DNA of 64,000 bases from an uncultured Lentisphaerota bacterium (GTDB lineage Bacteria > Verrucomicrobiota > Lentisphaeria > Victivallales > UBA1829): the NCBI GenBank assembly GCA_900320095.1, contig ONQZ01000020.1, positions 1 to 64,000 of the forward strand, read 5' to 3'. A program made the position numbers and the translations under genes. This document shows positions 1-64,000 of this stretch, one piece after another (the stretch's first letter is position 1; the number at the start of each line of letters is the position of its first letter). Below the pieces are notes generated by a model, which was not told the origin of the DNA, did not search any database, and worked only from the letters and a program-made list of their open reading frames with translations.

Positions 1-117
1 CAGGGTGCGGCTGACGTAGCTGTGATCAAGCTGGAGAATCTCGGTCAGCTCCCGGATGTCCCGGACCTTCCCCTCGTCGATGTCGCGCTGCCATTTGCGC
101 CCACGGGCAACGGCCAT
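1..117 (-). pseudogene. C-terminal-type fragment of a recombinase-associated protein, cut by window edge
   Basis: Read on the minus strand from position 117 leftward, an open frame encodes about 39 residues beginning MAVARGRKWQRDIDEGKV and continuing with a helix-turn-helix-like stretch ending DHSYVSRTL. This pattern (ARG/ARAW-x-W-Q followed by I-x-E-L and SYVSR) is typical of the C-terminal DNA-binding tail of serine-recombinase-type and phage-associated proteins. The frame is closed by a TAA near 158 and no convincing start with a ribosome site is seen, so it may be a truncated remnant or the start of a short gene running off the window. Only the part inside the window can be judged. Confidence 0.45.
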
Positions 118-349
118 CAGGATGGTGGGATTTAATAAAATAGGGACTATCTGGCTTTAAACAAATTCCCCCTTTCTACCTAAAGGTGCGGATACTTGCC
201 GTTGAATAAATCCGTATAGACCGGATCGACTATCCAAAGAAATTAAGGGGTAAAGAATCGTATTGCGCCATTGACTTTTTAACCGGAGAAGTTATATTAT
301 CCGAAGCATTAAATCCAAACACCGTATAACCTGACGGAGCATGTTCCCC

Positions 350-3214
350 ATGTCTGAAGATTCCCACGAATTGAAAGTCGGTCAATTGATCCAGCATCCC
401 GAATTTGGCGAAGGCGTTATGGCGTCTTCTCCCGTGAATGGCACTGTTTCCGTCCTTTTCAAAAAAGGTGGGGAGAAACAGGTTGAGGTGTCAGGTCTTT
501 CTTTCGCCCATGACCGACTTGACGATCTTTTTTCTTCAATTCATCCGGCAACACAGGAAGAGATAGACCGCTTGGATTTGGCAGTCGAAGCAGAATCCAT
601 CCCTCTGATGGAGAACAAGACGGAACTGACTTCCGCAAAAATCGACCTGCTGCCACACCAAGTCGTTCTGGTTCACAAAGTTGCCAATGCAAATCCCAGG
701 CGCTTCCTTATCGCGGATGAGGTCGGGTTGGGCAAGACGATTGAAACAGCTCTGGTCTTGCGCGAATTGGCATCTCGCGGAGAACTGAAACGGGCGCTTA
801 TCATTGTTCCGGCTTCACTTGTGGAAAATTGGCGTCGAGAACTGAATGATGTGTTCCATCTGGATTTTTCTGTTTTTGGTAAGGAAGACAATGGTCAACC
901 ATCAAAAGAAAATCCGTTTAAGACCTATGATCGTTTGATTGGATCAATTGATACTCTGAAACGAGAAAAAAGAGTAAAAATGCTCTTGGACAGTCCCATG
1001 TGGGACATGATTGTTTTCGATGAAGCGCATCACTTGACAGCGCGAAAGAACGGCCAAAATCCCATCATAACGCAAAACTATATTTTGGCTGATACAATAC
1101 GAAATCATTGCAGAGATATGCTGTTGCTTTCAGCGACACCGCATCAGGGCGACAACGAACGTTTTTTGGAGTTGATAAAGATACTCAATCCGAATCTGTT
1201 TGAAAATGTTGAGGACATGAAGAATAACCGCTACCGCCTAAATACGGTTGTAATCAGAAGAACCAAAGCAGATGCCTGTACTGTAGACGGAAGTCCATTA
1301 TTTGCCCGTCGTCAGGTTTATTCAAAGGAATTCTATTTGTCAAAAGACGAGTATTCGTATTATAACGAGTTGTTGGATTATTTGGAAAGAGGATATGATC
1401 GCGACAAACGAAAAAAAGGGAAGAAGATAGGTTTTGTTATGTGTGTATTCCAGAAAATAGCATCAAGCAGTTTTTGCGCATTAGGAAACGCAATGAAGAA
1501 CCACCTCATTAAGCTGCGTGTATCAACATTTGACAAGTATTTGGAAGTAATTGATGATAAAAACAATGATGATTCCGAAGACCACCATGAAGTATGGTAT
1601 AACAACTCAATGCTGCCTCTTGAAGATGTGATTGATTCCATAAAAGAGGAAACGATTCAAGTTATCAAAGAAGTAAACCATCTGCCTGACGGAACCATAG
1701 GCGACGCATTGGCAGAACAAGAGTTTTACAAAATCAGTAGAAAATTAAAAAGAGAAGCGGAATATGAGCCAGGATTTGAAGGCACCGAGGATGAAAATAG
1801 TTCCGATTCCTTTGATAACGAAAAGAACGAGAACGACGATTATGATGAAGATGATTATGAAGAAGATGAGGAAGACGAAGAGGAAGAGGAAAGTAAATTT
1901 GAAGACGAGGAAAGCGCTCTTCAGGATTTGATAGATTGTCTTCCGGATTCTGCCGAAAGCAAGATATCTGTTTTGGAGCAGGCTTTATGCATGATTTGGA
2001 AAGAGTCTCCGAAGGAGCAAATAATCATCTTTGCAACATATCTGGGAACCGTAAATCTTATCGCAAATATGTTGAAAAATGTTTTTCCTGATAAAGGTGT
2101 TGTGATTCTGAAAGGCGGAGATCATGAAGCGAAAAACAACGCTCAGAATCAATTCAAACGCCAGAATGGGCCACAGGTGTTGGTGTGTACAGCAGCTGGT
2201 CGAGAAGGAATCAATCTTCAATCTGCGAAGATTCTTTTCAATTACGATTTGCCATGGAATCCGATGGAACTGGAACAGAGAATTGGAAGAATTCATCGAT
2301 ACGGTCAAACGCAAACAGCTCAAGTGTATAATCTTGTTGCCATCAATACATTGGAAGGAAAGATATTTCAACGGTTGCGGGATAAGATACAGAAAATCGC
2401 TGAAACTTTAGGGAAAGTTGATGAAAACGGACAAGTTGCAGAAGACTTCGAAGTGCAGATACTTGGATTTCTACAAGAAAGATTGAACTATGAAAAGCTC
2501 TACAAGAAAGCGTTGAAAGACCGGACATTAAAACGTACCGATCAAGAACTGGAAGTAGCATTGAAAAATGCCATGGATTCAAGAAAAGTTGTTCAAAATC
2601 TGTTCCAGGATCTTGATGGATTTAATCTTGATGATTATCAAAAATGTGCAGACAATGGCAAAAACAGAAATCGTCTCTTATCTTTTGTCGAAAAACAGGC
2701 GAGATATTCTGATTATCAATATGTAGCCAAAGAAGATGGACTTTCAGAATTAAAGAATTTGAAAACAGAAGAAAGCGTTCTGTTTACTTCTGATCGCAAA
2801 AAAGCATTGGACGACGAATCCTTGCAACTCTTCGGAATTGAGCATCCGATTGTGGAACAAATGCTTCATGATGCAACAAAACTTCCGACAAAGGGTCGTG
2901 CTGTCATTTGTAGTTCTGAAAGGAACGGAATCATCATTGTTTGGAAAGTTGTTCTGTCTTCCTGTGATAAAAGCACTACATACATGATAAGAATGGGATT
3001 ATCGGAATCCGGAGAACGAGATCTCTCTTTGACAAAAAAGATGAGCCTTGTTCCGATAAAAACTGAGGTAAAGAATCCGGTATTCTCTTCATCCCTGGTG
3101 ATCTCTGCTCGCAATGCTTTGATGCATGAACTGGAAGATAAACGACTTCTTACAAATGGAATGTCATACACTGCAGATCCGATTGCTTTATATGTTTTGC
3201 AAGAAAAGAAATGA
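350..3214 (+). CDS. SNF2/RapA-like superfamily 2 helicase (orphan)
   Basis: A 954-residue SNF2-family DNA translocase. Visible motifs are a Q-motif-like LLPHQ near residue 101, Walker A ADEVGLGKT near 122-130, Walker B DEAH near 224-227, SATPHQGD near 261, and helicase C motifs GREGINLQ near 617 and QRIGRIHRYGQ near 642. The first 50 residues (HPEFGEG, then VLFKKGG) resemble the Tudor-like tail of UvrD/PcrA. An extreme Asp/Glu run lies at about 480-524 between the two lobes. The start at 350 is preferred over 341 because GGAG at 336-339 is 10 nt from it but only 1 nt from 341. Such proteins occur in DISARM (DrmD) and other defence loci, but no methylase, DrmA/B or nuclease partner is adjacent. 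The gene is clearly AT-richer than the core genes, consistent with transfer. It probably acts on DNA in the element's defence or replication; that role is inferred. Confidence 0.85.
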   Translation: MSEDSHELKVGQLIQHPEFGEGVMASSPVNGTVSVLFKKGGEKQVEVSGLSFAHDRLDDLFSSIHPATQEEIDRLDLAVEAESIPLMENKTELTSAKIDLLPHQVVLVHKVANANPRRFLIADEVGLGKTIETALVLRELASRGELKRALIIVPASLVENWRRELNDVFHLDFSVFGKEDNGQPSKENPFKTYDRLIGSIDTLKREKRVKMLLDSPMWDMIVFDEAHHLTARKNGQNPIITQNYILADTIRNHCRDMLLLSATPHQGDNERFLELIKILNPNLFENVEDMKNNRYRLNTVVIRRTKADACTVDGSPLFARRQVYSKEFYLSKDEYSYYNELLDYLERGYDRDKRKKGKKIGFVMCVFQKIASSSFCALGNAMKNHLIKLRVSTFDKYLEVIDDKNNDDSEDHHEVWYNNSMLPLEDVIDSIKEETIQVIKEVNHLPDGTIGDALAEQEFYKISRKLKREAEYEPGFEGTEDENSSDSFDNEKNENDDYDEDDYEEDEEDEEEEESKFEDEESALQDLIDCLPDSAESKISVLEQALCMIWKESPKEQIIIFATYLGTVNLIANMLKNVFPDKGVVILKGGDHEAKNNAQNQFKRQNGPQVLVCTAAGREGINLQSAKILFNYDLPWNPMELEQRIGRIHRYGQTQTAQVYNLVAINTLEGKIFQRLRDKIQKIAETLGKVDENGQVAEDFEVQILGFLQERLNYEKLYKKALKDRTLKRTDQELEVALKNAMDSRKVVQNLFQDLDGFNLDDYQKCADNGKNRNRLLSFVEKQARYSDYQYVAKEDGLSELKNLKTEESVLFTSDRKKALDDESLQLFGIEHPIVEQMLHDATKLPTKGRAVICSSERNGIIIVWKVVLSSCDKSTTYMIRMGLSESGERDLSLTKKMSLVPIKTEVKNPVFSSSLVISARNALMHELEDKRLLTNGMSYTADPIALYVLQEKK

Positions 3215-3953
3215 ATTTGCTTTTGATATATTGGAGACAAGAAAACAATGAGAAAAGCACAGAGGAGTTTAGTCTGTCTATACGGTTTTTTCCGTGGGCT
3301 AGTATGGGCATATAATTGGAAGAATGGCTTATCTCGAAACATGACAAGCAAACGATGGATTGAACTTTGTTGTATCAAAATAACGAGAGAAATGAAAATG
3401 GCATAATTCTTTTTTGAATCAAATATATCATATTCATCCTCTCGTTTATTATAGTTTTCAGTGTCTGTGTTCCTTGCAAAACATACCTGTCCTGATATGT
3501 TCAGAATGAATGCAATCATCTATAATGACTAACGATCATGCAAAATAACATAACGATAAAACGAAATACCATACAGATAGTGACAAATTCCAAGAACTTT
3601 ACTGCTTTGTCTAACATGGTTAAATGTCCTTATGTAAAGTGATTAAAAGTTGATGTAACGATTAAAGTTTCAAAAATAGTCTATCTTGTATTATGATAAA
3701 AGTAAGCTCAAATGATCCTCTTATCTGTTCGGTATCTTCTGCTCTGGATATGGAGCAAAAGACTGTTCAGGATATGTGTGCTGGATGGGATAATCTTCAA
3801 GATCAAAACTGAATCCTGAAAAATCTCTCTTCTACAAAAAGAAGATAAAAAAGTTTTTCTTCTATAAGAAAGAATGAACTGAAATGAAGGGATAAATCTC
3901 AAGATAGAGTGAGAAAATCCCCCTCTTAGAAAACTACGCTGTATAAATTAAAA
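3215..3953. other. AT-rich intergenic stretch without a supported gene
   Basis: About 740 bp separate the helicase from the replication-protein gene. Both strands contain only short open frames lacking ribosome sites or recognisable sequence. Near 3825-3880 two short A/T-rich sequences built on TTCTTCTA-AAG form imperfect inverted repeats. Nothing else can be supported. Confidence 0.5.
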
Positions 3954-4613
3954 TCAACATGTCAAAAATGCTTTAGAAATAGGATGTGAATACCATTGTG
4001 TTCCAGTACCAATATTGAGATAGGGAAATGAATTTTGCAAGTACATCGTTATATCTTCTTCTCCAAGAGGTGTAATATCTACCTTTGAGTAAAAGAATGT
4101 TTTTCCTGTAACATTCTCTTTCTGTTCTTTTTTTGCTATATAGCTGATTTGACATAGAACTTCGCATAAATCATGGTAAGTTGTTAGAAAGCGATCCAGT
4201 AAGATACCATTTCTATGTCCTTCATTGCATTCATTGATACAACCATAATCACCACAGATGTTTCTTAGGACTGTTCTGGCATTTTCAAAATGCTGATAGG
4301 TATTGTTTGTCTTGTTCCCATCAAGAAAGAGTACCATGTGATAATGTATCTTCTTCTCTGAACTGAATTCTCTTACGGAAATGTAAAGAGGATCATATCC
4401 AGCATTTTTCTCTTTTTCAATGAAACGATGATTGAAGTCCATAATGTAAAATTGACTCAAGTGTTGAGGAAGATGTATATCCATTCTCATAACGAATACC
4501 TTACAATGTCTATACATTGACATAAGCAGGAGATTGTAATAGACGTTTTGTATTCTTTCATCCATTTCGCATCCGAGGAATACTCTTCCATTTGAATTGT
4601 TCGATTGAAACAT
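3954..4613 (-). CDS. Inovirus Gp2 / YagK-YfjJ-like replication protein
   Basis: A 219-residue protein with the layout of the inovirus-type Gp2 / YagK-YfjJ C-terminal family: an early RMDIHLP strand near residue 44, a basic/aromatic middle, then KIHYHMVLFLDGNK near residue 88. The H-x-H pair in HYHMVLF matches the metal-binding motif of HUH-like rolling-circle initiators. A later aromatic segment (FFYSKVD) is also family-like. The start is placed at ATG 4613 because GAAAGGA lies 6 nt upstream; an upstream TTG at 4628 would overlap that site. Its expected role is initiation of element replication or transfer by nicking DNA. It is transcribed divergently from the small gene at 4874, sharing a 260-bp AT-rich spacer that could hold promoters and the nick site. 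Confidence 0.65.
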   Translation of the reverse strand: MFQSNNSNGRVFLGCEMDERIQNVYYNLLLMSMYRHCKVFVMRMDIHLPQHLSQFYIMDFNHRFIEKEKNAGYDPLYISVREFSSEKKIHYHMVLFLDGNKTNNTYQHFENARTVLRNICGDYGCINECNEGHRNGILLDRFLTTYHDLCEVLCQISYIAKKEQKENVTGKTFFYSKVDITPLGEEDITMYLQNSFPYLNIGTGTQWYSHPISKAFLTC

Positions 4614-4873
4614 AATCTGTCCTTTCAATTAAAAGGTTGTATATTTTTTGTTGTGAGTAAAACGAATTTTACAAGTTGCTTATATAAGTAATATATATTA
4701 TCCGAGTTTTAATTGACATGAAAACTCACCATAATCCATGTGTCTTTTAAGAATCATGAACGAGATTAAATGCATATAATGTATCGCGACATAATTTTCA
4801 TCTTTCTACATTCTCTTGTCATATTTCAATGTTTCTTTTCAGACATATTATAACAACGAACAAAGGAGGTTAT
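4614..4873. promoter_or_regulatory. Divergent AT-rich control region of the two Rep-like genes
   Basis: This 260-bp spacer is very AT-rich and separates two outward-facing genes. It contains TATATAAGTAATATATATTA near 4681-4700 and a TATAAT at 4775-4780, plausible as a -10 element for the rightward gene. No clear -35 element can be paired with it. A nick site or origin for the HUH-like protein could lie here but is not identifiable by eye. Confidence 0.35.
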
Positions 4874-5341
4874 ATGACAAATGAAACCGCACAATTAGAA
4901 AGAATCGGAAATCTGTTAGAAAAGTATTTATTCAGTTTTGGAAAAGCAAGAGCAGGGTTCTATGTATTTCCATCCTTGGAGAATTACTATGATTTCACCA
5001 AGTATATGAATTCTTTAACCTCAACATTGAAAAGATCAAACTGCCGTCCGCTGTATTCCTGGTTTTATGATGGCACTCGCGGATGTTACAACATGATTCT
5101 GATTGTTCAGGGGTACTTCCGAAACGATATGAACGATGTCACAGATGCCGTCCAACGCATTTGGAAGCATTACAGTCCATATCCGATACAGTTTATTGCA
5201 GAGATTCCCATTGATTATTCCACAATTGACCAGGACAAAATGAGGCTTTGGGAGATCATGAACAGAATGCAGTTTACCGCTTCGATGTCGCAGAAAGTTT
5301 TACCAGCTCACCAGCGGGCTTTTGCCTGTTCAAGACTGTAA
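4874..5341 (+). CDS. Small protein, possible degenerate paralogue of the Gp2-like Rep
   Basis: A 155-residue protein with an excellent ribosome site (AAAGGAGG ending 5 nt before ATG 4874), so the longer frame from 4829 is not used. It has no certain family. The segment GCYNMILIVQGYFRND near residue 75 lines up by pattern with HYHMVLFLDGNKTNN of the divergent neighbour, but the two histidines are replaced by Cys and Asn. The C-terminus AHQRAFACSRL resembles the RSFG-type ending of YfjJ proteins. I read it as a possible catalytically dead Gp2-like paralogue, perhaps a regulator or partner of the active protein. The similarity is weak, and a hypothetical protein remains the safe call. Confidence 0.55.
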   Translation: MTNETAQLERIGNLLEKYLFSFGKARAGFYVFPSLENYYDFTKYMNSLTSTLKRSNCRPLYSWFYDGTRGCYNMILIVQGYFRNDMNDVTDAVQRIWKHYSPYPIQFIAEIPIDYSTIDQDKMRLWEIMNRMQFTASMSQKVLPAHQRAFACSRL

Positions 5342-5375
5342 AAACCGATTAGAAAAGCCAAAAATGCATCAGAAA

Positions 5376-5411
5376 ACACTGAAAATACTCCATTTTTCCC
5401 TTTCTTCAGTG
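5376..5411 (+). other. Stem-loop after the small Rep-like gene
   Basis: CACTGAA at 5376 and TTCAGTG around 5405-5411 form a 7-bp inverted repeat around a T-rich loop, downstream of the stop at 5341 and upstream of the clamp-like gene. It could weaken readthrough between the two transcription units. No clean U-tract follows, so a terminator is only possible. Confidence 0.25.
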
Positions 5412-5534
5412 AAAAAACCATAAAAAAGGCTTGTTTCACTTTAAAAATCGACTTTCGACAGTATTTGCGTATATATTCCTCTCACGAACGTCAAAATTGA
5501 CATTTCACCACTAACCACATTATGGAGGAAAAAC

Positions 5535-7061
5535 ATGCAAATTCCCGTAAACAAAAACTCGTTGGCCAGTGCTTTGACCGCACTGGGGAAGCTGGTCTCC
5601 CGGACGTCTTTGATCAAGGCGTATCAGGGGATCGAAATCGAAGGCAAAGCGAACATGCTTTACTTCAGAACCCGCAACGTGATCGAACAGATCGAATTCC
5701 GGCTGTTTGCCGACCTGGAAGATGATTTCCCGGCAATCCTCGTGGAGTTCGAGCAGTTCCGTCAGATGGTCCGCAGCTGCAAGAACAAGACGCTGAAGCT
5801 GGAAATCGACTGCGGTGAAGTCTTCATCGACGATGTGAAACTTGCACCCATCAAGGGGCATTTCCCGTTGAAAGAACAGATTCCGGATCAGGACATCACT
5901 GTCACGGAATTGCCTGCTGATACGTTGTCGGCGTTGTCGTTGCTTGCCCCGATCACGGACAAGGGAACGGACGTCCGCAAGGTTCTCGGAGGAATCAACA
6001 TCAGCGAAGACGGGTTCACCGCAACAAACGGTAAAGAGCTATCGAACATCCCGCTCAAGCTCGAAACGACCGGGAGCGTTACGATCCCGTTCCCTCTCGC
6101 TCTGCTTGCCACGAAAACCTTTGGTGATTCCGGACGCCTCTCGACCTGGCAGAAGGATGAAGACACGCATTTCGAGCTGACGCTTGGTGCGTGGACCTGG
6201 CAAGCCAAAGCGCTCAAAGGAAACTATCCGAACTGGAAGCGTGTCGTCCCGGAACGAACTGAAGCGACGCACTATGTGAGTTTCCAGGAAGACCGTGCTG
6301 AACGGCTTCAGCGTTACCTGAAGAGCATCCCGGACGATAAGGAGCACAATAACGCTGTCAAGCTCAGCCGTCTTCCCGAAGTCCCGGACAATCTTCACCT
6401 CGAAAGCTCGAACGGAATGCTGTTCAGCATCCTCGCTGAATTTGACCCGAACTGGAACGACCTGAGTTTCTGCGTCAGAAAGGAATTTCTCCTGCGTCTG
6501 CTGGATGCTGGACACCGGAAGATCGAACTCAACGATGCTTTTGGCCCAATTGTCGGCACTGGTGGTTCTGGCCAGTACATCGCCATGCCCATTATCACTA
6601 AAAAGCCGCAAGCTCAAAATGAACAAAACTCGGAACAGACCGCTTCTGCTCAAGCGGACGTAAAACCCGAAGTTCAGACCGAGCAGAACGAAACTCAGTC
6701 CAGCACAGAAAACTCGAAATCCGTCACCGAACAGATTCCCCCTCAACCACAAGAAAACAAAATCACCGTCACCAATACCAACCTCAATAAGGAGAACTCC
6801 ACGATGAACGAACCCACCACCATCCGTACCGTGTCTGCCATGCAGACTTTCACCCCGAACAATGAACCTGCCAATCCGCTCGACGAGCTGACCTCGAAAA
6901 TCGAAGGCATGAAAAACGCCCTGAAGGACATGATCGAAGAAGTCACAGCCATGAGCAGAAAAATCCGGGAGGTTTCCATCGCCCAGCGACAGAAGGACCG
7001 CGAATACAATCAGACCAAACGCGCTCTTGATCGTGTCCGCGTGGCAACCGGAGCCGCCTGA
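5535..7061 (+). CDS. DnaN-like sliding clamp fold protein with C-terminal coiled coil
   Basis: A 508-residue protein. The first 355 or so residues have the pattern of a DNA polymerase III beta clamp: an opening like MQIPVNKNSLASALTALGKL followed by repeated beta-strand/helix units, including DGFTATNGKELSNIPL in the position of the usual TDG-hRLS motif and a closing strand near GSGQYIAMPII, where beta clamps have their terminal MP(M/I) motif. A Gln/Glu/Ser-rich linker (about 356-425) leads to a charged coiled coil (about 440-500). ATG 5535 follows GGAGGAAAA. Housekeeping clamps are about 370 residues and lack the tail, so this is an element-encoded variant. It heads a same-strand cassette with DNA-binding-like small proteins, a nuclease and a DUF932 protein, suggesting it loads or organises element DNA replication or repair. 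The family call is from pattern, not alignment. Confidence 0.65.
   Translation: MQIPVNKNSLASALTALGKLVSRTSLIKAYQGIEIEGKANMLYFRTRNVIEQIEFRLFADLEDDFPAILVEFEQFRQMVRSCKNKTLKLEIDCGEVFIDDVKLAPIKGHFPLKEQIPDQDITVTELPADTLSALSLLAPITDKGTDVRKVLGGINISEDGFTATNGKELSNIPLKLETTGSVTIPFPLALLATKTFGDSGRLSTWQKDEDTHFELTLGAWTWQAKALKGNYPNWKRVVPERTEATHYVSFQEDRAERLQRYLKSIPDDKEHNNAVKLSRLPEVPDNLHLESSNGMLFSILAEFDPNWNDLSFCVRKEFLLRLLDAGHRKIELNDAFGPIVGTGGSGQYIAMPIITKKPQAQNEQNSEQTASAQADVKPEVQTEQNETQSSTENSKSVTEQIPPQPQENKITVTNTNLNKENSTMNEPTTIRTVSAMQTFTPNNEPANPLDELTSKIEGMKNALKDMIEEVTAMSRKIREVSIAQRQKDREYNQTKRALDRVRVATGAA
6804..7061 (+). CDS. Possible internally initiated coiled-coil protein
   Basis: Inside the clamp-like gene, in the same frame, AAGGAG ends about 9 nt before an ATG at 6804, a textbook Shine-Dalgarno spacing. 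Translation from here would give 85 residues (MNEPTTIRTVSAM and onward) consisting almost entirely of the coiled coil, cleanly detached after the low-complexity linker. It may represent an in-frame fusion of a formerly separate gene or a programmed short form. The ribosome site is seen directly; use of the start is inferred. Confidence 0.4.
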   Translation: MNEPTTIRTVSAMQTFTPNNEPANPLDELTSKIEGMKNALKDMIEEVTAMSRKIREVSIAQRQKDREYNQTKRALDRVRVATGAA

Positions 7062-7190
7062 TTCATCCCGGACATTCCCCCTGGGCAGAGAAAATGAGCT
7101 TGAAAAAAGCAGCGGAGAATAAATTCGCCGATACTGCGGTCATTATATACATGAATAATAATCAGCAACTATTAACTAAAGGAGGCTATT

Positions 7191-7658
7191 ATGTCTACAT
7201 CTGCTGAAATTACTTATTCTATTCAAAACGACCGTCCCTCTATCACGTTCCGCGTCTCTGCTCAGGGGGAAGGGAATTCCGCACCCGATCTCCGTGGTAT
7301 GCTTTCACAAATTCAGGAAGCGGTCACGGAGTTTCAGAAAAAGCCACCGACAAAACTTTTGTCGAATACGGAAGTTGTTGTTCAGGACGCACCTCGTCCT
7401 ATGCAATCTACAAACAAAAAGCAATTCTCAGGCAACAAAGCGAAATCTCTACAGCAGAAATCCGCTTCTCCTCAAAACGAGGAGATAGATCATGATTTAC
7501 CTGGGAGCATTTCGAGTGGTCAGATCGGAAAAATCCATGTAGATCTTCGATCCCGAAATATACCGGTAAAAGATTTTTGTTTCAAACAGGGTATTGCCCG
7601 CATTGAGGACCTTGCTTTTAATCGCGCTTGGACTATCATCAATCATGAAGAGTATTGA
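7191..7658 (+). CDS. Small cassette protein, paralogue 1 (strand-rich N-terminus, shared helical C-terminus)
   Basis: A 155-residue protein with a strong site AAAGGAGG before ATG 7191. The N-terminus (EITYSIQNDRPSITFRVSA) looks like a beta hairpin followed by a helix; a polar Gln/Lys/Ser linker spans about 60-105; and the last 50 residues (SGQIGKIHVDLRSRNIPVKD, then GIARIEDL and a final helix) match by pattern the ends of the next two genes. This C-terminal module, with a Q near its start and a G-(V/I)-x-x-(I/L)-E-x-L core, occurs at the ends of many phage and plasmid recombination or single-strand-binding proteins. Function is unknown; a nucleic-acid-binding accessory role fits its place between a clamp and a nuclease. 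It is AT-richer than the clamp gene. Confidence 0.7.
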   Translation: MSTSAEITYSIQNDRPSITFRVSAQGEGNSAPDLRGMLSQIQEAVTEFQKKPPTKLLSNTEVVVQDAPRPMQSTNKKQFSGNKAKSLQQKSASPQNEEIDHDLPGSISSGQIGKIHVDLRSRNIPVKDFCFKQGIARIEDLAFNRAWTIINHEEY

Positions 7659-7692
7659 CAACTCCTGAAACTTAATATAAAGGTATCTGTTT

Positions 7693-8064
7693 ATGCAAGT
7701 AGAAATCTCAATCTCAATCCCTCCGGATCGTTCCGTGACTAAGTTCAAGATGGACTCCCGAAAGGTCTTAGCGCTGCTTGACATTATCGAATGTGTCGTG
7801 GATAAGCGGAAAGACCTCATTCAGCAACGTCTTGATGAACTGGAAAAAGAATTATCCTCGGAATCGGATCCTTTTTCACGACTGGGAAATGTGATCTCCG
7901 CCAGGCAAGCTTCCGATTTCAGGAAGATCCTGCACAAGAATGCTCTATCCGAACAGGCCGTCTGTACAAAATACGGAGTCGATTGTATCGAAGAGCTGAC
8001 TGGGAGCGATGTTCTGGATGTCCTTACCGGGATCGTCCTGTCGAACCAAGACCAAAAGCAATAA
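7693..8064 (+). CDS. Small cassette protein, paralogue 2
   Basis: A 123-residue protein. ATG 7693 follows AAAGG with a somewhat long spacer. The N-terminal strands VEISISIPPDRSVTKFKM and a long charged helix (DKRKDLIQQRLDELEKELSS) precede the shared C-terminal module: SARQASDFRKILHKNALSEQ, then KYGVDCIEELTGSDV. The linker is much shorter than in its two neighbours. The protein lies 34 bp after paralogue 1 and 101 bp before paralogue 3, all on the same strand. It is probably a diverged copy from tandem duplication. No enzymatic motif is visible; a DNA-binding or clamp-partner role is inferred from context only. Confidence 0.65.
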   Translation: MQVEISISIPPDRSVTKFKMDSRKVLALLDIIECVVDKRKDLIQQRLDELEKELSSESDPFSRLGNVISARQASDFRKILHKNALSEQAVCTKYGVDCIEELTGSDVLDVLTGIVLSNQDQKQ

Positions 8065-8101
8065 CTCACAACCAAAACCTTCAAACCAATACAGTATGCA
8101 A

Positions 8102-8133
8102 GCATCCTCGGCAGCCTACGCTGCCGAGGATGC
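8102..8133 (+). terminator. Perfect 14-bp intergenic hairpin
   Basis: Positions 8102-8115 and 8120-8133 are perfectly complementary (14 bp, GC-rich) around a CTAC loop, followed by ACTTTTACC. It sits between paralogues 2 and 3. It may be an intrinsic terminator with a poor U-tract, or an RNA processing/stability element that sets different expression of the downstream genes. Confidence 0.65.
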
Positions 8134-8165
8134 ACTTTTACCAACAAAAACGAAAGGACTACATT

Positions 8166-8630
8166 ATGCTCAAACTCAACGCATCCTATTCCAAAAAGGT
8201 CCCGGCTGACTCTCAATACAGCAGCCAGTCTTTCCACGCCTCGGTCGAGGTGGAACTCCCCGATGGTCTCACGCAGGACCAGCTTAACGCGAAAATCCAC
8301 GAGACCTTCGATCTCGTCCGCGCGTCTGTCGAAGCGGAACTCCATGAAAGTGCGCCTCAGCAGACGGTGCAGAACAATCTGACATCTCAGCCGGGGCTGT
8401 ACGACGCCACACCTCAGAACGCCTCGAAACCCACCTACAACAAGAAGAACGGAACGACCTCGGATGCTCCTGCAAGTCCGAAACAGATCAAGTATCTCCT
8501 CGACCTCGCAAAGCAGTACGGCGTCTCCCCGGACCAGATCAAAAACAAGTTCAACGTTCCCTCCCTCGAAAGCCTCTCCAAAACACAGTGCAGCCGTGCA
8601 ATCGACGAGCTCAGCGGAAAGGCAGCGTGA
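8166..8630 (+). CDS. Small cassette protein, paralogue 3
   Basis: A 154-residue protein starting at ATG 8166, preceded by GAAAGGA; the longer open frame from 7983 overlaps the previous gene and the hairpin and is rejected. The N-terminus (LKLNASYSKKVPAD, then SFHASVEVELPDGLTQDQL) is strand-rich with a following helix (ETFDLVRASVEAEL). A polar linker covers about 65-100. The C-terminal module SPKQIKYLLDLAKQYGVSPD, then FNVPSLESLSKTQ is the clearest example of the shared domain in the three tandem genes. It stops 4 bp before the nuclease gene, implying translational coupling. The family is not named here; a single-strand-binding or recombination accessory protein is the best guess. Confidence 0.72.
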   Translation: MLKLNASYSKKVPADSQYSSQSFHASVEVELPDGLTQDQLNAKIHETFDLVRASVEAELHESAPQQTVQNNLTSQPGLYDATPQNASKPTYNKKNGTTSDAPASPKQIKYLLDLAKQYGVSPDQIKNKFNVPSLESLSKTQCSRAIDELSGKAA

Positions 8631-8634
8631 ACTC

Positions 8635-9426
8635 ATGGAACGTGAAATCGAAACCATGCGCGAATCTCCACACTGGTCGTACAGCGCATTGCAGACATAC
8701 CTCACGTGCCCGATGCGCTATTACTTCCGGTACATCGAACACGCCGAGGTAGAGCGTACGCCCATCAGCATCCCGTTCGGTCGAGCCATCCATCTTGTGC
8801 TCAGTGAACGTGCCATGAAGGGAACGAACTACACCATCGTGGACGCGAAGGAAGATTTCGCCGTGTACTTCAAGGGCGAAACCGAGGTCTGCGAGAACCT
8901 GACCTACAAGCCCGACGAGGATTACTGGTTCTGGGACAAACGAGGTTGCGACATGCTCGACGTTGCCCTTGCCGACTGGCCTGACGACTACACCGTCAAA
9001 TCGGTGGCAGAAGCGTTCAGCGTAAACGTGCCCGGTCTCTCGAAACCGCTGGTCGGTGAATTCGACCTCGTTACCGTGGATGGGGGAGACGAAACCATCT
9101 GCGACTGGAAAACGGCATCAACGAACTGGCCGAAGGGAAAAGCCGACCGTGATCTTCAGGCGACAACGTTCGCCTATGCCTACATGAAGAAGTACGGCGT
9201 GAATCCTGTTTTCAGGTTCGATGTTTTTACGAAAGCGAAGACGCCTGCTCATCACCAGTTCTACACGCTCAGAACGAGCGACGATTTCGACCGCTTCGTT
9301 TACCTCGCAGGACAGATCGAGAAAGCCGTCAACAATGGCCTCTTCATCCCGATCGAATCCTGTATGAACTGCGCTGAATGCGCTTACAGCAGCCGCTGCA
9401 AAGCGGTGCATCGAAAGGTTGCGTGA
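8635..9426 (+). CDS. Cas4/RecB-like PD-(D/E)XK nuclease
   Basis: A 263-residue protein of the PD-(D/E)XK nuclease superfamily. It opens with SYSALQTYLTCPMRYYFRY (the SxLxxYxxCPxrfxY signature of RecB/AddB/Cas4 nucleases). The active-site pattern is GEFDLVTVDGGDETICDWKT near residue 145, with D, D and K in the expected spacing, followed by the QATTFAYAY helix (the Q-x-x-x-Y motif). Four cysteines, one in the N-terminal CPMR and three in the C-terminal CMNCAECAYSSRC, match the iron-sulphur arrangement of Cas4/AddB. ATG 8635 is 4 bp after the preceding stop. It is expected to trim DNA ends, producing 3' or 5' overhangs for recombination. There is no CRISPR array nearby, so a role in recombination or replication of the element is more likely. 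Confidence 0.85.
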   Translation: MEREIETMRESPHWSYSALQTYLTCPMRYYFRYIEHAEVERTPISIPFGRAIHLVLSERAMKGTNYTIVDAKEDFAVYFKGETEVCENLTYKPDEDYWFWDKRGCDMLDVALADWPDDYTVKSVAEAFSVNVPGLSKPLVGEFDLVTVDGGDETICDWKTASTNWPKGKADRDLQATTFAYAYMKKYGVNPVFRFDVFTKAKTPAHHQFYTLRTSDDFDRFVYLAGQIEKAVNNGLFIPIESCMNCAECAYSSRCKAVHRKVA

Positions 9427-9429
9427 CCT

Positions 9430-10155
9430 ATGCTGATTATGGAAGAAGGAAAGTACGTGAGCAGGGAGGAGATCGCACGCATCGACACTCCCAGCTCAAC
9501 TGCCTCATGGAAGCCCGTTCCGCACATCGACGTGATCGAGGCTGTGGCCGAGGTTGTCAACGCCCACAAATGGAACATCGAGGACGAAAGATTCGGCCTT
9601 GCCAGCGAGGGGAAGAAGATGTTCGGCGTGATGGAAATCTCCCGTTCATCTTCACCTCAGTGGCATCGCTGTATTGGAATCCGCAACAGCCACGACAAAT
9701 CTCTCGCTGTCGGGCTGTCTGCCGGAATCGTCGTTCTCGTCTGCTCCAACCTCGCTTTCGGTGGAACCACCGTCATCAAGCGCAAGCACACCAGTCGGTT
9801 TGAACTGACCGATCTGATCGACCGTGCTGTCGCTTCGCTGGAGGACGACTTCCTGATGACCGAAACCGTGTGCGAGGACCTGAAGGACATTCAACTCAAG
9901 AACGATGATGAAGCCCGGAGCAGTATCGTCAGAGCAGCCGAGCTCGGCGTCATCAATTCCTGCGACATTCTTCCGGTCTATCGCGAGTTCAAGGAACCCT
10001 CGCATGTCGAGTTCAAAGAGCCGACACGCTGGAGTCTCCTGAACGCGTTTACGGAAATCGTGAAGAAATATTCTCCGCAGCGCGTGGATCACAGCTATCT
10101 CGCCCTCAACCGAGCTTTCGGTCTGGACGGACGTCAAGCGGCAATCTTCGCCTGA
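9430..10155 (+). CDS. DUF932 (phage/plasmid-like TIGR03299-type) protein
   Basis: A 241-residue protein resembling the DUF932 family common in phages and plasmids. Typical features are an early HIDVIEAVAEVVNAHKW helix, an SLAVGLSAGIVVLVCSNLAF core (the family's characteristic N-x-D/S ... G-hhhxCxNGhxF-like block), a following RKHTSR basic patch and a C-terminal helical region including AFTEIVKKYS. It starts 3 bp after the nuclease stop. Some DUF932 proteins are linked to restriction-evasion or recombination functions in mobile elements, but the molecular role is unknown. Its position at the end of the clamp/nuclease cassette suggests a common operon. Confidence 0.75.
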   Translation: MLIMEEGKYVSREEIARIDTPSSTASWKPVPHIDVIEAVAEVVNAHKWNIEDERFGLASEGKKMFGVMEISRSSSPQWHRCIGIRNSHDKSLAVGLSAGIVVLVCSNLAFGGTTVIKRKHTSRFELTDLIDRAVASLEDDFLMTETVCEDLKDIQLKNDDEARSSIVRAAELGVINSCDILPVYREFKEPSHVEFKEPTRWSLLNAFTEIVKKYSPQRVDHSYLALNRAFGLDGRQAAIFA

Positions 10156-10189
10156 AAAGAGCTCAATGTGAGCAGAACAAAACAACAAA

Positions 10190-10220
10190 CCGAGGTGGAG
10201 GCAATACGCTTTCACCTCGG
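10190..10220 (+). terminator. Stem-loop after the DUF932 gene
   Basis: CCGAGGTG at 10190-10197 pairs with CACCTCGG at 10213-10220, followed by GTATTTCATTT. It is a plausible weak terminator separating the cassette from the small membrane peptides. Confidence 0.45.
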
Positions 10221-10249
10221 GTATTTCATTTCAACAATCAGGAGGGAAA

Positions 10250-10396
10250 ATGTTCATCTCGAATCAAAAACTGTCGCAAAACGACGATTCCGAAAAGCCG
10301 CTGGTCTGCCTCGGCAAACTCGTTCTGGTCATTGCAGCAAACGTCATCCTCGCCCGTTTCGGAGGTCCGCATCTTCCGAACAATATCCGATTCTAA
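10250..10396 (+). CDS. Tiny single-pass membrane peptide 1
   Basis: A 48-residue frame from ATG 10250 with a good site (GGAGGG 3 nt upstream). A hydrophobic segment VCLGKLVLVIAANVILA spans about residues 19-35, flanked by charged residues. There is no recognised family. It lies between the DUF932 gene and another tiny membrane frame. Small hydrophobic proteins of this type are common in mobile elements, but no function can be assigned. Confidence 0.5.
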   Translation: MFISNQKLSQNDDSEKPLVCLGKLVLVIAANVILARFGGPHLPNNIRF

Positions 10397-10419
10397 CCAC
10401 CCAAATGAGGGAAAACACC

Positions 10420-10551
10420 ATGACAAAAACAATTATCATTCCGCCGATCTTTCCGTCACCTACGATTGAAAGGATTTCGCTTGGCATGATCGTAGTTGTC
10501 GGCATCGTCGGACTTGCGCTTTCAGCACGGAAGCCGTGGGTTATCATGTAA
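10420..10551 (+). CDS. Tiny single-pass membrane peptide 2
   Basis: A 43-residue frame from ATG 10420, preceded by GAGGG. Residues 20-35 (ISLGMIVVVGIVGLAL) form a predicted membrane helix, followed by a basic SARK. It starts 23 bp after the first tiny membrane frame, suggesting a joint transcript. There is no family match by eye. Confidence 0.5.
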   Translation: MTKTIIIPPIFPSPTIERISLGMIVVVGIVGLALSARKPWVIM

Positions 10552-10606
10552 AACCGGGCAAATACAAAATCGCCTGTTCAACTGAACTCAGAAAGGAAGC
10601 TGTTAC

Positions 10607-10864
10607 ATGAAAACAGCAAACCACCCCGCAAATGAAGAAGATCGGCTTCATAAAACAGAGCCGTCATCTTGGTTCTCTCGAAAGGAAGCTGCACAGTACG
10701 CACATGTGTCTACTGACACAATCGACCGTTGGGTTTCCATTGGTTACATCAAAAGAATCAAGCTCAATCGCGCAAAAAATGGGCGTGTTCTCATTGACCG
10801 TAAAAGCATTGATGCGTTTTATCGGCAATGCGGCTGCACACCTCCAGCATTAAGCACGACCTAA
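10607..10864 (+). CDS. Excisionase-like HTH_17 DNA-binding protein
   Basis: An 85-residue protein with the helix-turn-helix pattern of the MerR-like excisionase (HTH_17) family: SRKEAAQYAHVSTDTIDRWV (about residues 24-43), then IKRIKLNRAKNGRVLIDRKSI where the family has a wing and the R-I-x-x-x-D/S-(L/I) end. ATG 10607 follows AGGAAG. It is the last supported gene before the presumed attachment site at 11.5 kb, where excisionases typically sit. It probably controls directionality of excision or element gene expression. No integrase lies inside the window, so the cognate recombinase would be to the left. Confidence 0.8.
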   Translation: MKTANHPANEEDRLHKTEPSSWFSRKEAAQYAHVSTDTIDRWVSIGYIKRIKLNRAKNGRVLIDRKSIDAFYRQCGCTPPALSTT

Positions 10865-10873
10865 GCATCCGTT

Positions 10874-10920
10874 CCTCTGTGGCGTCCTTCGTCAAAGGCA
10901 CCACAGGGGATAACCTTTTT
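10874..10920 (+). terminator. Intrinsic terminator after the HTH gene
   Basis: CCTCTGTGG at 10874-10882 pairs with CCACAGGGG at 10901-10909 (one G-U), followed by TAACCTTTTTC. It ends the excisionase-like gene's transcript. Confidence 0.7.
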
Positions 10921-11502
10921 CTTTTTCGGGGAGTATGGATATATTATGATATTACGTCTGTTCAATCTGAGGTTGCTTCTAGAGGAAATCTTTTGCCGAG
11001 ACCGGATGCGGGGGGTACATGTTTGTCTCTTCGGTATTCAAAAATTGGCGCTCAAGCTCAAAAACTATCGTTATTGGCGCCAATTATTCACGTAAAACGA
11101 CAAAAAAGATACAGAGAACGCCAATTTTACGCCGGGATAGCGCCAACTTTTCCAGCCTTTCCGCCAACACCGAAGAGCATATAAAAAATGGCGGTGAGCT
11201 TAGACTTTGAACATGGACGGTCAAATTGACGAGAAACGTCTTTGCCGTTGCTGTAAGGTAGAATCGTCCTCTGACTATGCCGATATTTCGCGAGCAATCA
11301 TTAACTTGCTGATTGACCGAATAAGGGAGAAAAACCCCCGCCTCACGGATCATGTCAAGATTTGTGACCGAATCACCTCGCCAGGGCTTTTTTTAGGTAG
11401 GTATCCGACAATAAATGGAAGTAATCATTAAAAATCGTGGTCCTGTTCAAAATGGCACAAAAAGATAAAGGGTGTTCTGAGGAGATATAGGAAATAGCTT
11501 GC
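10921..11502. other. Non-coding end of the integrated element
   Basis: About 580 bp with no convincing gene lie between the terminator and the tRNA scar. A short Cys-rich frame near 11213-11431 lacks a clear ribosome site. The region contains a cluster of GCGCCAA-type motifs (listed separately), consistent with arm-type recombinase sites or an origin near an attachment site. Confidence 0.5.
11045..11167. repeat. Cluster of five GCGCCAA/TTGGCGC motifs
   Basis: Within 123 bp the heptamer-like motif appears as TTGGCGC (11045), the palindrome TTGGCGCCAA (11074-11083), CGCCAA (11119), GCGCCAA (11140) and CGCCAA (11162). The arrangement in both orientations resembles arm-type sites for an integrase/excisionase, or iterons. 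Confidence 0.5.
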
Positions 11503-11547
11503 CTACGGATCAGAAGGTTGGGGGTTCAAATCCCTCCGGGTGCACCA
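11503..11547 (+). tRNA. 3' half of a tRNA-Arg(ACG) gene (attachment-site scar)
   Basis: The sequence starts at the anticodon loop (CTACGGA, anticodon ACG). It continues with the 3' anticodon stem TCAGA, the variable loop, a complete T-arm (GGGGG-TTCAAAT-CCCTC type) and acceptor strand ending in the encoded CCA. The 5' half of the tRNA is absent: upstream bases do not form the D-arm or the anticodon stem. Site-specific elements commonly integrate in the anticodon loop or 3' end of tRNA genes and leave such a duplicated 3' fragment. I interpret this as the right attachment site of the element filling the first 11.5 kb. Confidence 0.8.
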
Positions 11548-11562
11548 CTTAGAATTGACTGG

Positions 11563-11599
11563 ACCACAAGAGTTTACAAAGCTCCTGTGGTTCTTTTTT
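11563..11599 (+). terminator. Terminator just after the tRNA fragment
   Basis: ACCACAAGAG and CTCCTGTGGT form an imperfect hairpin followed by TTCTTTTTTG. It would have terminated the original tRNA-Arg transcript and supports the chromosomal side starting here. Confidence 0.7.
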
Positions 11600-11687
11600 G
11601 CCTCTTCGACGGTTTCTGACAAAAAGTCATAGCGCTTTCTCTGGCCTCTTCGACGGTTTCTGACAAAAAGTCATAGCGCTTTCTCTG
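11600..11687. repeat. 44-bp perfect tandem duplication
   Basis: Two identical 44-bp units (11600-11643 and 11644-11687), each beginning GCCTCTTCGACGG and ending TTTCTCTG, lie head to tail. They include the 3' end of the transposase remnant and its stop region. Confidence 0.9.
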
Positions 11688-11844
11688 GGTTGATTTCCGG
11701 GAGCTGGTAGATTTTGAGTTTAAGGTATTCCCTGTCACGGAAGCCGTATGCCTGACGGATGAGCCAGCGGATTTTGTTGTTGAAGCCTTCCGTATTCGCG
11801 TTGCTGATATGTCCGAACGTCCAGTAGTGGAATTCGCCTATTCT
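11671..11844 (-). pseudogene. C-terminal remnant of an ISL3-family transposase
   Basis: On the minus strand about 57 residues remain: RIGEFHYWTFGHISNANTEG, then FNNKIRWLIRQAYGFRD, ending in PEKAL. The N-T/V-E-G-x-N-N-K-I-(R/K)-x-(L/I)-x-R-x-A-Y-G-(F/Y)-R pattern is the conserved end of ISL3-type DDE transposases. The frame upstream changes abruptly into the terminator of the xylulokinase gene, so the N-terminal 85% or more of the transposase is missing. It is a dead fragment next to the attachment scar. Confidence 0.8.
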
Positions 11845-11848
11845 GTTC

Positions 11849-11888
11849 GAAAAACAAACACACCGTCTCTCCCGGAGGAAAGACGGTG
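11849..11888 (-). terminator. Terminator of the xylulokinase gene
   Basis: On the minus strand CACCGTCT pairs with AGACGGTG around a short loop, followed by a T-rich run (TGTTTGTTTTT). It lies 27 bp beyond the stop of the kinase gene. Confidence 0.85.
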
Positions 11889-11915
11889 CGGATCGTTTGC
11901 GGAAACGGAGACGGA

Positions 11916-13445
11916 TCAGCCGCGGCTGGATTCGAGCGCGGCGTAGTCCGCCATCATGCCGTCGTAGAGGCCGCGCAGGGAGGCGTCGGGCTCGATGACG
12001 GATGCGGAGGCGCAGAACATCGCGTAGAGGTCCTCGAACGGCGTGTTTTCGATGCCGTTGGCGGCGCGGATGGCGGCACCAAGGGACGCGGAGTTCGCGA
12101 TGGAGACCGTCTCGATCTTCGCCTGGAAGACGTCGGCGAGGATCTGGCGGAACGTGGCGCTCTTGGACGCGCCGCCGGTCACGCGGATGCGCTTGAAAGA
12201 GCCGTCGCCCTGCCACGCAGAATGGCGGCGCATGGTGAGTGCCTGGGATTCGAGCAGGCAGCGGATCTGTTCCGCCTTGGAAGCGGTGGCGGGGTCGAAG
12301 TTGCGGACGACGCCGGCGGGGACCGCGGGCGTGTTTTCGGCTTCGTAGTAGGGGAGCATCAGCTTGCCACCGTTGCCGGGCTTGGTCTCGGCGCACGCCG
12401 TGACGTCGAAGAAGTGCCAGTCCACGCCGAGCTCGTCGCGGAGGTGTTCGCGGGCGAAGGAACCGTTCGTGAAGCAGATGAGGCTCATGAAGCCGCCCGC
12501 CGGATTGCCGAACACGTGGCCGCATCCGTCCGGGTCGGTCACGAAGTTCTGCATCGTGGCGAAGAAGGTGTCGCTGGTGCCGAGGCTGATGACCGCAGTG
12601 CCGAAGGAGCCGCCGCCGACGCCGATCAGGCTGCACGGATTGTCACCGGACCAGACCACGACCGGGATGCCCGCGGTCAGGCCGTACTTCGTGAAGTAGG
12701 CGGTGAGCTTGCCCGCGACGGTGTTCGAGGGCTTCACGGGCGGGAGCTTGTTCATGAGGTCGGGGGCGGTGGCCGCCGTGATCTCGGGATCCCATTCGAG
12801 CTTGTGGAGGTTCAGCAGGTTCATGCCCGCGCCGTCGCCGTAGTCGATCGGGGTGTCCTTGCCGCAGAGCACGGAGCAGAGGAACGAGCTCACGAGGTGC
12901 ACGGTTTTCGTCTTCGCCCAGGCTTCCGGCTCGGTCGAGGCGAACTTGCGGATCTGCGGACCGGTGAAACGCACGATCGCCGGGCTGCCGGTATCTCTGC
13001 GGAGGCGTTCACCGAACTGTTCTGTCAGCCACGCGCACTCCTTGTCGGTGGACTTGTCCATCCAGATCGGGGCAACCGCGCGGGAAAGGATCGGCGTGAG
13101 CTGGTCGGCGAGGGTCTTCGCGGGATCCCAGTCGGTAATCGGGGCGCTCAGATAGACGGATCCGTGCTGCTGGCCGGAACCGGAGATGCCGGCGATCTTC
13201 TCCATCGGGAAATCCGCCTTTTTCATGTGGTCGAACAGCATGTCCATGGCGGCGACCCACATGCGCGGATCGGCGCAGCGGACGTTTTCGTCGTCGTTGG
13301 GGAGGTATCCGCTCGGCGATTTGTATTCCGGCAGATCGTTCTTGAAGTTGACCGCGAAGGAGCCGACGACTTTGCCGGCGGCGGTGTCGATGACCTCGGC
13401 TTTGAGGCCCTGTGTGCTGGAGTCAAGACCCAGATAGTAACTCAT
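11916..13445 (-). CDS. xylB: Xylulokinase (FGGY carbohydrate kinase)
   Basis: A 509-residue FGGY-family sugar kinase, most like xylulokinase, which phosphorylates D-xylulose with ATP in the cytosol. It begins MSYYLGLDSSTQGLKAEV (phosphate-1 motif). It then has GISGSGQQHGSVYL near residue 90, the substrate-loop region WMDKSTDKEC near 135, GDNPCSLIGVG near 265, SLGTSDTFF near 290, and the adenosine-motif VTGGASKSATFRQILADVF near 430. These fit XylB better than GlpK or GntK. The start at 13445 has AGGA 9 nt upstream; the 27-residue extension is not used. It is monocistronic with its own terminator, 37 kb away from the xylose-isomerase-like gene. The CTTGAAA inverted repeat upstream may be an operator. 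Confidence 0.88.
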   Translation of the reverse strand: MSYYLGLDSSTQGLKAEVIDTAAGKVVGSFAVNFKNDLPEYKSPSGYLPNDDENVRCADPRMWVAAMDMLFDHMKKADFPMEKIAGISGSGQQHGSVYLSAPITDWDPAKTLADQLTPILSRAVAPIWMDKSTDKECAWLTEQFGERLRRDTGSPAIVRFTGPQIRKFASTEPEAWAKTKTVHLVSSFLCSVLCGKDTPIDYGDGAGMNLLNLHKLEWDPEITAATAPDLMNKLPPVKPSNTVAGKLTAYFTKYGLTAGIPVVVWSGDNPCSLIGVGGGSFGTAVISLGTSDTFFATMQNFVTDPDGCGHVFGNPAGGFMSLICFTNGSFAREHLRDELGVDWHFFDVTACAETKPGNGGKLMLPYYEAENTPAVPAGVVRNFDPATASKAEQIRCLLESQALTMRRHSAWQGDGSFKRIRVTGGASKSATFRQILADVFQAKIETVSIANSASLGAAIRAANGIENTPFEDLYAMFCASASVIEPDASLRGLYDGMMADYAALESSRG

Positions 13446-13486
13446 GGCTGCATCCTGTTCTGATGTTTTTGGTTGGTGAGATGAGA

Positions 13487-13528
13487 ATATACTACATAAC
13501 AATAGCCTTGAAAGACGTTTTTTCAAGA
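13487..13528 (-). promoter_or_regulatory. Putative xylB promoter/operator
   Basis: On the minus strand a TATATT -10-like hexamer lies about 40 bp before the start codon, with a weak TTTCAA -35. The -35 is one arm of an inverted repeat, CTTGAAA-N7-TTTCAAG (about 13508-13528), which could bind a regulator. Confidence 0.4.
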
Positions 13529-13584
13529 GAACGACCCGATTTTCTCCTTTTTTTCTTGAGAAAACGGCTGTCCGGAAAGCGAAA

Positions 13585-13618
13585 CGCCCGGCCCCACCAC
13601 ACAGGATGGAGCCGGGCG
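13585..13618 (-). terminator. Terminator of the secreted Pro-rich protein gene
   Basis: On the minus strand CGCCCGGC pairs with GCCGGGCG, followed by TTTCGCTTTCC, about 60 bp after the stop at 13675. Confidence 0.6.
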
Positions 13619-13674
13619 GGCGTCGAACTGTCCTTAACCTGTCGGAAGCGCGATGTGCGCGGATTCCCCTCAGT

Positions 13675-14385
13675 TCAACGGCCTTTGCGCGGGACGCCGT
13701 GCTGGCTCGGCGCGACCGGGATCGTGCCGCCCTTCTTTTCCGGAGCGGGCCGGGTTTTGGCTTCCGGCCGGACGACTACCGTGCGTGCCGGTTCGCGGCG
13801 CGGTTCCACACGGTGCGCCACAGGCGCGGGGCCGTGACCGGAACGCGGTTCCGGCCGGACGATCACCGTACGCGGGGGCGGCGGCGGATCATGACGGCGC
13901 GGCGGGGGCGCCCATCTCGGCGGAGCCGGGGGACGCGGCCCGATCCCGCCCCAGATCCAGGCGTCGGAGTAATAGAACCAGCCTTCGTAGTACGGGACGT
14001 ATTCGCCGCAGTAGTACCCGTAGGTGTACTCCGGGATCGTCGTCGTGACAGCGCCCGTCACGATGGTCGTCGCCGGCGTGGTGACCACGGGCGTGGTCGT
14101 GACGACCGGGGTCGTCGTAACGACAGTCGGGGTTGTCACCACGGGCGTGGTCGTGACGACCTTGGTTTCCACGACACGTTCGCGCGGGGCCACGATGACC
14201 GGGGCGGGACGCGGCTCGAATACCGCGCGCACCAGGTTCACGATGTCGGTCGCGAGCTGGATGCCGTTGCTCGGCCGCGGCGGGGGCGGCGGACCGTGGT
14301 GACCCTGCGCGAAGGCTGCCGGGGCAAGGATTACCGCCGCAGTGACTGCGGCGCCGATAGCGAGCGTCTTGTTGAGAGTCTTCAT
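13675..14385 (-). CDS. Secreted Pro/Thr-rich protein of unknown function
   Basis: A 236-residue exported protein. MKTLNKTLAIGAAVTAAVI and the following residues form a signal peptide with a likely cleavage after AFA (about residue 26). The mature part has a Pro run, about eight VVTTTPVVTTP-type repeats (about 75-110), an aromatic block (YGYYCGEYVPYYEGWFYYSD) and a Pro/Arg-rich basic tail. The start at 14385 has AGGAGA 7 nt upstream. It resembles short surface or periplasmic proteins of unknown function with a YXGWFYY core; no enzymatic motif is visible. It is a single gene with its own strong promoter and terminator. Confidence 0.75.
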   Translation of the reverse strand: MKTLNKTLAIGAAVTAAVILAPAAFAQGHHGPPPPPRPSNGIQLATDIVNLVRAVFEPRPAPVIVAPRERVVETKVVTTTPVVTTPTVVTTTPVVTTTPVVTTPATTIVTGAVTTTIPEYTYGYYCGEYVPYYEGWFYYSDAWIWGGIGPRPPAPPRWAPPPRRHDPPPPPRTVIVRPEPRSGHGPAPVAHRVEPRREPARTVVVRPEAKTRPAPEKKGGTIPVAPSQHGVPRKGR

Positions 14386-14426
14386 AGTCGGATCTCCTAT
14401 GTTGAGGGTTTGAGAATCAATTCGAC

Positions 14427-14448
14427 CGACAAACACTCTTGTTTGTCG
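14427..14448 (-). promoter_or_regulatory. Leader hairpin in the 5' UTR of the secreted protein mRNA
   Basis: On the minus strand CGACAAACA pairs perfectly with TGTTTGTCG around an AGAG loop, directly after the predicted transcription start. It may protect the mRNA 5' end or serve as an operator. Confidence 0.5.
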
Positions 14449-14453
14449 AATAA

Positions 14454-14482
14454 AATATAATCCGAACAATTCGTAATGTCAA
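14454..14482 (-). promoter_or_regulatory. Sigma-70-type promoter
   Basis: On the minus strand a consensus TTGACA (14477-14482) and TATATT (14454-14459) are separated by exactly 17 bp, about 70 bp upstream of the start at 14385. Confidence 0.8.
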
Positions 14483-14538
14483 ATCGATTTTTAAACTTTT
14501 TTCGAATTTTTTTGGAAATCCGAATAAATTGATCTCAA

Positions 14539-16740
14539 CTACATGGCGGATTCCTCCCCGGATTCGTCCTTGTCCAGATGATGAACGTCCGTCAGGACGC
14601 CGTCCAGACTGTTCAGGATGGATGCGATGAACGGTTTCCGCTCGGTCTCGCGGCGCAGGGCTTCCGCGTCCTCTTTCTGTTTGCGCTGGGCGGGCGTGAC
14701 CAGGCCGGGGCGGCGTTCGATGCTCAGATACGCGCCGGGACGCTCCGCGATGGCTGCGAGGCGCATGTCGAGCAGGGGCTTTTCGCGCGAGATCAGGATG
14801 GATTCGCCTGCGGAATACACGGAGTCGAACGCGACCTGAAGGCACGGGCCGTTGAACGAGATCACCTTTCCGGCGAGCATTGCCTGGGCGAGCGTCTTCT
14901 TGCAGAGCGTTTCGCGGACGTCGAGGATCAGCTTTTCCCAGACGACCGGCCCGGGAATCTCTTCGGCCTCGGCGTCGGCGTCTTTTTGAGCAGGCGCGGC
15001 TTCGGCGCGACGGCGCGTGCGCGGCGCTTTGACCCGGACGGCGTTTTCCTCCTCGGGCGGACGTTCGATGACCGGTTCGGAAATGACCTCGACCTGAGGC
15101 GCATCCTTGAATTCGGCGACCGGCTCGGAGATGACCTCGACCTGAGGTTCCGGCACGGGCTCCTGTTTTTTCTCGGCCTGAGGTTCGGAAACGGGTTCTT
15201 CCTTTACCTCAGACTGAGGCTCCGGAACAGGCTCGGAAACCGGTTCAGGAACCGGTTCGGCTTTCGCCTCGATCCGGGGGTCCGGCACAGATTCCTGTTT
15301 CTCTGCGGTCCGGGGTTCCGGCGCGGCCTCTGCCTTTACCTCGGGCTGAGGCGCGGGAGCGGTGACTGCGGGAGGTGCAACAGGGACGCTATCAGCGGGC
15401 GTTTTTTTTTCCGGTTCGGACGCGGTCTGAGCTTGCGGCGCGGCCTGCGGTTCCGGCTGTTTCCCGATCCCGCTCACGGGGACCGCCGGAATGGACGGCA
15501 CGGCGAACTGCGAGCCGGGGGCGGTGAACGCCTGTCCGGCGGGGAGTTCGTAGAGCGGCACGACGGATTCGAGGGGCGCGAGCTCGCCTTTCGAGCGGAT
15601 CTGGTTGAGGCGTGCGATGAGGTCGGCGATCTGAGGTGCGTGGGCGATCCGCATCGCCTTCAGGAGGATGGATTCGAGGAAGACCTGCTTGTTGATGGCG
15701 TCGCGAAGCAGGTAGCCTGCGCCGGATATGCTTTCGAGGAGGCGCTGCACCGAGGCGGGCGCGACGCTCGCGGCGATGCGCCGGAACGCCTCGATCTTCT
15801 CCGGCGTCTCGTCGAGCACGGAGCCCGTGTTGTCGCCGAGGATGCGGCTGAGGAGGATCCCGCGGAGCCAGGAGATGATCTCCTCGAAGAGCGTTTCGAG
15901 GTTTTTGCCCTGGTCGGCGAAATCGTGGATGTCGCGGATGACCGCGGCGCGGTCGTTGTGCGTGATGGAGTTCAGGAGCGCTTCCATTTCCCGGGGCGCG
16001 GTGAGGCCGAAGAGGTTGAGCGCCTGGTCCTCGGTGATGCCGGATTCGTCGCCGCCGAAGAAGGAGATGAGCTGGTCGAGCAGGGACTGCGCGTCGCGCA
16101 TGCCGCCGTCGGCCGCCTGGGCGATGACGTTGATCGCATCGTTGGAGATTTTGACGTTTTCGGCGTCGGCGATCATTTTGAGGCGGGCGGCGATGGCGGT
16201 GGTCTGAATGCGGCGGAGGTCGAACCTCTGGCAGCGGGAAATGACCGTGGGGAGGACCTTGTTGACCTCGGTGGTGGCGAAGATGAACTTGGCGTGGGCG
16301 GGCGGCTCCTCGATGGTCTTGAGGAGGGCGTTCCACGCGCTCTTGGAGAGCATGTGGACTTCGTCGATGATGTAGATCTTGTACTTGGAGCGGATGGGGA
16401 GATGCTGGACGTCCTCGCAGAGTTCGCGCGCCTTTTCGACCTGCGTGTGCGTGGCGGCGTCGATCTCGATCACGTCCACGTTGCTTTCGTCGGCAATGGA
16501 ACGGCACGATTCGCACTCGCAGCACGGTTCGCCGTCCTGCGGATTCTCGCAGTTCAGCGCCTTGGCGAAGATGCGCGCCGTGGTGGTCTTTCCGATGCCG
16601 CGCGGCCCGACGAAGAGATAGGCGTGGGCGATGCGGCCGGACTTCACGGCATTCTTGAGCGTGCGCGCGATATGTTCCTGTCCGACCATGTCGGAGAAGC
16701 GCTGCGGACGCCATTTTCTGGCGATTACCTGATATGACAT
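14539..16740 (-). CDS. dnaX: DNA polymerase III subunits gamma/tau
   Basis: A 733-residue clamp-loader ATPase. It has MSYQVIARKWRPQRFSDMVG at the start, Walker A GPRGIGKT (45-52), a zinc-binding cluster with Cys 64, 73, 76 and 79, Walker B IIDEVHM (about 124-130), sensor EEPPAHAKFIFATTE (about 144-158) and the arginine-finger region VISRCQRFDLRR. Residues after about 400 are a Pro/Glu/Val-rich linker with repeated SEPVPEP and EVISEPV units, then a compact C-terminal tau domain. The start at 16740 has AAGGA 9 nt upstream. A run of nine A at codons 444-447 would, after slippage into the -1 frame, give a 449-residue product ending KKNAR, resembling the gamma form made from Thermus dnaX. It lies 32 bp downstream of the phosphofructokinase gene. 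Confidence 0.95.
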   Translation of the reverse strand: MSYQVIARKWRPQRFSDMVGQEHIARTLKNAVKSGRIAHAYLFVGPRGIGKTTTARIFAKALNCENPQDGEPCCECESCRSIADESNVDVIEIDAATHTQVEKARELCEDVQHLPIRSKYKIYIIDEVHMLSKSAWNALLKTIEEPPAHAKFIFATTEVNKVLPTVISRCQRFDLRRIQTTAIAARLKMIADAENVKISNDAINVIAQAADGGMRDAQSLLDQLISFFGGDESGITEDQALNLFGLTAPREMEALLNSITHNDRAAVIRDIHDFADQGKNLETLFEEIISWLRGILLSRILGDNTGSVLDETPEKIEAFRRIAASVAPASVQRLLESISGAGYLLRDAINKQVFLESILLKAMRIAHAPQIADLIARLNQIRSKGELAPLESVVPLYELPAGQAFTAPGSQFAVPSIPAVPVSGIGKQPEPQAAPQAQTASEPEKKTPADSVPVAPPAVTAPAPQPEVKAEAAPEPRTAEKQESVPDPRIEAKAEPVPEPVSEPVPEPQSEVKEEPVSEPQAEKKQEPVPEPQVEVISEPVAEFKDAPQVEVISEPVIERPPEEENAVRVKAPRTRRRAEAAPAQKDADAEAEEIPGPVVWEKLILDVRETLCKKTLAQAMLAGKVISFNGPCLQVAFDSVYSAGESILISREKPLLDMRLAAIAERPGAYLSIERRPGLVTPAQRKQKEDAEALRRETERKPFIASILNSLDGVLTDVHHLDKDESGEESAM
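15402..15410 (-). promoter_or_regulatory. A9 slippery run in dnaX (putative frameshift/slippage site)
   Basis: On the minus strand nine consecutive A cover codons 444 (GAA) to 447 (ACG). Adding one A or shifting -1 reads AAC GCC CGC TGA, terminating four codons later with a second stop TAG immediately behind. This is the geometry expected for programmed production of a short gamma subunit. Confidence 0.65.
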
Positions 16741-16772
16741 AGCTGGTTTTCCTTCGGTTGAACGCGCGGGGA

Positions 16773-18077
16773 TCACATGTGCCAGGTGTTGAGGCGGACG
16801 GCCTGCCACAGGGAGCCGACAGGATCGATTTTCTTGCGTTCTTTCACTGCCATGGGGATTGGCACGTGGGTGAAGGATTCGCTCCAGTGACCGATGACGA
16901 CGTCAGTGCGGCCGGCCATGGCCGCGTGGACGGCGTTCTGTGCGAGCATGAGGCAGAACACGGCGTCGGTTCCGTTGGCCGCGCCCGCACGGATCTGGTA
17001 GGTGGGGTCGAAATACTTCACGTTGACTTCAATCCCAGCCTCCTTCGCCTGCTTTTTGATCTCGTCCTTGAGGAAGAGGCCGATATTCTTGTTGAGCAGG
17101 TTGCCGGACTTGTCGTATTCGCGTTCGCCGGGAATGAGCTCCTGGCCCGCACCCTCGGCCACGATGATGACCGCGTGGTGGCGGCGTTTGATGCGTTCGA
17201 ATAGATGCGGCATGAACGCGTTTTGGCCGTCGTTGAGCGTGAACTTCACCTCGGGAACAAGGCAGAAGTTGATATGTGTGTTTGCGAGCGTGGCGTAGGC
17301 GGCGATGAATCCGCTGTCGCGGCCCATCACGTGAATCAGGCCGATGCCGTTGTACGCGCCCTTCGCCTCATTGTGTGCAGCGGTGATGATCGGGTTCGTA
17401 GCGTACACGGCGGTCTCGAATCCGAACGTGCGGTCCATGAAGCAGATGTCGTTGTCGATCGTCTTCGGGATGCCGATCACGCTGATCTTCAGGTTGCGTT
17501 TCTTCGCGGCCTCAGCGATGGCGTGGGCGCTGCGGAGCGTGCCGTCGCCGCCGATGCAGAACAGCATGTTGATGTCCATGCGGACGAGCGTTTCGAGCAT
17601 CTTTTCCGGGTCCTGCGCGCCACGCGAGGAACCGAGGATGGTGCCGCCGGTCTCGTGGATGTTGTCGACCGTGTCCTCGTTGAGGATGACGGGCTGGTAG
17701 CCCAGGTCGGAATTGAGGCCGGCGTAGCCGTAGGGGATGCCGTAGACCAGCGGCACGCCGTAGGTCTGGCGCAGGGTCAGCGTAAGGCCCTTGATCACGT
17801 CGTTCAGGCCGGGGCAGAGCCCGCCCGCCGTGAGGATCGCCGCCTTGCTCCAACGCGGATCGTGAAAGATCATCTTGCGGATGCCGGCGCGCTCGAAGAC
17901 CGGCACGCAGCCGTTCATGGCCTTTGTGTGTTCGAGCAGGGCGGTATAGTCGCGGTCGAGCAGGATCGCCTCGTTGTCGGTATGGAAATGGACCGGGCTG
18001 TCGCTGAGCGGGGACTTGATCTGGCATTCGCCGAGCTTGCTGACTTCGAAGAATTTGGGGCTGACGTGCACTGGCAT
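16773..18077 (-). CDS. 6-phosphofructokinase, likely ATP-dependent long type
   Basis: A 434-residue phosphofructokinase of glycolysis. It has AAILTAGGLCPGLNDVIKG near residue 75, the GIPYGYAGL block, IGGDGTLRSA near 175-184, the IGIPKTIDNDICFMDRTFGF catalytic block near 202-221, and HVMGRDSGFIA near 250. Gly in GGDGT argues for ATP rather than pyrophosphate as donor, while Lys in PKTIDND places it in the plant/trypanosome/group-X type rather than the E. coli PfkA type. An N-terminal extension of about 70 residues is typical of this subtype. The start at 18077 has AAGGAT 8 nt upstream. It is first gene of an operon with dnaX. Confidence 0.9.
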   Translation of the reverse strand: MPVHVSPKFFEVSKLGECQIKSPLSDSPVHFHTDNEAILLDRDYTALLEHTKAMNGCVPVFERAGIRKMIFHDPRWSKAAILTAGGLCPGLNDVIKGLTLTLRQTYGVPLVYGIPYGYAGLNSDLGYQPVILNEDTVDNIHETGGTILGSSRGAQDPEKMLETLVRMDINMLFCIGGDGTLRSAHAIAEAAKKRNLKISVIGIPKTIDNDICFMDRTFGFETAVYATNPIITAAHNEAKGAYNGIGLIHVMGRDSGFIAAYATLANTHINFCLVPEVKFTLNDGQNAFMPHLFERIKRRHHAVIIVAEGAGQELIPGEREYDKSGNLLNKNIGLFLKDEIKKQAKEAGIEVNVKYFDPTYQIRAGAANGTDAVFCLMLAQNAVHAAMAGRTDVVIGHWSESFTHVPIPMAVKERKKIDPVGSLWQAVRLNTWHM

Positions 18078-18132
18078 GGGTAATGATCCTTCTTTGGTGC
18101 TGGTATCGGTTCGATTTCTAAAATTAAGAGAG

Positions 18133-18161
18133 AATATATACCCGTTTCGAACGCTTTTCAA
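18133..18161 (-). promoter_or_regulatory. Promoter of the pfk-dnaX operon
   Basis: On the minus strand TTGAAA (18156-18161) and TATATT (18133-18138) are spaced by 17 bp, about 55 bp upstream of the phosphofructokinase start. Confidence 0.7.
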
Positions 18162-18333
18162 GGCGGTTTCCCGAAAAAAACATGTTTTGACGTTCCCGCG
18201 AAGCACGGTCATCGGATTCCGCTTCCGCGTCTCTTTTCCGGGATAATTGCGGACACGGTTTGATTTCTTCCGGAACTGGTGGTACATTATACAAAACCAT
18301 GCTGATAGACTTGTTTTTAAGAAAGGTGAAACC

Positions 18334-18852
18334 ATGTCCAGATCCCATCTCATGAAGCTTGCCGCATCTCTTCTGATTTCCGCCGTCCTCCTGTCCGCGC
18401 TCCCCGGATGCACCAAACGGCTCGACACCTCGAACGAGGACAAATACTACAAGACGCTCACCGAGGTCATGACATCCCTGCCCGCCTCGAAACAGCGCGA
18501 GTTCGACGAAGGCATGGCAATGATCTGGTTCTACTCCGAATCCGATGCCGCTACCAACGCCATGATCGACGGCAAATCCGGCAGGGAATTGCTCAAGCTC
18601 ATGGACGAGATGAAAGCGTCTCTTCCGAAGCTCGATGCCTCCTCGAAAGAAGCATACGAGGCCTCCCTCGCCAAAATGAAGGCCGGACTTCCCGCCTCCA
18701 AGGTCACCTCCTTCAACGACTGGCTGAAGGAAATGCCCGCGTACCGCAAGGGCAATCAGAAGATCGAATCCCTCGACGGCTTGACCTTCCAGAAGATCGT
18801 CGAGAATCGCGATTTCGTCAACAGCCAGAACCCCGGCGTCCAGCAGCAGTAA
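18334..18852 (+). CDS. Small DUF6694-like lipoprotein
   Basis: A 172-residue exported lipoprotein. MSRSHLMKLAASLLISAVLL leads to the lipobox SALPGC, giving lipidated Cys26. The mature protein is helical and contains two similar units ending in LPASK, near residues 50-55 (TSLPASKQREFDEGMAMIWF) and 117-122 (AGLPASKVTSFNDWLKEM). A third related element, ASSKEAYEASLAKMKAGL, occurs between them. This pattern, SSxEAYxASLxKMKxxLP, resembles DUF6694-type lipoproteins of unknown function. ATG 18334 follows AAAGG with 7-nt spacing. It is a single gene with its own terminator. Confidence 0.75.
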   Translation: MSRSHLMKLAASLLISAVLLSALPGCTKRLDTSNEDKYYKTLTEVMTSLPASKQREFDEGMAMIWFYSESDAATNAMIDGKSGRELLKLMDEMKASLPKLDASSKEAYEASLAKMKAGLPASKVTSFNDWLKEMPAYRKGNQKIESLDGLTFQKIVENRDFVNSQNPGVQQQ

Positions 18853-18886
18853 GTTCGTTTCTTCCGAACATAGTTTTTCGTCTTCG

Positions 18887-18921
18887 GGGAGGTGCGACAT
18901 CCGTTGCGCCTCCCTCTTTCC
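18887..18921 (+). terminator. Terminator after the lipoprotein gene
   Basis: GGGAGGTGCGAC pairs with GTTGCGCCTCCC (two G-U pairs) around an ATCC loop, followed by TCTTTCC. Confidence 0.65.
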
Positions 18922-18978
18922 ACGAAGAATCCACCCGGTTTGCTTACAAGAAATCCCGAATAATCCTGTAGTCTTATC

Positions 18979-19007
18979 TTGATTTCATCCTCTAAAGGAT
19001 GTATATT
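18979..19007 (+). promoter_or_regulatory. Promoter of glmM-glmS
   Basis: TTGATT (18979-18984) and TATATT (19002-19007) are separated by 17 bp, about 70 bp before the glmM start. Confidence 0.7.
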
Positions 19008-19077
19008 TATTCAATCGTTTTTTCTGGCGGCGTCCTGCCGCTTCAACAAGCCAATTCTGGAAAGGCCGAAAACTCTT

Positions 19078-20418
19078 ATGGAAAGAAAGCTCTTTGGAAC
19101 CGACGGAATTCGTGGACAGGCTAACTCCCACCCCGTAACCCCGGAAATCGCCCTTAACCTCGGCAAAGCCCTTGGTAAGATCTACGTGAACAGCCAGCAC
19201 GGCGCGACCGCCGTCATCGGCAAGGATACGCGCCTCTCCGGGTACATGCTCGAAACCGCGCTTACCGCCGGCATGGTCAGCACCGGGATGAAGGTTTTCC
19301 AGACGGGCCCGATGCCCACCCCGGCCATCGCCCACCTCGTCAAGTCCATGAACGCTTCCTGCGGCGTCATGATCACGGCCTCCCACAACCCCGCCAGGGA
19401 CAACGGCATCAAGGTCTTCGGCGGCGACGGCTTCAAGCTCCCCGATGAAGAGGAAGCCCACATCGAAGAGATCATGGCGGGCACCATCAGCGGCGTCGCC
19501 GGCGACAAGATCGGCAAGGCGTTCCGCCTCGACGACGCACGCGGCCGCTATATCGAATTCGCCAAGCAGACCATCGGCAACATCAGCCTCCGCGGCCTCC
19601 GCGTGGTGCTCGACTGCGCCAACGGCGCTTCCTACGAGATCGCCCCGACCATCCTGCGCGAACTCGGCGCCGAGGTCATCGCCGACTCCGTCTCCCCCGA
19701 CGGCATCAACATCAACTACAACTGCGGCGCCACCCATCCCGAACGCATCTGCCGTCTCGTGCGCGAATACCGCGCCGACGTCGGCATTACGCTCGACGGC
19801 GACGCCGACCGCGTGATCTTCAGCGACTGCCACGGCAACGAAGTCAACGGCGACCGCATCATCGGCCTCTGCGCCCTCGACATGAAGGCGCGCAAACGCC
19901 TCCCGAACGACACCATCGCCGTCACCATCATGAGCAACCTCGGCCTCGTCGACGCCATGAAGCAGAACGGCATCACCACCGAGATCACCCCCGTCGGCGA
20001 CCGCTACGTCATCGAACGGATGCGCGACAAGGGCATCTACCTCGGCGGCGAGCAGTCCGGCCACCTGATCTTCCTCGACTACGCCACCACCGGCGACGGC
20101 ATCGTCTCCGCGCTCCACGTCCTCAAGCTCATGAAGCAGCAGAACAAGCAGCTCCACGAGCTCACCGGATTCATGGAGGAATACCCGCAGAAGCTCGGCG
20201 GACTCAACGTCAAGCAGAAACCCCCGCTGGCCGAGATCCCCGGCTACACCGATCTCGTCGCGAAGGCCGACAAGGAATTCGCCGGCACCGGTCGTACCGT
20301 CATCCGCTACTCCGGCACCGAGAACAAAGTCCGCATCCTCGTGGAATGCAAAGACGAAGCTCTCGCCCAGAAGTGGTACGACGAGTTCAGCGAGTTCCTG
20401 AAAAAGGCGCTCTGCTGA
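19078..20418 (+). CDS. glmM: Phosphoglucosamine mutase
   Basis: A 446-residue enzyme that interconverts glucosamine-6-phosphate and glucosamine-1-phosphate for UDP-GlcNAc and peptidoglycan synthesis. It shows the GlmM opening KLFGTDGIRGQAN, the catalytic phosphoserine loop MITASHNPARDNGIK (Ser102), the metal-binding DGDADR near residue 241, the sugar-binding GGEQSGH near 325, and the phosphate-binding loop RYSGTENKVRI near 410. The length is standard. ATG 19078 is chosen because the family's protein begins at MERKLFGTDG. It is followed by glmS after 234 bp, the logical pathway partner. Confidence 0.97.
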   Translation: MERKLFGTDGIRGQANSHPVTPEIALNLGKALGKIYVNSQHGATAVIGKDTRLSGYMLETALTAGMVSTGMKVFQTGPMPTPAIAHLVKSMNASCGVMITASHNPARDNGIKVFGGDGFKLPDEEEAHIEEIMAGTISGVAGDKIGKAFRLDDARGRYIEFAKQTIGNISLRGLRVVLDCANGASYEIAPTILRELGAEVIADSVSPDGININYNCGATHPERICRLVREYRADVGITLDGDADRVIFSDCHGNEVNGDRIIGLCALDMKARKRLPNDTIAVTIMSNLGLVDAMKQNGITTEITPVGDRYVIERMRDKGIYLGGEQSGHLIFLDYATTGDGIVSALHVLKLMKQQNKQLHELTGFMEEYPQKLGGLNVKQKPPLAEIPGYTDLVAKADKEFAGTGRTVIRYSGTENKVRILVECKDEALAQKWYDEFSEFLKKALC

Positions 20419-20474
20419 CCGTTTCCCGCACCGAATGCGGCTCCCGGGGCGATCCCGTTCCCGCCGCCGCTTCC

Positions 20475-20497
20475 CGTCCCCTTTCCCCGCCGGAAAG
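20475..20497 (+). other. Stem-loop in the glmM-glmS spacer
   Basis: CCCCTTTCC pairs perfectly with GGAAAGGGG around CCGCC. No U-tract follows, so it may be an RNA stability or attenuation element rather than a terminator. No glmS-ribozyme-like arrangement was recognised in this spacer. Confidence 0.45.
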
Positions 20498-20652
20498 GGG
20501 CGCGCGGGACCGGCGAATGAACTCGGAACCATCCTTCCGCCGCATTCCGGGGAATCCTTCGTGCCGTTTTCCGGCCGTTTTCCCCGGCTTCCCTTTCTCC
20601 CCGGGCCGCATTCTCCACCGACAATCTGCATGAACCACGGAGAAACCATATT

Positions 20653-22479
<1,827 letters not shown>

Positions 22480-22484
22480 CCCCC

Positions 22485-23342
22485 ATGACCGCCGCCGGGG
22501 ATTCCGCATTGCGCGTCAGACCGGGTTCGCTGCCGCCCTCGCTGGCGGGCATCCGGTGCGTGATGATGGACCTCGACGGCACGATCTACGAGGGCGACAC
22601 GCTGTACCCGACTTCCCTGCCGTTCTTCGACGCGCTCACACGGCACGGCGTCGCCTGGGGCTTCGTCACCAACAACACCTCGCGGAGCATTGACTCCTAC
22701 GTCGAACGCCTCCGCGGCATGGGCGTACCTCTCTCCGGACGCGACCAGATCGTGACCCCGGTCCTGAGCGTCGTCGACGCCCTCCGCTCGGAGTTTCCCG
22801 CCTGGAAACGGCTCTCCCTGCTCGGCACGGAGGATTTCCGGCGCGAGATGCGCTCCTTCGGCTTCGAGGAGACTGCCGATTCGCCGGACGACCGCCCCGA
22901 CGCCGTCATCACCGCCTTTGACAAATCGCTGAACTACGACCGCCTCTGCCGCGCCGCCTGGTGGATCCGGAACGGCGTCCCGTGGTTCGCCACGCATCCC
23001 GACGTGTTCTGTCCCACCACGGAACGGACCTGGCTCGTGGACTGCGGCGCGATCACGGCGTGTCTGGAGACAGCCACCGGCGTCCGCTGTCAACGCGTCT
23101 TCGGCAAACCCAATCCCGATATGCTTCAGGTGATGATGAAACGCCTCGGCATTCGTCCCTCCGAACTCCTCATGGCGGGCGACCGCGAGCACACCGATAT
23201 CGAATCCGGCATCCGCGCCGGAGCCCGTACCCTGCGTATTTCCACGGGCGTCGGCGGCGGCTCGTCCGACACCCGCGCCGATTACAGCTGCGCCGACCTC
23301 GGCGTCTTCCATCGCGCGCTTTTCCCCGAAGACCCCTTCTGA
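22485..23342 (+). CDS. HAD-IIA (NagD-type) sugar-phosphate phosphatase
   Basis: A 285-residue HAD superfamily hydrolase of subfamily IIA. It has motif I MMDLDGTIYEGD near residue 27, motif II FVTNNTSRS near 60, the type C2 cap in the middle, motif III lysine in FGKPNPDML near 210 and motif IV MAGDREHTDIESGIRAGA near 229. NagD-type enzymes dephosphorylate sugar or nucleotide monophosphates. It starts 5 bp after glmS, so it is co-transcribed with amino-sugar synthesis. It may hydrolyse a related sugar phosphate; the substrate cannot be read from sequence. Confidence 0.88.
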   Translation: MTAAGDSALRVRPGSLPPSLAGIRCVMMDLDGTIYEGDTLYPTSLPFFDALTRHGVAWGFVTNNTSRSIDSYVERLRGMGVPLSGRDQIVTPVLSVVDALRSEFPAWKRLSLLGTEDFRREMRSFGFEETADSPDDRPDAVITAFDKSLNYDRLCRAAWWIRNGVPWFATHPDVFCPTTERTWLVDCGAITACLETATGVRCQRVFGKPNPDMLQVMMKRLGIRPSELLMAGDREHTDIESGIRAGARTLRISTGVGGGSSDTRADYSCADLGVFHRALFPEDPF

Positions 23343-23490
23343 GCCATTTATCCGCTTCTCTGCGGCAGGCGGCATCTTCACCGGTTTCCCAAAAGACACC
23401 GAAACGTTTTTCCTTTCCCCCTTTTTCCGATGCCGCATCCTGTCGTTTCTTTGCGCTTATAAGGTATGATTATGATGTGTTTTTTGCATC

Positions 23491-23555
23491 GAAAAAAGGG
23501 CACGTCCGGCGGGTGGCTTCCGGACTGTGAAAAAAAGCTTTTTTGCCCTTTTTTC
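23491..23555 (+). other. Long inverted repeat with nested AAAAAGCTTTTT hairpin
   Basis: GAAAAAAGGGCA (23491-23502) is mirrored by TTGCCCTTTTTTC (23543-23555). Inside lies a second hairpin, AAAAAGCTTTTT, and a CCGG-rich loop. The outer 3' arm ends in a T-run, so it may terminate a transcript (bidirectionally) or form a small structured RNA. Confidence 0.5.
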
Positions 23556-23629
23556 TCGGAAAGTGCTTTAAAATCGAAAAGAAATGTCAAAAAACATGTG
23601 TATTTTTCTCAAAAAGTAACGTTTCGCGC

Positions 23630-23657
23630 TTGAAAACGGGAAAATGAGTGCTATGTT
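23630..23657 (+). promoter_or_regulatory. Promoter of secG
   Basis: TTGAAA (23630-23635) and TATGTT (23652-23657) are spaced by 16 bp, about 80 bp upstream of the secG start. Confidence 0.6.
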
Positions 23658-23738
23658 TTAGAATTACCGATGCGGGATTGTGCCCTGACGGGACACTTGT
23701 CATCGACTTTTAACTCAAAAATGATAAAGGTATCAAAC

Positions 23739-24143
23739 ATGTCGACACTTGCGACAATTCTCAACACGCTCGTCGTGATTCTGGCGGTGCTTCTCATCGC
23801 CCTCATTCTTGTGCAGCCGTCCAAGAGCGGCGGCGGCTTCGGCTCCGCGTTCGGCGGCCTCGGGGAAAGCGTTTTCGGCGCGCAGGCCATGAGTCATCTT
23901 TCCAAGCTCACGGTCTGGTGCATTTCCATTTTCTTCGTCCTCACGCTTGCATCCGCGATTATCGCCGGACACATGAAGTCTGCCGACACGAGCGTGGTTG
24001 AGGAATCCTCCCTCGTGATGGGCGCAACCGAGGCTGAAAAGCCCGCCGCCGAAGCTGCCGCGGAAATCGCGAAACCCGCTGAGACGGCTGCCGAAACGGC
24101 TGCCGCCGCGGAAGAGGAACCCGCCTCGGAGGCACAGAACTGA
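23739..24143 (+). CDS. secG: Preprotein translocase subunit SecG
   Basis: A 134-residue membrane subunit of the SecYEG channel. Two membrane helices (about residues 3-22 and 55-77) bracket the conserved cytoplasmic loop LVQPSKSGGGFGSAFGG. The C-terminal 50 residues form an Ala/Glu/Pro-rich acidic tail, absent from short SecG proteins but seen in several phyla. ATG 23739 has AAAGG 8 nt upstream; ATG 23721 is possible but overlaps that ribosome site. It has its own promoter and lies upstream of the pilus-like operon. Confidence 0.92.
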   Translation: MSTLATILNTLVVILAVLLIALILVQPSKSGGGFGSAFGGLGESVFGAQAMSHLSKLTVWCISIFFVLTLASAIIAGHMKSADTSVVEESSLVMGATEAEKPAAEAAAEIAKPAETAAETAAAAEEEPASEAQN

Positions 24144-24206
24144 ACCTGAACAGACAAAAAAGTTCCGGGATTAACAAAAATAATCTGAATTTTTGGAGAA
24201 ACGCAC

Positions 24207-24235
24207 TTGAAAGAATCGGAAAACAATAGTATTTT
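24207..24235 (+). promoter_or_regulatory. Promoter of the pilus-like operon
   Basis: TTGAAA (24207-24212) and TATTTT (24230-24235) are spaced by 17 bp, about 58 bp before the first gene of the operon. Confidence 0.65.
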
Positions 24236-24292
24236 CTATTCATGGACGTGTGTATTCTCATTAAGCAACAAACCACGAAGAGGTCTGGAATC

Positions 24293-25141
24293 ATGAAAAA
24301 ACTTCTCATCGCACTTTTCGCGGCCGCGGCATTTACCGTTTCCGCTCAGACCGCCCGCTCCGGCAGCTGGGCGATTGAGTTCCCGAAAGACGGGAAAGCT
24401 GTCAATATTTCCCAGACCTTCACCCCGTTCTTCAAGATCGAGAACGAGGAGCGCGTGATCGACATGCGCCTGAACGAACGCGACATGAACAACGCCAAGC
24501 ACTGGCTCGCGATCGACGTCGCGTTCTCTACGAACAAGCCTAAATCCGCCGCACAGTGGCCGAAATGGCTCGACAACGTCGAAGTCGAGATCAATGTGTT
24601 CCTGCCTACTTCCGATGACCGCGGCAATATCAGCTGGACCGTGATCGGCGGCAAGCAGACCCTTGCTTCGCTCCAGGCAAACGACGGGCGTCATTTCGTC
24701 CGCATGATGGTTCCGCCCGAGGTCATCTACCGTCATTTCGTATTCGACGGCGCGTCCGGCGACCTCTCGAAAGACTACAGTAAGATCACGAGCGACCTGA
24801 AGAAATACGCCAGCGACCTGCCCGTGATGGCCGCCATTTCCTACGGCGGGCGCACCGTGTACGGTTTCCAGACCTGCGGCAAGGAGATTTTCAACCGCCT
24901 GGACAAGAATCAGAGCAACCAGCGCACGAAGCTGTTCTACACGCTCGTGAAGGGCGACGGCGAAGGCGGCAACCCCACCGCCGCTTCCACAGCCAAACTC
25001 TTCGACTACATCACCAAGAACAAGTTCAACCCTCAGACCTTCAAATACATGCCTGATGAGCTGCTTCCCGTCTCGAAAACCCCGTTCGCATGGGTCCTCT
25101 TCGACCGGTTCGAAGCGATCAAGGAAACCTCAGGGAAATAA
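24293..25141 (+). CDS. Amuc_1102-like pilus-locus periplasmic protein
   Basis: A 282-residue exported protein beginning MKKLLIALFAAAAFTVSAQT, a signal peptide with cleavage around residue 18-19. The rest is strand-rich, with WAIEFPKDGKAVNISQTFTP near the N-terminus and WKDEW-less globular character; no enzyme motif is visible. Its place as first gene of five matches the order of Akkermansia Amuc_1102 to Amuc_1098, and the fold pattern fits the Amuc_1102 family. It is probably a periplasmic component of the pilus-like envelope complex. It lies 3 bp upstream of the PilM-like gene, so translation is coupled. Confidence 0.72.
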   Translation: MKKLLIALFAAAAFTVSAQTARSGSWAIEFPKDGKAVNISQTFTPFFKIENEERVIDMRLNERDMNNAKHWLAIDVAFSTNKPKSAAQWPKWLDNVEVEINVFLPTSDDRGNISWTVIGGKQTLASLQANDGRHFVRMMVPPEVIYRHFVFDGASGDLSKDYSKITSDLKKYASDLPVMAAISYGGRTVYGFQTCGKEIFNRLDKNQSNQRTKLFYTLVKGDGEGGNPTAASTAKLFDYITKNKFNPQTFKYMPDELLPVSKTPFAWVLFDRFEAIKETSGK

Positions 25142-25144
25142 CCG

Positions 25145-27040
25145 ATGGCACAGCAAAACTTAATCCTCTGCATCGACATTGGCGGCGACAGCATCAAGGC
25201 CGCCGAATTCTCGTATGTTCCCGGGCAGAGCCTGACCCTGGAGCGTTTTGCGTATACGGAATACGATTTCTCCCCCGACGAACCCCCGGAGGACGTAATC
25301 CTCAAGACGCTTACCGACGTCATCAAGACGAACGGCTTCACCGCCCGCGACGTCTACATCTCCCTTTCCGGCAAGAACGCCTTCGTTCGGTTCGTCAAGA
25401 TCCCCGCCATGACCACGGACAAGGACAAGATCCAGGAGATTATCTCCTACGAAGCCCAGCAGGCGATCCCGTTCTCCTCCGACGAGGTCGTCTGGGATTC
25501 CCAGCTCCTCCAGCCCATGGCTGACTCCGACGGCAGTGAGATCGATGCGATGATCGTCATCGTGAAGAAGCAGGAGACCTCCCGCATTTCCGAGCTCGTG
25601 GAAAAACTCGGCAAGCGCATCGTCCTGATCGAAGTCGCCGGCACTTCCTGCTACAACAGCGCACGCGCGAACAACGTCGGCGCAAACGAATGCCAGATGA
25701 TCCTTGACATCGGCGGACGCTGCTCCACGCTCATCTTCCTCGACGGTTCCCGTTTCTTCGTCCGCACGATCCCGATCGCGGGCGACACCATCACCCAGCA
25801 GATCGCCAAGGAATTCAATATCTCCTATGCCGACGCGGAGGAAATGAAGCGCAAACACGGTTACGTCTCCCTCGGCGGCGCATACGAGGAATCCGATTCC
25901 GAAGTCGCCTCCGCCGTTTCCAAGATCGTCCGCAATGTCATGACCCGTCTGCACGGCGAGATTAACCGTTCCATCAACGTCTACCGCGCCACCCAGAAGG
26001 GCCGCAAGCCGGAAAAACTCTTCCTCGCCGGCGGCACCTCCATTCTCCCGTATGCCCCGCGGTTCTTCTCCGAAAAACTCCGCATCCCGGTCGAATACCT
26101 GAACCCGTTCCAGGTCGTCGGCATCGGTCCGGCGGTCGACCAGCAGGTCCTTTCCGAGGTCGCGCACCTGTACGCGGAAACGATCGGTCTGGCGCTCCGC
26201 CGCATCGGCACGTCGCCCGTCGAGATCTCCCTGATCCCCGACTACATCCGCAAGCAGAACGAATTCCGCTCGAAACGCCCGTTCTTCTTCGCCTCGGCGG
26301 CTGTCGTGCTGCTCTTTTTCGGCATCACGCTCTGGACCATGTCGCAGCAGGCGGACAACATCGCCGCCGAGAGCGATAAGTTCAGCACCTACGTCTCCCA
26401 GCGCGAAGCGATCCAGAAACGCGTGAAGGACGCCAGCGGCAAGCTCGCCGCGGCCAACGGCGAATTCGACGAGGCCGTCGATCTTCTGAAGAAACGCAAC
26501 AACCTCATCGCGTTCTACTCGCTCATCAAGTCCTGCATCCCGGACAACGTCTGGCTCACCGATTTCTCGGTCTCAAGCTCTCCCAGCGCCCAGATCAAGA
26601 ACGCCACCTCCGGCGCGAACGTCAACAATCCGGAAGACGTCCAGAACAACGGCGGCATGTCGATGAACATGCCGGATGACAATCCGCAGCCGCAGCAGAC
26701 GGATTCCTCCGATGCCGCCAACACGGCTCTGACCTGGGTCAACATGGTCGCGTACGTCATCTGCGAAAAGAACGACACCTGGCTGAACGACCGCAGCGCC
26801 GCCATCAACAACATCACCTCGAAAATGAAGGAAAACAGCAGCATTTTCAAGGCGAAGGACGAGGAGATCAAGATCGTGTACGATGAAGGCCGCGATATCT
26901 GCGACCATCTGACCATACGCAAATTCCTGCTTGCCGTCGAATTGAAGGAACCCATTGATTCGCCGGAGTTCGAAAAGGCGCTTGCCAAGAAGCTTTCACC
27001 CATTCCCTCCGAAGACGATGACGAGGAGGAGGAAGAATAA
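25145..27040 (+). CDS. PilM-like ATPase fused to a PilN-like part (Amuc_1101-like)
   Basis: A 631-residue protein. The first 370 residues are an actin-like PilM domain: LCIDIGGDSIKAAEFSY (phosphate 1), a VRFVKIPAMTTDKDKIQEII segment, MILDIGGRCSTLIFLDG (phosphate 2) and LFLAGGTSILPYA (adenosine motif near 300). A membrane helix FFFASAAVVLLFFGITLW near 380-397 follows, then a coiled-coil and periplasmic region like PilN. PilM and PilN are usually separate proteins that link cytoplasm and inner membrane in type IV pilus machines; here they are one chain, as in Amuc_1101-family proteins. The C-terminus is strongly acidic (EDDDEEEEE). Its stop overlaps the next start by one base. Confidence 0.85.
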   Translation: MAQQNLILCIDIGGDSIKAAEFSYVPGQSLTLERFAYTEYDFSPDEPPEDVILKTLTDVIKTNGFTARDVYISLSGKNAFVRFVKIPAMTTDKDKIQEIISYEAQQAIPFSSDEVVWDSQLLQPMADSDGSEIDAMIVIVKKQETSRISELVEKLGKRIVLIEVAGTSCYNSARANNVGANECQMILDIGGRCSTLIFLDGSRFFVRTIPIAGDTITQQIAKEFNISYADAEEMKRKHGYVSLGGAYEESDSEVASAVSKIVRNVMTRLHGEINRSINVYRATQKGRKPEKLFLAGGTSILPYAPRFFSEKLRIPVEYLNPFQVVGIGPAVDQQVLSEVAHLYAETIGLALRRIGTSPVEISLIPDYIRKQNEFRSKRPFFFASAAVVLLFFGITLWTMSQQADNIAAESDKFSTYVSQREAIQKRVKDASGKLAAANGEFDEAVDLLKKRNNLIAFYSLIKSCIPDNVWLTDFSVSSSPSAQIKNATSGANVNNPEDVQNNGGMSMNMPDDNPQPQQTDSSDAANTALTWVNMVAYVICEKNDTWLNDRSAAINNITSKMKENSSIFKAKDEEIKIVYDEGRDICDHLTIRKFLLAVELKEPIDSPEFEKALAKKLSPIPSEDDDEEEEE

Positions 27041-28680
27041 TGAAACAGTTTATCCTGAAAAATATCGTCCTCGCGGTCATTCTGGTCCTTACGCTCATCG
27101 GCAGCATTGTCCTCATGTTCTTCTGTGAGGGCAAGAGACGGACGATCGCCGAATCCATGGCGACCATTGAGGAGAACGCCCGGACCATCGAGTCCATCGA
27201 CTCCGCCCGCAAGCCCAACAGCGTCGCGGAAAGCGAGACGAAGATCAAGGCCGATACCGAGACCCTGAGCAAGAAGAACGTTCAGATCTACCGCCATTTC
27301 GGCAAGCCCTACCGTCCGGCCCTCCTGAAGCTCCTGAAGAACATCGCGTCCCCCGCTGAACTCAAGACCGATCTTCCGGTCGATCCCGGCCTCGTTGCCA
27401 AACCAAAACCGAAAGTCGAACCGGAAGAGGGCGAGGAAGATGGTGAAGAGGAGGAAGTCGCGGAGACCAAGCCCGCCACGCCCGAACCTCCGACCGAAGA
27501 GGAAAAAGCCGTGTTCGAATGCGCGCTTGATTCCAGCAATATGGTCAAACTCGATCCCGAAACCAAACAGCCGGCCGACGTCAAACGCGTGGTCCTCGCC
27601 TTCGACGAGGATTCCCTCCGCGCCAAGCTCGCCGAGATTTATGCCGAAGTCCATCAGGAATCGGATTCCTCCGACGACACGTTCGTGATCCCCGACACGA
27701 TCCAGTCTGAACGCGCCCAGCTTTTCGAAAAGCTTTTCGAAGCGATCATCGAAGCGCCGGAAGCGGTCGATCCCGCCCGCGCCGAGGCTTTCCGCACGGC
27801 TGCCGCCGCCAAGTTCGCCAAGGCGTTCGCCATTTTCCGCGACGACGTCCAGGATCTCACCCTGGAAAACGTGAACGACAGAGTCGCGCACGAACTCTTC
27901 CTCGACGCCCTCGGACTCCCGCGCCTCATGCGCCAGCGCGACTGCAAGAACTATATCGACTACCTGTTTGAAAAGTATCTTTCCGCCGGCATCATCCCCG
28001 GCCTCCCCGAAGACGATCCGATCGAAAAGGAACGCCTCGTTCAGGATTTCATCTACGGCAAGAACCTCAACCGTCAGGCGCTCCCCGTGCCTGAAATGGT
28101 GATCCCGATCATCCGCAACTTCCAGATCAAGGAAGACCTCTTCCGCAGAATGAAGGACGCGGGCATCGGCAGCCTGGTCTCCATGACCGCCGGCGCGTTC
28201 TACGGCGCCACCCTGGACAACGATGCGGAAGGCCCCATCCTTTCCTTCACCTATACGCTGGAAATGACCGCCTCCCTGGGCGCGATCGACGCCTTCATCA
28301 ATTCTCTGCAGGGCGCGTACAAGACCGACCGCGTGTACGTCATCAAGGACATCAAGTTCTCCGCTCCCTTCGAAGACCTGATCAACGCGAATGCCGTCGT
28401 CGCCTCCCATACCGACAGCCCGAACAACGCGGCGACGGTCCGCCGCACGACGACGGCCGGACAACAGACCCTCCCGCCCGGTGCGCCTCCCGCCGCCCAG
28501 ACGGTCCAGCCCGCGGCGGATCCGCAGACCGCCGCCCTGGTGGAGGAGACATACGAACTTACCGACCCGCATCACCCCGAATACGGTCAGGTCCTGATCG
28601 GCGAGAACCGGGACGAGATCAAATGCACGATCGTGGTGAATTATCTGTTTTATCGTGCAGACAATATCACCCCCCAATGA
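27040..28680 (+). CDS. Amuc_1100-like pilus-associated protein
   Basis: A 546-residue protein with an N-terminal membrane anchor (KNIVLAVILVLTLIGSIVLM, about residues 4-23), then a coiled-coil segment (SMATIEENARTIESIDSARK and beyond), an acidic linker near 125-150 and a long alpha/beta periplasmic part with YTLEMTASLGAIDAFINSL near 408. Topology and locus position match the Amuc_1100 family, a PilO/PilN-like coiled-coil plus globular domain protein. The C-terminal region carries a Pro/Ala linker. Start and previous stop overlap as TAATG. It probably bridges the PilM-like protein and the secretin. Confidence 0.78.
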   Translation: MKQFILKNIVLAVILVLTLIGSIVLMFFCEGKRRTIAESMATIEENARTIESIDSARKPNSVAESETKIKADTETLSKKNVQIYRHFGKPYRPALLKLLKNIASPAELKTDLPVDPGLVAKPKPKVEPEEGEEDGEEEEVAETKPATPEPPTEEEKAVFECALDSSNMVKLDPETKQPADVKRVVLAFDEDSLRAKLAEIYAEVHQESDSSDDTFVIPDTIQSERAQLFEKLFEAIIEAPEAVDPARAEAFRTAAAAKFAKAFAIFRDDVQDLTLENVNDRVAHELFLDALGLPRLMRQRDCKNYIDYLFEKYLSAGIIPGLPEDDPIEKERLVQDFIYGKNLNRQALPVPEMVIPIIRNFQIKEDLFRRMKDAGIGSLVSMTAGAFYGATLDNDAEGPILSFTYTLEMTASLGAIDAFINSLQGAYKTDRVYVIKDIKFSAPFEDLINANAVVASHTDSPNNAATVRRTTTAGQQTLPPGAPPAAQTVQPAADPQTAALVEETYELTDPHHPEYGQVLIGENRDEIKCTIVVNYLFYRADNITPQ

Positions 28681-28695
28681 TGGAGCAGCCCTGAC

Positions 28696-29916
28696 ATGAA
28701 AAAGTTTTTCCTTGCACATTACGAAAAGATCATTTTAGCGGTCCTGCTCATCTTTTTCACGGCCTTGCTTTACTATCAGCTGATGTTTATCCAGCAGGCC
28801 CAGAACCAGAAGGTCATCACGACGGTCAACCGCGTTCAGCCGGACTCCGACTACGAACCCGTCGATTTCACCTCCGGTCCCAAGTACAAAATGGAGACCA
28901 TCTTCTCCGACTGGAATACGGTCGAACCTGCCGTCGCGTCCCTCGACAAGACCCAGCTGATGTCGCCTTACCCCATGTCCGAATGCGTGTTCTGCCATGC
29001 CATGATCCCCGCCAGTTCCTATCCGGCCATCGGCGAGACGAAGAACGGCAAATGCCCCGCCTGCGGCAAGGCGCTCGCGCCCCGCATCAAGATCGAGACC
29101 GACGAGCTCGCCGGCCGCGCCGACCTGAACGGCAACGGCATCCCGGACGAATGGGAAAAGGATTACAGCCTTTCCTCCTCGCAGCCCGATTCGGATGATG
29201 ACAGCGACGGTTTCACGCTGATCCAGGAATACAAGGCGAAGACCGATCCCACCGATCCGCTCAGCCATCCGAAATACATCACGCAGGTCTACGTCGACGC
29301 GGTCAGCCAGCAGCGTTTCACCGGACTGGAACTCGTTTCCGTCGACCGCTCGAAGAGCGACAAGAAAGACTGGCAGGCCACGTTCAACGTCGTCCGCAAC
29401 AACCGGAAGAGATCCGAATTCGTCCGCATTGATGCCGGTACGTTCAAGAACAACAACGTCGATTTCAGCGTCGTGGACATCGAAATGGATGAAAAGACGC
29501 AGGACCCGATCGTTTACATCCAGCGCGTCGGCAAGGTCGAACGCATCCCCTGCCGTCCCAAACAGCCCGTCTACGATCCCGCGCCCCGCGTGAGATTCCT
29601 GAACGCCCTGTTCGAACGCACGTTCATTTCCTCGGTCGGAGCCGAATTCAAGCTCGGCACCGAAAAGACTGGCGAAGAACTTTACAAGGTCGTTTCCGCC
29701 GATCCGGCGAAGAAGGAAGCCGTCGTCGAATCCGTCGGCGAAAATCCCGAGACCTTCACGCTCAAGCTCGCCCCGAAGGAGAATTCTGCCGATACCGGCA
29801 GAACGCTCCCGCCCGGCACCCCGCCCTCCACGACGACGAACAGACGGACCCTTCCGCCCGGTACGCCGTCCACGAACAGGAGAGACGATTCGCCTTTCCT
29901 CCAGAGACAGAGATAA
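28696..29916 (+). CDS. Amuc_1099-like membrane-anchored protein with Zn-ribbon and Ca-binding motif
   Basis: A 406-residue protein anchored by an N-terminal helix (IILAVLLIFFTALLYYQLMF, about 12-31). Residues near 97-117 have two Cys pairs (CVFCHAM and CPACGKAL), a zinc-ribbon arrangement. They are followed by DLNGNGIPDEWEKDY and DSDDDSDGFTLIQEYKAKTDP, which match the thrombospondin-3/EF-hand-like calcium motif (D-x-D-x-D-G-x-x-x-x-x-E) near 140-175. A strand-rich domain with FVRIDAGTFKNN follows and the tail repeats RTLPPGTPPS. It corresponds in order to Amuc_1099. It may assist assembly of the secretin at the cell surface. Confidence 0.75.
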   Translation: MKKFFLAHYEKIILAVLLIFFTALLYYQLMFIQQAQNQKVITTVNRVQPDSDYEPVDFTSGPKYKMETIFSDWNTVEPAVASLDKTQLMSPYPMSECVFCHAMIPASSYPAIGETKNGKCPACGKALAPRIKIETDELAGRADLNGNGIPDEWEKDYSLSSSQPDSDDDSDGFTLIQEYKAKTDPTDPLSHPKYITQVYVDAVSQQRFTGLELVSVDRSKSDKKDWQATFNVVRNNRKRSEFVRIDAGTFKNNNVDFSVVDIEMDEKTQDPIVYIQRVGKVERIPCRPKQPVYDPAPRVRFLNALFERTFISSVGAEFKLGTEKTGEELYKVVSADPAKKEAVVESVGENPETFTLKLAPKENSADTGRTLPPGTPPSTTTNRRTLPPGTPSTNRRDDSPFLQRQR

Positions 29917-29973
29917 CCCGCAACCCGTTGATACATAATCAATTTTCAAAATAAAACAACCAAGGATGAGACA

Positions 29974-32598
29974 ATGAAGATGAGACCCCATTGTTTTCTT
30001 CGCCCGATCCTCCGGCCCGCAGCCGTCTTCGCGCTTGCGTTCGGCGTGACGTCCCTGATGCTTTCCGCTCAGGACGACGCCGTGCCGGCGGACGCAGACG
30101 CGGCGGTAACGGAAACCGCGGAGGAACCGGCTTCCGAGGCCGAAGAAGCGGCTGTCGAGGCCGATGCCGACGCCGAACTGGAGGCCGAGGCCGAAACAGA
30201 AGAACCCGTGCTTACCGGCGAACAGCTGGAAGTCACGACCGAAGCGGAAGCCGACCTGCTTGAGAACGAAGCTCTGTTCAACGAGCTTCTTGCCAAGGCG
30301 ATCACCCGCACGAACGAAAAACAGTTCGAGGAAGCGTTCAAGCTTTTCGACGACGCCAAGGCCGAACTGGAAAAATGCGAGGTCTCCACGACCAGAGCCG
30401 CCTTTGCGGACCGCCTTTCCTCCGAACGCAAGAAAGCCCAGATCCTCTACGGCAACGCCCTTCTGGAACAGTGCGAGAAAGATTTCAACAAGCTCCTCCT
30501 CATTGCCGATGCCGGCCGGAACGACGAAATCCTTGAGATCGGTCCGAAACTCATCACGGACCTCACCTACGCCAAGGTCGTCTATTACCTCGGCATCCTC
30601 CCCGGCGAGTCCTATGACAACGCCGCGCTTCAGGTCGAGATCGCCAAGGATCCCGTGAAGAAGAAAAAGGAGCAGTTCGCCACCATCGCCGACTCCATGA
30701 TCAAGACCACGCAGGAACTTATCGACAGCCAGAATTTCTGGGATGAGACCAGCCTGAAGGCAGTCGACCCGCGCTACGACGAACGCCAGCGCGAAATCAC
30801 CCTCCTGTACCGTGCCGGCCAGTTCCTCTATCAGAACGACGAGTGGGACGCCGCCCGCGACAAGATGGAGCAGATCCTGGTGAAGGACCCCTACAACGAG
30901 AACGCCATCACCCTGCTTGAAAAAATCTACCGCAGACTCTACGCCATCGCCGACGTCCGCGTGTACAACGAACTTCTCCGCGAACAGGCGCAGTCCGACT
31001 GGAGCTGGGTCGAGAGCATCCCCGATGTCCGCAATATCGTGATCACCGGCGGTGCCGAGACCTACGAAGCGGCCGGCAACGAGCTGTACAACCGCCTGAA
31101 CGAGCTGATGATCGATCACATCGAATTCGAAGGCTCCGACCTCACCTCCGCGATCTCCCTCCTCCGCGCACGCAGCAAGGACCTCGATCCGCAGGGCGAA
31201 GGCTTCAACATCATCGTCCCGCAGTCCGAAAAATACGCGGACAAGACCGTCACGCTCAACCTTGACCAAATCCCGCTGTACGAAGTCATCCGCTACATCT
31301 GCAAGATCACCGGCCTCAACTTCCGCATCGACGAAACCGACAAGATCATCACGATCGGCTCCGGTTCCGACGTCAGCGACATGGTCACGCGCTACATCCC
31401 GATCCGCCAGGCCACCATTCTGCGCATCGTCGGCAATATGCGCGCCGAAGGCATCGGCGAAGGCATCACGCAGGAAGACACGGTCGGCCCCGGCGACACC
31501 GTTGGCAGCCTCATCACCCTGAGCGGCGCCGAGTCCGATCCGGACAGCCAGCGCGTTACCTCCATTGCGCCCGAAACCCTCCGCACCTACTTCTCCGAGA
31601 GCGGCATCCCGTTCGAGGACGGTTCTTCCATCGCTTATGACGCCCGTGCCAACAAGCTCACCGTCGTGAACACGCCCGAAAACATCCGCCAGCTCGAATT
31701 CGCCATCCGCGACATGGACATGCAGGATCCGCTGATCCTCATCGAGTCCAAGATGGTTGAGATCAAGATGAACGACCTGGAGGAACTCGGCTTCGACTGG
31801 ACCCTGTCCCACGGCAACGGCGAGGAAGACCACTGGAACTTCACGTTCACCTCCCCGTCCATCGGTTCCGGCTGGTCCGACAATACCCTCGTGAACAACC
31901 TGAACCTGATCCCGAACTTTGGTCCCGGCGGTACCTGGAGCCTCTTCCTCACGATCAACGCCATTGACCGCACCGACCGTTCGGAAATCCTCTCCACGCC
32001 GAAGGTCGTGACCGTTTCCGGCCGCCAGGCCCAGGTGCAGATGGTCCGTCAGATGTACTTCCCGGAAAGCTGGACCGAACCTGAGATCAACACCAGCTGC
32101 GGTTCCAGCGTTTCGTTCGAGCCGTCCTATCCGGAATTCGGCGGTCCGCGCGACATCGGCACCAGCCTGACCGTCACGCCGACCCTCCAGCCCAACAACT
32201 ACACGGTCCGTCTTGAGCTGAATCCCTCGGTCACCGACCTCACCGGCTGGTCCGACTACAGCTACAACTACGTGATCGGCGATTTCTCGTCCGGCGACGA
32301 ATATCCCATGACCCTCAAGATGCCGGAAATCTCCAACCGTGAGGTCCAGACCACGATCAAGGTCTACGACGGCCAGACCGTGGTCCTCGGCGGTATCCTC
32401 AGCGACAGCCACGGACAGCTCAGCGACAGATGGCCCATCTACGCGGATATCCCGCTCATCGGCCGCCTGTTCACGGAGTCCGCCTCCCAGGCGCACAAGG
32501 ACAACCTCATCATCTCGGTGTCGACCCGCCTGATCAGCGGTGACGGCATCCCGGTCCGAACCAACACGCAAAACGGTCTGCCGGACTTCAGACGGTAA
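29974..32598 (+). CDS. Secretin, outer-membrane pilus channel (Amuc_1098-like), copy 1
   Basis: An 874-residue secretin-family protein. A signal peptide (to about SAQDD, residue 30) and an acidic Glu/Ala region precede a helical TPR-like part (about 90-320). An STN-like domain with NIIVPQSEKYADKTVTLNLD near 412, secretin N-type domains (KLTVVNTPENIRQLEFAIRDM near 556) and a C-terminal secretin core follow; the core includes EILSTPKVVTVSGRQAQVQM near 670 and GQTVVLGGILSD near 795. The core forms the outer-membrane gate. ATG 29974 follows AAGGA with 7-nt spacing. It is followed 12 bp later by a second secretin of similar plan. Confidence 0.88.
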   Translation: MKMRPHCFLRPILRPAAVFALAFGVTSLMLSAQDDAVPADADAAVTETAEEPASEAEEAAVEADADAELEAEAETEEPVLTGEQLEVTTEAEADLLENEALFNELLAKAITRTNEKQFEEAFKLFDDAKAELEKCEVSTTRAAFADRLSSERKKAQILYGNALLEQCEKDFNKLLLIADAGRNDEILEIGPKLITDLTYAKVVYYLGILPGESYDNAALQVEIAKDPVKKKKEQFATIADSMIKTTQELIDSQNFWDETSLKAVDPRYDERQREITLLYRAGQFLYQNDEWDAARDKMEQILVKDPYNENAITLLEKIYRRLYAIADVRVYNELLREQAQSDWSWVESIPDVRNIVITGGAETYEAAGNELYNRLNELMIDHIEFEGSDLTSAISLLRARSKDLDPQGEGFNIIVPQSEKYADKTVTLNLDQIPLYEVIRYICKITGLNFRIDETDKIITIGSGSDVSDMVTRYIPIRQATILRIVGNMRAEGIGEGITQEDTVGPGDTVGSLITLSGAESDPDSQRVTSIAPETLRTYFSESGIPFEDGSSIAYDARANKLTVVNTPENIRQLEFAIRDMDMQDPLILIESKMVEIKMNDLEELGFDWTLSHGNGEEDHWNFTFTSPSIGSGWSDNTLVNNLNLIPNFGPGGTWSLFLTINAIDRTDRSEILSTPKVVTVSGRQAQVQMVRQMYFPESWTEPEINTSCGSSVSFEPSYPEFGGPRDIGTSLTVTPTLQPNNYTVRLELNPSVTDLTGWSDYSYNYVIGDFSSGDEYPMTLKMPEISNREVQTTIKVYDGQTVVLGGILSDSHGQLSDRWPIYADIPLIGRLFTESASQAHKDNLIISVSTRLISGDGIPVRTNTQNGLPDFRR

Positions 32599-32610
32599 GG
32601 AGAAGCTGAA

Positions 32611-35451
32611 ATGAAGAAGATTAATGATATGAAATATTTCATGGAGGCTCCCATGCACGCTTTCCCCCGCTATTCCGCCATCCTTCTGGCGCTTGCTTTC
32701 TCGATCCCTGCCATTGCGCAGGAAGTCGAGGACGTCCCCGTCGAGGAAGAAGAAACCGTCGCTGTCGAGACGGCCGAGGCCCAGCCTGAGGCCGAACTCA
32801 CCGACGCAGAAAAAGATGCGCTCCGGGACCAGACCGCCGCGTCCATCGAGGAGCTTATCGCCCGCGATGCGATGAACAAGAATGCCGACGAACTCATGAA
32901 GAAGGGTTCCTCCGCATTCGAACACGAGGAATACGACGTCGCGGTCGACGCCTACGTCGACGTCCTGAAGCTTCTTGAATCCGACGTCGTCGACGGCGAA
33001 GTGCCGGAAGCGAACCAGAGGAAGATCGCCGAAGTCCAGAAGATGATCTCCAGCAGCTACTACTACTGGTCCCGGAAGATCTTCAACGAGGCGGAAAAGA
33101 CGGCGCAGAACGGCCTCTACGACGAAGCCATCGAAAAATGCGAGGAAGCGATCAGAATTTATCCGCTTTCCGAGCCCATCATGCGCAAGACCATCGACGA
33201 GTACACCCTCATGAAGGCGTCCGCCCAGTACAAGAAGGACACCTCCGAGGATGAACTCCTCCCCGAGGCGAAAAACCGTGAAAAGCGCATCTCCGTCCTG
33301 ATCCGTCAGGGCCAGACGTTCTACAACACCCAGCAGTGGAACAAGGCGCAGGAGAAGTTCAACCAGGTCATCATCCTCGACCCGTACAACATCACGGCCA
33401 TCGACTATCTCCGCCGCATCTATCTGCACGAATCCCAGGTCGGACAGCGCCGCCAGGGCGTCGTCTTCCTCGAACGCGAGGCGGAAGCCATCTGGAAGAT
33501 GATCTCCCCGATCCCGACCGGTTCCGAGACCTCCGACGACGTCGTGTCCGATGACATCAAGGTGAAGGAAGACAACATCGGCACCACGCAGAAGAAGCTC
33601 AACGACATCATCATCGACCGCATCGACTTCGAGGAAGTCTCCATCACACAGGTCGTCCAGTTCCTCAAGCACAAGAGCAAGGACCTGGATCCGGACCGCA
33701 TCGGCGTCAACTTCGTTCTCCGTTTCAACACGGACGAGACCCAGACCGCGCGTCCTCCCGACGACATTGACGAGTTCGGCGACGAAGACGAGTTCGCCGA
33801 AGAGGAAGAAGAGACCGAAGAAGAGACCGGAGACGAATCCGAGGACAATTTCTACTCCTACGACGATCCCGTCGACGGTCCCGGGGGAGCGGAGCCGGTT
33901 CAGACAGCCGAAAACACCACGGTCAACCTCGTGGTCGAAAACGTCTCCCTGATCGACGCCATCCGCTACATCTGCAAGTCCGCCAACCTCCACTTCCGCG
34001 TTGAAAACTACGCGGTCGTGATCGCGGCCAAGGACGTCCCGCTCGACGAGTTCGTCCGCAAGACCTTCCCGATCGACAAGGAGATCCTCGCCAGCGGCAT
34101 CATCGGCGGCGACCTCACCAACGAAAGCGTCAAGCAGTACCTGATCGACCGCGGCATTCCGTTCCCGACCGGCGCGTCCGTCCGCTACGACGAGATGAGC
34201 AGCCGCCTGACGGTCTACAACACGACGGAAGCCATCGACCGCGTGGAAGACCTCATCGACGAGATGGACGTCTCCGATCCGCAGGTCCTGATCCAGGTCA
34301 AGTTCGTGGAAATCGAAATGAACGACCTTCAGGAACTCTCCTTCGACTACACGTTCTCCCGCGTCGCCCCGACCTGGGACGAAGTCAAGGCCAGCGGCAT
34401 CAATCCGCTTCCGTCCACTCCGGAAAACGGTGTCGTCGCCGACCACTCGTTCATCATGTACTACCAGAATGGCGCGGACAGCCGCAACACCACCCTCGCG
34501 AACGCCTGGAGAACGGAATCCATCGCCGAGCTGAACACACAGGCGATGCAGTCCATGAACGTTGCGAAGGGCGACGTCTACTACGTTCCCGAGAATCTGG
34601 AAGCCGGAGAAGGCTACTATCAGGGCGTCCTTCAGAACGAAGCAGCGAAGAACTACGGCCACCACATCACCTGGGGCCCGAACAGCCACTTCAACCGCAA
34701 CGCCCAGACCAGCCCCGGCATCTTCGGCGCCACTACCGGCTCCTACAACGACACGGTCTTCAACTGGACCACCTACAACGCGGACGGCTACCAGTTCTCC
34801 GGCGGCATCCACGCCCTCGACAACGCCGACTCCACGGAAATCCTTTCCGCGCCGCGCCTGACGACCATGAACAACCAGAACGCCGTCATCCGCATGGTCA
34901 CCGAGAAGTACTACCCGACCGACTGGGACGAGGCCGAACTCGAGACCATCTCCACCAACGGCTCCAACGTGCCGGTCTTCACGCCGTCCATTCCGCAGTT
35001 CGGCGGCGCCACCGAAGAAGGCATCGCGCTCCAGGTCCGTCCGCGCGTGGAAGAGGACAACTACACGATCTTCCTCGAAATGACCCCGGTCATCCAGGAA
35101 TTCATCGGCTGGACCGACTACTCCTACTCCATCCCGCTGGGAGACAACGGCGAGCTCTATCCCAACACCCTGAAGATGCCGATCATCGAAGCGCGCTACC
35201 TGAACACGAACGTCATGAGCTACGACGGCGAAACCGTCGTCCTCGGCGGCGTGATCCGCGACGAACTCTCCATGATCGAAGACCAGTACCCGATCCTCGG
35301 CGACCTTCCGCTGATCGGACGCTTCTTCCAGGGCAAGGGCAAAGGCTCCAAGAAGACCAACCTCCTGATCTTCCTCACCAGCCGCCTCATCAAGCCCGAC
35401 GGATCTCCGTTCCGCGAAGACCAGAGCGGACGCGGCGTTCCCGCGATCTGA
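32611..35451 (+). CDS. Secretin, outer-membrane pilus channel (Amuc_1098-like), copy 2
   Basis: A 946-residue secretin paralogue of the preceding gene with the same plan. A signal sequence ends near AIAQE, then an acidic segment, helical repeats, and ISSSYYYWSRKIFNEAEKTA-type TPR helices. An acidic insert (DEFGDEDEFAEEEEETEEET) lies near 388-407, followed by an STN-like FRVENYAVVIAAKDVPLDEF, SRLTVYNTTEAIDRVEDLID and the core EILSAPRLTTMNNQNAVIRM and GETVVLGGVIRDELS. Two starts are credible: 32611 (AAGGAG upstream) and 32653 (GGAGG upstream), the latter giving a more usual 22-residue signal peptide. A terminator follows. Two tandem secretins suggest a hetero-oligomeric or alternative channel. 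Confidence 0.87.
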   Translation: MKKINDMKYFMEAPMHAFPRYSAILLALAFSIPAIAQEVEDVPVEEEETVAVETAEAQPEAELTDAEKDALRDQTAASIEELIARDAMNKNADELMKKGSSAFEHEEYDVAVDAYVDVLKLLESDVVDGEVPEANQRKIAEVQKMISSSYYYWSRKIFNEAEKTAQNGLYDEAIEKCEEAIRIYPLSEPIMRKTIDEYTLMKASAQYKKDTSEDELLPEAKNREKRISVLIRQGQTFYNTQQWNKAQEKFNQVIILDPYNITAIDYLRRIYLHESQVGQRRQGVVFLEREAEAIWKMISPIPTGSETSDDVVSDDIKVKEDNIGTTQKKLNDIIIDRIDFEEVSITQVVQFLKHKSKDLDPDRIGVNFVLRFNTDETQTARPPDDIDEFGDEDEFAEEEEETEEETGDESEDNFYSYDDPVDGPGGAEPVQTAENTTVNLVVENVSLIDAIRYICKSANLHFRVENYAVVIAAKDVPLDEFVRKTFPIDKEILASGIIGGDLTNESVKQYLIDRGIPFPTGASVRYDEMSSRLTVYNTTEAIDRVEDLIDEMDVSDPQVLIQVKFVEIEMNDLQELSFDYTFSRVAPTWDEVKASGINPLPSTPENGVVADHSFIMYYQNGADSRNTTLANAWRTESIAELNTQAMQSMNVAKGDVYYVPENLEAGEGYYQGVLQNEAAKNYGHHITWGPNSHFNRNAQTSPGIFGATTGSYNDTVFNWTTYNADGYQFSGGIHALDNADSTEILSAPRLTTMNNQNAVIRMVTEKYYPTDWDEAELETISTNGSNVPVFTPSIPQFGGATEEGIALQVRPRVEEDNYTIFLEMTPVIQEFIGWTDYSYSIPLGDNGELYPNTLKMPIIEARYLNTNVMSYDGETVVLGGVIRDELSMIEDQYPILGDLPLIGRFFQGKGKGSKKTNLLIFLTSRLIKPDGSPFREDQSGRGVPAI

Positions 35452-35471
35452 TCGCTTTGAGCGAATCCCCC

Positions 35472-35507
35472 GACCCGGTTCCTTTTTTCGGTTCCGGGTC
35501 TTTTTTT
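35472..35507 (+). terminator. Terminator of the pilus-like operon
   Basis: GACCCGG pairs with CCGGGTC around a T-rich loop and is followed by seven T. Confidence 0.9.
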
Positions 35508-35593
35508 CGCCGTGTTTCCGGTCGTTTCGTGCATGACACGGCTTCTGATACCTGATTCATTTCGGCCTGATTCGGAAAAATGCGGAAAACCGT

Positions 35594-35621
35594 TTGATTT
35601 TCAAGAAAAATACAGTAAATT
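35594..35621 (+). promoter_or_regulatory. Candidate promoter of the giant RTX protein gene
   Basis: TTGATT (35594-35599) and TAAATT (35616-35621) are spaced by 16 bp. A consensus TATAAT also occurs at 35627-35632 without a clear -35. The coding start is at 35708. Confidence 0.45.
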
Positions 35622-35707
35622 ATAGCTATAATCGTCTTTTCAATACGCGTGCATCCTGCAGGGGGAAGCTCCGTTGTACATTTTTGAACTGAGGAGTTTT
35701 TGAACTT

Positions 35708-38700
35708 ATGGAAATCATTTCATCGGGCATCATGGCAGTTCCTTCCGGCGTATCGTCGACCGGGCTTTATGTCATTCAGGAGGGCGTCCTGGAGGTTCAG
35801 AACGGCGGCTGGGTGCAGGACGTCGGCCTGGCCGAAGGCGGTCGCGCCGTTGTGTCGAAAGGCGGCATCCTGTACATCGGCATCGTCTCCTCCGGCGGCA
35901 CCGCGACCGTCCTGAACGGCGGCTACGCGCAGAACATCACGGTGGAGGACGGCGGTCTGTACCTGGTTTCCAGCGGCGGCACAGCGCATCAGAGCCTCAT
36001 CCAATCCGGCGGCACGCAGATCCTCTATGCGGACGTGATGGCCGCCTCGGCGAATGTCCTGGACGGCGGCGTGCTGGAGGCAAGTTCCGGCGCGTACGTG
36101 CGTGTCCCTGTCGTTTCGCAGGGCGGCGTCCTGCATGTGTGGAACGGCGCGATGGTCGACCGGGCACAGATTTTCGGCTTGGTCGAGGTGAATGCAGATG
36201 CTGCGGCAAGAAGTGCCAGTGTTCTGGATGGCGGCAAACTCGCCGTACTGTCGGACGGCTATGCGTACGAGACGAAGATCAGTTCCGGCGGCTCGCTTGA
36301 CGTGTCCTCGGGCGGCATGGCCATTTATGCCGCCGTTTACGAGGGCGGCGCGGTCATGGTCTCCGCGGGCGCAGGCAGCCTCTATGCCACGCTCAATGGC
36401 GGCCGGATCACGCTCGCGGGCGCGATCGATCCCGCCGATCCCGAAACCGAAGCCGTCCCCGGCGGGTTCGCGAGCAATGCCATGATCAATTCCGGCGGTT
36501 CCTTTATCATTTCCTCCGGCGCAACCGCCACGAAAGTCAAGGAAAACGGCGGATATGTGCATGTCGCAGACGGCGCAGACGTCACCTTCACCCCCAACAC
36601 CATTTCCGGTCTTGTCCTCTCCAATGCCGCCGCGACCGTCCATGCCGGCACGACCGCGACCGACATCACGGTCAATTCCGGCGGCGGATTTGATGTTTTC
36701 TCAGGTGGTGCTGCAACAGGAATCAAAGAAAACGGCGGATATGTGTATGTCGCCGACGGCGCAAACGTCACCTTTACCCCGAACACCATTTCCGGCCTGA
36801 TCCTTTCCAATGCCTCCGCTACTGTCCATGCCGGTACGACCGCGACCGATGCCACGGTCACCTCAGGCGGTAAACTCGAAGTCTTCTCCGGCGGCAAAGC
36901 AACCGGGCAAATGTCTTTCGAGGATGGAGCTGTTGTTTCCGCTTATGATGGCGCGATCCTTGATTTCGATATTTCCGGGCTGACGACGGAGGAGGGGGTA
37001 CGGGTGAACAACCTCGCGGTCATTCAGGGGACGCCTCTCTATACGCTCACGGTCTCGGCGGAACAGGCGAAGGGCGTTTACACGCTCGCGGAGGGCGCGG
37101 CGGAGTTCAACGGCACGCTCACGGTTCAGAACACGTCGGGCGAATCCCTCGGCACGCTCGCGCTCGGCGATAAGCTCATCACGGAAGACGCTGTTTATAC
37201 CTTGAACCTGGGAACGGAAACGGCGGCCGATGCTCTGACCCTTACTGTTAAACAAAATGACACGACGCCCCCGGTAATCACGCTCTCCGCCGACACCGAG
37301 ACCGTGCTGAAGCAGACCACGCTGACTGCCACGGTCGACGACGGCAGCGAGATCTATTTCCGCATCAGCGAATCCGGTGTCTGGAAGAAATATACGGGAC
37401 CGATCATAGCCTCGTTCAATGAAACGTATTACTTCAAGGCCACGGATGAAGCGGGAAACGAGGGGACGAACCAGATCACGTTCGGGAACATCGACACGAC
37501 GGGGATTCTGCTTTCCACCCTGTGGACACAGAAAGGGGTATGCCCGATGGGCGGCAATACCACGAACTTCATCGAAAAGGGATGGCTCGACCTGCCGCTG
37601 ACGCTGAAGAAAAGCGATGAATACACCAGCAAACATAAAGCCACCGAGGAGGGCGGCGACCCCATCGTCATCCCGATCAAAGCGGACGGCACGACGCCCG
37701 GCACGCTGTCCTTCGCCGAGATCAACGCGATGCTGTCGGATTACCAGCTGGATTCCGCCGAACACGCAGCCGCTCTGCTCTATGCCATCGGTGTGGTCCT
37801 GGAATCGAAATATTCAGCCACCTCCACCGGGACTTCATGGAACCGTGTGTTCTTCAAACGGGCCGGTTTCGAAGGCGAAACCATGGGGGGGCCCTACTTC
37901 GGCGAGTATTACTGGGGCGACATGGACGACGAGATGCAATACACGATCACCGATGCCGGATTCGAGGTTCTGATCGAGAACCTGGAAGCCGGACTGCCAG
38001 TCGGCGCCACTTACCCCGGGCACGCTTTCGTGATCGACGGATACGACCGGGAGAGCGATACCTTCCACATCAATCTCGGCTGGGGCTACAACCAGGCCAC
38101 CAGATGGTACACCCGCGATGAAATGCAGGAAGAACTGAATTGCGAATACTTCGTCTATGACCTGAATCCCGAATACGTGGAGACGTTCACGGTCACCGAC
38201 GCCCGTGTGTACGGCACGGGGACGATGATCCGGGCATTCGAACGGGCTGCCGGCATGATTGGCGACAATACGGTCGCGTTCGATCCATCCGTCGCCGGAA
38301 AGACCGTGGAATTGCTGAATCACATCACGTTTTTCGATGAAGTGATCTCGGTCAAAGATTTCAACATGAACGTGCTGGTGACGGAGTCGCAAGGTGGAGA
38401 AAACAGTTACGGATTCTATGCCGACCACCTCGACGTGTTTGAGCCCACCGACCCCGCCACGGTCCTGACGTTCCATGCTTCCGGGGGATCGCTGATCGTT
38501 TCCACGGAGAAGGCGTTCAACTACGCATTCCAAATGGAGGACGGATTGTCCTGCACGATCGACGCCGACGGCATGCTGATCTGGGCCGGGAAAACCATCG
38601 AGGGAACCGATGCGGCAGCCGTGCTGCAGGCTCTTCAGACCGCCCGGAGCGGGAATACGGAAGTCTCCGGCGACCTTCTGGATTCCAACGGCTGGAGTTA

Positions 38701-40297
38701 TAACGGTTCCGCCGGGGAAGACGTGTTCAGGCTCTCCAGCTCCTCTCTCGCGGTCGGAAATGTTTCGCTCGGCGACGGTGACGACGTCCTGACCCTGACT
38801 GGTCATTCCAGACTGTACGGAACCATTGACGCGGGCGATGGCAATGATTCGATCACCGTCGACAGCACCAGCTCCATCAGCGGGGACCTCTCCGGGAAAT
38901 GCAATCTGAGCTTTGTCCTGGTCGGGCTGGAAGGCCATGCGTTGTTCACCGTAAAGAAATCCGTGTCCGATCTGTACTCCAATGCGACTCTCTCCTTGGA
39001 TGTGACGGATGCGAAAACCGGGACCTGTACCCTCGTTTCTGCCGCTTCCGGCGCGACCGGCATCAAGGAGCTGCAGAACATGGTCTTTACTGTCGTTTGC
39101 AGCGGAGCCCCGGCCGGCACACTCGCGGCCGGCGAAACCCTGTCCGTCGGCGGGACCGATTACACGCTCAATTTGAACGGGGCGTCCCTGACGCTTACGA
39201 TCAAAGAGGAGGAGCCGGTTCCGGCAATCCCGGATAATCTGATCGGCACGAAGGACCGCGTGAGCTGGGATCCGGCGGGCACGGGCGGATACGTGGTGGA
39301 ATACAGCACGGACAATTTCGCGCACGGGCTCCAGGTGGCCGCTTCCACGAACGCCGTGGATATGCTGGCGCTGCCCGCGGGGAAGTATCAGTGGCGCGTG
39401 AAACTTGCCGACGGCGACCAGTGGGCGGACGGGAACGGGATCGAGTCCGACCACACGCCCGAACCGGCGAAGGTCCTGCGGTCCAACGCCGACGGCAGCG
39501 GCGACCTGTTCTTCGCCTCGGCGAGCGGGACGTGGAGCCGCCTCTATTACGCTCAGCATGCCGGATCCGTGAACGACTGGGCCGGGACGAACGAATTTGT
39601 CTCCGCGAACGGGAAAAACCGGATCGCGGACCTCTTCTTCGGCTCGGACGACGCGAACATCCTCTGCCTGACCGACGACGAAAACGGCGACGGGATCTTC
39701 GTGGACGACGAGTACACCGAATTGCCGGAAGGCATCGCGGAACAGCAGGCGCGCATCGCGCGGATCGACGAGATACGGGCGGGCGCGGGCGACGATATCG
39801 TGGATATGACCAGCAACCGCATCGAATACACCGGCGACGGCCTCACCATCCGCGGCGGTGACGGAAACGACGTCATCTGGGCGAACAAGGGCGACAACTT
39901 GCTCTTCGGCGACGCCGGGAACGACCGGATCGTCGGCGCGTCCGGAAACGACGTGATCGCGGGCGGCATTGGAAATGACCGCTTGCACGGCGGCGGCGGA
40001 ACCGACACCTTCGTCTTCTGCGAAACCTTCGGCACGGACACGGTTCAGCAGCTCGCGGACGGTTCGGTCCTCCTGTGGTTTGCGTCCGGCAGCCTTGAAA
40101 ACTGGGACGCCGGGACGCTGACCTACACGGACGGTGAAAACAGCGTCAAAGTCTCCGGCGTGGCCGCGGACGCTGTTCAGCTCAGATTCGGCGACGACGG
40201 TTCCGGCACGTTCGACGACCTCGTGTCGGTCGGCGCGTTCCTCGGTTTCTCCTCGGAAAAGATATTCGAGGAAAACGATCCGGGTATCCTCGCCTGA
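35708..40297 (+). CDS. Giant secreted protein: AIDA-type repeats, C10-peptidase-like domain, RTX repeats
   Basis: A 1529-residue protein with three parts. Residues about 1-400 are AIDA-I-type passenger repeats (GG-x-x-x-V/A-x-x-GG with SSGGTA and NGG motifs), including a near-perfect 62-residue duplication. Residues about 590-800 resemble the C10 (streptopain) cysteine-peptidase family: LWTQKGVCPMGGN, then GHAFVIDGYD with the expected catalytic His772 and FHINLGWGY with the supporting Trp. The helix normally carrying the catalytic Cys is shortened, leaving Cys612 as the only candidate. Residues about 1380-1440 are RTX nonapeptides (GGDGNDVIW, GDAGNDRIV, GGIGNDRLH), which bind calcium and mark type I secretion. 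There is no signal peptide, agreeing with type I export. It is a likely surface or extracellular adhesin with protease ancestry. No transporter genes are adjacent. Confidence 0.85.
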   Translation: MEIISSGIMAVPSGVSSTGLYVIQEGVLEVQNGGWVQDVGLAEGGRAVVSKGGILYIGIVSSGGTATVLNGGYAQNITVEDGGLYLVSSGGTAHQSLIQSGGTQILYADVMAASANVLDGGVLEASSGAYVRVPVVSQGGVLHVWNGAMVDRAQIFGLVEVNADAAARSASVLDGGKLAVLSDGYAYETKISSGGSLDVSSGGMAIYAAVYEGGAVMVSAGAGSLYATLNGGRITLAGAIDPADPETEAVPGGFASNAMINSGGSFIISSGATATKVKENGGYVHVADGADVTFTPNTISGLVLSNAAATVHAGTTATDITVNSGGGFDVFSGGAATGIKENGGYVYVADGANVTFTPNTISGLILSNASATVHAGTTATDATVTSGGKLEVFSGGKATGQMSFEDGAVVSAYDGAILDFDISGLTTEEGVRVNNLAVIQGTPLYTLTVSAEQAKGVYTLAEGAAEFNGTLTVQNTSGESLGTLALGDKLITEDAVYTLNLGTETAADALTLTVKQNDTTPPVITLSADTETVLKQTTLTATVDDGSEIYFRISESGVWKKYTGPIIASFNETYYFKATDEAGNEGTNQITFGNIDTTGILLSTLWTQKGVCPMGGNTTNFIEKGWLDLPLTLKKSDEYTSKHKATEEGGDPIVIPIKADGTTPGTLSFAEINAMLSDYQLDSAEHAAALLYAIGVVLESKYSATSTGTSWNRVFFKRAGFEGETMGGPYFGEYYWGDMDDEMQYTITDAGFEVLIENLEAGLPVGATYPGHAFVIDGYDRESDTFHINLGWGYNQATRWYTRDEMQEELNCEYFVYDLNPEYVETFTVTDARVYGTGTMIRAFERAAGMIGDNTVAFDPSVAGKTVELLNHITFFDEVISVKDFNMNVLVTESQGGENSYGFYADHLDVFEPTDPATVLTFHASGGSLIVSTEKAFNYAFQMEDGLSCTIDADGMLIWAGKTIEGTDAAAVLQALQTARSGNTEVSGDLLDSNGWSYNGSAGEDVFRLSSSSLAVGNVSLGDGDDVLTLTGHSRLYGTIDAGDGNDSITVDSTSSISGDLSGKCNLSFVLVGLEGHALFTVKKSVSDLYSNATLSLDVTDAKTGTCTLVSAASGATGIKELQNMVFTVVCSGAPAGTLAAGETLSVGGTDYTLNLNGASLTLTIKEEEPVPAIPDNLIGTKDRVSWDPAGTGGYVVEYSTDNFAHGLQVAASTNAVDMLALPAGKYQWRVKLADGDQWADGNGIESDHTPEPAKVLRSNADGSGDLFFASASGTWSRLYYAQHAGSVNDWAGTNEFVSANGKNRIADLFFGSDDANILCLTDDENGDGIFVDDEYTELPEGIAEQQARIARIDEIRAGAGDDIVDMTSNRIEYTGDGLTIRGGDGNDVIWANKGDNLLFGDAGNDRIVGASGNDVIAGGIGNDRLHGGGGTDTFVFCETFGTDTVQQLADGSVLLWFASGSLENWDAGTLTYTDGENSVKVSGVAADAVQLRFGDDGSGTFDDLVSVGAFLGFSSEKIFEENDPGILA
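36539..36910 (+). repeat. 186-bp tandem repeat, two copies
   Basis: Two in-frame 186-bp units (36539-36724 and 36725-36910) each encode 62 residues starting KENGGYV, with VTFTPNTISGL and ATVHAGTTATD in both. Nucleotide identity is high, so the duplication is recent within the AIDA-type region. Confidence 0.85.
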
Positions 40298-40323
40298 TTT
40301 TATACGCAATTCTTTTACCTAAT

Positions 40324-40357
40324 GCCGTGACGGAACAATCCGTTGCGGCGTTTTTTT
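40324..40357 (+). terminator. Terminator of the giant RTX gene
   Basis: GCCGTGACGGA pairs fully (two G-U) with TCCGTTGCGGC around ACAA, followed by seven T. Confidence 0.9.
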
Positions 40358-40734
40358 ATTAGATATACTTGCAAAAGAAAAAAACAACGGTATATTGAGT
40401 TTGTTCGATAGAAATAATCCAGGCTGTTATTTTTCATAAACGAGCGAATGGAAAAATACATGACAACCTCAAGAGCATCTTCTGTGCATAGCGGAGACTT
40501 CGCCTCCGTTTTGTCGCGGATCCGTTCGTGTCTTTTAGCGCTTTCGTCTCAACTTGAAGCAAGCCTGATGTATTACCTCTCGAAAAGCTGAACTTTTTTT
40601 GAAAAAATGAAAAACCAGTGTTAGATTCCGCGCCTGAACCACGCTATATATTATCAACTGGAAAAGCCCCATGCCGTGCAAATCCGCACAATGGCGGTTC
40701 CCCGTCGCAAAAAACAAATTGTCACCTCAACGTC
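40358..40734. other. Intergenic region before the double-MarR gene
   Basis: About 380 bp with no supported gene. A frame open from 40618 lacks a ribosome site before 40735. No clear promoter could be assigned. Confidence 0.4.
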
Positions 40735-41742
40735 ATGCCTGAACATATTACTCCTCCGATTGACAAACATACAGCGGAAGAAGCCTGGACGAAGCTGTTT
40801 CTGATATCCGACATCCTGAGAACCACATCTTACAGCATTGTCGGGTTGGATTATGTCAATTTTGCCAAGTTCCCGATCATCCGGTTCTTTTTGGAATGCC
40901 CGGACGCCACTCCCTTGATGAAAGAGCTGATCGCCGTTTCGGGCCTGTCCTCCGGCGCGCTGTCTCAGGCGGTCGATGCTCTGGTCGAAACCGGATTTCT
41001 GAAGCGGGTTTCGTCTCAGACGGATTCCCGCCTGAGAATGGTCTGCGCAACGGAGAAACTGAAGAAACTCAGGGAAAAACCGGTCCGTTATTTCGGGAAA
41101 ATGCAGGAGGATTTCCGGCGCGCCGGCGGCATTGCGCCGGAAGAGATGCGCATGGTGAAGTCGATGCTCGTTCATCTCGCGGAAAGCCGGACCGGCGGCG
41201 AGCTTGCACTGATGAAGCAGCCCTCCGATTTGGAAAAACCGGGATTGGTGTCCCTTCCTTCGAGAAAACTGGGGCGGCTTCCCGTATGGATGCTTATCCT
41301 CAATTTCAACACGAATTTGAGAATGCCGACCCTGATGCATTACTATGAGGGCTCGAGCAGAATTTCGCTTGGCAAGCTCCGGATTCTGCATTATCTCTTC
41401 TTCCTGTCGTGCCGGAAAAAGACGAGCCCCGCGATCGCGGATCTGGCGGCGAGGTTCCATTGCAAGACCGGACTCGTGTCCCAGACGGTCCAGGCATTGA
41501 CCCGTGACGGCATGGTGGAGCCGGCTGCGCATGACGGCCTGGTCAGGCTGACGCAAAAAGGGCTTCTGCTGCGGCAAATGAGTTCGGAATCGTACACGCG
41601 GTTCATGATTCATTTCTTCCGCGGGGTCGAACCGGAGAAGGTCGCGCTCTTCATGCGCTTCCTTGATCTGCTGCTGGATTATCTGAAAACCGACGGGAAA
41701 GCGTTTCTCAGTCCGGACGAGGACCCCGGTATCTTCGAATAG
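40735..41742 (+). CDS. Regulator with two MarR-type winged-helix domains
   Basis: A 335-residue protein built from two similar halves. Each half has a MarR-like winged helix: the first near residues 60-110 (TPLMKELIAVSGLSSGALSQ, then AVDALVETGFLKRVSSQTDS) and the second near 225-285 (SPAIADLAARFHCKTGLVSQ, then TVQALTRDGMVEPAAHDG). The shared FLE/FFLSC and LTQKG/ATEKL elements show internal duplication. MarR proteins normally dimerise from 140-residue chains, so one chain may act as a built-in dimer. The start at 40735 is chosen from the protein pattern because no strong ribosome site is visible. Its target is unknown; it lies upstream of the sugar-use island. Confidence 0.75.
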   Translation: MPEHITPPIDKHTAEEAWTKLFLISDILRTTSYSIVGLDYVNFAKFPIIRFFLECPDATPLMKELIAVSGLSSGALSQAVDALVETGFLKRVSSQTDSRLRMVCATEKLKKLREKPVRYFGKMQEDFRRAGGIAPEEMRMVKSMLVHLAESRTGGELALMKQPSDLEKPGLVSLPSRKLGRLPVWMLILNFNTNLRMPTLMHYYEGSSRISLGKLRILHYLFFLSCRKKTSPAIADLAARFHCKTGLVSQTVQALTRDGMVEPAAHDGLVRLTQKGLLLRQMSSESYTRFMIHFFRGVEPEKVALFMRFLDLLLDYLKTDGKAFLSPDEDPGIFE

Positions 41743-41800
41743 AGGATTCTTTTTTCAAAGACATCCTCGTCAATCCGCAAGCTGAAACGCAAAAACGATC

Positions 41801-41837
41801 ATCCCCGTAGTTTCTTTGAGCTGCGGGGATTATTTTG
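41801..41837 (+). terminator. Terminator of the double-MarR gene
   Basis: ATCCCCGTAG pairs with CTGCGGGGAT (one mismatch) around a short loop, followed by TATTTTGC. Confidence 0.65.
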
Positions 41838-42143
41838 CATCCGGAATTGCCTTTTTCCGGTGTAAAACATCCCCATTGCACTTCGGCTTTCTCCGTTTCG
41901 TTTTTTGAAGGAGACTTCGCCCCGGACAATTACGGATAATGCTGTCCGGCTGCTTGTTTCCATTCTCTATGAACGCCTTTTTCGGCTTTTTTATTGGATT
42001 CCTGCTCGTTTTTAAAAATCACAAAAGAATTTTGAAAAATGAATTAAAAATCGGTTGCGTTATTGCATTTTTTGTGCTATATTAAAGCATTCTCCCCGCA
42101 AAGAATCCATCATCCATCACCCGAGCATGTAAGGAGATTATCC
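41838..42143. other. Intergenic region with LacI-gene promoter
   Basis: This 306-bp stretch holds no gene. Its right part is AT-rich and contains the promoter at 42055-42083. Confidence 0.5.
42055..42083 (+). promoter_or_regulatory. Promoter of the LacI-type regulator gene
   Basis: TTGCGT (42055-42060) and TATATT (42078-42083) are spaced by 17 bp. Confidence 0.65.
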
Positions 42144-43169
42144 ATGGCTACCTTGAAAGACATTGCCGATCGCGCAGGGGTCAACATCGCCACCGTCTCG
42201 CGGTTCTTCAACAACCGCAAACTCGTCAAAGCCTCGACCGCCGACAAGATCGACGCCATCGTCAAGGAGTTCGGCTACCGCCAGCGCGCCAGACGCCAGG
42301 GCCCGCGCACGCCGGACCGCATCGGCATCCGCCATTTCCGCGTCATGATCGTCATCAATTCGATCTCGTCCATCGAACAGTATTTCCACTGGGGCTCCAC
42401 CACGCAGTTCATCTCCGCCGTGTTCGAGGAGCTTCAGAAACTCGACATCTCCATGGAGTTCTGCATCATCGGCAAGCACGGCTCGATCCCGGAACGCCTG
42501 AATCCCGAGTACTGCGACGGTGCGATCATCTGCAGCGAACCGGAAGAACCCGAAATGCGCGCCCGCCTGCATCGCCGCCTCCAGGGCATCCCCACGGTCA
42601 ACACCTTCCTCAACGCCAACAGCGAAGACAACGATTTCGACGTCGTCAAGTTCGACAGCGCCGAGATCTCCCGCCAGAGCATGCGTTTCTTCTTCGAGAA
42701 CGGCGTGAAGGAGGTCGTGATCTTCCCCGAGTACAAAAACCGTTTCATGCACAAGGAGCTCGTCGACTCCCTGAAGGCCGAATGCGAACGGATCGGCATC
42801 CGGTGCGGCGAGCTTCCCGAGGTCGAACGGGAAGGCGTTTCGATGAACGGGTTCTACAAGAAGCTCGCGGACGAGTTCCTGAAGCTCGGAACCGCCACCG
42901 GCATGGCGTTCGTCACCAGCGCCGACATGCTGGGCGTCATGAACGAGCTTCGGTCGCGCGGCATCGACATCTCCGCCTACGAGTATATCGCCGCGTTCAC
43001 CTGCGAGCATACGCTCCGGTATTTCGAGAAGGTCCCGCCGTTCATCGACCTCAAACAGCAGCAGCTCGGCATTATGACCGCGAAACGCCTCCTCGACCGG
43101 ATGCACTCGTTCAACACGCTTCCGCGCACCGACATCGTCATCGCGCCCGAGCTTGTCGAGCTTGACTGA
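42144..43169 (+). CDS. LacI-family transcriptional regulator
   Basis: A 341-residue LacI/GalR regulator. The N-terminal DNA-binding part is ATLKDIADRAGVNIATVSRF, then FNNRKLVKASTADKIDAIVK and the hinge EFGYRQRARRQG. A periplasmic-binding-like effector domain follows with YCDGAIICSEPEE, a DFDVVKFDSAEISRQSMRFF segment and a TADMLGV-like AFVTSADMLGVMNEL. ATG 42144 follows AAGGAG with 8-nt spacing; the longer frame from 42063 overlaps the promoter. It lies directly upstream of the GH2 gene and is the best candidate to bind the shared upstream motif of the saccharide genes. The effector is presumably a sugar. Confidence 0.9.
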   Translation: MATLKDIADRAGVNIATVSRFFNNRKLVKASTADKIDAIVKEFGYRQRARRQGPRTPDRIGIRHFRVMIVINSISSIEQYFHWGSTTQFISAVFEELQKLDISMEFCIIGKHGSIPERLNPEYCDGAIICSEPEEPEMRARLHRRLQGIPTVNTFLNANSEDNDFDVVKFDSAEISRQSMRFFFENGVKEVVIFPEYKNRFMHKELVDSLKAECERIGIRCGELPEVEREGVSMNGFYKKLADEFLKLGTATGMAFVTSADMLGVMNELRSRGIDISAYEYIAAFTCEHTLRYFEKVPPFIDLKQQQLGIMTAKRLLDRMHSFNTLPRTDIVIAPELVELD

Positions 43170-43202
43170 TCCCGACGAAACGGCATTCAGTTTGCCTCTT
43201 TT

Positions 43203-43232
43203 CGGCTCCGTTTTCCGGCGGAGCCGTTTTTT
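43203..43232 (+). terminator. Terminator of the LacI-type gene
   Basis: CGGCTCCG pairs with CGGAGCCG, followed by six T. Confidence 0.9.
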
Positions 43233-43257
43233 GTCCCTCCAAAGTCTGGACGCGTGT

Positions 43258-43297
43258 ACAAATAGTCTATGCTTTTGAGCAAATAAGCGATAGCTTT
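43258..43297 (+). promoter_or_regulatory. Putative operator upstream of the GH2 gene (site 1)
   Basis: ACAAATAGTCTATGCT (43258-43273) is identical to a 16-bp sequence upstream of the xylose-isomerase-like gene. A second, diverged copy CAAATAAGCGATAGCTTTT follows at 43280, 21 bp (two helical turns) further. The core contains the palindrome ATAGTCTAT. The pair ends just upstream of a weak candidate -10 at 43318-43323. Confidence 0.5.
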
Positions 43298-43398
43298 TTT
43301 GTTGTTCCGGAGTATCTTATACGTTGAAAACGACGCCGGGCGAACAGCGTCCGCGTCAGGCAACACCGTTCCCCCTCAAGCACTATGGAGGCCGCAGC

Positions 43399-46300
43399 AT
43401 GGATCCCACCTCAACCGCCGTTTGTCCCGTCTACACCGAATCCGCAACCCGCGGCCGCATCGACCTGTGCGGCGTCTGGCGGCATCAGATCAATACCTCC
43501 GCCGAACGTCCCGACGAATCCGGCGCGTGGGAGGATTACGAGGTGCCGGGCTGGAAAAGCGCCGTCCGCAAAGACGTGCCGTATTTCCTGTGGTTCCGGC
43601 GCGGGATCGAGATTCCGGCGGACTGGCAGGGCAAGCGCGTCGTGCTGAACCTGCGCGGCGCACGGAATACCCCGAAAGTCTTCGTGGACGGCAGGCTCGC
43701 CGGAAGCAAGTTCGACGGCTGGACGCCGTTCGAGCTCGACATCACGGATTTCGTGAAACCGGGATGCCGCCACACGCTCGACCTGTGCTGCGGCGACCGG
43801 AGCGCGGTCGAGGACCTCACGAAGCGCCCGGACGAGATCGCGCACACGATCGCCCCGGTCGGCGGGTTCCACGACAACTGCGGCCCGTTCCTGCCTGTTT
43901 ACCTCGACGCGTACGATCCGCTCCATTTTGAGGATTCCCGCCTCGCCATCGTGACCTCGGTCCGCAATATGACCATAAGTGTGACGGGCGCGGTCGTGCA
44001 TGCCACGGGCGCGCTGCCGGACGCTTCTTCCATCAAAATCGAATGTGTCGTGCTGGACGGGGAAACGCCCGTGCTGACGTTCGGCGGCGTTCCGCAATTC
44101 GGCGAGGTCAGGCTCTCGGACGAGGCGGACGACGCGGCGTTCAATCCCGGCGCATGGCGTTTCGAGGCGGCGTTCCCGGACGCGAAACTCTGGACGCCCG
44201 AGACCCCGGACCTGTACCGCCTCAGAATCCGCCTCTACGCGAACGGCGCACTCCGCGACGAATCGTTCACGCGCTTCGGATTCCGCGAGGTGTGGTGCGA
44301 CGGTCCCGATTTTTTCCTGAACGGCGTGAAGCGTCATCTGCTGGCGTCGAGCACGTGGCCCGCCTACGGCTACATCCAGCGCGACGAGGTGTTCCGCCGT
44401 GTCCGCCAGTGGAAGGAGGACGGCATCCTCGCGTTCCGGTTCCACAACCAGCCGTGGCAGGAGGATTACCTGGAGGCGTGCGACGAGATCGGCATCATGA
44501 CGATCGACGAGTCGCCCGTGTACACCGACGGCAACGCCATGTACGCGTACAATGAGGACATCTTCTGGAACAACTTCGCCGACGTGCTGCGCGGCATGAT
44601 CCGGCGCGACCGCAACCACGCCTCGCTCGTGATGTGGAGCGTCGGCAACGAGATCCTGTTCATGGGCTCGGTCAAGTTCTGCCCCGACCTCAACCGCCGC
44701 CTCGGCGAGATGGGCGTGCTCGCGAAACGTTTCGACCCGACCCGCGCCACGATGTTCGAGGCGGACCGCGACCCGGACGGCAAGTACGACATGATCGGAC
44801 TGCACTATCCGCACGAGATGCCCGCGCTGTACGCGTACCCGGACGCCGCCGAATGGCTCGGACGCCGCATCGAGGCGGAGGCCGCGGGCGGCATGCTCGG
44901 CAAACAGTCCGGCACGTTCTTCTGGGACCGCAGGAAGCCTCTGTACATCGGCGAATACCTGTGGTGTCCGCAGACCGACTACTCCGTCGGCTCCATCTGG
45001 TTCGGCGAGGAGGTCTACCTCAGCCGCCGGAAATGCAACCACGAGGCGAAGCTCCTCGGCTGGATCGACCAGACCGAGGCGTTCCGCATGGCGAACGTCA
45101 CCGGCATGTGCCCCTGGACCGCCTACGGATTCGGCGGCACGTCCGTTCCCGGCGCGGCCGAGGCGGAAAAGATCTTCTTCCGCAGGATCGCGTGTTTCCG
45201 TCGCGACCGCTCCTCGCGCGTGTTCGCCGGGACAAAGAAGAATGTCGCGTTCGACGTGCTCAACGATTCGCCGGAGACGCAGGCGCTGAAGCTGTCGATC
45301 GCGGTCGACGGCGTTGACGCGGATTCGATTGAGTTCACGCTCGAACCGGGCGGCGCGCGCACGGTCTCGCTCGCGTTCTGGGCGAAAGGCGTGCCGGGGA
45401 AAGCTCTGCCCGAATACGAGTCCTCCACGCTCGAATTCCGTCTGGTCGCCAACGGGACCGAGGTCCAGCGCGAGAGTTTCCAGTACAAGATATACCACGC
45501 GCCCGCCGGAGAGGACGTTGAAAATGTTCATATCTATCGTGCGCCCGGCGACCTCGATTTCGCCTCGCTGAACCCGGCAGCGGACATCGTGGTCATCGCG
45601 GAAAACGTGCTCGGCGCGCCCGAGAACCCCGCGCAGTTCGACACGGACGGATTCCGGCGTTTCCTCACGGCGGGCGGACGCGCCCTCGTGCTGGCGCAGG
45701 ACACACTCGATCCGCTCGGACTCGGCGTGAACCTCACCGACCACGCGTCGACCATGGCGTTCCCGCTCGCGCCGGACCATCCGCTGCTCGCCGGACTCGA
45801 ACCCGCCGATTTCAAGTGGTGGGCGGACGGGCATTACATCTCCCGCCGCGAGGTCATTCGCGAGGGGCGCAACGGCCTGGAAGCGCACCTCGTGACCGGC
45901 GGATTCAGCGCTCTCGCGCAAGGGCCGCTCGCCGATCTGCCGTTCGGGGACGGACACGTGGTGCTGATGCAGCTCCTCGCCGGAAGCAAACGCGCCTCCG
46001 AGCCCGCCGCGGAGATCCTGTGCCGAAACGCCGTTTCCTACCTCAAAAACCTCCCGCGCAAGCCTGCCGTCCCGGTTCGTGTACTCGCGTCCGATCCGGA
46101 CGTCCTGCGCGTGCTGCGGACTGTCGGCGTGAACGATTCCGCCCCGGACGGCGCGAAATTCATCGCGGCCGACGGCGCATGCTCCGGCCTGGACATGACG
46201 CCCGACCAGCTCGCCGCCTGGATCCGCGACGGCGGCGTCTTCTGCTGGCACATGCCCGATGAAGAGACGTTTGCCCGCCTGAAACACGCTATCGGCGCGG

Positions 46301-47460
46301 ACGGGATCGCCTGCGTGAAGGGCGACTGCTCCGGCTTCATCTCCGACCGCGAATCCCCGCTCCTCTTCGGCGTCTCCCATGAGGACCTCACGCATTGCCG
46401 CATCTACGACTGGGACAGCAAGCTCGACATCCAGCCGGACGCCGTTTCCATGCGGTTCGTGCCGGAGACGTTCGCGCAGCCCGGCCCGGTCTCCGGCGCG
46501 GTCAGGCTCGACGGAGGACCCGTCCCGCCGAAGGCTCCGCCCGTCGGCATGCCCGGATTCGTCGATCCCGCGCCTCATTCCGTCTTCACCGCCGTCCGCG
46601 AAAAGGCCGGGCTCGTCTGCCTCACGCTCCGCATCAATCCCCCCGAGGCTCTGCCGGACATCGTCGACATGGGCGTGAACGGCGGACATTTTGAGTTCAA
46701 GTTCGCCGAGAAGCCGCTCTGCCGCATCGCGGTCGGCGACACGGAACAGGTCTGGTTCAGTCCGGACAGCCCCGGCGAATACCGCACGCTCATCCATCTT
46801 CCCGCCGGGACCTCGAAGATCGACGTCTGCGGCGCGGGCCGTGCCGGAGTCGGCGCGGGCGTGTTCGCGGAGGCGTATCTCTCCGAGGCGGAATATCCTG
46901 CCGGGACCGAGGTCCCCGCCGTGCCGGGTTCGCTCGTGAGCTGGAAGCTCGGGGCAGGGCGCGTGGTGCTGGACGGCGCGAACTGGACGTGCGTCCGCGA
47001 CAACAACGGTCCGCGCGGCGAACGTTATCTGAGCGGGCTTCTGCGCAACCTCGGCGCGGGCTTCTGCACGGAACGCCGTGACGCGGGCGAAGCCGACGAC
47101 CCGGACAACCTCATTTCGCAGACGCGCATCGCGGGCGGGCTTGTTCAGGTGCTCTCCAACAACACGCTCGTCGAGCTGGAAACGGATTTCGACACGCCGC
47201 AATCCGGAGTTCATGTCGTCCACATCGACGCCGTCTGCTATCCTTACCAGCGCATCTATTCACAGGTCAGGATCGAGATCGACGGCAAACTCGCCGCCGA
47301 ACGCGAGGTCGCGTCCGACGTGACTGCCGGGTACGACCTCGCCGAAATCACGCTCGAAGCCGGAAAACACCACATCCGCATGACCTACGGCAACGACGGT
47401 TTCGGCGACGGCGGCGACCGCGCTCTCTTCATCCGCAAGCTGAAAGTCCTGCCGAAATGA
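43399..47460 (+). CDS. Glycoside hydrolase family 2 enzyme, multi-domain
   Basis: A 1353-residue GH2-family hydrolase of beta-galactosidase/beta-glucuronidase/beta-mannosidase type. The N-terminal jelly-roll sugar-binding part (about 20-180) has CGVWRHQ, then VPYFLWFRRGIEIPADWQGK. Ig-like strands lead into a TIM barrel from about 300 with FFLNGVKRHLLASSTWPAYG. The acid/base is Glu418 in VMWSVGNE, and the likely nucleophile is Glu519 in LYIGEYLW. The C-terminal 650 residues contain a beta-galactosidase small-domain-like segment with a Rossmann-like part (FRRFLTAGGRALVLAQD) and a carbohydrate-binding domain at the end. There is no signal peptide, so it is cytoplasmic or non-classically exported. 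ATG 43399 follows GGAGG. The exact substrate is not readable; the context is xylan-type sugars. Confidence 0.88.
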   Translation: MDPTSTAVCPVYTESATRGRIDLCGVWRHQINTSAERPDESGAWEDYEVPGWKSAVRKDVPYFLWFRRGIEIPADWQGKRVVLNLRGARNTPKVFVDGRLAGSKFDGWTPFELDITDFVKPGCRHTLDLCCGDRSAVEDLTKRPDEIAHTIAPVGGFHDNCGPFLPVYLDAYDPLHFEDSRLAIVTSVRNMTISVTGAVVHATGALPDASSIKIECVVLDGETPVLTFGGVPQFGEVRLSDEADDAAFNPGAWRFEAAFPDAKLWTPETPDLYRLRIRLYANGALRDESFTRFGFREVWCDGPDFFLNGVKRHLLASSTWPAYGYIQRDEVFRRVRQWKEDGILAFRFHNQPWQEDYLEACDEIGIMTIDESPVYTDGNAMYAYNEDIFWNNFADVLRGMIRRDRNHASLVMWSVGNEILFMGSVKFCPDLNRRLGEMGVLAKRFDPTRATMFEADRDPDGKYDMIGLHYPHEMPALYAYPDAAEWLGRRIEAEAAGGMLGKQSGTFFWDRRKPLYIGEYLWCPQTDYSVGSIWFGEEVYLSRRKCNHEAKLLGWIDQTEAFRMANVTGMCPWTAYGFGGTSVPGAAEAEKIFFRRIACFRRDRSSRVFAGTKKNVAFDVLNDSPETQALKLSIAVDGVDADSIEFTLEPGGARTVSLAFWAKGVPGKALPEYESSTLEFRLVANGTEVQRESFQYKIYHAPAGEDVENVHIYRAPGDLDFASLNPAADIVVIAENVLGAPENPAQFDTDGFRRFLTAGGRALVLAQDTLDPLGLGVNLTDHASTMAFPLAPDHPLLAGLEPADFKWWADGHYISRREVIREGRNGLEAHLVTGGFSALAQGPLADLPFGDGHVVLMQLLAGSKRASEPAAEILCRNAVSYLKNLPRKPAVPVRVLASDPDVLRVLRTVGVNDSAPDGAKFIAADGACSGLDMTPDQLAAWIRDGGVFCWHMPDEETFARLKHAIGADGIACVKGDCSGFISDRESPLLFGVSHEDLTHCRIYDWDSKLDIQPDAVSMRFVPETFAQPGPVSGAVRLDGGPVPPKAPPVGMPGFVDPAPHSVFTAVREKAGLVCLTLRINPPEALPDIVDMGVNGGHFEFKFAEKPLCRIAVGDTEQVWFSPDSPGEYRTLIHLPAGTSKIDVCGAGRAGVGAGVFAEAYLSEAEYPAGTEVPAVPGSLVSWKLGAGRVVLDGANWTCVRDNNGPRGERYLSGLLRNLGAGFCTERRDAGEADDPDNLISQTRIAGGLVQVLSNNTLVELETDFDTPQSGVHVVHIDAVCYPYQRIYSQVRIEIDGKLAAEREVASDVTAGYDLAEITLEAGKHHIRMTYGNDGFGDGGDRALFIRKLKVLPK

Positions 47461-47502
47461 TCCGCTCAACCTGAATTCGACCCTCAACCGCGTTTCATCA
47501 TG

Positions 47503-47539
47503 CCGCCGCTTCCGTTTCCGCAACGGGCGGCGGTTTTTT
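47503..47539 (+). terminator. Terminator of the GH2 gene
   Basis: CCGCCGC pairs with GCGGCGG, followed by six T. Confidence 0.85.
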
Positions 47540-47590
47540 CGTCTTCATCTCCGTTTTTTTTGAAAAAAAGCATGAAATCTATGAAAAAAG

Positions 47591-47630
47591 ACAAATAGTG
47601 CATTGAATTTCCCGCGGAGCCCTGTATAGT
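47591..47630 (+). promoter_or_regulatory. GH39 promoter with partial copy of the shared motif (site 2)
   Basis: ACAAATAGTGCATTG (from 47591) matches the first ten bases and part of the rest of the motif seen upstream of the GH2 and isomerase genes. It overlaps TTGAAT (47603-47608), which with TATAGT (47625-47630, 16-bp spacing) forms a good promoter. Binding here would overlap the -35 element. Confidence 0.5.
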
Positions 47631-47737
47631 TTAAACGTACGATTGTAGTTTTCCGCCTGCCTTCCGGGTCCCGCAAGCTCAGGGACGGCGGCCTGAACCG
47701 CATGTGATTCCGAACCCACAGCTCAAGGAGCAAGTTC

Positions 47738-49939
47738 ATGAAAAAACAAACAGCAGTTTCCCCCGCAAAGAAGAATGAAACCCGCGTCATCGAATCCGAC
47801 CTCGCGCAGCTCAAAGGGCCGCGTTCCATGGTCTGGAGCGACTGCGTCGGCGCCGGCCGCATCGGCGAAGGCCTCCGCGAATCCTGGCGCAAACAGCTGG
47901 AACACTGCCACAAAGAATTCGGATTCCGTTACCTCCGGGCGCACGGCCTGCTCCACGACGAGATGCGCGTGTACACCGAGGACAAAAAGGGCAACCCCGT
48001 CTACAACTTCATGTACATCGACGACGTGTACGATTTCCTGCTCTCCATCGGCATGAAGCCCTTCGTCGAGCTCGGATTCATGCCCGAAAAGCTCGCCTCC
48101 GACAGCTTCAAGGACGAACGCCCCAATTTCAACGAAGACACCGTTTTCTGGTGGAAGGCGAACGTGACCCCGCCGAAGAAATACGAAAAGTGGGACGCCC
48201 TCATCCAAACGCTCGTCCAGCACTGGACCGACCGCTACGGCGCGGACGAGGTCAAGACCTGGCGTTTCGAGGTCTGGAACGAGCCGAACCTCAACATCTT
48301 CTGGCGTCTCGCAGAAAAGGACCGCCTCCCCGAATACCTCAAGCTCTACGAACACACCGCCAAGGCCGTGAAGTCCGTCAACAAGGACTACCCCGTCGGC
48401 GGCCCCTCCGGCGCGGGCCCGGTCTTCATCGAGGAGCTGATCGACTACTGCAACAAGAAGAAAGTCCCGCTGGACTTCATCACCTACCACACCTACGGCC
48501 TCGGCGACGGCCCCAGCGGCCTCGACCAGTACGGCAACCGCAAGCTCTTCCTGCATCCCAGCCTCCACTACGTCTGCGACTGCGCGAACCAGCCGCTCCC
48601 CGCCATCCTCAAGAAGGGCAAAAAGAAACTCCCCGTCTACATCACCGAGTGGAACTCCTCCTACTCGCCCGTCGACCCCGTGCACGATTCCTTCTTCGCC
48701 GGTCCGTTCATCCTGGAACAGCTCCGCAACACCGAGGCGCTCGATTCCATGAGCTTCTGGACGTTCACCGACATCTTCGAGGAAAACGGCCCCGCGCCGC
48801 GTCCGTTCCACGGCGGTTTCGGCCTCATGTCCTACCAGGGCATCCCGAAGGCCGCCTACTGGGCGTACAAGTATCTCTCTCTCCTCGGCAGCACCGAGCT
48901 CGTCTCTTCCGACAAGTCCTCCTACGTCTGCCGCGACGAAAAGGGCGGCGTTCAGGTCCTCTTCTGGGATCTCACGCACCCAACCGACGGCGGCAAGATC
49001 AGCAACCAGGACTTCTTCTTCAAGACCGTCCCCGCCACGAACAAGGGCGAGGCGTCCGTCGTGCTGCATCACCTCCCCGCCGGCGAATACGACGTCAAAG
49101 TCTACATGATCGGCTTCCAGCAGAACGACCCGTACACGCTGTGGCTGAACGCCGGTGCGCCATCCGACCTCACCCGCGAGGATGTGGAGGAGATCAAGAA
49201 GAACTCCGCCATGGAGCCCGTGTTCCAGTCCGGCATCAAGGTCGACGGTATGGTCACGCTCACGATGCCGCTCCAGGCGAACAGCGTGTATTTCATCAGC
49301 CTCACGCCGATCAAGCTCGCTCCGGTGAAGGCCGCTCCGGCGAAGGCGGAAAAGGCCCCCGCGAAGAGGGCGGAAGCGAAGCCCGCTGAAAAGCCTGCTC
49401 CCGCGAAGAAGGCCGAAGCAAAGAAAGCGGAAGTCAAGCCCGCCGAAAAAGCTCCTGCAAAGACTGCTGCCCCGGCAAAGAAAGCGGAAGTCAAGCCCGC
49501 CGCCCCGGCAAAGAAAGCGGAAGTCAAGCCCGCCGAAAAAGCTCCGGCGAAACCCGCCGCAAAGTCTGCTCTGGCGAAGGCCGCTGTTCCTGCGAAGAAG
49601 GTGGAAACGAAAAAAGCGGAAGCCAAGCCCGCTACGAAGTCTGCGGCGAAAGCTCCGGCAAAGACCGTTGCCCCGGCAAAGAAGGCCGCTCCCGCTCCGG
49701 CAAAGAAAGCTGCTCCGGCTAAGAAGGCCGCTCCTGCTCCGGCAAAGAAAATCGCTCCCGCTCCGGCGAAACCCGCTGCCAAGGCTCCGGCGAAGCCCGC
49801 TCCGAAGGCTCCGGCGAAGAAGGCCGCTCCCGCTCCGGCAAAGAAGACCCCGGCGAAACCCGCCGCCAAAACCGCTGCCAAGCCTGCCGCCAAACCCGCC
49901 GCAAAAGCTCCGGCAAAGAAAGCCGCCAAGAAGAAATAA
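47738..49939 (+). CDS. GH39 beta-xylosidase-like enzyme with histone-H1-like tail
   Basis: A 733-residue protein. Residues about 20-530 are a GH39 beta-xylosidase-type enzyme: a TIM barrel with the acid/base Glu182 in VWNEPNL, the nucleophile Glu304 in VYITEWNSSYS, FITYHTYG near 248, and a beta-sandwich after 430. It would cleave xylose or related residues from xylo-oligosaccharides. The last 200 or so residues consist almost only of Lys, Ala, Pro, Glu and Val in PAKKA-type repeats, like bacterial histone-H1 proteins. No signal peptide is present. ATG 47738 follows AAGGAG. The tail is in frame without a break and ends KKAAKKK. It is monocistronic between its own promoter and terminator. Confidence 0.87.
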   Translation: MKKQTAVSPAKKNETRVIESDLAQLKGPRSMVWSDCVGAGRIGEGLRESWRKQLEHCHKEFGFRYLRAHGLLHDEMRVYTEDKKGNPVYNFMYIDDVYDFLLSIGMKPFVELGFMPEKLASDSFKDERPNFNEDTVFWWKANVTPPKKYEKWDALIQTLVQHWTDRYGADEVKTWRFEVWNEPNLNIFWRLAEKDRLPEYLKLYEHTAKAVKSVNKDYPVGGPSGAGPVFIEELIDYCNKKKVPLDFITYHTYGLGDGPSGLDQYGNRKLFLHPSLHYVCDCANQPLPAILKKGKKKLPVYITEWNSSYSPVDPVHDSFFAGPFILEQLRNTEALDSMSFWTFTDIFEENGPAPRPFHGGFGLMSYQGIPKAAYWAYKYLSLLGSTELVSSDKSSYVCRDEKGGVQVLFWDLTHPTDGGKISNQDFFFKTVPATNKGEASVVLHHLPAGEYDVKVYMIGFQQNDPYTLWLNAGAPSDLTREDVEEIKKNSAMEPVFQSGIKVDGMVTLTMPLQANSVYFISLTPIKLAPVKAAPAKAEKAPAKRAEAKPAEKPAPAKKAEAKKAEVKPAEKAPAKTAAPAKKAEVKPAAPAKKAEVKPAEKAPAKPAAKSALAKAAVPAKKVETKKAEAKPATKSAAKAPAKTVAPAKKAAPAPAKKAAPAKKAAPAPAKKIAPAPAKPAAKAPAKPAPKAPAKKAAPAPAKKTPAKPAAKTAAKPAAKPAAKAPAKKAAKKK

Positions 49940-49960
49940 GCGGTCCGTTTCAGACTGACT

Positions 49961-50001
49961 CGCCCGGCATCGGAATCACGGTTCCCTGCCGGGCGTTTTT
50001 T
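49961..50001 (+). terminator. Terminator of the GH39 gene
   Basis: CGCCCGGCA pairs with TGCCGGGCG and is followed by six T. Confidence 0.92.
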
Positions 50002-50271
50002 CTTGAACCCGGATTGTTCGGGAATCCGATGATTGCACGTGCCGAATCCATCCGAAACGGCAAATTTAATTTATTCTCGAAAATACTGTACACTGGATGT
50101 CAAAAAGTCAATGTTAATTAACAAATAGTCTATGCTATCGACCGCAAACAACATTTAAATTTCGGTTTGACGTGCTATAGTAATAGAGTTAAATCAGCCT
50201 CAACCGGAGACTGTGTTTGCAAATCAACCTGGATCGTTTTTCCTTTTACGGTCCTATAAGGAGTTATACAA
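50002..50271. promoter_or_regulatory. Control region of the xylose-isomerase-like/ABC operon, with site 3
   Basis: ACAAATAGTCTATGCT at 50121-50136 is identical to site 1 at 43258. A TATAGT -10 lies at 50176-50181 with only a poor -35, suggesting that an activator bound at about -60 is needed. A second weak CAAACA copy follows at 50145. The gene start is 50272, with AAGGAG upstream. Confidence 0.5.
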
Positions 50272-51393
50272 ATGGAATTCAATCAGTACTGCGTCACCCG
50301 CCGTTCAATGCCCTTCTGGTGCGTTGGCAACCCGCTGTCCGACCCGTTCGGAGGCTCCGTCCTCGACAAGATCAGCTCGATCGAAGTCGCCAAAATCCTC
50401 GCCTGGGCCGCCGGTGAAGGCCTCATCGAAGCCACCAGCGCGCACGACGACGACCTCGTGCCGTGGGATCCCGCGAATCCGGACGACGACCTGGATCCGA
50501 ACAGCGAGACCAGCAAGATCCTCCGCGAGATCAAATCCATCCTCGACGGCGCCGGCATCAAGTTCAACACGATGACCTGCAGCCTCCACGGCAACAAGAT
50601 CTTCCGCGACGGCGGCCTCTGCAATCCTGATCCCGAACTCCGCAAGCTTGCCGCGAAGAAGGTCGAACGCACCCTCCGCATCGGCGCGTTCCTCGGCGCG
50701 GATTACTACACCTACTGGGTGGCGCGCGACGGTTTCGAAGTCCCCGCGATCACGAAGTGGGCCGAAGTCTACACCTGGCTCGCCGACGGCCTCAACCACG
50801 TGACCGACTACATTGAAGCGCAGGGCCTGACGAACTACAAGGGCGCCACGGTCGAACCGAAGCCGAACGAGCCCCGCGGCCAGATGTTCCTCCCCACCAG
50901 CGGCCACGCCGTCGGTTTCATTTTCGGCATGCTCAAGAAGCCGGATTTCTGGGGCGTCAACCCCGAGCTGCTCCAGCACGAGAGCATGGCCCTGCTGAAC
51001 TCCGTCATGACGGTCAGCTATCTCTGCAGCATGAACAAGCTCAAATTCCTGCATTTCGGCAGCCAGATCAAGGCGCAGTTCGACAATGACTTCCCGCCGC
51101 TGATCGGACCGGAAGGACTCAAGGAAACCGTGTTCATGTTCAACGCGCTCCAGCAGATCGGCTGGAAGGGCATCGTGGAATTCGACTGCCACATGCTCCG
51201 CGCCGAGGGCGACCTCAATGACCAGATCGGATGCCGCAAGCAGTTCATCGTGAACAGCGTCCGCGCTCTCTCGATCGCTATCACCCTCGCCGCCCGCATC
51301 AAGCCCGCCGACAATCCGGCCTCCCAGAGCACCGGCGACCTCGACAGCATCATGCAGATGTGCGGCCTCGACAACGTTCAGGTGAAACGGTAA
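50272..51393 (+). CDS. Xylose-isomerase-family protein (class I-like) with altered active site
   Basis: A 373-residue TIM-barrel protein close in pattern to class I (Streptomyces-type) xylose isomerases. Conserved blocks are DPFGG (the neighbour-subunit Phe loop), ATSAHDDDLVPW with catalytic His58, a TYWVARDG segment matching the active-site Trp, VEPKPNEPRG with Glu195 and Lys197, and NPELLQHESMALLN with Glu232 and His236. FDND gives Asp271 and Asp273, and EFDCH gives Asp305. Two expected positions differ: the metal-ligand Asp of HIDLNGQ is replaced by His261 in FLHFGSQ, and the active-site Phe of TNLF is missing. It may isomerise a different aldose. ATG 50272 follows AAGGAG. It heads an operon with an ABC sugar importer. 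Confidence 0.85.
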   Translation: MEFNQYCVTRRSMPFWCVGNPLSDPFGGSVLDKISSIEVAKILAWAAGEGLIEATSAHDDDLVPWDPANPDDDLDPNSETSKILREIKSILDGAGIKFNTMTCSLHGNKIFRDGGLCNPDPELRKLAAKKVERTLRIGAFLGADYYTYWVARDGFEVPAITKWAEVYTWLADGLNHVTDYIEAQGLTNYKGATVEPKPNEPRGQMFLPTSGHAVGFIFGMLKKPDFWGVNPELLQHESMALLNSVMTVSYLCSMNKLKFLHFGSQIKAQFDNDFPPLIGPEGLKETVFMFNALQQIGWKGIVEFDCHMLRAEGDLNDQIGCRKQFIVNSVRALSIAITLAARIKPADNPASQSTGDLDSIMQMCGLDNVQVKR

Positions 51394-51413
51394 CGAAATC
51401 CGGAGGAATTGCA

Positions 51414-51440
51414 ATGGTCATGATGCCCTCGGTGTCATGA
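51414..51440 (+). CDS. Possible 8-residue micro-ORF in an intercistronic hairpin
   Basis: GGAGGA lies 6 nt before ATG 51414, which opens an 8-codon frame (MVMMPSVS) ending in TGA. The frame is embedded in a stem-loop: GGTCATGA (51416-51423) pairs perfectly with TCATGACC (51435-51442). It may tune translation of the binding-protein gene or protect the upstream message. The ribosome site and hairpin are seen; function is inferred. Confidence 0.35.
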   Translation: MVMMPSVS

Positions 51441-51462
51441 CCGTACCATTGAGGAGTCATCA

Positions 51463-52935
51463 ATGAGAAACATATATCCATTCGGTAAAGCCCCGTTTGT
51501 CATTCTGGTCATTGCAATCATCTCCGGTATTGTGTTCGTCGGGATGAGACTTCGTGAAACGGAAAGCAGACCCGACCTGATCCTGGCTATCCAGGCCGAA
51601 ATTCACGTCAAACCCTATCAGAAGGCCATCGACCAGTTCAATAAGGAGAACAACTGCAAGGTCGTTCTCCAGCGCGTCCAGAAGGAAGTCCTGATGAGCC
51701 GCCTGCAGTCCGCCATGCAGACCGGTTGCGACGTCCCGGACGTGGTCGAGATTCTCGAAGGCACCATCGGCTACTTCACCCGCGGCCCGCTCGAAAACGT
51801 CGGCTTCGTCGACCTCACCGAGCGTCTGCGCGAAGACGGCCTTCTCGATCCCAAAAATATGGTCCAGACCCGTTATCCCCTCTGGTCCAGCCGCGAACAT
51901 ATCTTCGCGCTTCCGCACGACGTCCACCCGTCCTGCCTCTGCTACCGCGTCGACCTGATCAAGGAACTCGGCATCGACGTGACGAAGCTGAAAACGTGGG
52001 ACGACTTCGTGAAGGAAGGCCAGCGCATCACGATTCCGCAGAAGCGGTACATGATCGACATGGCAGACGACAGCATGATCAGCCTGATCATCCTGCTGTC
52101 CCAGCACGGGTTCGACCTCTTCGACGCATATGGCAACGTGGCGTTCGACAAGCCCGGCGTGGCCGACGTGGTCGCCTGGTTCGTCCATCAGACCAGCGGC
52201 AAGACGCGCATTGCGTTCCCCGCCGGCGACGGCCAGAACTTCTACCAGGCGATGAACGAAGGCCTCGACCTGTTCTTCTTCACCCCCGACTGGCGCACCG
52301 CCCAGTTCATGCTGGACAACCCGCGCCAGAAAGGCAACCTGGCCCTGATGCCGATGCCCGTCTGGGCGGACGAGAACGGCAACCAGCTGCCCGGCACCTA
52401 CAAGACCGGCACCTGGGGCGGCACCGGACTTGCCATCACCAAGCACAGCAAAAACCAGGATCTCGCCTGGAAATTCGCAAAATACCTCTATACAAAGGTC
52501 GAAGACCTCGGCGAACGCTTCCTGCAGACGAACATCGTCCCGCCGATCAAAGCTTCCTGGGAGCTTCCCGAATTCAAGAAAAAGAGCGATTTCTACAAGC
52601 ATATGTTCCACGATCCGGCGACCGGCGAACTCGTGGCCGACTACGTTTCCATCGGCGAAATGTACGCCTCTCAGGCGGACGGCACACCGCCGCGCTACGT
52701 CACGGCGTACACCACCCAGGCCGAGACTCAGTTGCTCAACGTCTATTATGCGGCGCGCGAGCATTACCTGAAGCACGGCGATGAAGGCATGATGGAGCTG
52801 ATCGAGAAGAAGCTCAAGGAGAATGCCGACTACGTCCGCAGTCTCGTGGCGCGCAACGTCTTCCTTACCCGCGACGCCGAAAAGGCCGCCGCGGCCAGGG
52901 CCGCCGCCGAAACCAAGAGTGAACAGGAGCAATAA
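51463..52935 (+). CDS. ABC transporter sugar-binding protein, N-terminally anchored
   Basis: A 490-residue solute-binding protein of the family-1 sugar type. The N-terminus (APFVILVIAIISGIVFVGM, about residues 10-28) is a single membrane helix with no lipobox Cys, so the protein is probably anchored or cleaved rather than lipidated. Then come LILAIQAEIHVKPYQKAIDQ, DVPDVVEILEGTIGYF, a YRVDLIKELGIDVTKLKTWD lobe, and GTWGGTGLAITKHSKNQDLA typical of extracellular sugar-binding proteins. The C-terminal helix is Ala/Arg-rich. ATG 51463 follows GAGGAG. It is followed 5 bp later by permease genes. The substrate is probably a xylose-containing oligosaccharide, from context only. Confidence 0.88.
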   Translation: MRNIYPFGKAPFVILVIAIISGIVFVGMRLRETESRPDLILAIQAEIHVKPYQKAIDQFNKENNCKVVLQRVQKEVLMSRLQSAMQTGCDVPDVVEILEGTIGYFTRGPLENVGFVDLTERLREDGLLDPKNMVQTRYPLWSSREHIFALPHDVHPSCLCYRVDLIKELGIDVTKLKTWDDFVKEGQRITIPQKRYMIDMADDSMISLIILLSQHGFDLFDAYGNVAFDKPGVADVVAWFVHQTSGKTRIAFPAGDGQNFYQAMNEGLDLFFFTPDWRTAQFMLDNPRQKGNLALMPMPVWADENGNQLPGTYKTGTWGGTGLAITKHSKNQDLAWKFAKYLYTKVEDLGERFLQTNIVPPIKASWELPEFKKKSDFYKHMFHDPATGELVADYVSIGEMYASQADGTPPRYVTAYTTQAETQLLNVYYAAREHYLKHGDEGMMELIEKKLKENADYVRSLVARNVFLTRDAEKAAAARAAAETKSEQEQ

Positions 52936-52940
52936 CAGAA

Positions 52941-53855
52941 ATGTCTGCCAATATTCAAAAAAAGAAAGGCGGTCCCGACCGCCATCCCCTGGCGCCATGG
53001 ATGTTCCTTGCGCCGTACCTTCTTTACGCGGCGGTGTTCTTCGTGTATCCGCTGCTCTATGCCGGCTGGCTGGCGTTCCACCAGACCGACGGTCCGCAGG
53101 CGTCCGTGTTCATCGGACTCGGCAACTTCAAGTTCGTCTTCACCGACCCGATGTTCTACAAGGCGCTGACCAACACCACCATCTACGCGATCGCGTCCAT
53201 CTGCATCCAGCTGCCGATCGCGCTGGGGCTTGCCATGCTGCTGAACAACAGCAACAGCCGCATGAAGGGCGCGTTCCGCCTGATGATCTTCAGTCCGAAC
53301 CTCGTCGGTCAGATCTTCGTCGGCGTGATGTTCGCCGTGATCTTCACCCCGCACTACGGCCTCTTCAACAAGGGCCTCCAGGCGCTCATCGGCTGGGGCC
53401 TTGAAGAACAGTGGCTCCAGAACCCCGACCTGCTTCTGCCCGCCCTCATCATCATCTCCCTGTGGATGTACGTGGGCTACAACATGATCTACTTCCTCGC
53501 CGGCCTTCAGTCGGTCGACAAGCAGCTGATCGAGGCCGCGCAGATCGACGGCGCCAGCTCCTGGCAGACCTTCCTGCACATCACGCTGCCGCAGATCAAG
53601 CCCATCGCGATCTTCGTCGTCATCATGAGCACGATCGGGTCCTACCAGCTCTTCGAACTCCCGTTCGCCTTGATGAAGGGCCAGGGATTCGGGCCGGACA
53701 ACGCCGCGCTGACCATCGTCGGCTACCTCTATGACTGGGGCTTCAACGTCGGCGACCTGGGCACCGCTGCCGCGATCGGCTGGGTCCTGGCGGTCATCAT
53801 TTTCACCATCAGCATATTTCAGCTCAAAGTCACGCGGGCTTACGACGTGGACTGA
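52941..53855 (+). CDS. ABC sugar transporter permease (MalF/UgpA type)
   Basis: A 304-residue inner-membrane permease with six membrane segments: YLLYAAVFFVYPLLYAGWL near 25, FMLYNNTT-type region TIYAIASICIQLPIALGLAM near 85, then FVGVMFAVIFTP near 130, LIIISLWMYVGYNMIYFLAG near 170, and others. The cytoplasmic EAA loop reads EAAQIDGASSWQTFLHITLP near 196-215, which contacts the ATPase. It lies 5 bp after the binding-protein gene. Confidence 0.92.
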   Translation: MSANIQKKKGGPDRHPLAPWMFLAPYLLYAAVFFVYPLLYAGWLAFHQTDGPQASVFIGLGNFKFVFTDPMFYKALTNTTIYAIASICIQLPIALGLAMLLNNSNSRMKGAFRLMIFSPNLVGQIFVGVMFAVIFTPHYGLFNKGLQALIGWGLEEQWLQNPDLLLPALIIISLWMYVGYNMIYFLAGLQSVDKQLIEAAQIDGASSWQTFLHITLPQIKPIAIFVVIMSTIGSYQLFELPFALMKGQGFGPDNAALTIVGYLYDWGFNVGDLGTAAAIGWVLAVIIFTISIFQLKVTRAYDVD

Positions 53856-53875
53856 CGGAATAGGAGACACAACAA

Positions 53876-54808
53876 ATGCATACTGTACATTGGGTTTTGA
53901 TCGCCGCGGCCGTCATCTACGTTGCTCTTCGCCTGATCCCGGGCAAGGGCTGGAAGATCGCCCCCGCCTATCTCCGCGTCGTCCTGCTCGCCATCGCCGC
54001 TTTCCTCACGCTCACGCCGTTCGTCTGGCTGATCTGCAGTGCGTTCAAAGACAAGACGATCATGATGCAGTACACGTTCCTGCCGCCCGTGGACCACTGG
54101 TTCGACGGGTCGCTGAACCTGGAAAACTTCCGCCGTCTGCTCACCGAGGTCTACAACTCCCCGCAGGGGCCGGTCTATTTCTGGCAGTACATCGTGAACT
54201 CGATCTTCCTGTCCTGCACCATCACCTCCATCAACATCTTCCTCTCGTCGATGGCGGGTTATGCGCTGGCGAAGTACCGCTTCCGCGGCAGAAACATCAT
54301 CGCGTTCATCATGATCGGTTCCATGATGTTCCCGAGCATGCTCTTCCTCGCGCCTCTCTTCGAGATGATCTACAAGTTCGGCTGGATGGACTCCTATCTC
54401 GCCCTGATCATCCCCGGCGCGATCACCGTGTTCGGCATCTTCCTGTTCCGCCAGGCGATGGTCGGCGTCCCGACCAGCCTGCTGGAGTCCGCCCGCGTCG
54501 ACGGCGCCAGCGAGTTCCGCATCTACTGGGAGATCACGCTTCCGCTCGTGCGTCCCGTGACGGCGGCCTACTGCCTCATCACGTTCCTCGCCACCTGGAA
54601 TGCCTTCCTCCAGCCGCAGATCTTCGTGCAGACGCAGTCCAAGCTGCCGCTGCCGGTCGTGCTGAACCAGTACATCGGCCTGTACGTGCAGGAATACGGC
54701 ATCTTCCTCGCCGGCACGCTGCTCGCCATCATCCCGCCCGCCATTCTCTTCTTCATCCTGCAGAAGGAATTCGTGGCAGGCCTGACCAGCGGCGCGACGA
54801 AGGGCTGA
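53876..54808 (+). CDS. ABC sugar transporter permease (MalG/UgpE type)
   Basis: A 310-residue inner-membrane permease of the MalG class. It has TPFVWLICSAFKD near 45, NSIFLSCTITSINIFLSSMAGYALAKYRF near 106, LFLAPLFEMIYKFGW, and the EAA loop ESARVDGASEFRIYWEITLPLVRP near 204. It partners the permease 20 bp upstream. No ATP-binding subunit is encoded after it; the next gene is on the opposite strand beyond a terminator. The ATPase is presumably shared and encoded elsewhere. Confidence 0.92.
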   Translation: MHTVHWVLIAAAVIYVALRLIPGKGWKIAPAYLRVVLLAIAAFLTLTPFVWLICSAFKDKTIMMQYTFLPPVDHWFDGSLNLENFRRLLTEVYNSPQGPVYFWQYIVNSIFLSCTITSINIFLSSMAGYALAKYRFRGRNIIAFIMIGSMMFPSMLFLAPLFEMIYKFGWMDSYLALIIPGAITVFGIFLFRQAMVGVPTSLLESARVDGASEFRIYWEITLPLVRPVTAAYCLITFLATWNAFLQPQIFVQTQSKLPLPVVLNQYIGLYVQEYGIFLAGTLLAIIPPAILFFILQKEFVAGLTSGATKG

Positions 54809-54839
54809 TCCCCCTCGTTTTCAAGTGCAAATGCGATTC

Positions 54840-54870
54840 GGACGCACCGGGTTTCCGGTGCGTCCTTTTT
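54840..54870. terminator. Convergent terminator
   Basis: GGACGCACCGG pairs perfectly with CCGGTGCGTCC around GTTT, followed by five T on the plus strand. It lies between the permease gene and the ferritin-like gene, which converge. Confidence 0.9.
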
Positions 54871-54894
54871 CGTTCCGGCATTCCGGCGCGGAAA

Positions 54895-55455
54895 TCACTT
54901 CATCTGCGCCTTGCCCAGGCCGAGCGCCTCGCGGCTGGCGTCGATGTCCTCCTTGATCTGGCGGAACTCGAATTCGTGTTCCTCCTCGTCTTCGAGGATT
55001 TCGAGGATGATGCGGCTCGTCACCGGGTCGCGGTCGCCGATCGTCTTCAGGATCCGGTTGTAGACCGCGATCGCGCAGCGTTCGGACGCGATGGACTGGC
55101 ACATGATCCGGTAGCCGCACGGGTCGGACGGAGCGACGTACGCGCAGTTGCAGTTCTCCAGGATCTCCTGCGGCGTGAGCGGGATCTCGCCGCAGAGCGT
55201 CTGGATGCGGTCCGCGAGCATACGGGCGTGTTCCAGTTCCTCGTTGGCGTGTTCCATGAGTTCGCAGGACATTTTCGGGCGCATGAAGCCCATTACGACC
55301 TGTGCCGCCGTCCAGTACTGGAGATACGCGAGCCATTCGTCGCAGTACGCGCGCCGCAGATGGTGCACGATCTCGTCGCAGGTCTTCTGGTCCAGCCCCA
55401 TTCCCTTGCAGTTGCATCCGGAGTCGGTGCAGATTTGTTTTTCTTCGTTGTTCAT
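54895..55455 (-). CDS. Ferritin-like (bacterioferritin/rubrerythrin-type) protein
   Basis: A 186-residue four-helix-bundle protein of the ferritin-like superfamily. An unusual Cys-rich start (CTDSGCNCKGMG) precedes helix 1 (AYCDEWLAYLQYWTAAQ). Helix 2 has NEELEHARMLADRI with the E-x-x-H iron ligands, helix 3 IASERCAIAVYNRILK and helix 4 ILEDEEEHEFEFRQIKEDI, giving a second E-x-x-H. The two E-x-x-H pairs match a di-iron site. The start at 55455 has AAGGGGG 6 nt upstream; the longer frame is rejected. It probably stores iron or detoxifies oxidants. The N-terminal Cys cluster (6, 9, 13, 15 spacing type) could bind another metal. Confidence 0.85.
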   Translation of the reverse strand: MNNEEKQICTDSGCNCKGMGLDQKTCDEIVHHLRRAYCDEWLAYLQYWTAAQVVMGFMRPKMSCELMEHANEELEHARMLADRIQTLCGEIPLTPQEILENCNCAYVAPSDPCGYRIMCQSIASERCAIAVYNRILKTIGDRDPVTSRIILEILEDEEEHEFEFRQIKEDIDASREALGLGKAQMK

Positions 55456-55688
55456 CGTTACCCCCTTTGTTTTTGGATGAATCCCCGGCCGCGGCCCGTG
55501 ATTCGAGCGCGCCGGAGCATAACGATACACCGCCGGGACCGGAAATTCAAGCCGTCCCGGCAGGAAAAGCGCCGCAAAATAAGCTCAAAAAGGGTCGCGT
55601 CGAAAAGAGTTCCGCCTCAAAACGGTCCGCTGTTTTCATGCATTCCGTTTCGAGGTGAAATGAGGCGATTTGAGGAGGAAAGCCCGGA

Positions 55689-57344
55689 TTACTTTTTGTA
55701 ATCCCTGTAGGTCCTGCCGCTGGCGTCTTCGGCCTTCGGGTCGGCTCCGGCTTTCAGCAGGGCGTCGACGACGTCCGTGTTTCCCGCCTCGGCGGCGTAC
55801 ATGAGCGCAGTCTTGTTCTTTGTGCCTTTGGTATTCGCGCTGGCTCCGACCTTGATGAGCGCTTGTATCACAGCCGGGGTTGTTTTCGCTTTTGATGCGG
55901 CATAAAGCATGGGCGTGAGCTTGGAAGCCGGATGCTTTTCCTTCAAGTCGAGCGGAGTCGAGGCTTTTTTGCACAGCGCGATGAAAATGTCAAGATTCCT
56001 GTCGATCAGGTTGAAAATGAGCGGGATCTGGTTGTTGACCTTGATCTGGTTCGGATTACCGCCGAGCTTGAGGACTGCCTCGAAGGCGTGTTCGCGTTCG
56101 AGGCTGACCGAGGCGATCATCGCCTGCGCGAGCAGAGGCGCGGTCTTGACCTTGCGGGCCGCGGCATCCTTGAAAAGACGTTCGATCTCGTCCGGGCGGT
56201 CTTGCTTGGCGGCGTCCTCGATCGTCTCGCAGACGGGTAGCTTCGCCCCGGCTTCCTTCAGCATGGCGGCAATCTCGCTCTGTTTCCCGATCTGCGCGTA
56301 GACCAGCGGATTACAGGTCGTTTCGTCGCCCTTGTTCACGTCGGCTCCGGCGTCCAGCACCAGCCGCACCGCGGCGGCACGTTCCAGCGTGATCGCACGG
56401 ATCAGCGGCGTCTGCTTGAACTTGTTGTCGTCGCCGGGCAGGGGATCGTCGACGTCCTTCATCGCGCCGAGGTGCTTCAGGATCTCGGACGTGTTGTTGG
56501 TGAGGACGGCACGGTCGAACGTGAGCGTGGGTTTCCCCGTGTACGGCGGCTTCTTCGCGTTCTTCGCGGCCGCGGCGGCGTTTCTCGCGGCTTCCGCTTC
56601 GCGTTCCGCCCGGTACGCGTTCAGGAGCAGGACCGCCTCGTCCTCCTTGTGCGTGCGCATGTATTCCGCGAGGACGGGCGACTTGAACTCGACTTTCTTG
56701 TAGGAGAGCACGAGCTTCAGGTCGTCGATACGGTCCTGTTCGCCCAGGATCTGCACGGGCGGCTTCCCTTCGAATCCGGGCAGATTGCAGTCCGCGCCGT
56801 AGTCGAGCAGGAGCTTGATGACCGCGCGGGCGTCGCGCCGCTGCGAACCGGAGAGGACCGGGAGGTGGCAGGCGTAGGCGAGCGGGGTGCAGGAGCCCTT
56901 GATCGTCTGTTTGGCGTCGATCTTCCGCGCGGCGCTCTTCTGGAATGTGCGGAACTGGTTGTCCGAAAGCTGGAAGTCCACGATGCTGCCGTAACGGATC
57001 AGCAGGTCGCAGTGTTCGAGCTTGGCTTCGGAGATCGCGTGGAAAAGGAGCGGCGTCTCGTAGTAGTTGAGCCGCATGTCCAGAAAACGCGGCGTGTGGG
57101 CGTAGTTCTGCAGGACGCGTTCCAGCAGCGACGGCGCACCGCGACGGACCGCGGCGAGCAGTTGCCCGTAGGCGTCATCCGCGGCATACGGCGTGAGCGG
57201 GATGTTCGTCCCGGTGGAGAGGCCGCCGAGGGATGTGCCGTTCACCGGCCTGCGGACCGTCTGGGCGTGCAGAGCGCACGGCAGGACGGCGGACGCCGCG
57301 CCGATGAGGGCGGTGAGGAGGTAGAGATGGAAACGTCTGGTCAT
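55689..57344 (-). CDS. Exported ankyrin-repeat protein
   Basis: A 551-residue exported protein. The signal peptide ends near ALHAQT (about residue 28). It has a series of ankyrin-like repeats: GQLLAAVRRGAPSLLERVL near 60, TPLAYACHLPV near 150 with KLLLDYGADCNLPG, TPLIRAITLERAAAVRLVLD, LDAGADVNKGDETTCNPLVY, and near the end TPMLYAASKAKTTPAVIQAL and TALMYAAEAGNTDVVDALLK. Several repeats are degenerate and the final one ends in a KAEDASGRTYRDYKK tail. Ankyrin repeats bind proteins; the partner is unknown. The start at 57344 has GGAG 8 nt upstream. It is a single gene. Confidence 0.85.
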   Translation of the reverse strand: MTRRFHLYLLTALIGAASAVLPCALHAQTVRRPVNGTSLGGLSTGTNIPLTPYAADDAYGQLLAAVRRGAPSLLERVLQNYAHTPRFLDMRLNYYETPLLFHAISEAKLEHCDLLIRYGSIVDFQLSDNQFRTFQKSAARKIDAKQTIKGSCTPLAYACHLPVLSGSQRRDARAVIKLLLDYGADCNLPGFEGKPPVQILGEQDRIDDLKLVLSYKKVEFKSPVLAEYMRTHKEDEAVLLLNAYRAEREAEAARNAAAAAKNAKKPPYTGKPTLTFDRAVLTNNTSEILKHLGAMKDVDDPLPGDDNKFKQTPLIRAITLERAAAVRLVLDAGADVNKGDETTCNPLVYAQIGKQSEIAAMLKEAGAKLPVCETIEDAAKQDRPDEIERLFKDAAARKVKTAPLLAQAMIASVSLEREHAFEAVLKLGGNPNQIKVNNQIPLIFNLIDRNLDIFIALCKKASTPLDLKEKHPASKLTPMLYAASKAKTTPAVIQALIKVGASANTKGTKNKTALMYAAEAGNTDVVDALLKAGADPKAEDASGRTYRDYKK

Positions 57345-57458
57345 GGCGGATTCTCCGGAATGGAACAATACAATAATATGACGCGAAACCGGCGAAAAAT
57401 CAAGCGCGAAGGGAAAACTTCGAACAAAAAAACGCGGAAAGACTGCGACAGGCGTTTT

Positions 57459-58538
57459 TTATCCCGCGAGCTTTTCGAGGGAACGCGCGAGGGCGATCTG
57501 GGTGCGCGCACGGTCGAGGTTGTGGCCGGGACGCGCCGTCTTGAAATACCGGTCGCCGTCGAGGTAGTCGGAGAGGAACCGCACGGCGAGCTCGAATGTG
57601 ATGACAGCCCCGGCGACGGGCATGAGCCTGATCTCCTGTTCGGTGAGGTATCCGTCGAATCCCGCCAGAAACCCTTCGGCGCAGGCGTCGTACATGTCGC
57701 GGCGCGCTTCGATGCCTTTGAGCTTGCCCGCGTCCTCGCGCGCCGGATTCGCCGCCACGCGCACGAGGTCGCCGAAATCGTACAGCGCCAGCCCCGGCAT
57801 CACGGTGTCGAGGTCGATGACGCAGACCGCCTCGCCCGTGGCGGAGTCGAGCATCACGTTGTTGATCTTCGTGTCGTTGTGCGTGATGCGCTCCGGGATC
57901 AGTCCGGCGGCAAACGCGTCCGTGATGAGCGGCGCGAGGTGCCGCATGGCGTCGAGTTCGGCGAGCTCCTGCGCGGCGGACGCGGCACGTCCGAGGCGGT
58001 CCTCAGCGGCGATGGTGTCCAGTGTGCGCAAGCGCGCCGGGGTGTCGTGAAACGCCTGAATGGTCTCCTGAAGGCGAGGCGGCGGCAGGTCGGAGAGATC
58101 GCGCGCGAACCGTGCGAACGCGAACGACGCGGTCCTCGCCTGGGCGGGCTCCCGCACGGCATCGACCGTGCCCGCGCCTTCGATCATGCGGTAACACCGC
58201 CAGCACGCGCCGTCCTCGTCAAACCAGCACGGCTTTGCGTCCTTCGTCGGGACCACGGTCAGAACGCGCCGTCCGGCGTCCGGCAGGATCGCATATTTCT
58301 CCCTCAGATGCCGCGTCACGCGCACGATGTTGTCCATCACGGCGAGCGGATTCGGGAAGACGTGCGGATTGATGCGCTGGAGCACGAACCGCACGTATGC
58401 GTCGGACGCGGGCTTTTCGACCGTCAGCGCGAAGGTGTCGTTGATATGTCCGCTGCCGAACGCCGCCGCGGAAACGGCGCGTCCGCCGAGCTCGAAATGA
58501 GCGGCGGATTCCAGCGCTGTGCGGTCGGAAACGGGCAT
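57459..58538 (-). CDS. NahK-like sugar 1-kinase (aminoglycoside phosphotransferase fold)
   Basis: A 359-residue kinase of the APH/choline-kinase fold. AFGSGHINDTFALTVE near the N-terminus (phosphate loop), VLQRINPHVFPNPLAVMDNI near 52 and the catalytic RITHNDTKINNVMLDSATGE near 215, followed by CVIDLDTVMPGLALYDFGDL, are the hallmarks of N-acetylhexosamine 1-kinases and related enzymes. These enzymes phosphorylate HexNAc at the anomeric OH using ATP. The start at 58538 has GGAGAT upstream. It is the last gene of a three-gene operon after a nucleotidyltransferase (25 bp gap) and a ROK-like protein, so the product would be a sugar-1-phosphate for nucleotide-sugar formation. Confidence 0.85.
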   Translation of the reverse strand: MPVSDRTALESAAHFELGGRAVSAAAFGSGHINDTFALTVEKPASDAYVRFVLQRINPHVFPNPLAVMDNIVRVTRHLREKYAILPDAGRRVLTVVPTKDAKPCWFDEDGACWRCYRMIEGAGTVDAVREPAQARTASFAFARFARDLSDLPPPRLQETIQAFHDTPARLRTLDTIAAEDRLGRAASAAQELAELDAMRHLAPLITDAFAAGLIPERITHNDTKINNVMLDSATGEAVCVIDLDTVMPGLALYDFGDLVRVAANPAREDAGKLKGIEARRDMYDACAEGFLAGFDGYLTEQEIRLMPVAGAVITFELAVRFLSDYLDGDRYFKTARPGHNLDRARTQIALARSLEKLAG

Positions 58539-58563
58539 GGGATGATCTCCGTTGAATTTGAAC

Positions 58564-59472
58564 TCATGCGAGCAGGGGCGAGGAGTACACGCCGGATTCG
58601 ACCAGCGCGGCGATGCCGGCCTGCACACGCGGCTTGTCCTCGCGGTAGGTCACGCCCAGCCAGGAATCCTGACTTTCGAGGATGCCGACGGATGCCTGAC
58701 CCGCTCCAATCATAGAGGCGACGGCGGCGGGGAGATAGAACTCGGATTTCAGCTCGGACCCGTGTTCGCGCAGGAACTCCTCAAAGAGCCCGCGCAGGCC
58801 GTCGAACAGCGACGGCATGAATCCCCAGAAGTTCATGGAGACGATCTCGCCGCCGGTGAACGCGAGCTTCGCGCCGGTTTCATCGACCGCGACCGCGCCG
58901 TCGGCACCGTCCGGTTCGATCTTCGTGCGCTCGGTGACTTCTTTCAGCGTGCCGTCGGCATTTGCCGTGCAGACGCCGCGCGAGACGGACCCGAACTTGG
59001 AGAGTGTGTTGCGGAGCGGGTATCCGACCATGAAATGACGTCCGGGATCGGTGTTTTCCGCCAGCGCCTTTCCGAGCTGCACGAATCCGCTGCGCCCGTA
59101 GAAATCGTCCGCGTTGATGGCGGCGAACGGCCCGGCGATCTTGTCGGCGGCGCAGAGCACGGCGTGGCCGGTGCCCCACGGTTTCTGGCGGCCTTCCGGA
59201 ACGCCGTGTCCGGCGGGCAGGGCGTTCAGCTCCTGAAACGCGTATTCCACCGCAACGCGTTTTTCCCATTTCGCGCCGACCGCCTCGCGGAACGCCTGTT
59301 CGATGTCGCGCCGGATCACGAACACGACCTTGTTGAACCCGCCCTGCATGGCGTCGTGGATGGAATAGTCGAGGATGATCTCGCCGTTCGGCCCGACCGG
59401 ATCAATCTGCTTGAGTCCGCCGTAGCGGCTGCCCATTCCGGCTGCGAGCACCATCAGCGTCATTTCTTTCAT
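58564..59472 (-). CDS. Sugar-1-phosphate nucleotidyltransferase
   Basis: A 302-residue nucleotidyltransferase. The signature loop TLMVLAAGMGSRYGGLKQID near the N-terminus binds the nucleotide and activates Mg2+. FVIRRDIEQAF near 50, EGRQKPWGTGHAVLCAADKI near 95 and INADDFYGRSGF near 117 follow. NADDFYG contains the metal-binding Asp, and GTGHA the sugar loop. The start at 59472 has AGGAG 6 nt upstream. It lies between the ROK-like and kinase genes, so it probably transfers UMP or similar from NTP to the sugar-1-phosphate made by the kinase. The specific sugar cannot be read. Confidence 0.85.
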   Translation of the reverse strand: MKEMTLMVLAAGMGSRYGGLKQIDPVGPNGEIILDYSIHDAMQGGFNKVVFVIRRDIEQAFREAVGAKWEKRVAVEYAFQELNALPAGHGVPEGRQKPWGTGHAVLCAADKIAGPFAAINADDFYGRSGFVQLGKALAENTDPGRHFMVGYPLRNTLSKFGSVSRGVCTANADGTLKEVTERTKIEPDGADGAVAVDETGAKLAFTGGEIVSMNFWGFMPSLFDGLRGLFEEFLREHGSELKSEFYLPAAVASMIGAGQASVGILESQDSWLGVTYREDKPRVQAGIAALVESGVYSSPLLA

Positions 59473-59516
59473 TTTTTTCTCCTGTGTATGTGAGGTTGAG
59501 TATTGCTGAGTCAAGT

Positions 59517-60926
59517 TCAGATTTCCGGGAGCGTGGCCGCCGCGACCGCCTGTCCGTGCCTCCGCATGGAGTCGTCCGGCACCGCCACGGTCGTTTTGAG
59601 CTCGGGGAAGACGTCGGCGAGGACACGGTTTGCCTCCTCGCTGATGATGTCGCCGCCGACGCCGCTGGTCACGCGTCCCATGATGACGGCGGTCCTGATG
59701 ACCGGGTAGAACTCGCAGAAGCCCGCGACCGTGTACCCGAACGCCGTCCCGATGCTGCGGAAGACGTTCAGCGCGCGTTCGTCGCCCTCCTTCGCGTAAA
59801 ATTGAATTCCCAGAAGCACCTGCGGAAGCGGCACGTTCGGGGAGAAGGCAAGCCCGGTTGCCCCGGCAAGGCGCGCCGCGCCCTGCTGCGAGAAATAGTT
59901 CACGCCGCATCCCCGGTCGCCGCTCCATTCGTCGCGAGGAGCCGACGCGGAATAGTCCACCGGCACGAACGCAAGCTCGTTGAGGCGCCCCGTGATGCAC
60001 CCGGCGCCGTTCACGTACCCGCCCGCCATGCTGCTGCCGAACGACACCCCGAGGATGCCGTTGCGTTCGAGCTGGATCGAGGCGGCGAGCGCGGCGGCTT
60101 CCCCGTCGTTCACGACCGCGAACGGCACACCGTGCCAGTCCTCGCGGACGAACTCGAAAACGGGCGCGGCGTCCTGTTCGAACCGCTCCGGCGGGACGCT
60201 CCGGAAGAGCGACGCCATGCGCACGCGGTTGTTGATGTACACGCCCGCGGCGCTTCCGCCGATGGCGTCGACGCGCGGCAGATGGGCGGCGGCGCGGCGG
60301 ATGGAGTCGTTGATACCCGCGCGGTGCCAGGCGGGATCGGCCTGTTTCGAGGGATCCCACACGATTTCCTCGGAGAAAACGACCTGGCCGTCCTGCACGG
60401 CGGCGCATTTGCGGTCGCTCGCACCGAGGTCGAATCCGATGCGGCAGCCGTCGAAATGCCGCCCCAGACCGTTCTGCGGCTCGTTCGCCGCCGGGGCTTC
60501 TTCAAACGGCACGGACTCCACGGCGAGCGGCGTTTCGTAGATCTTCGTCATGCTGGCATAGTCGAACGCGCGTTCGCCGTCCGGTGCATAGATTCTCGCG
60601 AGCGCCGCCGCGATCTCATCCGAGCCCGCGACGACGATCCGGCTGCCGCCCCCGATCCACAGCAGGCTTTTCACGAGGCGTTCCGCATGGCGCACGTTCG
60701 CCGCGGCCTCCGCCGCATCCGGTTTGCCGTACACGACGGTCTCCACGCTCAGGACCTGCCCGGACGGCGTCGCGGCCGCGAGCTTCAACGGCGTTGCGCG
60801 TCCCGACTTCCGGACCGTGGCGCGGAAGAGACGGTGTTCCAGCACCGCCGGACGGAATTCGTGCTCGAGACACGGCATCGGGTATCCGTATTTTCCGCCG
60901 ATGTGCAGCGATTGATAGTGTGCCAT
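59517..60926 (-). CDS. ROK-family-like sugar kinase/regulator
   Basis: A 469-residue protein with a ROK-like ATPase core after an N-terminal extension of about 160 residues. IGFDLGASDRKCAAVQDG near 170 is the phosphate-binding loop, VDAIGGSAAGVYINNRVRM near 218 a further conserved block, and VPFAVVNDGEAAALAASIQL near 270 contains the catalytic N-D-G-E. GVSFGSSMAGGYVNGAG resembles the ROK GTGIGGG loop but with Ser replacing key Gly residues. It lacks the Cys/His zinc triad in the usual position. It heads the operon with the nucleotidyltransferase and NahK-like kinase. The start at 60926 has GAGG 6 nt upstream. A sugar kinase or a sensor is equally possible. Confidence 0.7.
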   Translation of the reverse strand: MAHYQSLHIGGKYGYPMPCLEHEFRPAVLEHRLFRATVRKSGRATPLKLAAATPSGQVLSVETVVYGKPDAAEAAANVRHAERLVKSLLWIGGGSRIVVAGSDEIAAALARIYAPDGERAFDYASMTKIYETPLAVESVPFEEAPAANEPQNGLGRHFDGCRIGFDLGASDRKCAAVQDGQVVFSEEIVWDPSKQADPAWHRAGINDSIRRAAAHLPRVDAIGGSAAGVYINNRVRMASLFRSVPPERFEQDAAPVFEFVREDWHGVPFAVVNDGEAAALAASIQLERNGILGVSFGSSMAGGYVNGAGCITGRLNELAFVPVDYSASAPRDEWSGDRGCGVNYFSQQGAARLAGATGLAFSPNVPLPQVLLGIQFYAKEGDERALNVFRSIGTAFGYTVAGFCEFYPVIRTAVIMGRVTSGVGGDIISEEANRVLADVFPELKTTVAVPDDSMRRHGQAVAAATLPEI

Positions 60927-61041
60927 GATGACCTCGTTTGATTATCATTTGCGGACGCCGGACCGAAGGGAAGCCGTTCCGCTTTCGTAACATTGACAAA
61001 AAATACAATACACGCGCGCCCTGATTTTTTCAAGCATCGTT

Positions 61042-61070
61042 TTGATTTTCTCCCGTGGAGATGCTATATT
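61042..61070 (+). promoter_or_regulatory. Promoter of the ThuA-like/DUF362 pair
   Basis: TTGATT (61042-61047) and TATATT (61065-61070) are spaced by 17 bp, about 54 bp before the start at 61124. Confidence 0.7.
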
Positions 61071-61123
61071 ATTGAACTCTGCGAATCCCGAACCCGCCAT
61101 CCGCGCCAACCCAAGGAGGTCCC

Positions 61124-61786
61124 ATGAACTGCTTTTTCGCCGACGATCATTACAGCGTGAACCCCGGCAGGCACATTTTCGAGCTTCTGCCGGAGGATTT
61201 CCGCAGGGAAACCGTGTTCACGGAAAACGACTGGTCCCTGCTCGAGTCGGGCGAATGGGAGAAGGACTGCGAGCTGCTCGTGCTCCACATGATCGCGGGC
61301 ACCTGCGGACAGCCGATGCCGGGTCCCGGCGCGGAAAAGGCCGTGCGTGCATATTGCGAACGAGGCGGCGATCTGCTGCTGCTCCACGGGTCCAGCGCGG
61401 CGTTCTGGGGCTGGGACTGGTGGCGCGGCATGGTCGGGCTCCGCTGGGTGCGCCCGGAGGATCCGGACGGCGTCGCGCCTTCCACGCATCCGGTCGTCCC
61501 CTGCACGGTCGAGGTCGCCAAGGTGCGCCATCCGCTCGCATCGCGTCTCCGCCGTGTTGAACTCCCGACCGATGAAGTGTATATCGACCTCGAACAGGTC
61601 TCCCCGGTCACGCTCCTCATGGAGACGACCGTGAACGGCCGCACCTATCCGCAGGCGTATCTGGCGACTACGCCGTGGGGCGGCCGCATCGCCGCGTTCA
61701 TCCCCGGCCACAAGCCGGAATGCACGGAGAATCCCGACCTCATCGCCGACGTGACGGAGCTGATCCGATGGCTGAAGCGCAAGTGA
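61124..61786 (+). CDS. ThuA-like domain protein
   Basis: A 220-residue protein with the class I glutamine-amidotransferase-like fold of the ThuA family. Features are FADDHYSVNPGRHIFELLPE near the start, LLVLHMIAGTC near 52, RGGDLLLLHGSSAAFWGWDWW near 80, PSTHPVVPCTVEV, and LATTPWGGRIAAFIPGHKPE near 180. ThuA-like proteins occur in trehalose and polysaccharide catabolism, with poorly defined chemistry. ATG 61124 follows AAGGAGG. It overlaps the next gene by 19 bp, implying coupled translation. Confidence 0.8.
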   Translation: MNCFFADDHYSVNPGRHIFELLPEDFRRETVFTENDWSLLESGEWEKDCELLVLHMIAGTCGQPMPGPGAEKAVRAYCERGGDLLLLHGSSAAFWGWDWWRGMVGLRWVRPEDPDGVAPSTHPVVPCTVEVAKVRHPLASRLRRVELPTDEVYIDLEQVSPVTLLMETTVNGRTYPQAYLATTPWGGRIAAFIPGHKPECTENPDLIADVTELIRWLKRK

Positions 61787-62982
61787 CGCCCGAACAGAAT
61801 CAAAAGATCCGGCTGGCGTTCGCGCCCTGCGCCGATTACGCGACGCGGAACCTGCGTCCGGCGCTGGAACACGTCCTGCAACCTCAGATCGAGGCGGCGG
61901 GCGGTGTCTCCGGCAGATCCGTGATGCTGAAACCGAACCTGCTCGCATGGCGGAAAGCCGACGATCCGCAGTCCGTGAATCCGCGGTTCATCGTGGAAAC
62001 GGCGAAAGTCTTTCTGGATGCCGGGGCGTCGCGGGTCGCCATCCTGGAGAACCCCGCCGTGCAGACCGCGCCGCAGGTGCTCCGCGCCATGGGGATCGCC
62101 GACGAACTGAAAGCGCTCGGCGTCGCGTCCGCCAATTTCAAGAACTACATCAAGCAGCCCCCGCTCGACGCCGTATGCTTCCGCAATCTCGAGATCGCGA
62201 ACGAATTCCGCGAATACGATTTCGTCGCCGACCTCGCCAAGGCCAAGACGCACGGCATGATGACCCTGACCTTCTGCGTCAAAAACCTCTTCGGGCTCGT
62301 CAACGGCGGCGACCGCCTGGCATGGCATCTCGCCGTCGGACGCGACTACGACAAATTCGCCGACATGCTCCTCGACCTCTATCTCGTCGTCCGTCCGGCG
62401 TTCAATCTGCTCGACGCCGTCACCTGCATGGAGGGCAACGGCCCCGGCGCGGGGACTCCGGCGGACCGGCATTTCGTCGCGGGCGGCACGGACGCGCTGG
62501 CGCTCGACGCCGTCGCGGCGCGGGTCCTCGGCGTCGATCCCGACACGCTCCACATCATCAAACGCGCGAAGGCGCGCGGACTCTTTCCCGCGCCGGACAC
62601 GGTCGACAATCCCGATCCGCTGCCCGTCTGCGACCCGCTGGCGCTCCCGGACCGTCCCGTCATGGACATGGCGCAGCTGCATCTCGGCGTCGGCATCCCG
62701 GAATGGCTGCAGAAGCCGCTCTACAAGCTGATGGTCGTGAATCCGGTGCTCGACCCGGCGAAATGCGTCGGGTGCGGCGTCTGCGTGAGGATGTGCCCGC
62801 CGAAATCCCTGAAGCTTTCCGGCGGCAAGCCGGCTTTCGACCTTCCGCACTGCATCCGGTGTTTCTGCTGCCAGGAACACTGCCCGAAAGGCGCGATCGA
62901 GCCGCGGATGACGCGGATGATGCGGTTCGTGAAAGCGGTCGACCGGGTGTTCCGCGGACGCAGTTCGGTGGAAAGCAAATAA
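61768..62982 (+). CDS. DUF362 protein with C-terminal double [4Fe-4S] ferredoxin
   Basis: A 404-residue protein. Residues about 10-310 form a DUF362 domain with SVMLKPNLLAWRKADDPQSV near 52, YDFVADLAKAKTHGMMTLTF near 151, and a CVKNLFGLVNGGDR segment. The C-terminus carries two ferredoxin motifs, CVGCGVCVRMCPP near 334 and CIRCFCCQEHCPKGAI near 365, each with the C-x2-C-x2-C-x3-C pattern binding a [4Fe-4S] cluster. It is probably a redox protein of unknown substrate. ATG 61768 is preferred over the earlier 61675 frame, given GGAG 8 nt upstream and the 19-bp overlap with the ThuA-like gene. Confidence 0.87.
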   Translation: MAEAQVTPEQNQKIRLAFAPCADYATRNLRPALEHVLQPQIEAAGGVSGRSVMLKPNLLAWRKADDPQSVNPRFIVETAKVFLDAGASRVAILENPAVQTAPQVLRAMGIADELKALGVASANFKNYIKQPPLDAVCFRNLEIANEFREYDFVADLAKAKTHGMMTLTFCVKNLFGLVNGGDRLAWHLAVGRDYDKFADMLLDLYLVVRPAFNLLDAVTCMEGNGPGAGTPADRHFVAGGTDALALDAVAARVLGVDPDTLHIIKRAKARGLFPAPDTVDNPDPLPVCDPLALPDRPVMDMAQLHLGVGIPEWLQKPLYKLMVVNPVLDPAKCVGCGVCVRMCPPKSLKLSGGKPAFDLPHCIRCFCCQEHCPKGAIEPRMTRMMRFVKAVDRVFRGRSSVESK

Positions 62983-63332
62983 ACAATGAAATCGACATTT
63001 TCCATGTTTTTTCGTCCCGGACTGAAAAAAATCGAAAAAAAAGTGTGTTTTTTTTGGAAACGGACTGGAAAATCACGGATTGAGAATGTATAGTATTTAC
63101 TCTGTTTGCCGCGAAAAAGGCGGCGGCAGCCCAATTCGCTGTTCTAAGCGATCTTTGCCCGGGGACACTCAGCCCAGCTGAAAATGCCCGGTATCAGACG
63201 CGGCGGACGGCAGCTCCATTGGAAACCCGTTCCGGGTCTTGCGGCGCATTGTGCCGCGGGGTCCGGGATGCTCAAATACATACAATTCGCTCTTTCTTCA
63301 ACCCAAAACCATAACAACAAAGCGAGAACAAC
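62983..63332. promoter_or_regulatory. Leader and promoter of the rplV-rpsC operon
   Basis: This 350-bp gap holds TGGAAA (63066-63071) and TATAGT (63089-63094) with 17-bp spacing, a plausible promoter. The resulting leader is about 230 nt. It contains a GC-rich hairpin GCGGCGC-ATT-GTGCCGC near 63240-63257. No ribosomal gene or other gene was found between the promoter and rplV. Confidence 0.5.
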
Positions 63333-63662
63333 ATGGAAGTTCGGGCAGTAACAAGGTATGTCCGCATTGCTCCGTCCAAGGGTATGGATTTCTCCCGGGT
63401 CATCCAGGGAAAACCCTACGCCGAGGCGCTTGCGATCGCGGAAATTTCCCCGAGAAAAGCCGCCAAGCTGTTCGCCAAGACGCTCAAATGCGCCAGGGCG
63501 GCCGCAGCCGAAAGCGGAATGAACGAAGCGTCCCTGATGGTCAAAACCGCAGTCGCGGACCCCGGTCCGATGCTCAAGCGGTTCCGTCCGAAGGCACGCG
63601 GCATGGCGGGCAGAATCCGCAAACGCATGAGCCACTTCACGGTGGTTCTCACCGACGACTGA
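63333..63662 (+). CDS. rplV: 50S ribosomal protein L22
   Basis: A 109-residue L22 (uL22) lining the exit tunnel and binding 23S rRNA. The family core ISPRKAAKLFAKTLKCARAA is near 44-63, and NEASLMVKTAVADPGPMLKR, then RPKARGMAGRIRKRMSHFTV matches the L22 C-terminal hairpin and end (M-x-R-A-x-G-x-A). It is followed 17 bp later by rpsC. Unusually it is the first gene of its transcription unit here: rplC, rplD, rplW, rplB and rpsS are not upstream. Confidence 0.95.
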   Translation: MEVRAVTRYVRIAPSKGMDFSRVIQGKPYAEALAIAEISPRKAAKLFAKTLKCARAAAAESGMNEASLMVKTAVADPGPMLKRFRPKARGMAGRIRKRMSHFTVVLTDD

Positions 63663-63679
63663 GATGAAAGGAAGTCAAA

Positions 63680-64000
63680 GTGGGACAAAAAATTAATCCG
63701 ATCGGGCTCAGACTTGCCCTGAACAAGAACTGGTGCTCCCGTTGGTTCGCCCGCAAGGACAACTTCGGGACGTGGCTTCACGAAGACCGCAAGGTCCGCA
63801 CCTTCATCAAGAAGAACTACAATCAGGCTGCGATCTCCAACATCCTGATCGAACGCTATTTCAACCGCGTTCGCACCACCATCTTCGCCGCTCGTCCGGG
63901 CGTGCTCCTGGGCAAGAAGGGCGGCAAGGACGCCGAGATCGACAGACTTCGCGACGAAGTGGGCAAGCTGCTCGACAAGGGGCAGGAGCTCATCGTCGAC
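63680..64000 (+). CDS. rpsC: 30S ribosomal protein S3 (5' part, cut by window end)
   Basis: The first 107 residues of S3. It starts with GTG at 63680, preceded by AAAGGAAG, and reads MGQKINPIGLRLALNKNWCS, then KFIKKNY-like FIKKNYNQAAISNILIERYF and the KH-type loop GVLLGKKGGKDAEIDRLRDE. It is the standard partner downstream of rplV. The C-terminus lies beyond the window. Confidence 0.96.
   Translation, partial: MGQKINPIGLRLALNKNWCSRWFARKDNFGTWLHEDRKVRTFIKKNYNQAAISNILIERYFNRVRTTIFAARPGVLLGKKGGKDAEIDRLRDEVGKLLDKGQELIVD

Follow-up and report, generated by a model that had tools for sequence, protein, structure and literature searches.

Sliding clamps have usually been studied as housekeeping parts. 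Among integrated elements, the CP4-57-like islands of Escherichia coli (yfjJ, yfjQ) carry a YfjJ-type gene and a DUF932 gene, as is also seen around the cassette described here, and we know of no linkage of a clamp, a nuclease or the small protein designated smC below in those islands. For the Rpn proteins, it has been reported that the C-terminal part is also made from an in-frame internal start, and that the small product binds the full-length one (PMC10327210).

The cassette analyzed here occupies positions 5535-10155 of a 64,000-nucleotide stretch of DNA (the window), with its six genes all on the plus strand, as described in the original prediction. The close junctions noted there are also present (34 bp between smA and smB, 4 bp between smC and the nuclease gene, and 3 bp between the nuclease and DUF932 genes), and the searched libraries and papers contained no named system with such an order, in agreement with the earlier claim. 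A gene-order scan revealed that this arrangement is widely kept rather than unique to the window. In 41 sampled clamp loci with downstream sequence (presence counts of accessory and flanking genes use 44 loci), the clamp gene was followed by smC in 40, by the nuclease in 39 and by the DUF932 gene in 39, with the spacing of these three genes across sampled loci being mostly 0-4 bp or an overlap. The conserved core comprises the clamp, smC, the nuclease and the DUF932 protein. A terminator-like hairpin lies 3' of the DUF932 gene (10190..10220, +), and a strong hairpin was identified at this location in 21 of 37 loci.

Cassette carriers are gut bacteria of the Victivallales and other Verrucomicrobiota, with up to about ten cassette copies per genome, and copies inside one genome are strongly divergent. 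The fact that all sampled carriers belong to one phylum, together with the spread of islands as blocks, could point to a mere neighbourhood of unrelated island genes, assembled by chance or reflecting recent ancestry. Against this, the gene order persists between copies whose clamps are 20-50% identical, including copies from different families and from elsewhere in the class (L118), and the clamp, smC, nuclease and DUF932 genes diverge in parallel (Mantel r 0.81-0.89, 0/999 permutations). The coupled junctions and parallel divergence already contradict a chance neighbourhood, which we consider very improbable; the four core genes move and diverge jointly, in islands whose defence cargo varies. 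Departures from the core arrangement were nonetheless observed. Distant relatives present MoxR and VWA genes in place of the clamp and DUF932 genes, and locus L154 has lost the ring and the nuclease while retaining the tail, smA, smB, smC and DUF932. Some islands may thus do without the ring and the nuclease.

The first gene (5535..7061, +) encodes a 508-residue, element-encoded beta sliding clamp, with a ring spanning approximately residues 1-355, a variable linker and a C-terminal coiled coil. The DnaN fold anticipated for this protein was recovered over the whole ring when the profile built from 40 relatives (A1) was compared with the DnaN structure 4trt (E=2e-24, profile positions 1-346). 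The protein also matches phrog_947 (E=1.7e-17) and TIGR00663 (E=8e-16), the latter at 57.9 bits and therefore under the equivalog cut-off of 137.65. The residues forming the partner pocket (L155, T172, G174, L177, P242, V247, M362 and P363) are kept in most of 41 copies, and pocket position 176 is occupied by E or Q, not R, in the cassette copies sampled from the bacterial order. A separate chromosomal DnaN is encoded in the same genome. Judged by its profile matches, the cassette clamp is a bona fide sliding clamp, distinct from the host DnaN. Searches of phage and plasmid records with the clamp returned no match, and scans of viral contigs with its profile returned no relative. As regards the suggested recruitment of the small proteins and the nuclease by the clamp, no obvious clamp-binding motif was seen in these proteins.

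The clamp gene also appears to harbor an in-frame internal start, a feature absent from the original prediction. An internal Shine-Dalgarno sequence, AAGGAG (6789..6794, +), precedes an ATG situated between the ring and the coiled coil, from which an 85-residue coiled-coil tail with heptad periodicity is predicted to be separately translated in frame with the clamp (6804..7061, +). It could be argued that this ribosome-binding site starts no protein and that the underlying K-E-x-x-x-M peptide is kept because it serves, for instance, in protease cleavage or as a linker, and the peptide alone would indeed by chance produce roughly half of the observed sites, with 23.6 expected in 47 clamp genes under synonymous resampling. 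However, the internal ATG, preceded at the correct spacing by a ribosome-binding site match of at least 5 nt, was identified in 46 of the 47, more than in any of 1000 resamplings (maximum 35), and held-out clamp genes presented the site in 17 of 22 cases (9.8 expected, maximum 15 in 500). Comparable sites precede only 18/225 and 8/131 of the in-frame ATGs in the ring part. Furthermore, L154, in which the ring is absent, retains the coiled coil as a free gene (5836-6099) that begins at the matching Met with AAGGAG ahead of it. We thus regard a silent ribosome-binding site as unlikely. A conserved internal start with a ribosome-binding site exceeding the peptide constraint is the mark of a gene within a gene, and the production of both a full ring protein and a free tail from the predicted internal start is supported by these statistics.

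The three small genes downstream of the clamp had been taken for paralogues sharing a C-terminal module, all belonging to the cassette proper. The shared module stands, although it is only partly secure: the smA and smC profiles match with 86% probability (E=5e-6, 56 columns), whereas the match between smB and smC is weaker (40% probability, E=3e-4). The core status does not extend to all three, as it applies to smC only. Both smA (7191..7658, +; 7/44 loci) and smB (7693..8064, +; 4/44 loci) are accessory genes, confined to close relatives among the sampled loci. The core protein smC (8166..8630, +) was present in 53 of 388 genomes of the phylum and encompasses a beta-beta-alpha domain, a variable linker and a three-helix C-terminal module, with 30 invariant residues in its alignment (A2). 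Its structural model is of low confidence (pLDDT 69, pTM 0.32) and gave chance-level matches only, with no match to solved structures. Phage and plasmid record searches with smC returned no match, viral contig scans with its profile detected no relative, and gp49, gp50 and gp53 of a Salinibacter phage were rejected as smC relatives. An invariant Gln of smC was considered as evidence of clamp binding and discarded, because smC proteins encoded at clamp-less loci have it as well. Upstream of smC lies a 14-bp perfect hairpin resembling a terminator or attenuator (8102..8133, +); strong hairpins were identified at this location in 20 of 40 loci, with 0.2 expected.

The Cas4/RecB-like character attributed to the next gene product (8635..9426, +) was supported by its match to the PDDEXK_1 profile (PF12705, E=3e-22). 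Its invariant residues include C25, C246, C249 and C255, forming the four-cysteine iron-sulphur signature, as well as D144, D157 and K159, and on these grounds it is assigned to the PD-(D/E)XK family, with catalytic motifs and a predicted Fe-S four-cysteine motif. Membership in the CRISPR Cas4 group was rejected (TIGR00372, 39.4 bits, cut-off 65), and neither the window nor the scanned flanking families revealed a recognizable cas gene near the cassette. The closest phage relative of the nuclease is encoded directly ahead of an ERF annealing protein, with 21 bp separating the two. The last gene (9430..10155, +) encodes a DUF932 protein, as predicted, scoring over the curated cut-off of PF06067 (46.5 bits, cut-off 23, E=5e-12). 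A Foldseek search against the PDB with its model (pLDDT 87.5) returned no match at E<=0.001, and profile comparison against ERF indicated that it is unrelated to this annealing protein. In a Salinibacter phage, a DUF932 relative adjoins a RecE-like exonuclease, an SSB and an ERF; the exonuclease adjoining it there has no detectable relation to the cassette nuclease. Across 39 viral DUF932 loci, the neighbours were mixed, with no RecT or ERF in the tallies shown and no recombination signature.

The proposed mobile-element setting is upheld by the tRNA-Arg 3' end downstream of the cassette, by the integrase and tRNA found next to relatives, which adjoin in L003 and L154, and by the several divergent copies per genome. 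The 45-bp tRNA-Arg(ACG) 3' segment (11503..11547, +) is identical to the 3' end of the intact tRNA-Arg(ACG) in a congener and probably represents the right-hand attachment site of the island. Rfam did not detect this fragment, and the window contains no intact tRNA. The island runs off the contig, and its sequenced part presents no integrase. Between the cassette and the attachment site lies a gene for an excisionase-like HTH_17 protein (10607..10864, +; PF12728 1.6e-7, phrog_66 8e-10). A small gene upstream of the clamp (4874..5341, +), with no Pfam match, is conserved in the nearest relatives, while some other relatives carry it on the opposite strand. Across the islands, tRNA, integrase, primase-helicase and variable defence genes were observed.

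In the window, the probable defence cargo is a DrmD/BrxH/HmaA-like SNF2 helicase (341..3214, +), with PADLOC matches to HmaA (8e-96), BrxH (3e-86) and DrmD (1e-83). Its DrmD score against NF038317 (E=4e-98, 329.9 bits) falls under the cut-off of 610, and DISARM membership was rejected. PADLOC also identified Avs2, type I and III restriction and BrxH/DrmD-like genes in the islands. Together with the conserved clamp pocket, this cargo would suit a role in host take-over or counter-defence, with the clamp as a decoy for host clamp partners and the nuclease attacking competing DNA. Yet the clamp had no PADLOC match and the nuclease only weak Cas4 matches, the defence genes change between islands while the core is constant, and the nuclease bears the RecB-type motifs expected for end resection. 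We deem such a role quite unlikely.

Replication-type genes (DUF5906/Pox_D5, AAA_25, HUH and PIF1) also recur in the islands. A gene for an HUH replication-like protein of the YagK/YfjJ family (3957..4628, -) adjoins the clamp gene in the window and the nearest relatives, and is a recurrent neighbour of the cassette (16/44 loci); the window copy falls just below the PF11726 and PF23343 cut-offs, and a relative passes PF11726 at 1e-11. These genes and the intact clamp pocket would be compatible with a replication module, in which the clamp is a processivity factor for the excised island, working with host Pol III and with the HUH Rep, a Pox_D5-type primase-helicase or a RepA-like ATPase of the island, while the ends of replication products are processed by the nuclease and the small proteins. 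Nevertheless, neither a DNA polymerase nor a clamp loader was recognized near cassettes, the set of replication genes differs from island to island while the four-gene core is constant, and the nuclease and DUF932 protein have relatives in phage exonuclease-annealing clusters; we find this reading rather unlikely. The description of the module as self-contained was not sustained, as the cassette showed no polymerase, clamp loader or recognized annealing protein and must therefore borrow host functions.

On balance, and with modest confidence, we read the cassette as a DNA recombination and repair module of tRNA-integrating islands in the Victivallales and other Verrucomicrobiota. Counted in favour of recombination were the full DnaN fold, the conserved pocket, the separate host DnaN, the conserved order and junctions, the parallel divergence, the internal start, the island cargo, the L154 free tail gene, the nuclease relative beside ERF and the DUF932 relative by a RecE-like exonuclease, SSB and ERF, as well as a survey of 16 carrier genomes in which RecT was found in none and ERF in one, away from the cassette. 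Counted against it were the lack of a known single-strand annealing protein in the cassette, the DUF932 protein being unrelated to ERF and without PDB match, the mixed viral DUF932 neighbours, the lack of a solved match for smC, the L154 losses and the MoxR/VWA replacement in distant relatives.

In such a recombination module, the host clamp loader would put the element ring onto island DNA at primer ends or forks, and the retained pocket would hold a host polymerase or another partner. Clamp tails and free coiled coils might form a scaffold that gathers the nuclease and smC around the ring, with the nuclease resecting DNA ends, and smC and the DUF932 protein binding the single strand and aiding its pairing. 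As a result, excised island DNA would be rescued and recombined, and the cargo adjoining the module would be exchanged. As a tentative possibility, the cassette could represent an undescribed mobile recombination machine, in which a clamp with a coiled-coil arm and a second arm copy from the gene inside the clamp gene form mixed arm assemblies, making the ring a hub that delivers the Fe-S exonuclease, smC and the DUF932 protein, the latter two for single-strand handling, to DNA ends. In this cassette, a sliding clamp has been captured by mobile islands, equipped with an arm of coiled-coil type and linked to a nuclease. The module adjoins Avs, restriction and BrxH/DrmD-type defence genes and, if it drives recombination, it is a candidate route for cargo exchange among defence-carrying islands. 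The predicted internal start provides a simple test case for the regulation of clamps by a separately made copy of their tail. As candidates for new strand-handling proteins, smC and the DUF932 protein are likewise testable.

Compared with known systems, the cassette clamp shares the three-domain ring and conserved partner pocket of bacterial DnaN and phage clamps, but differs from them in its coiled-coil tail of approximately 85 residues after a variable linker, in the predicted internal start for this tail and in its fixed linkage with smC, nuclease and DUF932 genes. The nuclease presents the PD-(D/E)XK core and C...CxxCx5C pattern of solo Cas4, AddB and Dna2; unlike Cas4, it lies under the equivalog cut-off, with no cas1 or cas2 recognized adjacent. 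As in lambda Red, RecET and modules combining a Cas4-like nuclease with ERF, a PD-(D/E)XK nuclease, here a putative end-processing enzyme, adjoins small DNA-associated proteins, and the closest phage relative of the cassette nuclease sits by ERF, as in the last of these. In contrast to these modules, the cassette showed no RecT or ERF and is headed by a sliding clamp; the recognizable annealing protein that defines lambda Red and RecET was not found, and its place is occupied by smC and the DUF932 protein. Unlike phage modules, the cassette resides in tRNA islands, and scans of viral contigs detected neither smC nor the clamp. The searched papers contained no case of a sliding clamp with an internally started gene within its gene. 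As in Rpn and Cas10d/Cas11d, the C-terminal part is predicted as a separate in-frame product, which in the clamp gene, unlike in those systems, is a predicted coiled coil.

All six genes of the originally predicted cassette (clamp, smA, smB, smC, nuclease and DUF932) are present on the forward strand of the window (5535-10155), with the small genes smA, smB and smC at 7191-7658, 7693-8064 and 8166-8630, and the predicted intergenic gaps of 34, 4 and 3 bp were all recovered. This Victivallales-type bacterium has rumen genomes as its nearest named relatives. The clamp was searched for in 137 genomes of the order, and gene neighborhoods were examined for 44 clamp copies belonging to about 30 genomes. 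The gene order is conserved and not confined to the window: among the 41 clamp loci with downstream sequence, smC follows the clamp in 40, the nuclease in 39 and DUF932 in 39, with smC/nuclease/DUF932 junctions that mostly overlap or leave gaps of 0-4 bp. Downstream smC is absent in 4 of the 44 loci (L060, L072, L073 and L079), three of which end or break close to the clamp; the fourth, L060, appears to be a lone clamp gene. The proposed six-gene set is hence borne out for smC and not for smA and smB, accessory genes present in 7 and 4 loci, respectively. Pairwise divergences of the four core proteins (clamp, smC, nuclease and DUF932) are strongly correlated (Mantel r 0.81-0.89, 0/999 permutations).

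The beta-clamp fold proposed for the first gene product is upheld by profile comparison. Single-sequence searches returned a weak match in Pfam (E=0.006) and clear matches in PHROGs and NCBIfam, and a profile of 40 relatives aligned with solved DnaN (4trt, E=2e-24) across the whole three-domain ring, and with E. coli beta (3e-17). Since the host encodes its own chromosomal DnaN (365 residues, 32% identity to E. coli), the cassette protein constitutes a second clamp. When the cassette clamps are aligned with the E. coli DnaN and with six chromosomal counterparts from the same order, their partner-binding pocket is seen to be retained (L155, T172, G174, L177, P242, V247, M362 and P363), with R176 replaced by E or Q in 41/41 copies counted. 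Past the ring, a variable linker leads to a conserved C-terminal helix, the tail, with strong heptad (3.5-residue) periodicity, a pattern characteristic of coiled coils. L156, L157, L161 and L162 hold decayed copies of the clamp gene in which the ring part is broken or has lost large in-frame segments and the tail reading frame is still kept.

The clamp linker in the window harbors an internal ribosome-binding site (AAGGAG, 6789-6794) and, nine bases after it, an in-frame ATG (6804) that would begin a predicted 85-residue protein corresponding to the coiled-coil tail. Defined as a linker Met preceded, at a spacing of 4-12 bases, by a ribosome-binding match five or more bases long, such a site is present in 46 of 47 clamp genes (33 of 34 non-redundant), against 23.6 and 17.7 expected from synonymous-codon resampling that leaves the peptide unchanged (at most 35 in any of 1000 resamplings of the full set and 25 in any of 2000 of the non-redundant one). 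By comparison, 18 of the 225 in-frame ATGs of the ring part have a ribosome-binding site of the same criterion. Among 22 held-out genes, some of them close relatives of the first set, the site was found in 17, versus 9.8 expected (maximum 15 in 500). Furthermore, an island in genome G053 (L154) has no ring and no nuclease, but encodes a free tail gene that starts at the matching Met, with AAGGAG ahead of its ATG, followed by smA, smB, smC, DUF932, an integrase and tRNA-Met. Together, the counts and the free tail gene make internal initiation within the clamp gene, with a predicted tail product, the simplest reading of these sequences. Rpn and Cas11d provide precedents for a C-terminal protein part made separately (PMC10327210); none was found for a sliding clamp in the literature searched.

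The catalytic residues of the nuclease are invariant, and its cysteine pattern (C25...C246xxC249x5C255) follows the iron-sulphur pattern known from Cas4, AddB and Dna2. In smC, an almost invariant N-terminal beta-beta-alpha element is joined through a variable linker to a C-terminal module of three helices; the sharing of this module among the three small proteins, as originally claimed, is supported for smA and smC and more weakly for smB. A strong hairpin lies directly upstream of smC (8102-8133 in the window) in 20/40 loci, with 0.2 expected and its score reached by 2/432 coding windows, and a second one is located 3' of DUF932 (10190-10220) in 21/37 loci. These hairpins suggest that smC, nuclease and DUF932 probably form their own transcription unit, with an attenuator-like element separating it from the clamp.

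The cassette is carried by mobile islands that probably integrate at tRNA genes. At the right edge of the island in the window, GC content climbs from 0.36-0.55 to ~0.64 and a sequence identical to the 3' 45 bp of tRNA-Arg(ACG) is found (11503-11547), with no intact tRNA in the window; related cassettes adjoin other tRNAs with tyrosine integrases. The islands encode replication-type proteins (DUF5906/Pox_D5 primase-helicases, AAA_25 ATPases, PIF1 and HUH Rep-like) and defense functions, among them Avs2 (E=3e-197), restriction systems of types I and III and the BrxH/DrmD-like helicase of the window. When islands are compared, their DNA similarity often stops near the clamp while the core still aligns, and cargo is therefore swapped around a stable core. 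Clamp copies within a single genome share as little as 46-51% identity, which points to repeated acquisition.

The Avs2-type gene (L041, 3235-7530) is directly upstream of a cassette's HUH gene and adjoins a type III restriction gene. The helicase in the window (341-3214) is a solo SNF2 protein, kin to DrmD, BrxH and HmaA, that falls below the DISARM cut-off, and no DISARM partners were found in the window. Two small membrane-protein-like genes (families c6 and c7) precede the clamp in 11-12 loci, within ~1 kb in many of L044-L079, and a similar gene occurs in the distant relatives L113 and L115. A toxin-antitoxin-like small gene pair lies between clamp and smC in L047 (11405-11960), L062 and L051. 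In the nearest relatives, a conserved gene for a 155-residue protein (4874-5341 in the window) precedes the clamp; in some other relatives it lies on the opposite strand.

Across 388 genomes drawn from the phylum, smC was detected in 53 and cassette-type DUF932 in 59. Of two loci from other parts of the class, L118 keeps the full cassette and L119 its members in a different order. More distant families of the phylum have smC and nuclease either together with the clamp, without DUF932 (L113-L115), or with neither clamp nor DUF932 found (L110-L112). MoxR-like and VWA genes come after smC in L116 and L117. Five dispersed copies of this module, broken by group II intron reverse transcriptase-like genes, were observed in a single-contig genome (G023, L100-L109), where they define a second smC architecture, without clamp or DUF932.

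The closest phage homolog of the nuclease adjoins an ERF annealing protein, and a DUF932 relative in a Salinibacter phage is grouped with exonuclease, SSB and ERF. Among 16 carrier genomes, RecT was found in none and ERF in one, away from any cassette. These phage neighbors and carrier counts suggest that the cassette is probably an end-resection and strand-handling module. In such a module, the host loader would place the cassette clamp on DNA, full-length and free tails could assemble into a scaffold bringing smC and nuclease to the ring, and end resection and annealing are the predicted activities. A simple Red-like reading is weakened by DUF932, which has no sequence relationship to ERF, a predicted fold matching no solved structure and mixed neighbors in 39 other viral loci.

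In agreement with the original prediction, the family libraries and literature searched yielded no named system with this gene order. Each cassette enzyme is a member of a known superfamily, and the cassette can be counted among the mobile nuclease-led DNA recombination modules already known, from which it differs in its dedicated clamp and in the putative gene within the clamp gene, both of them, as far as found, new features.
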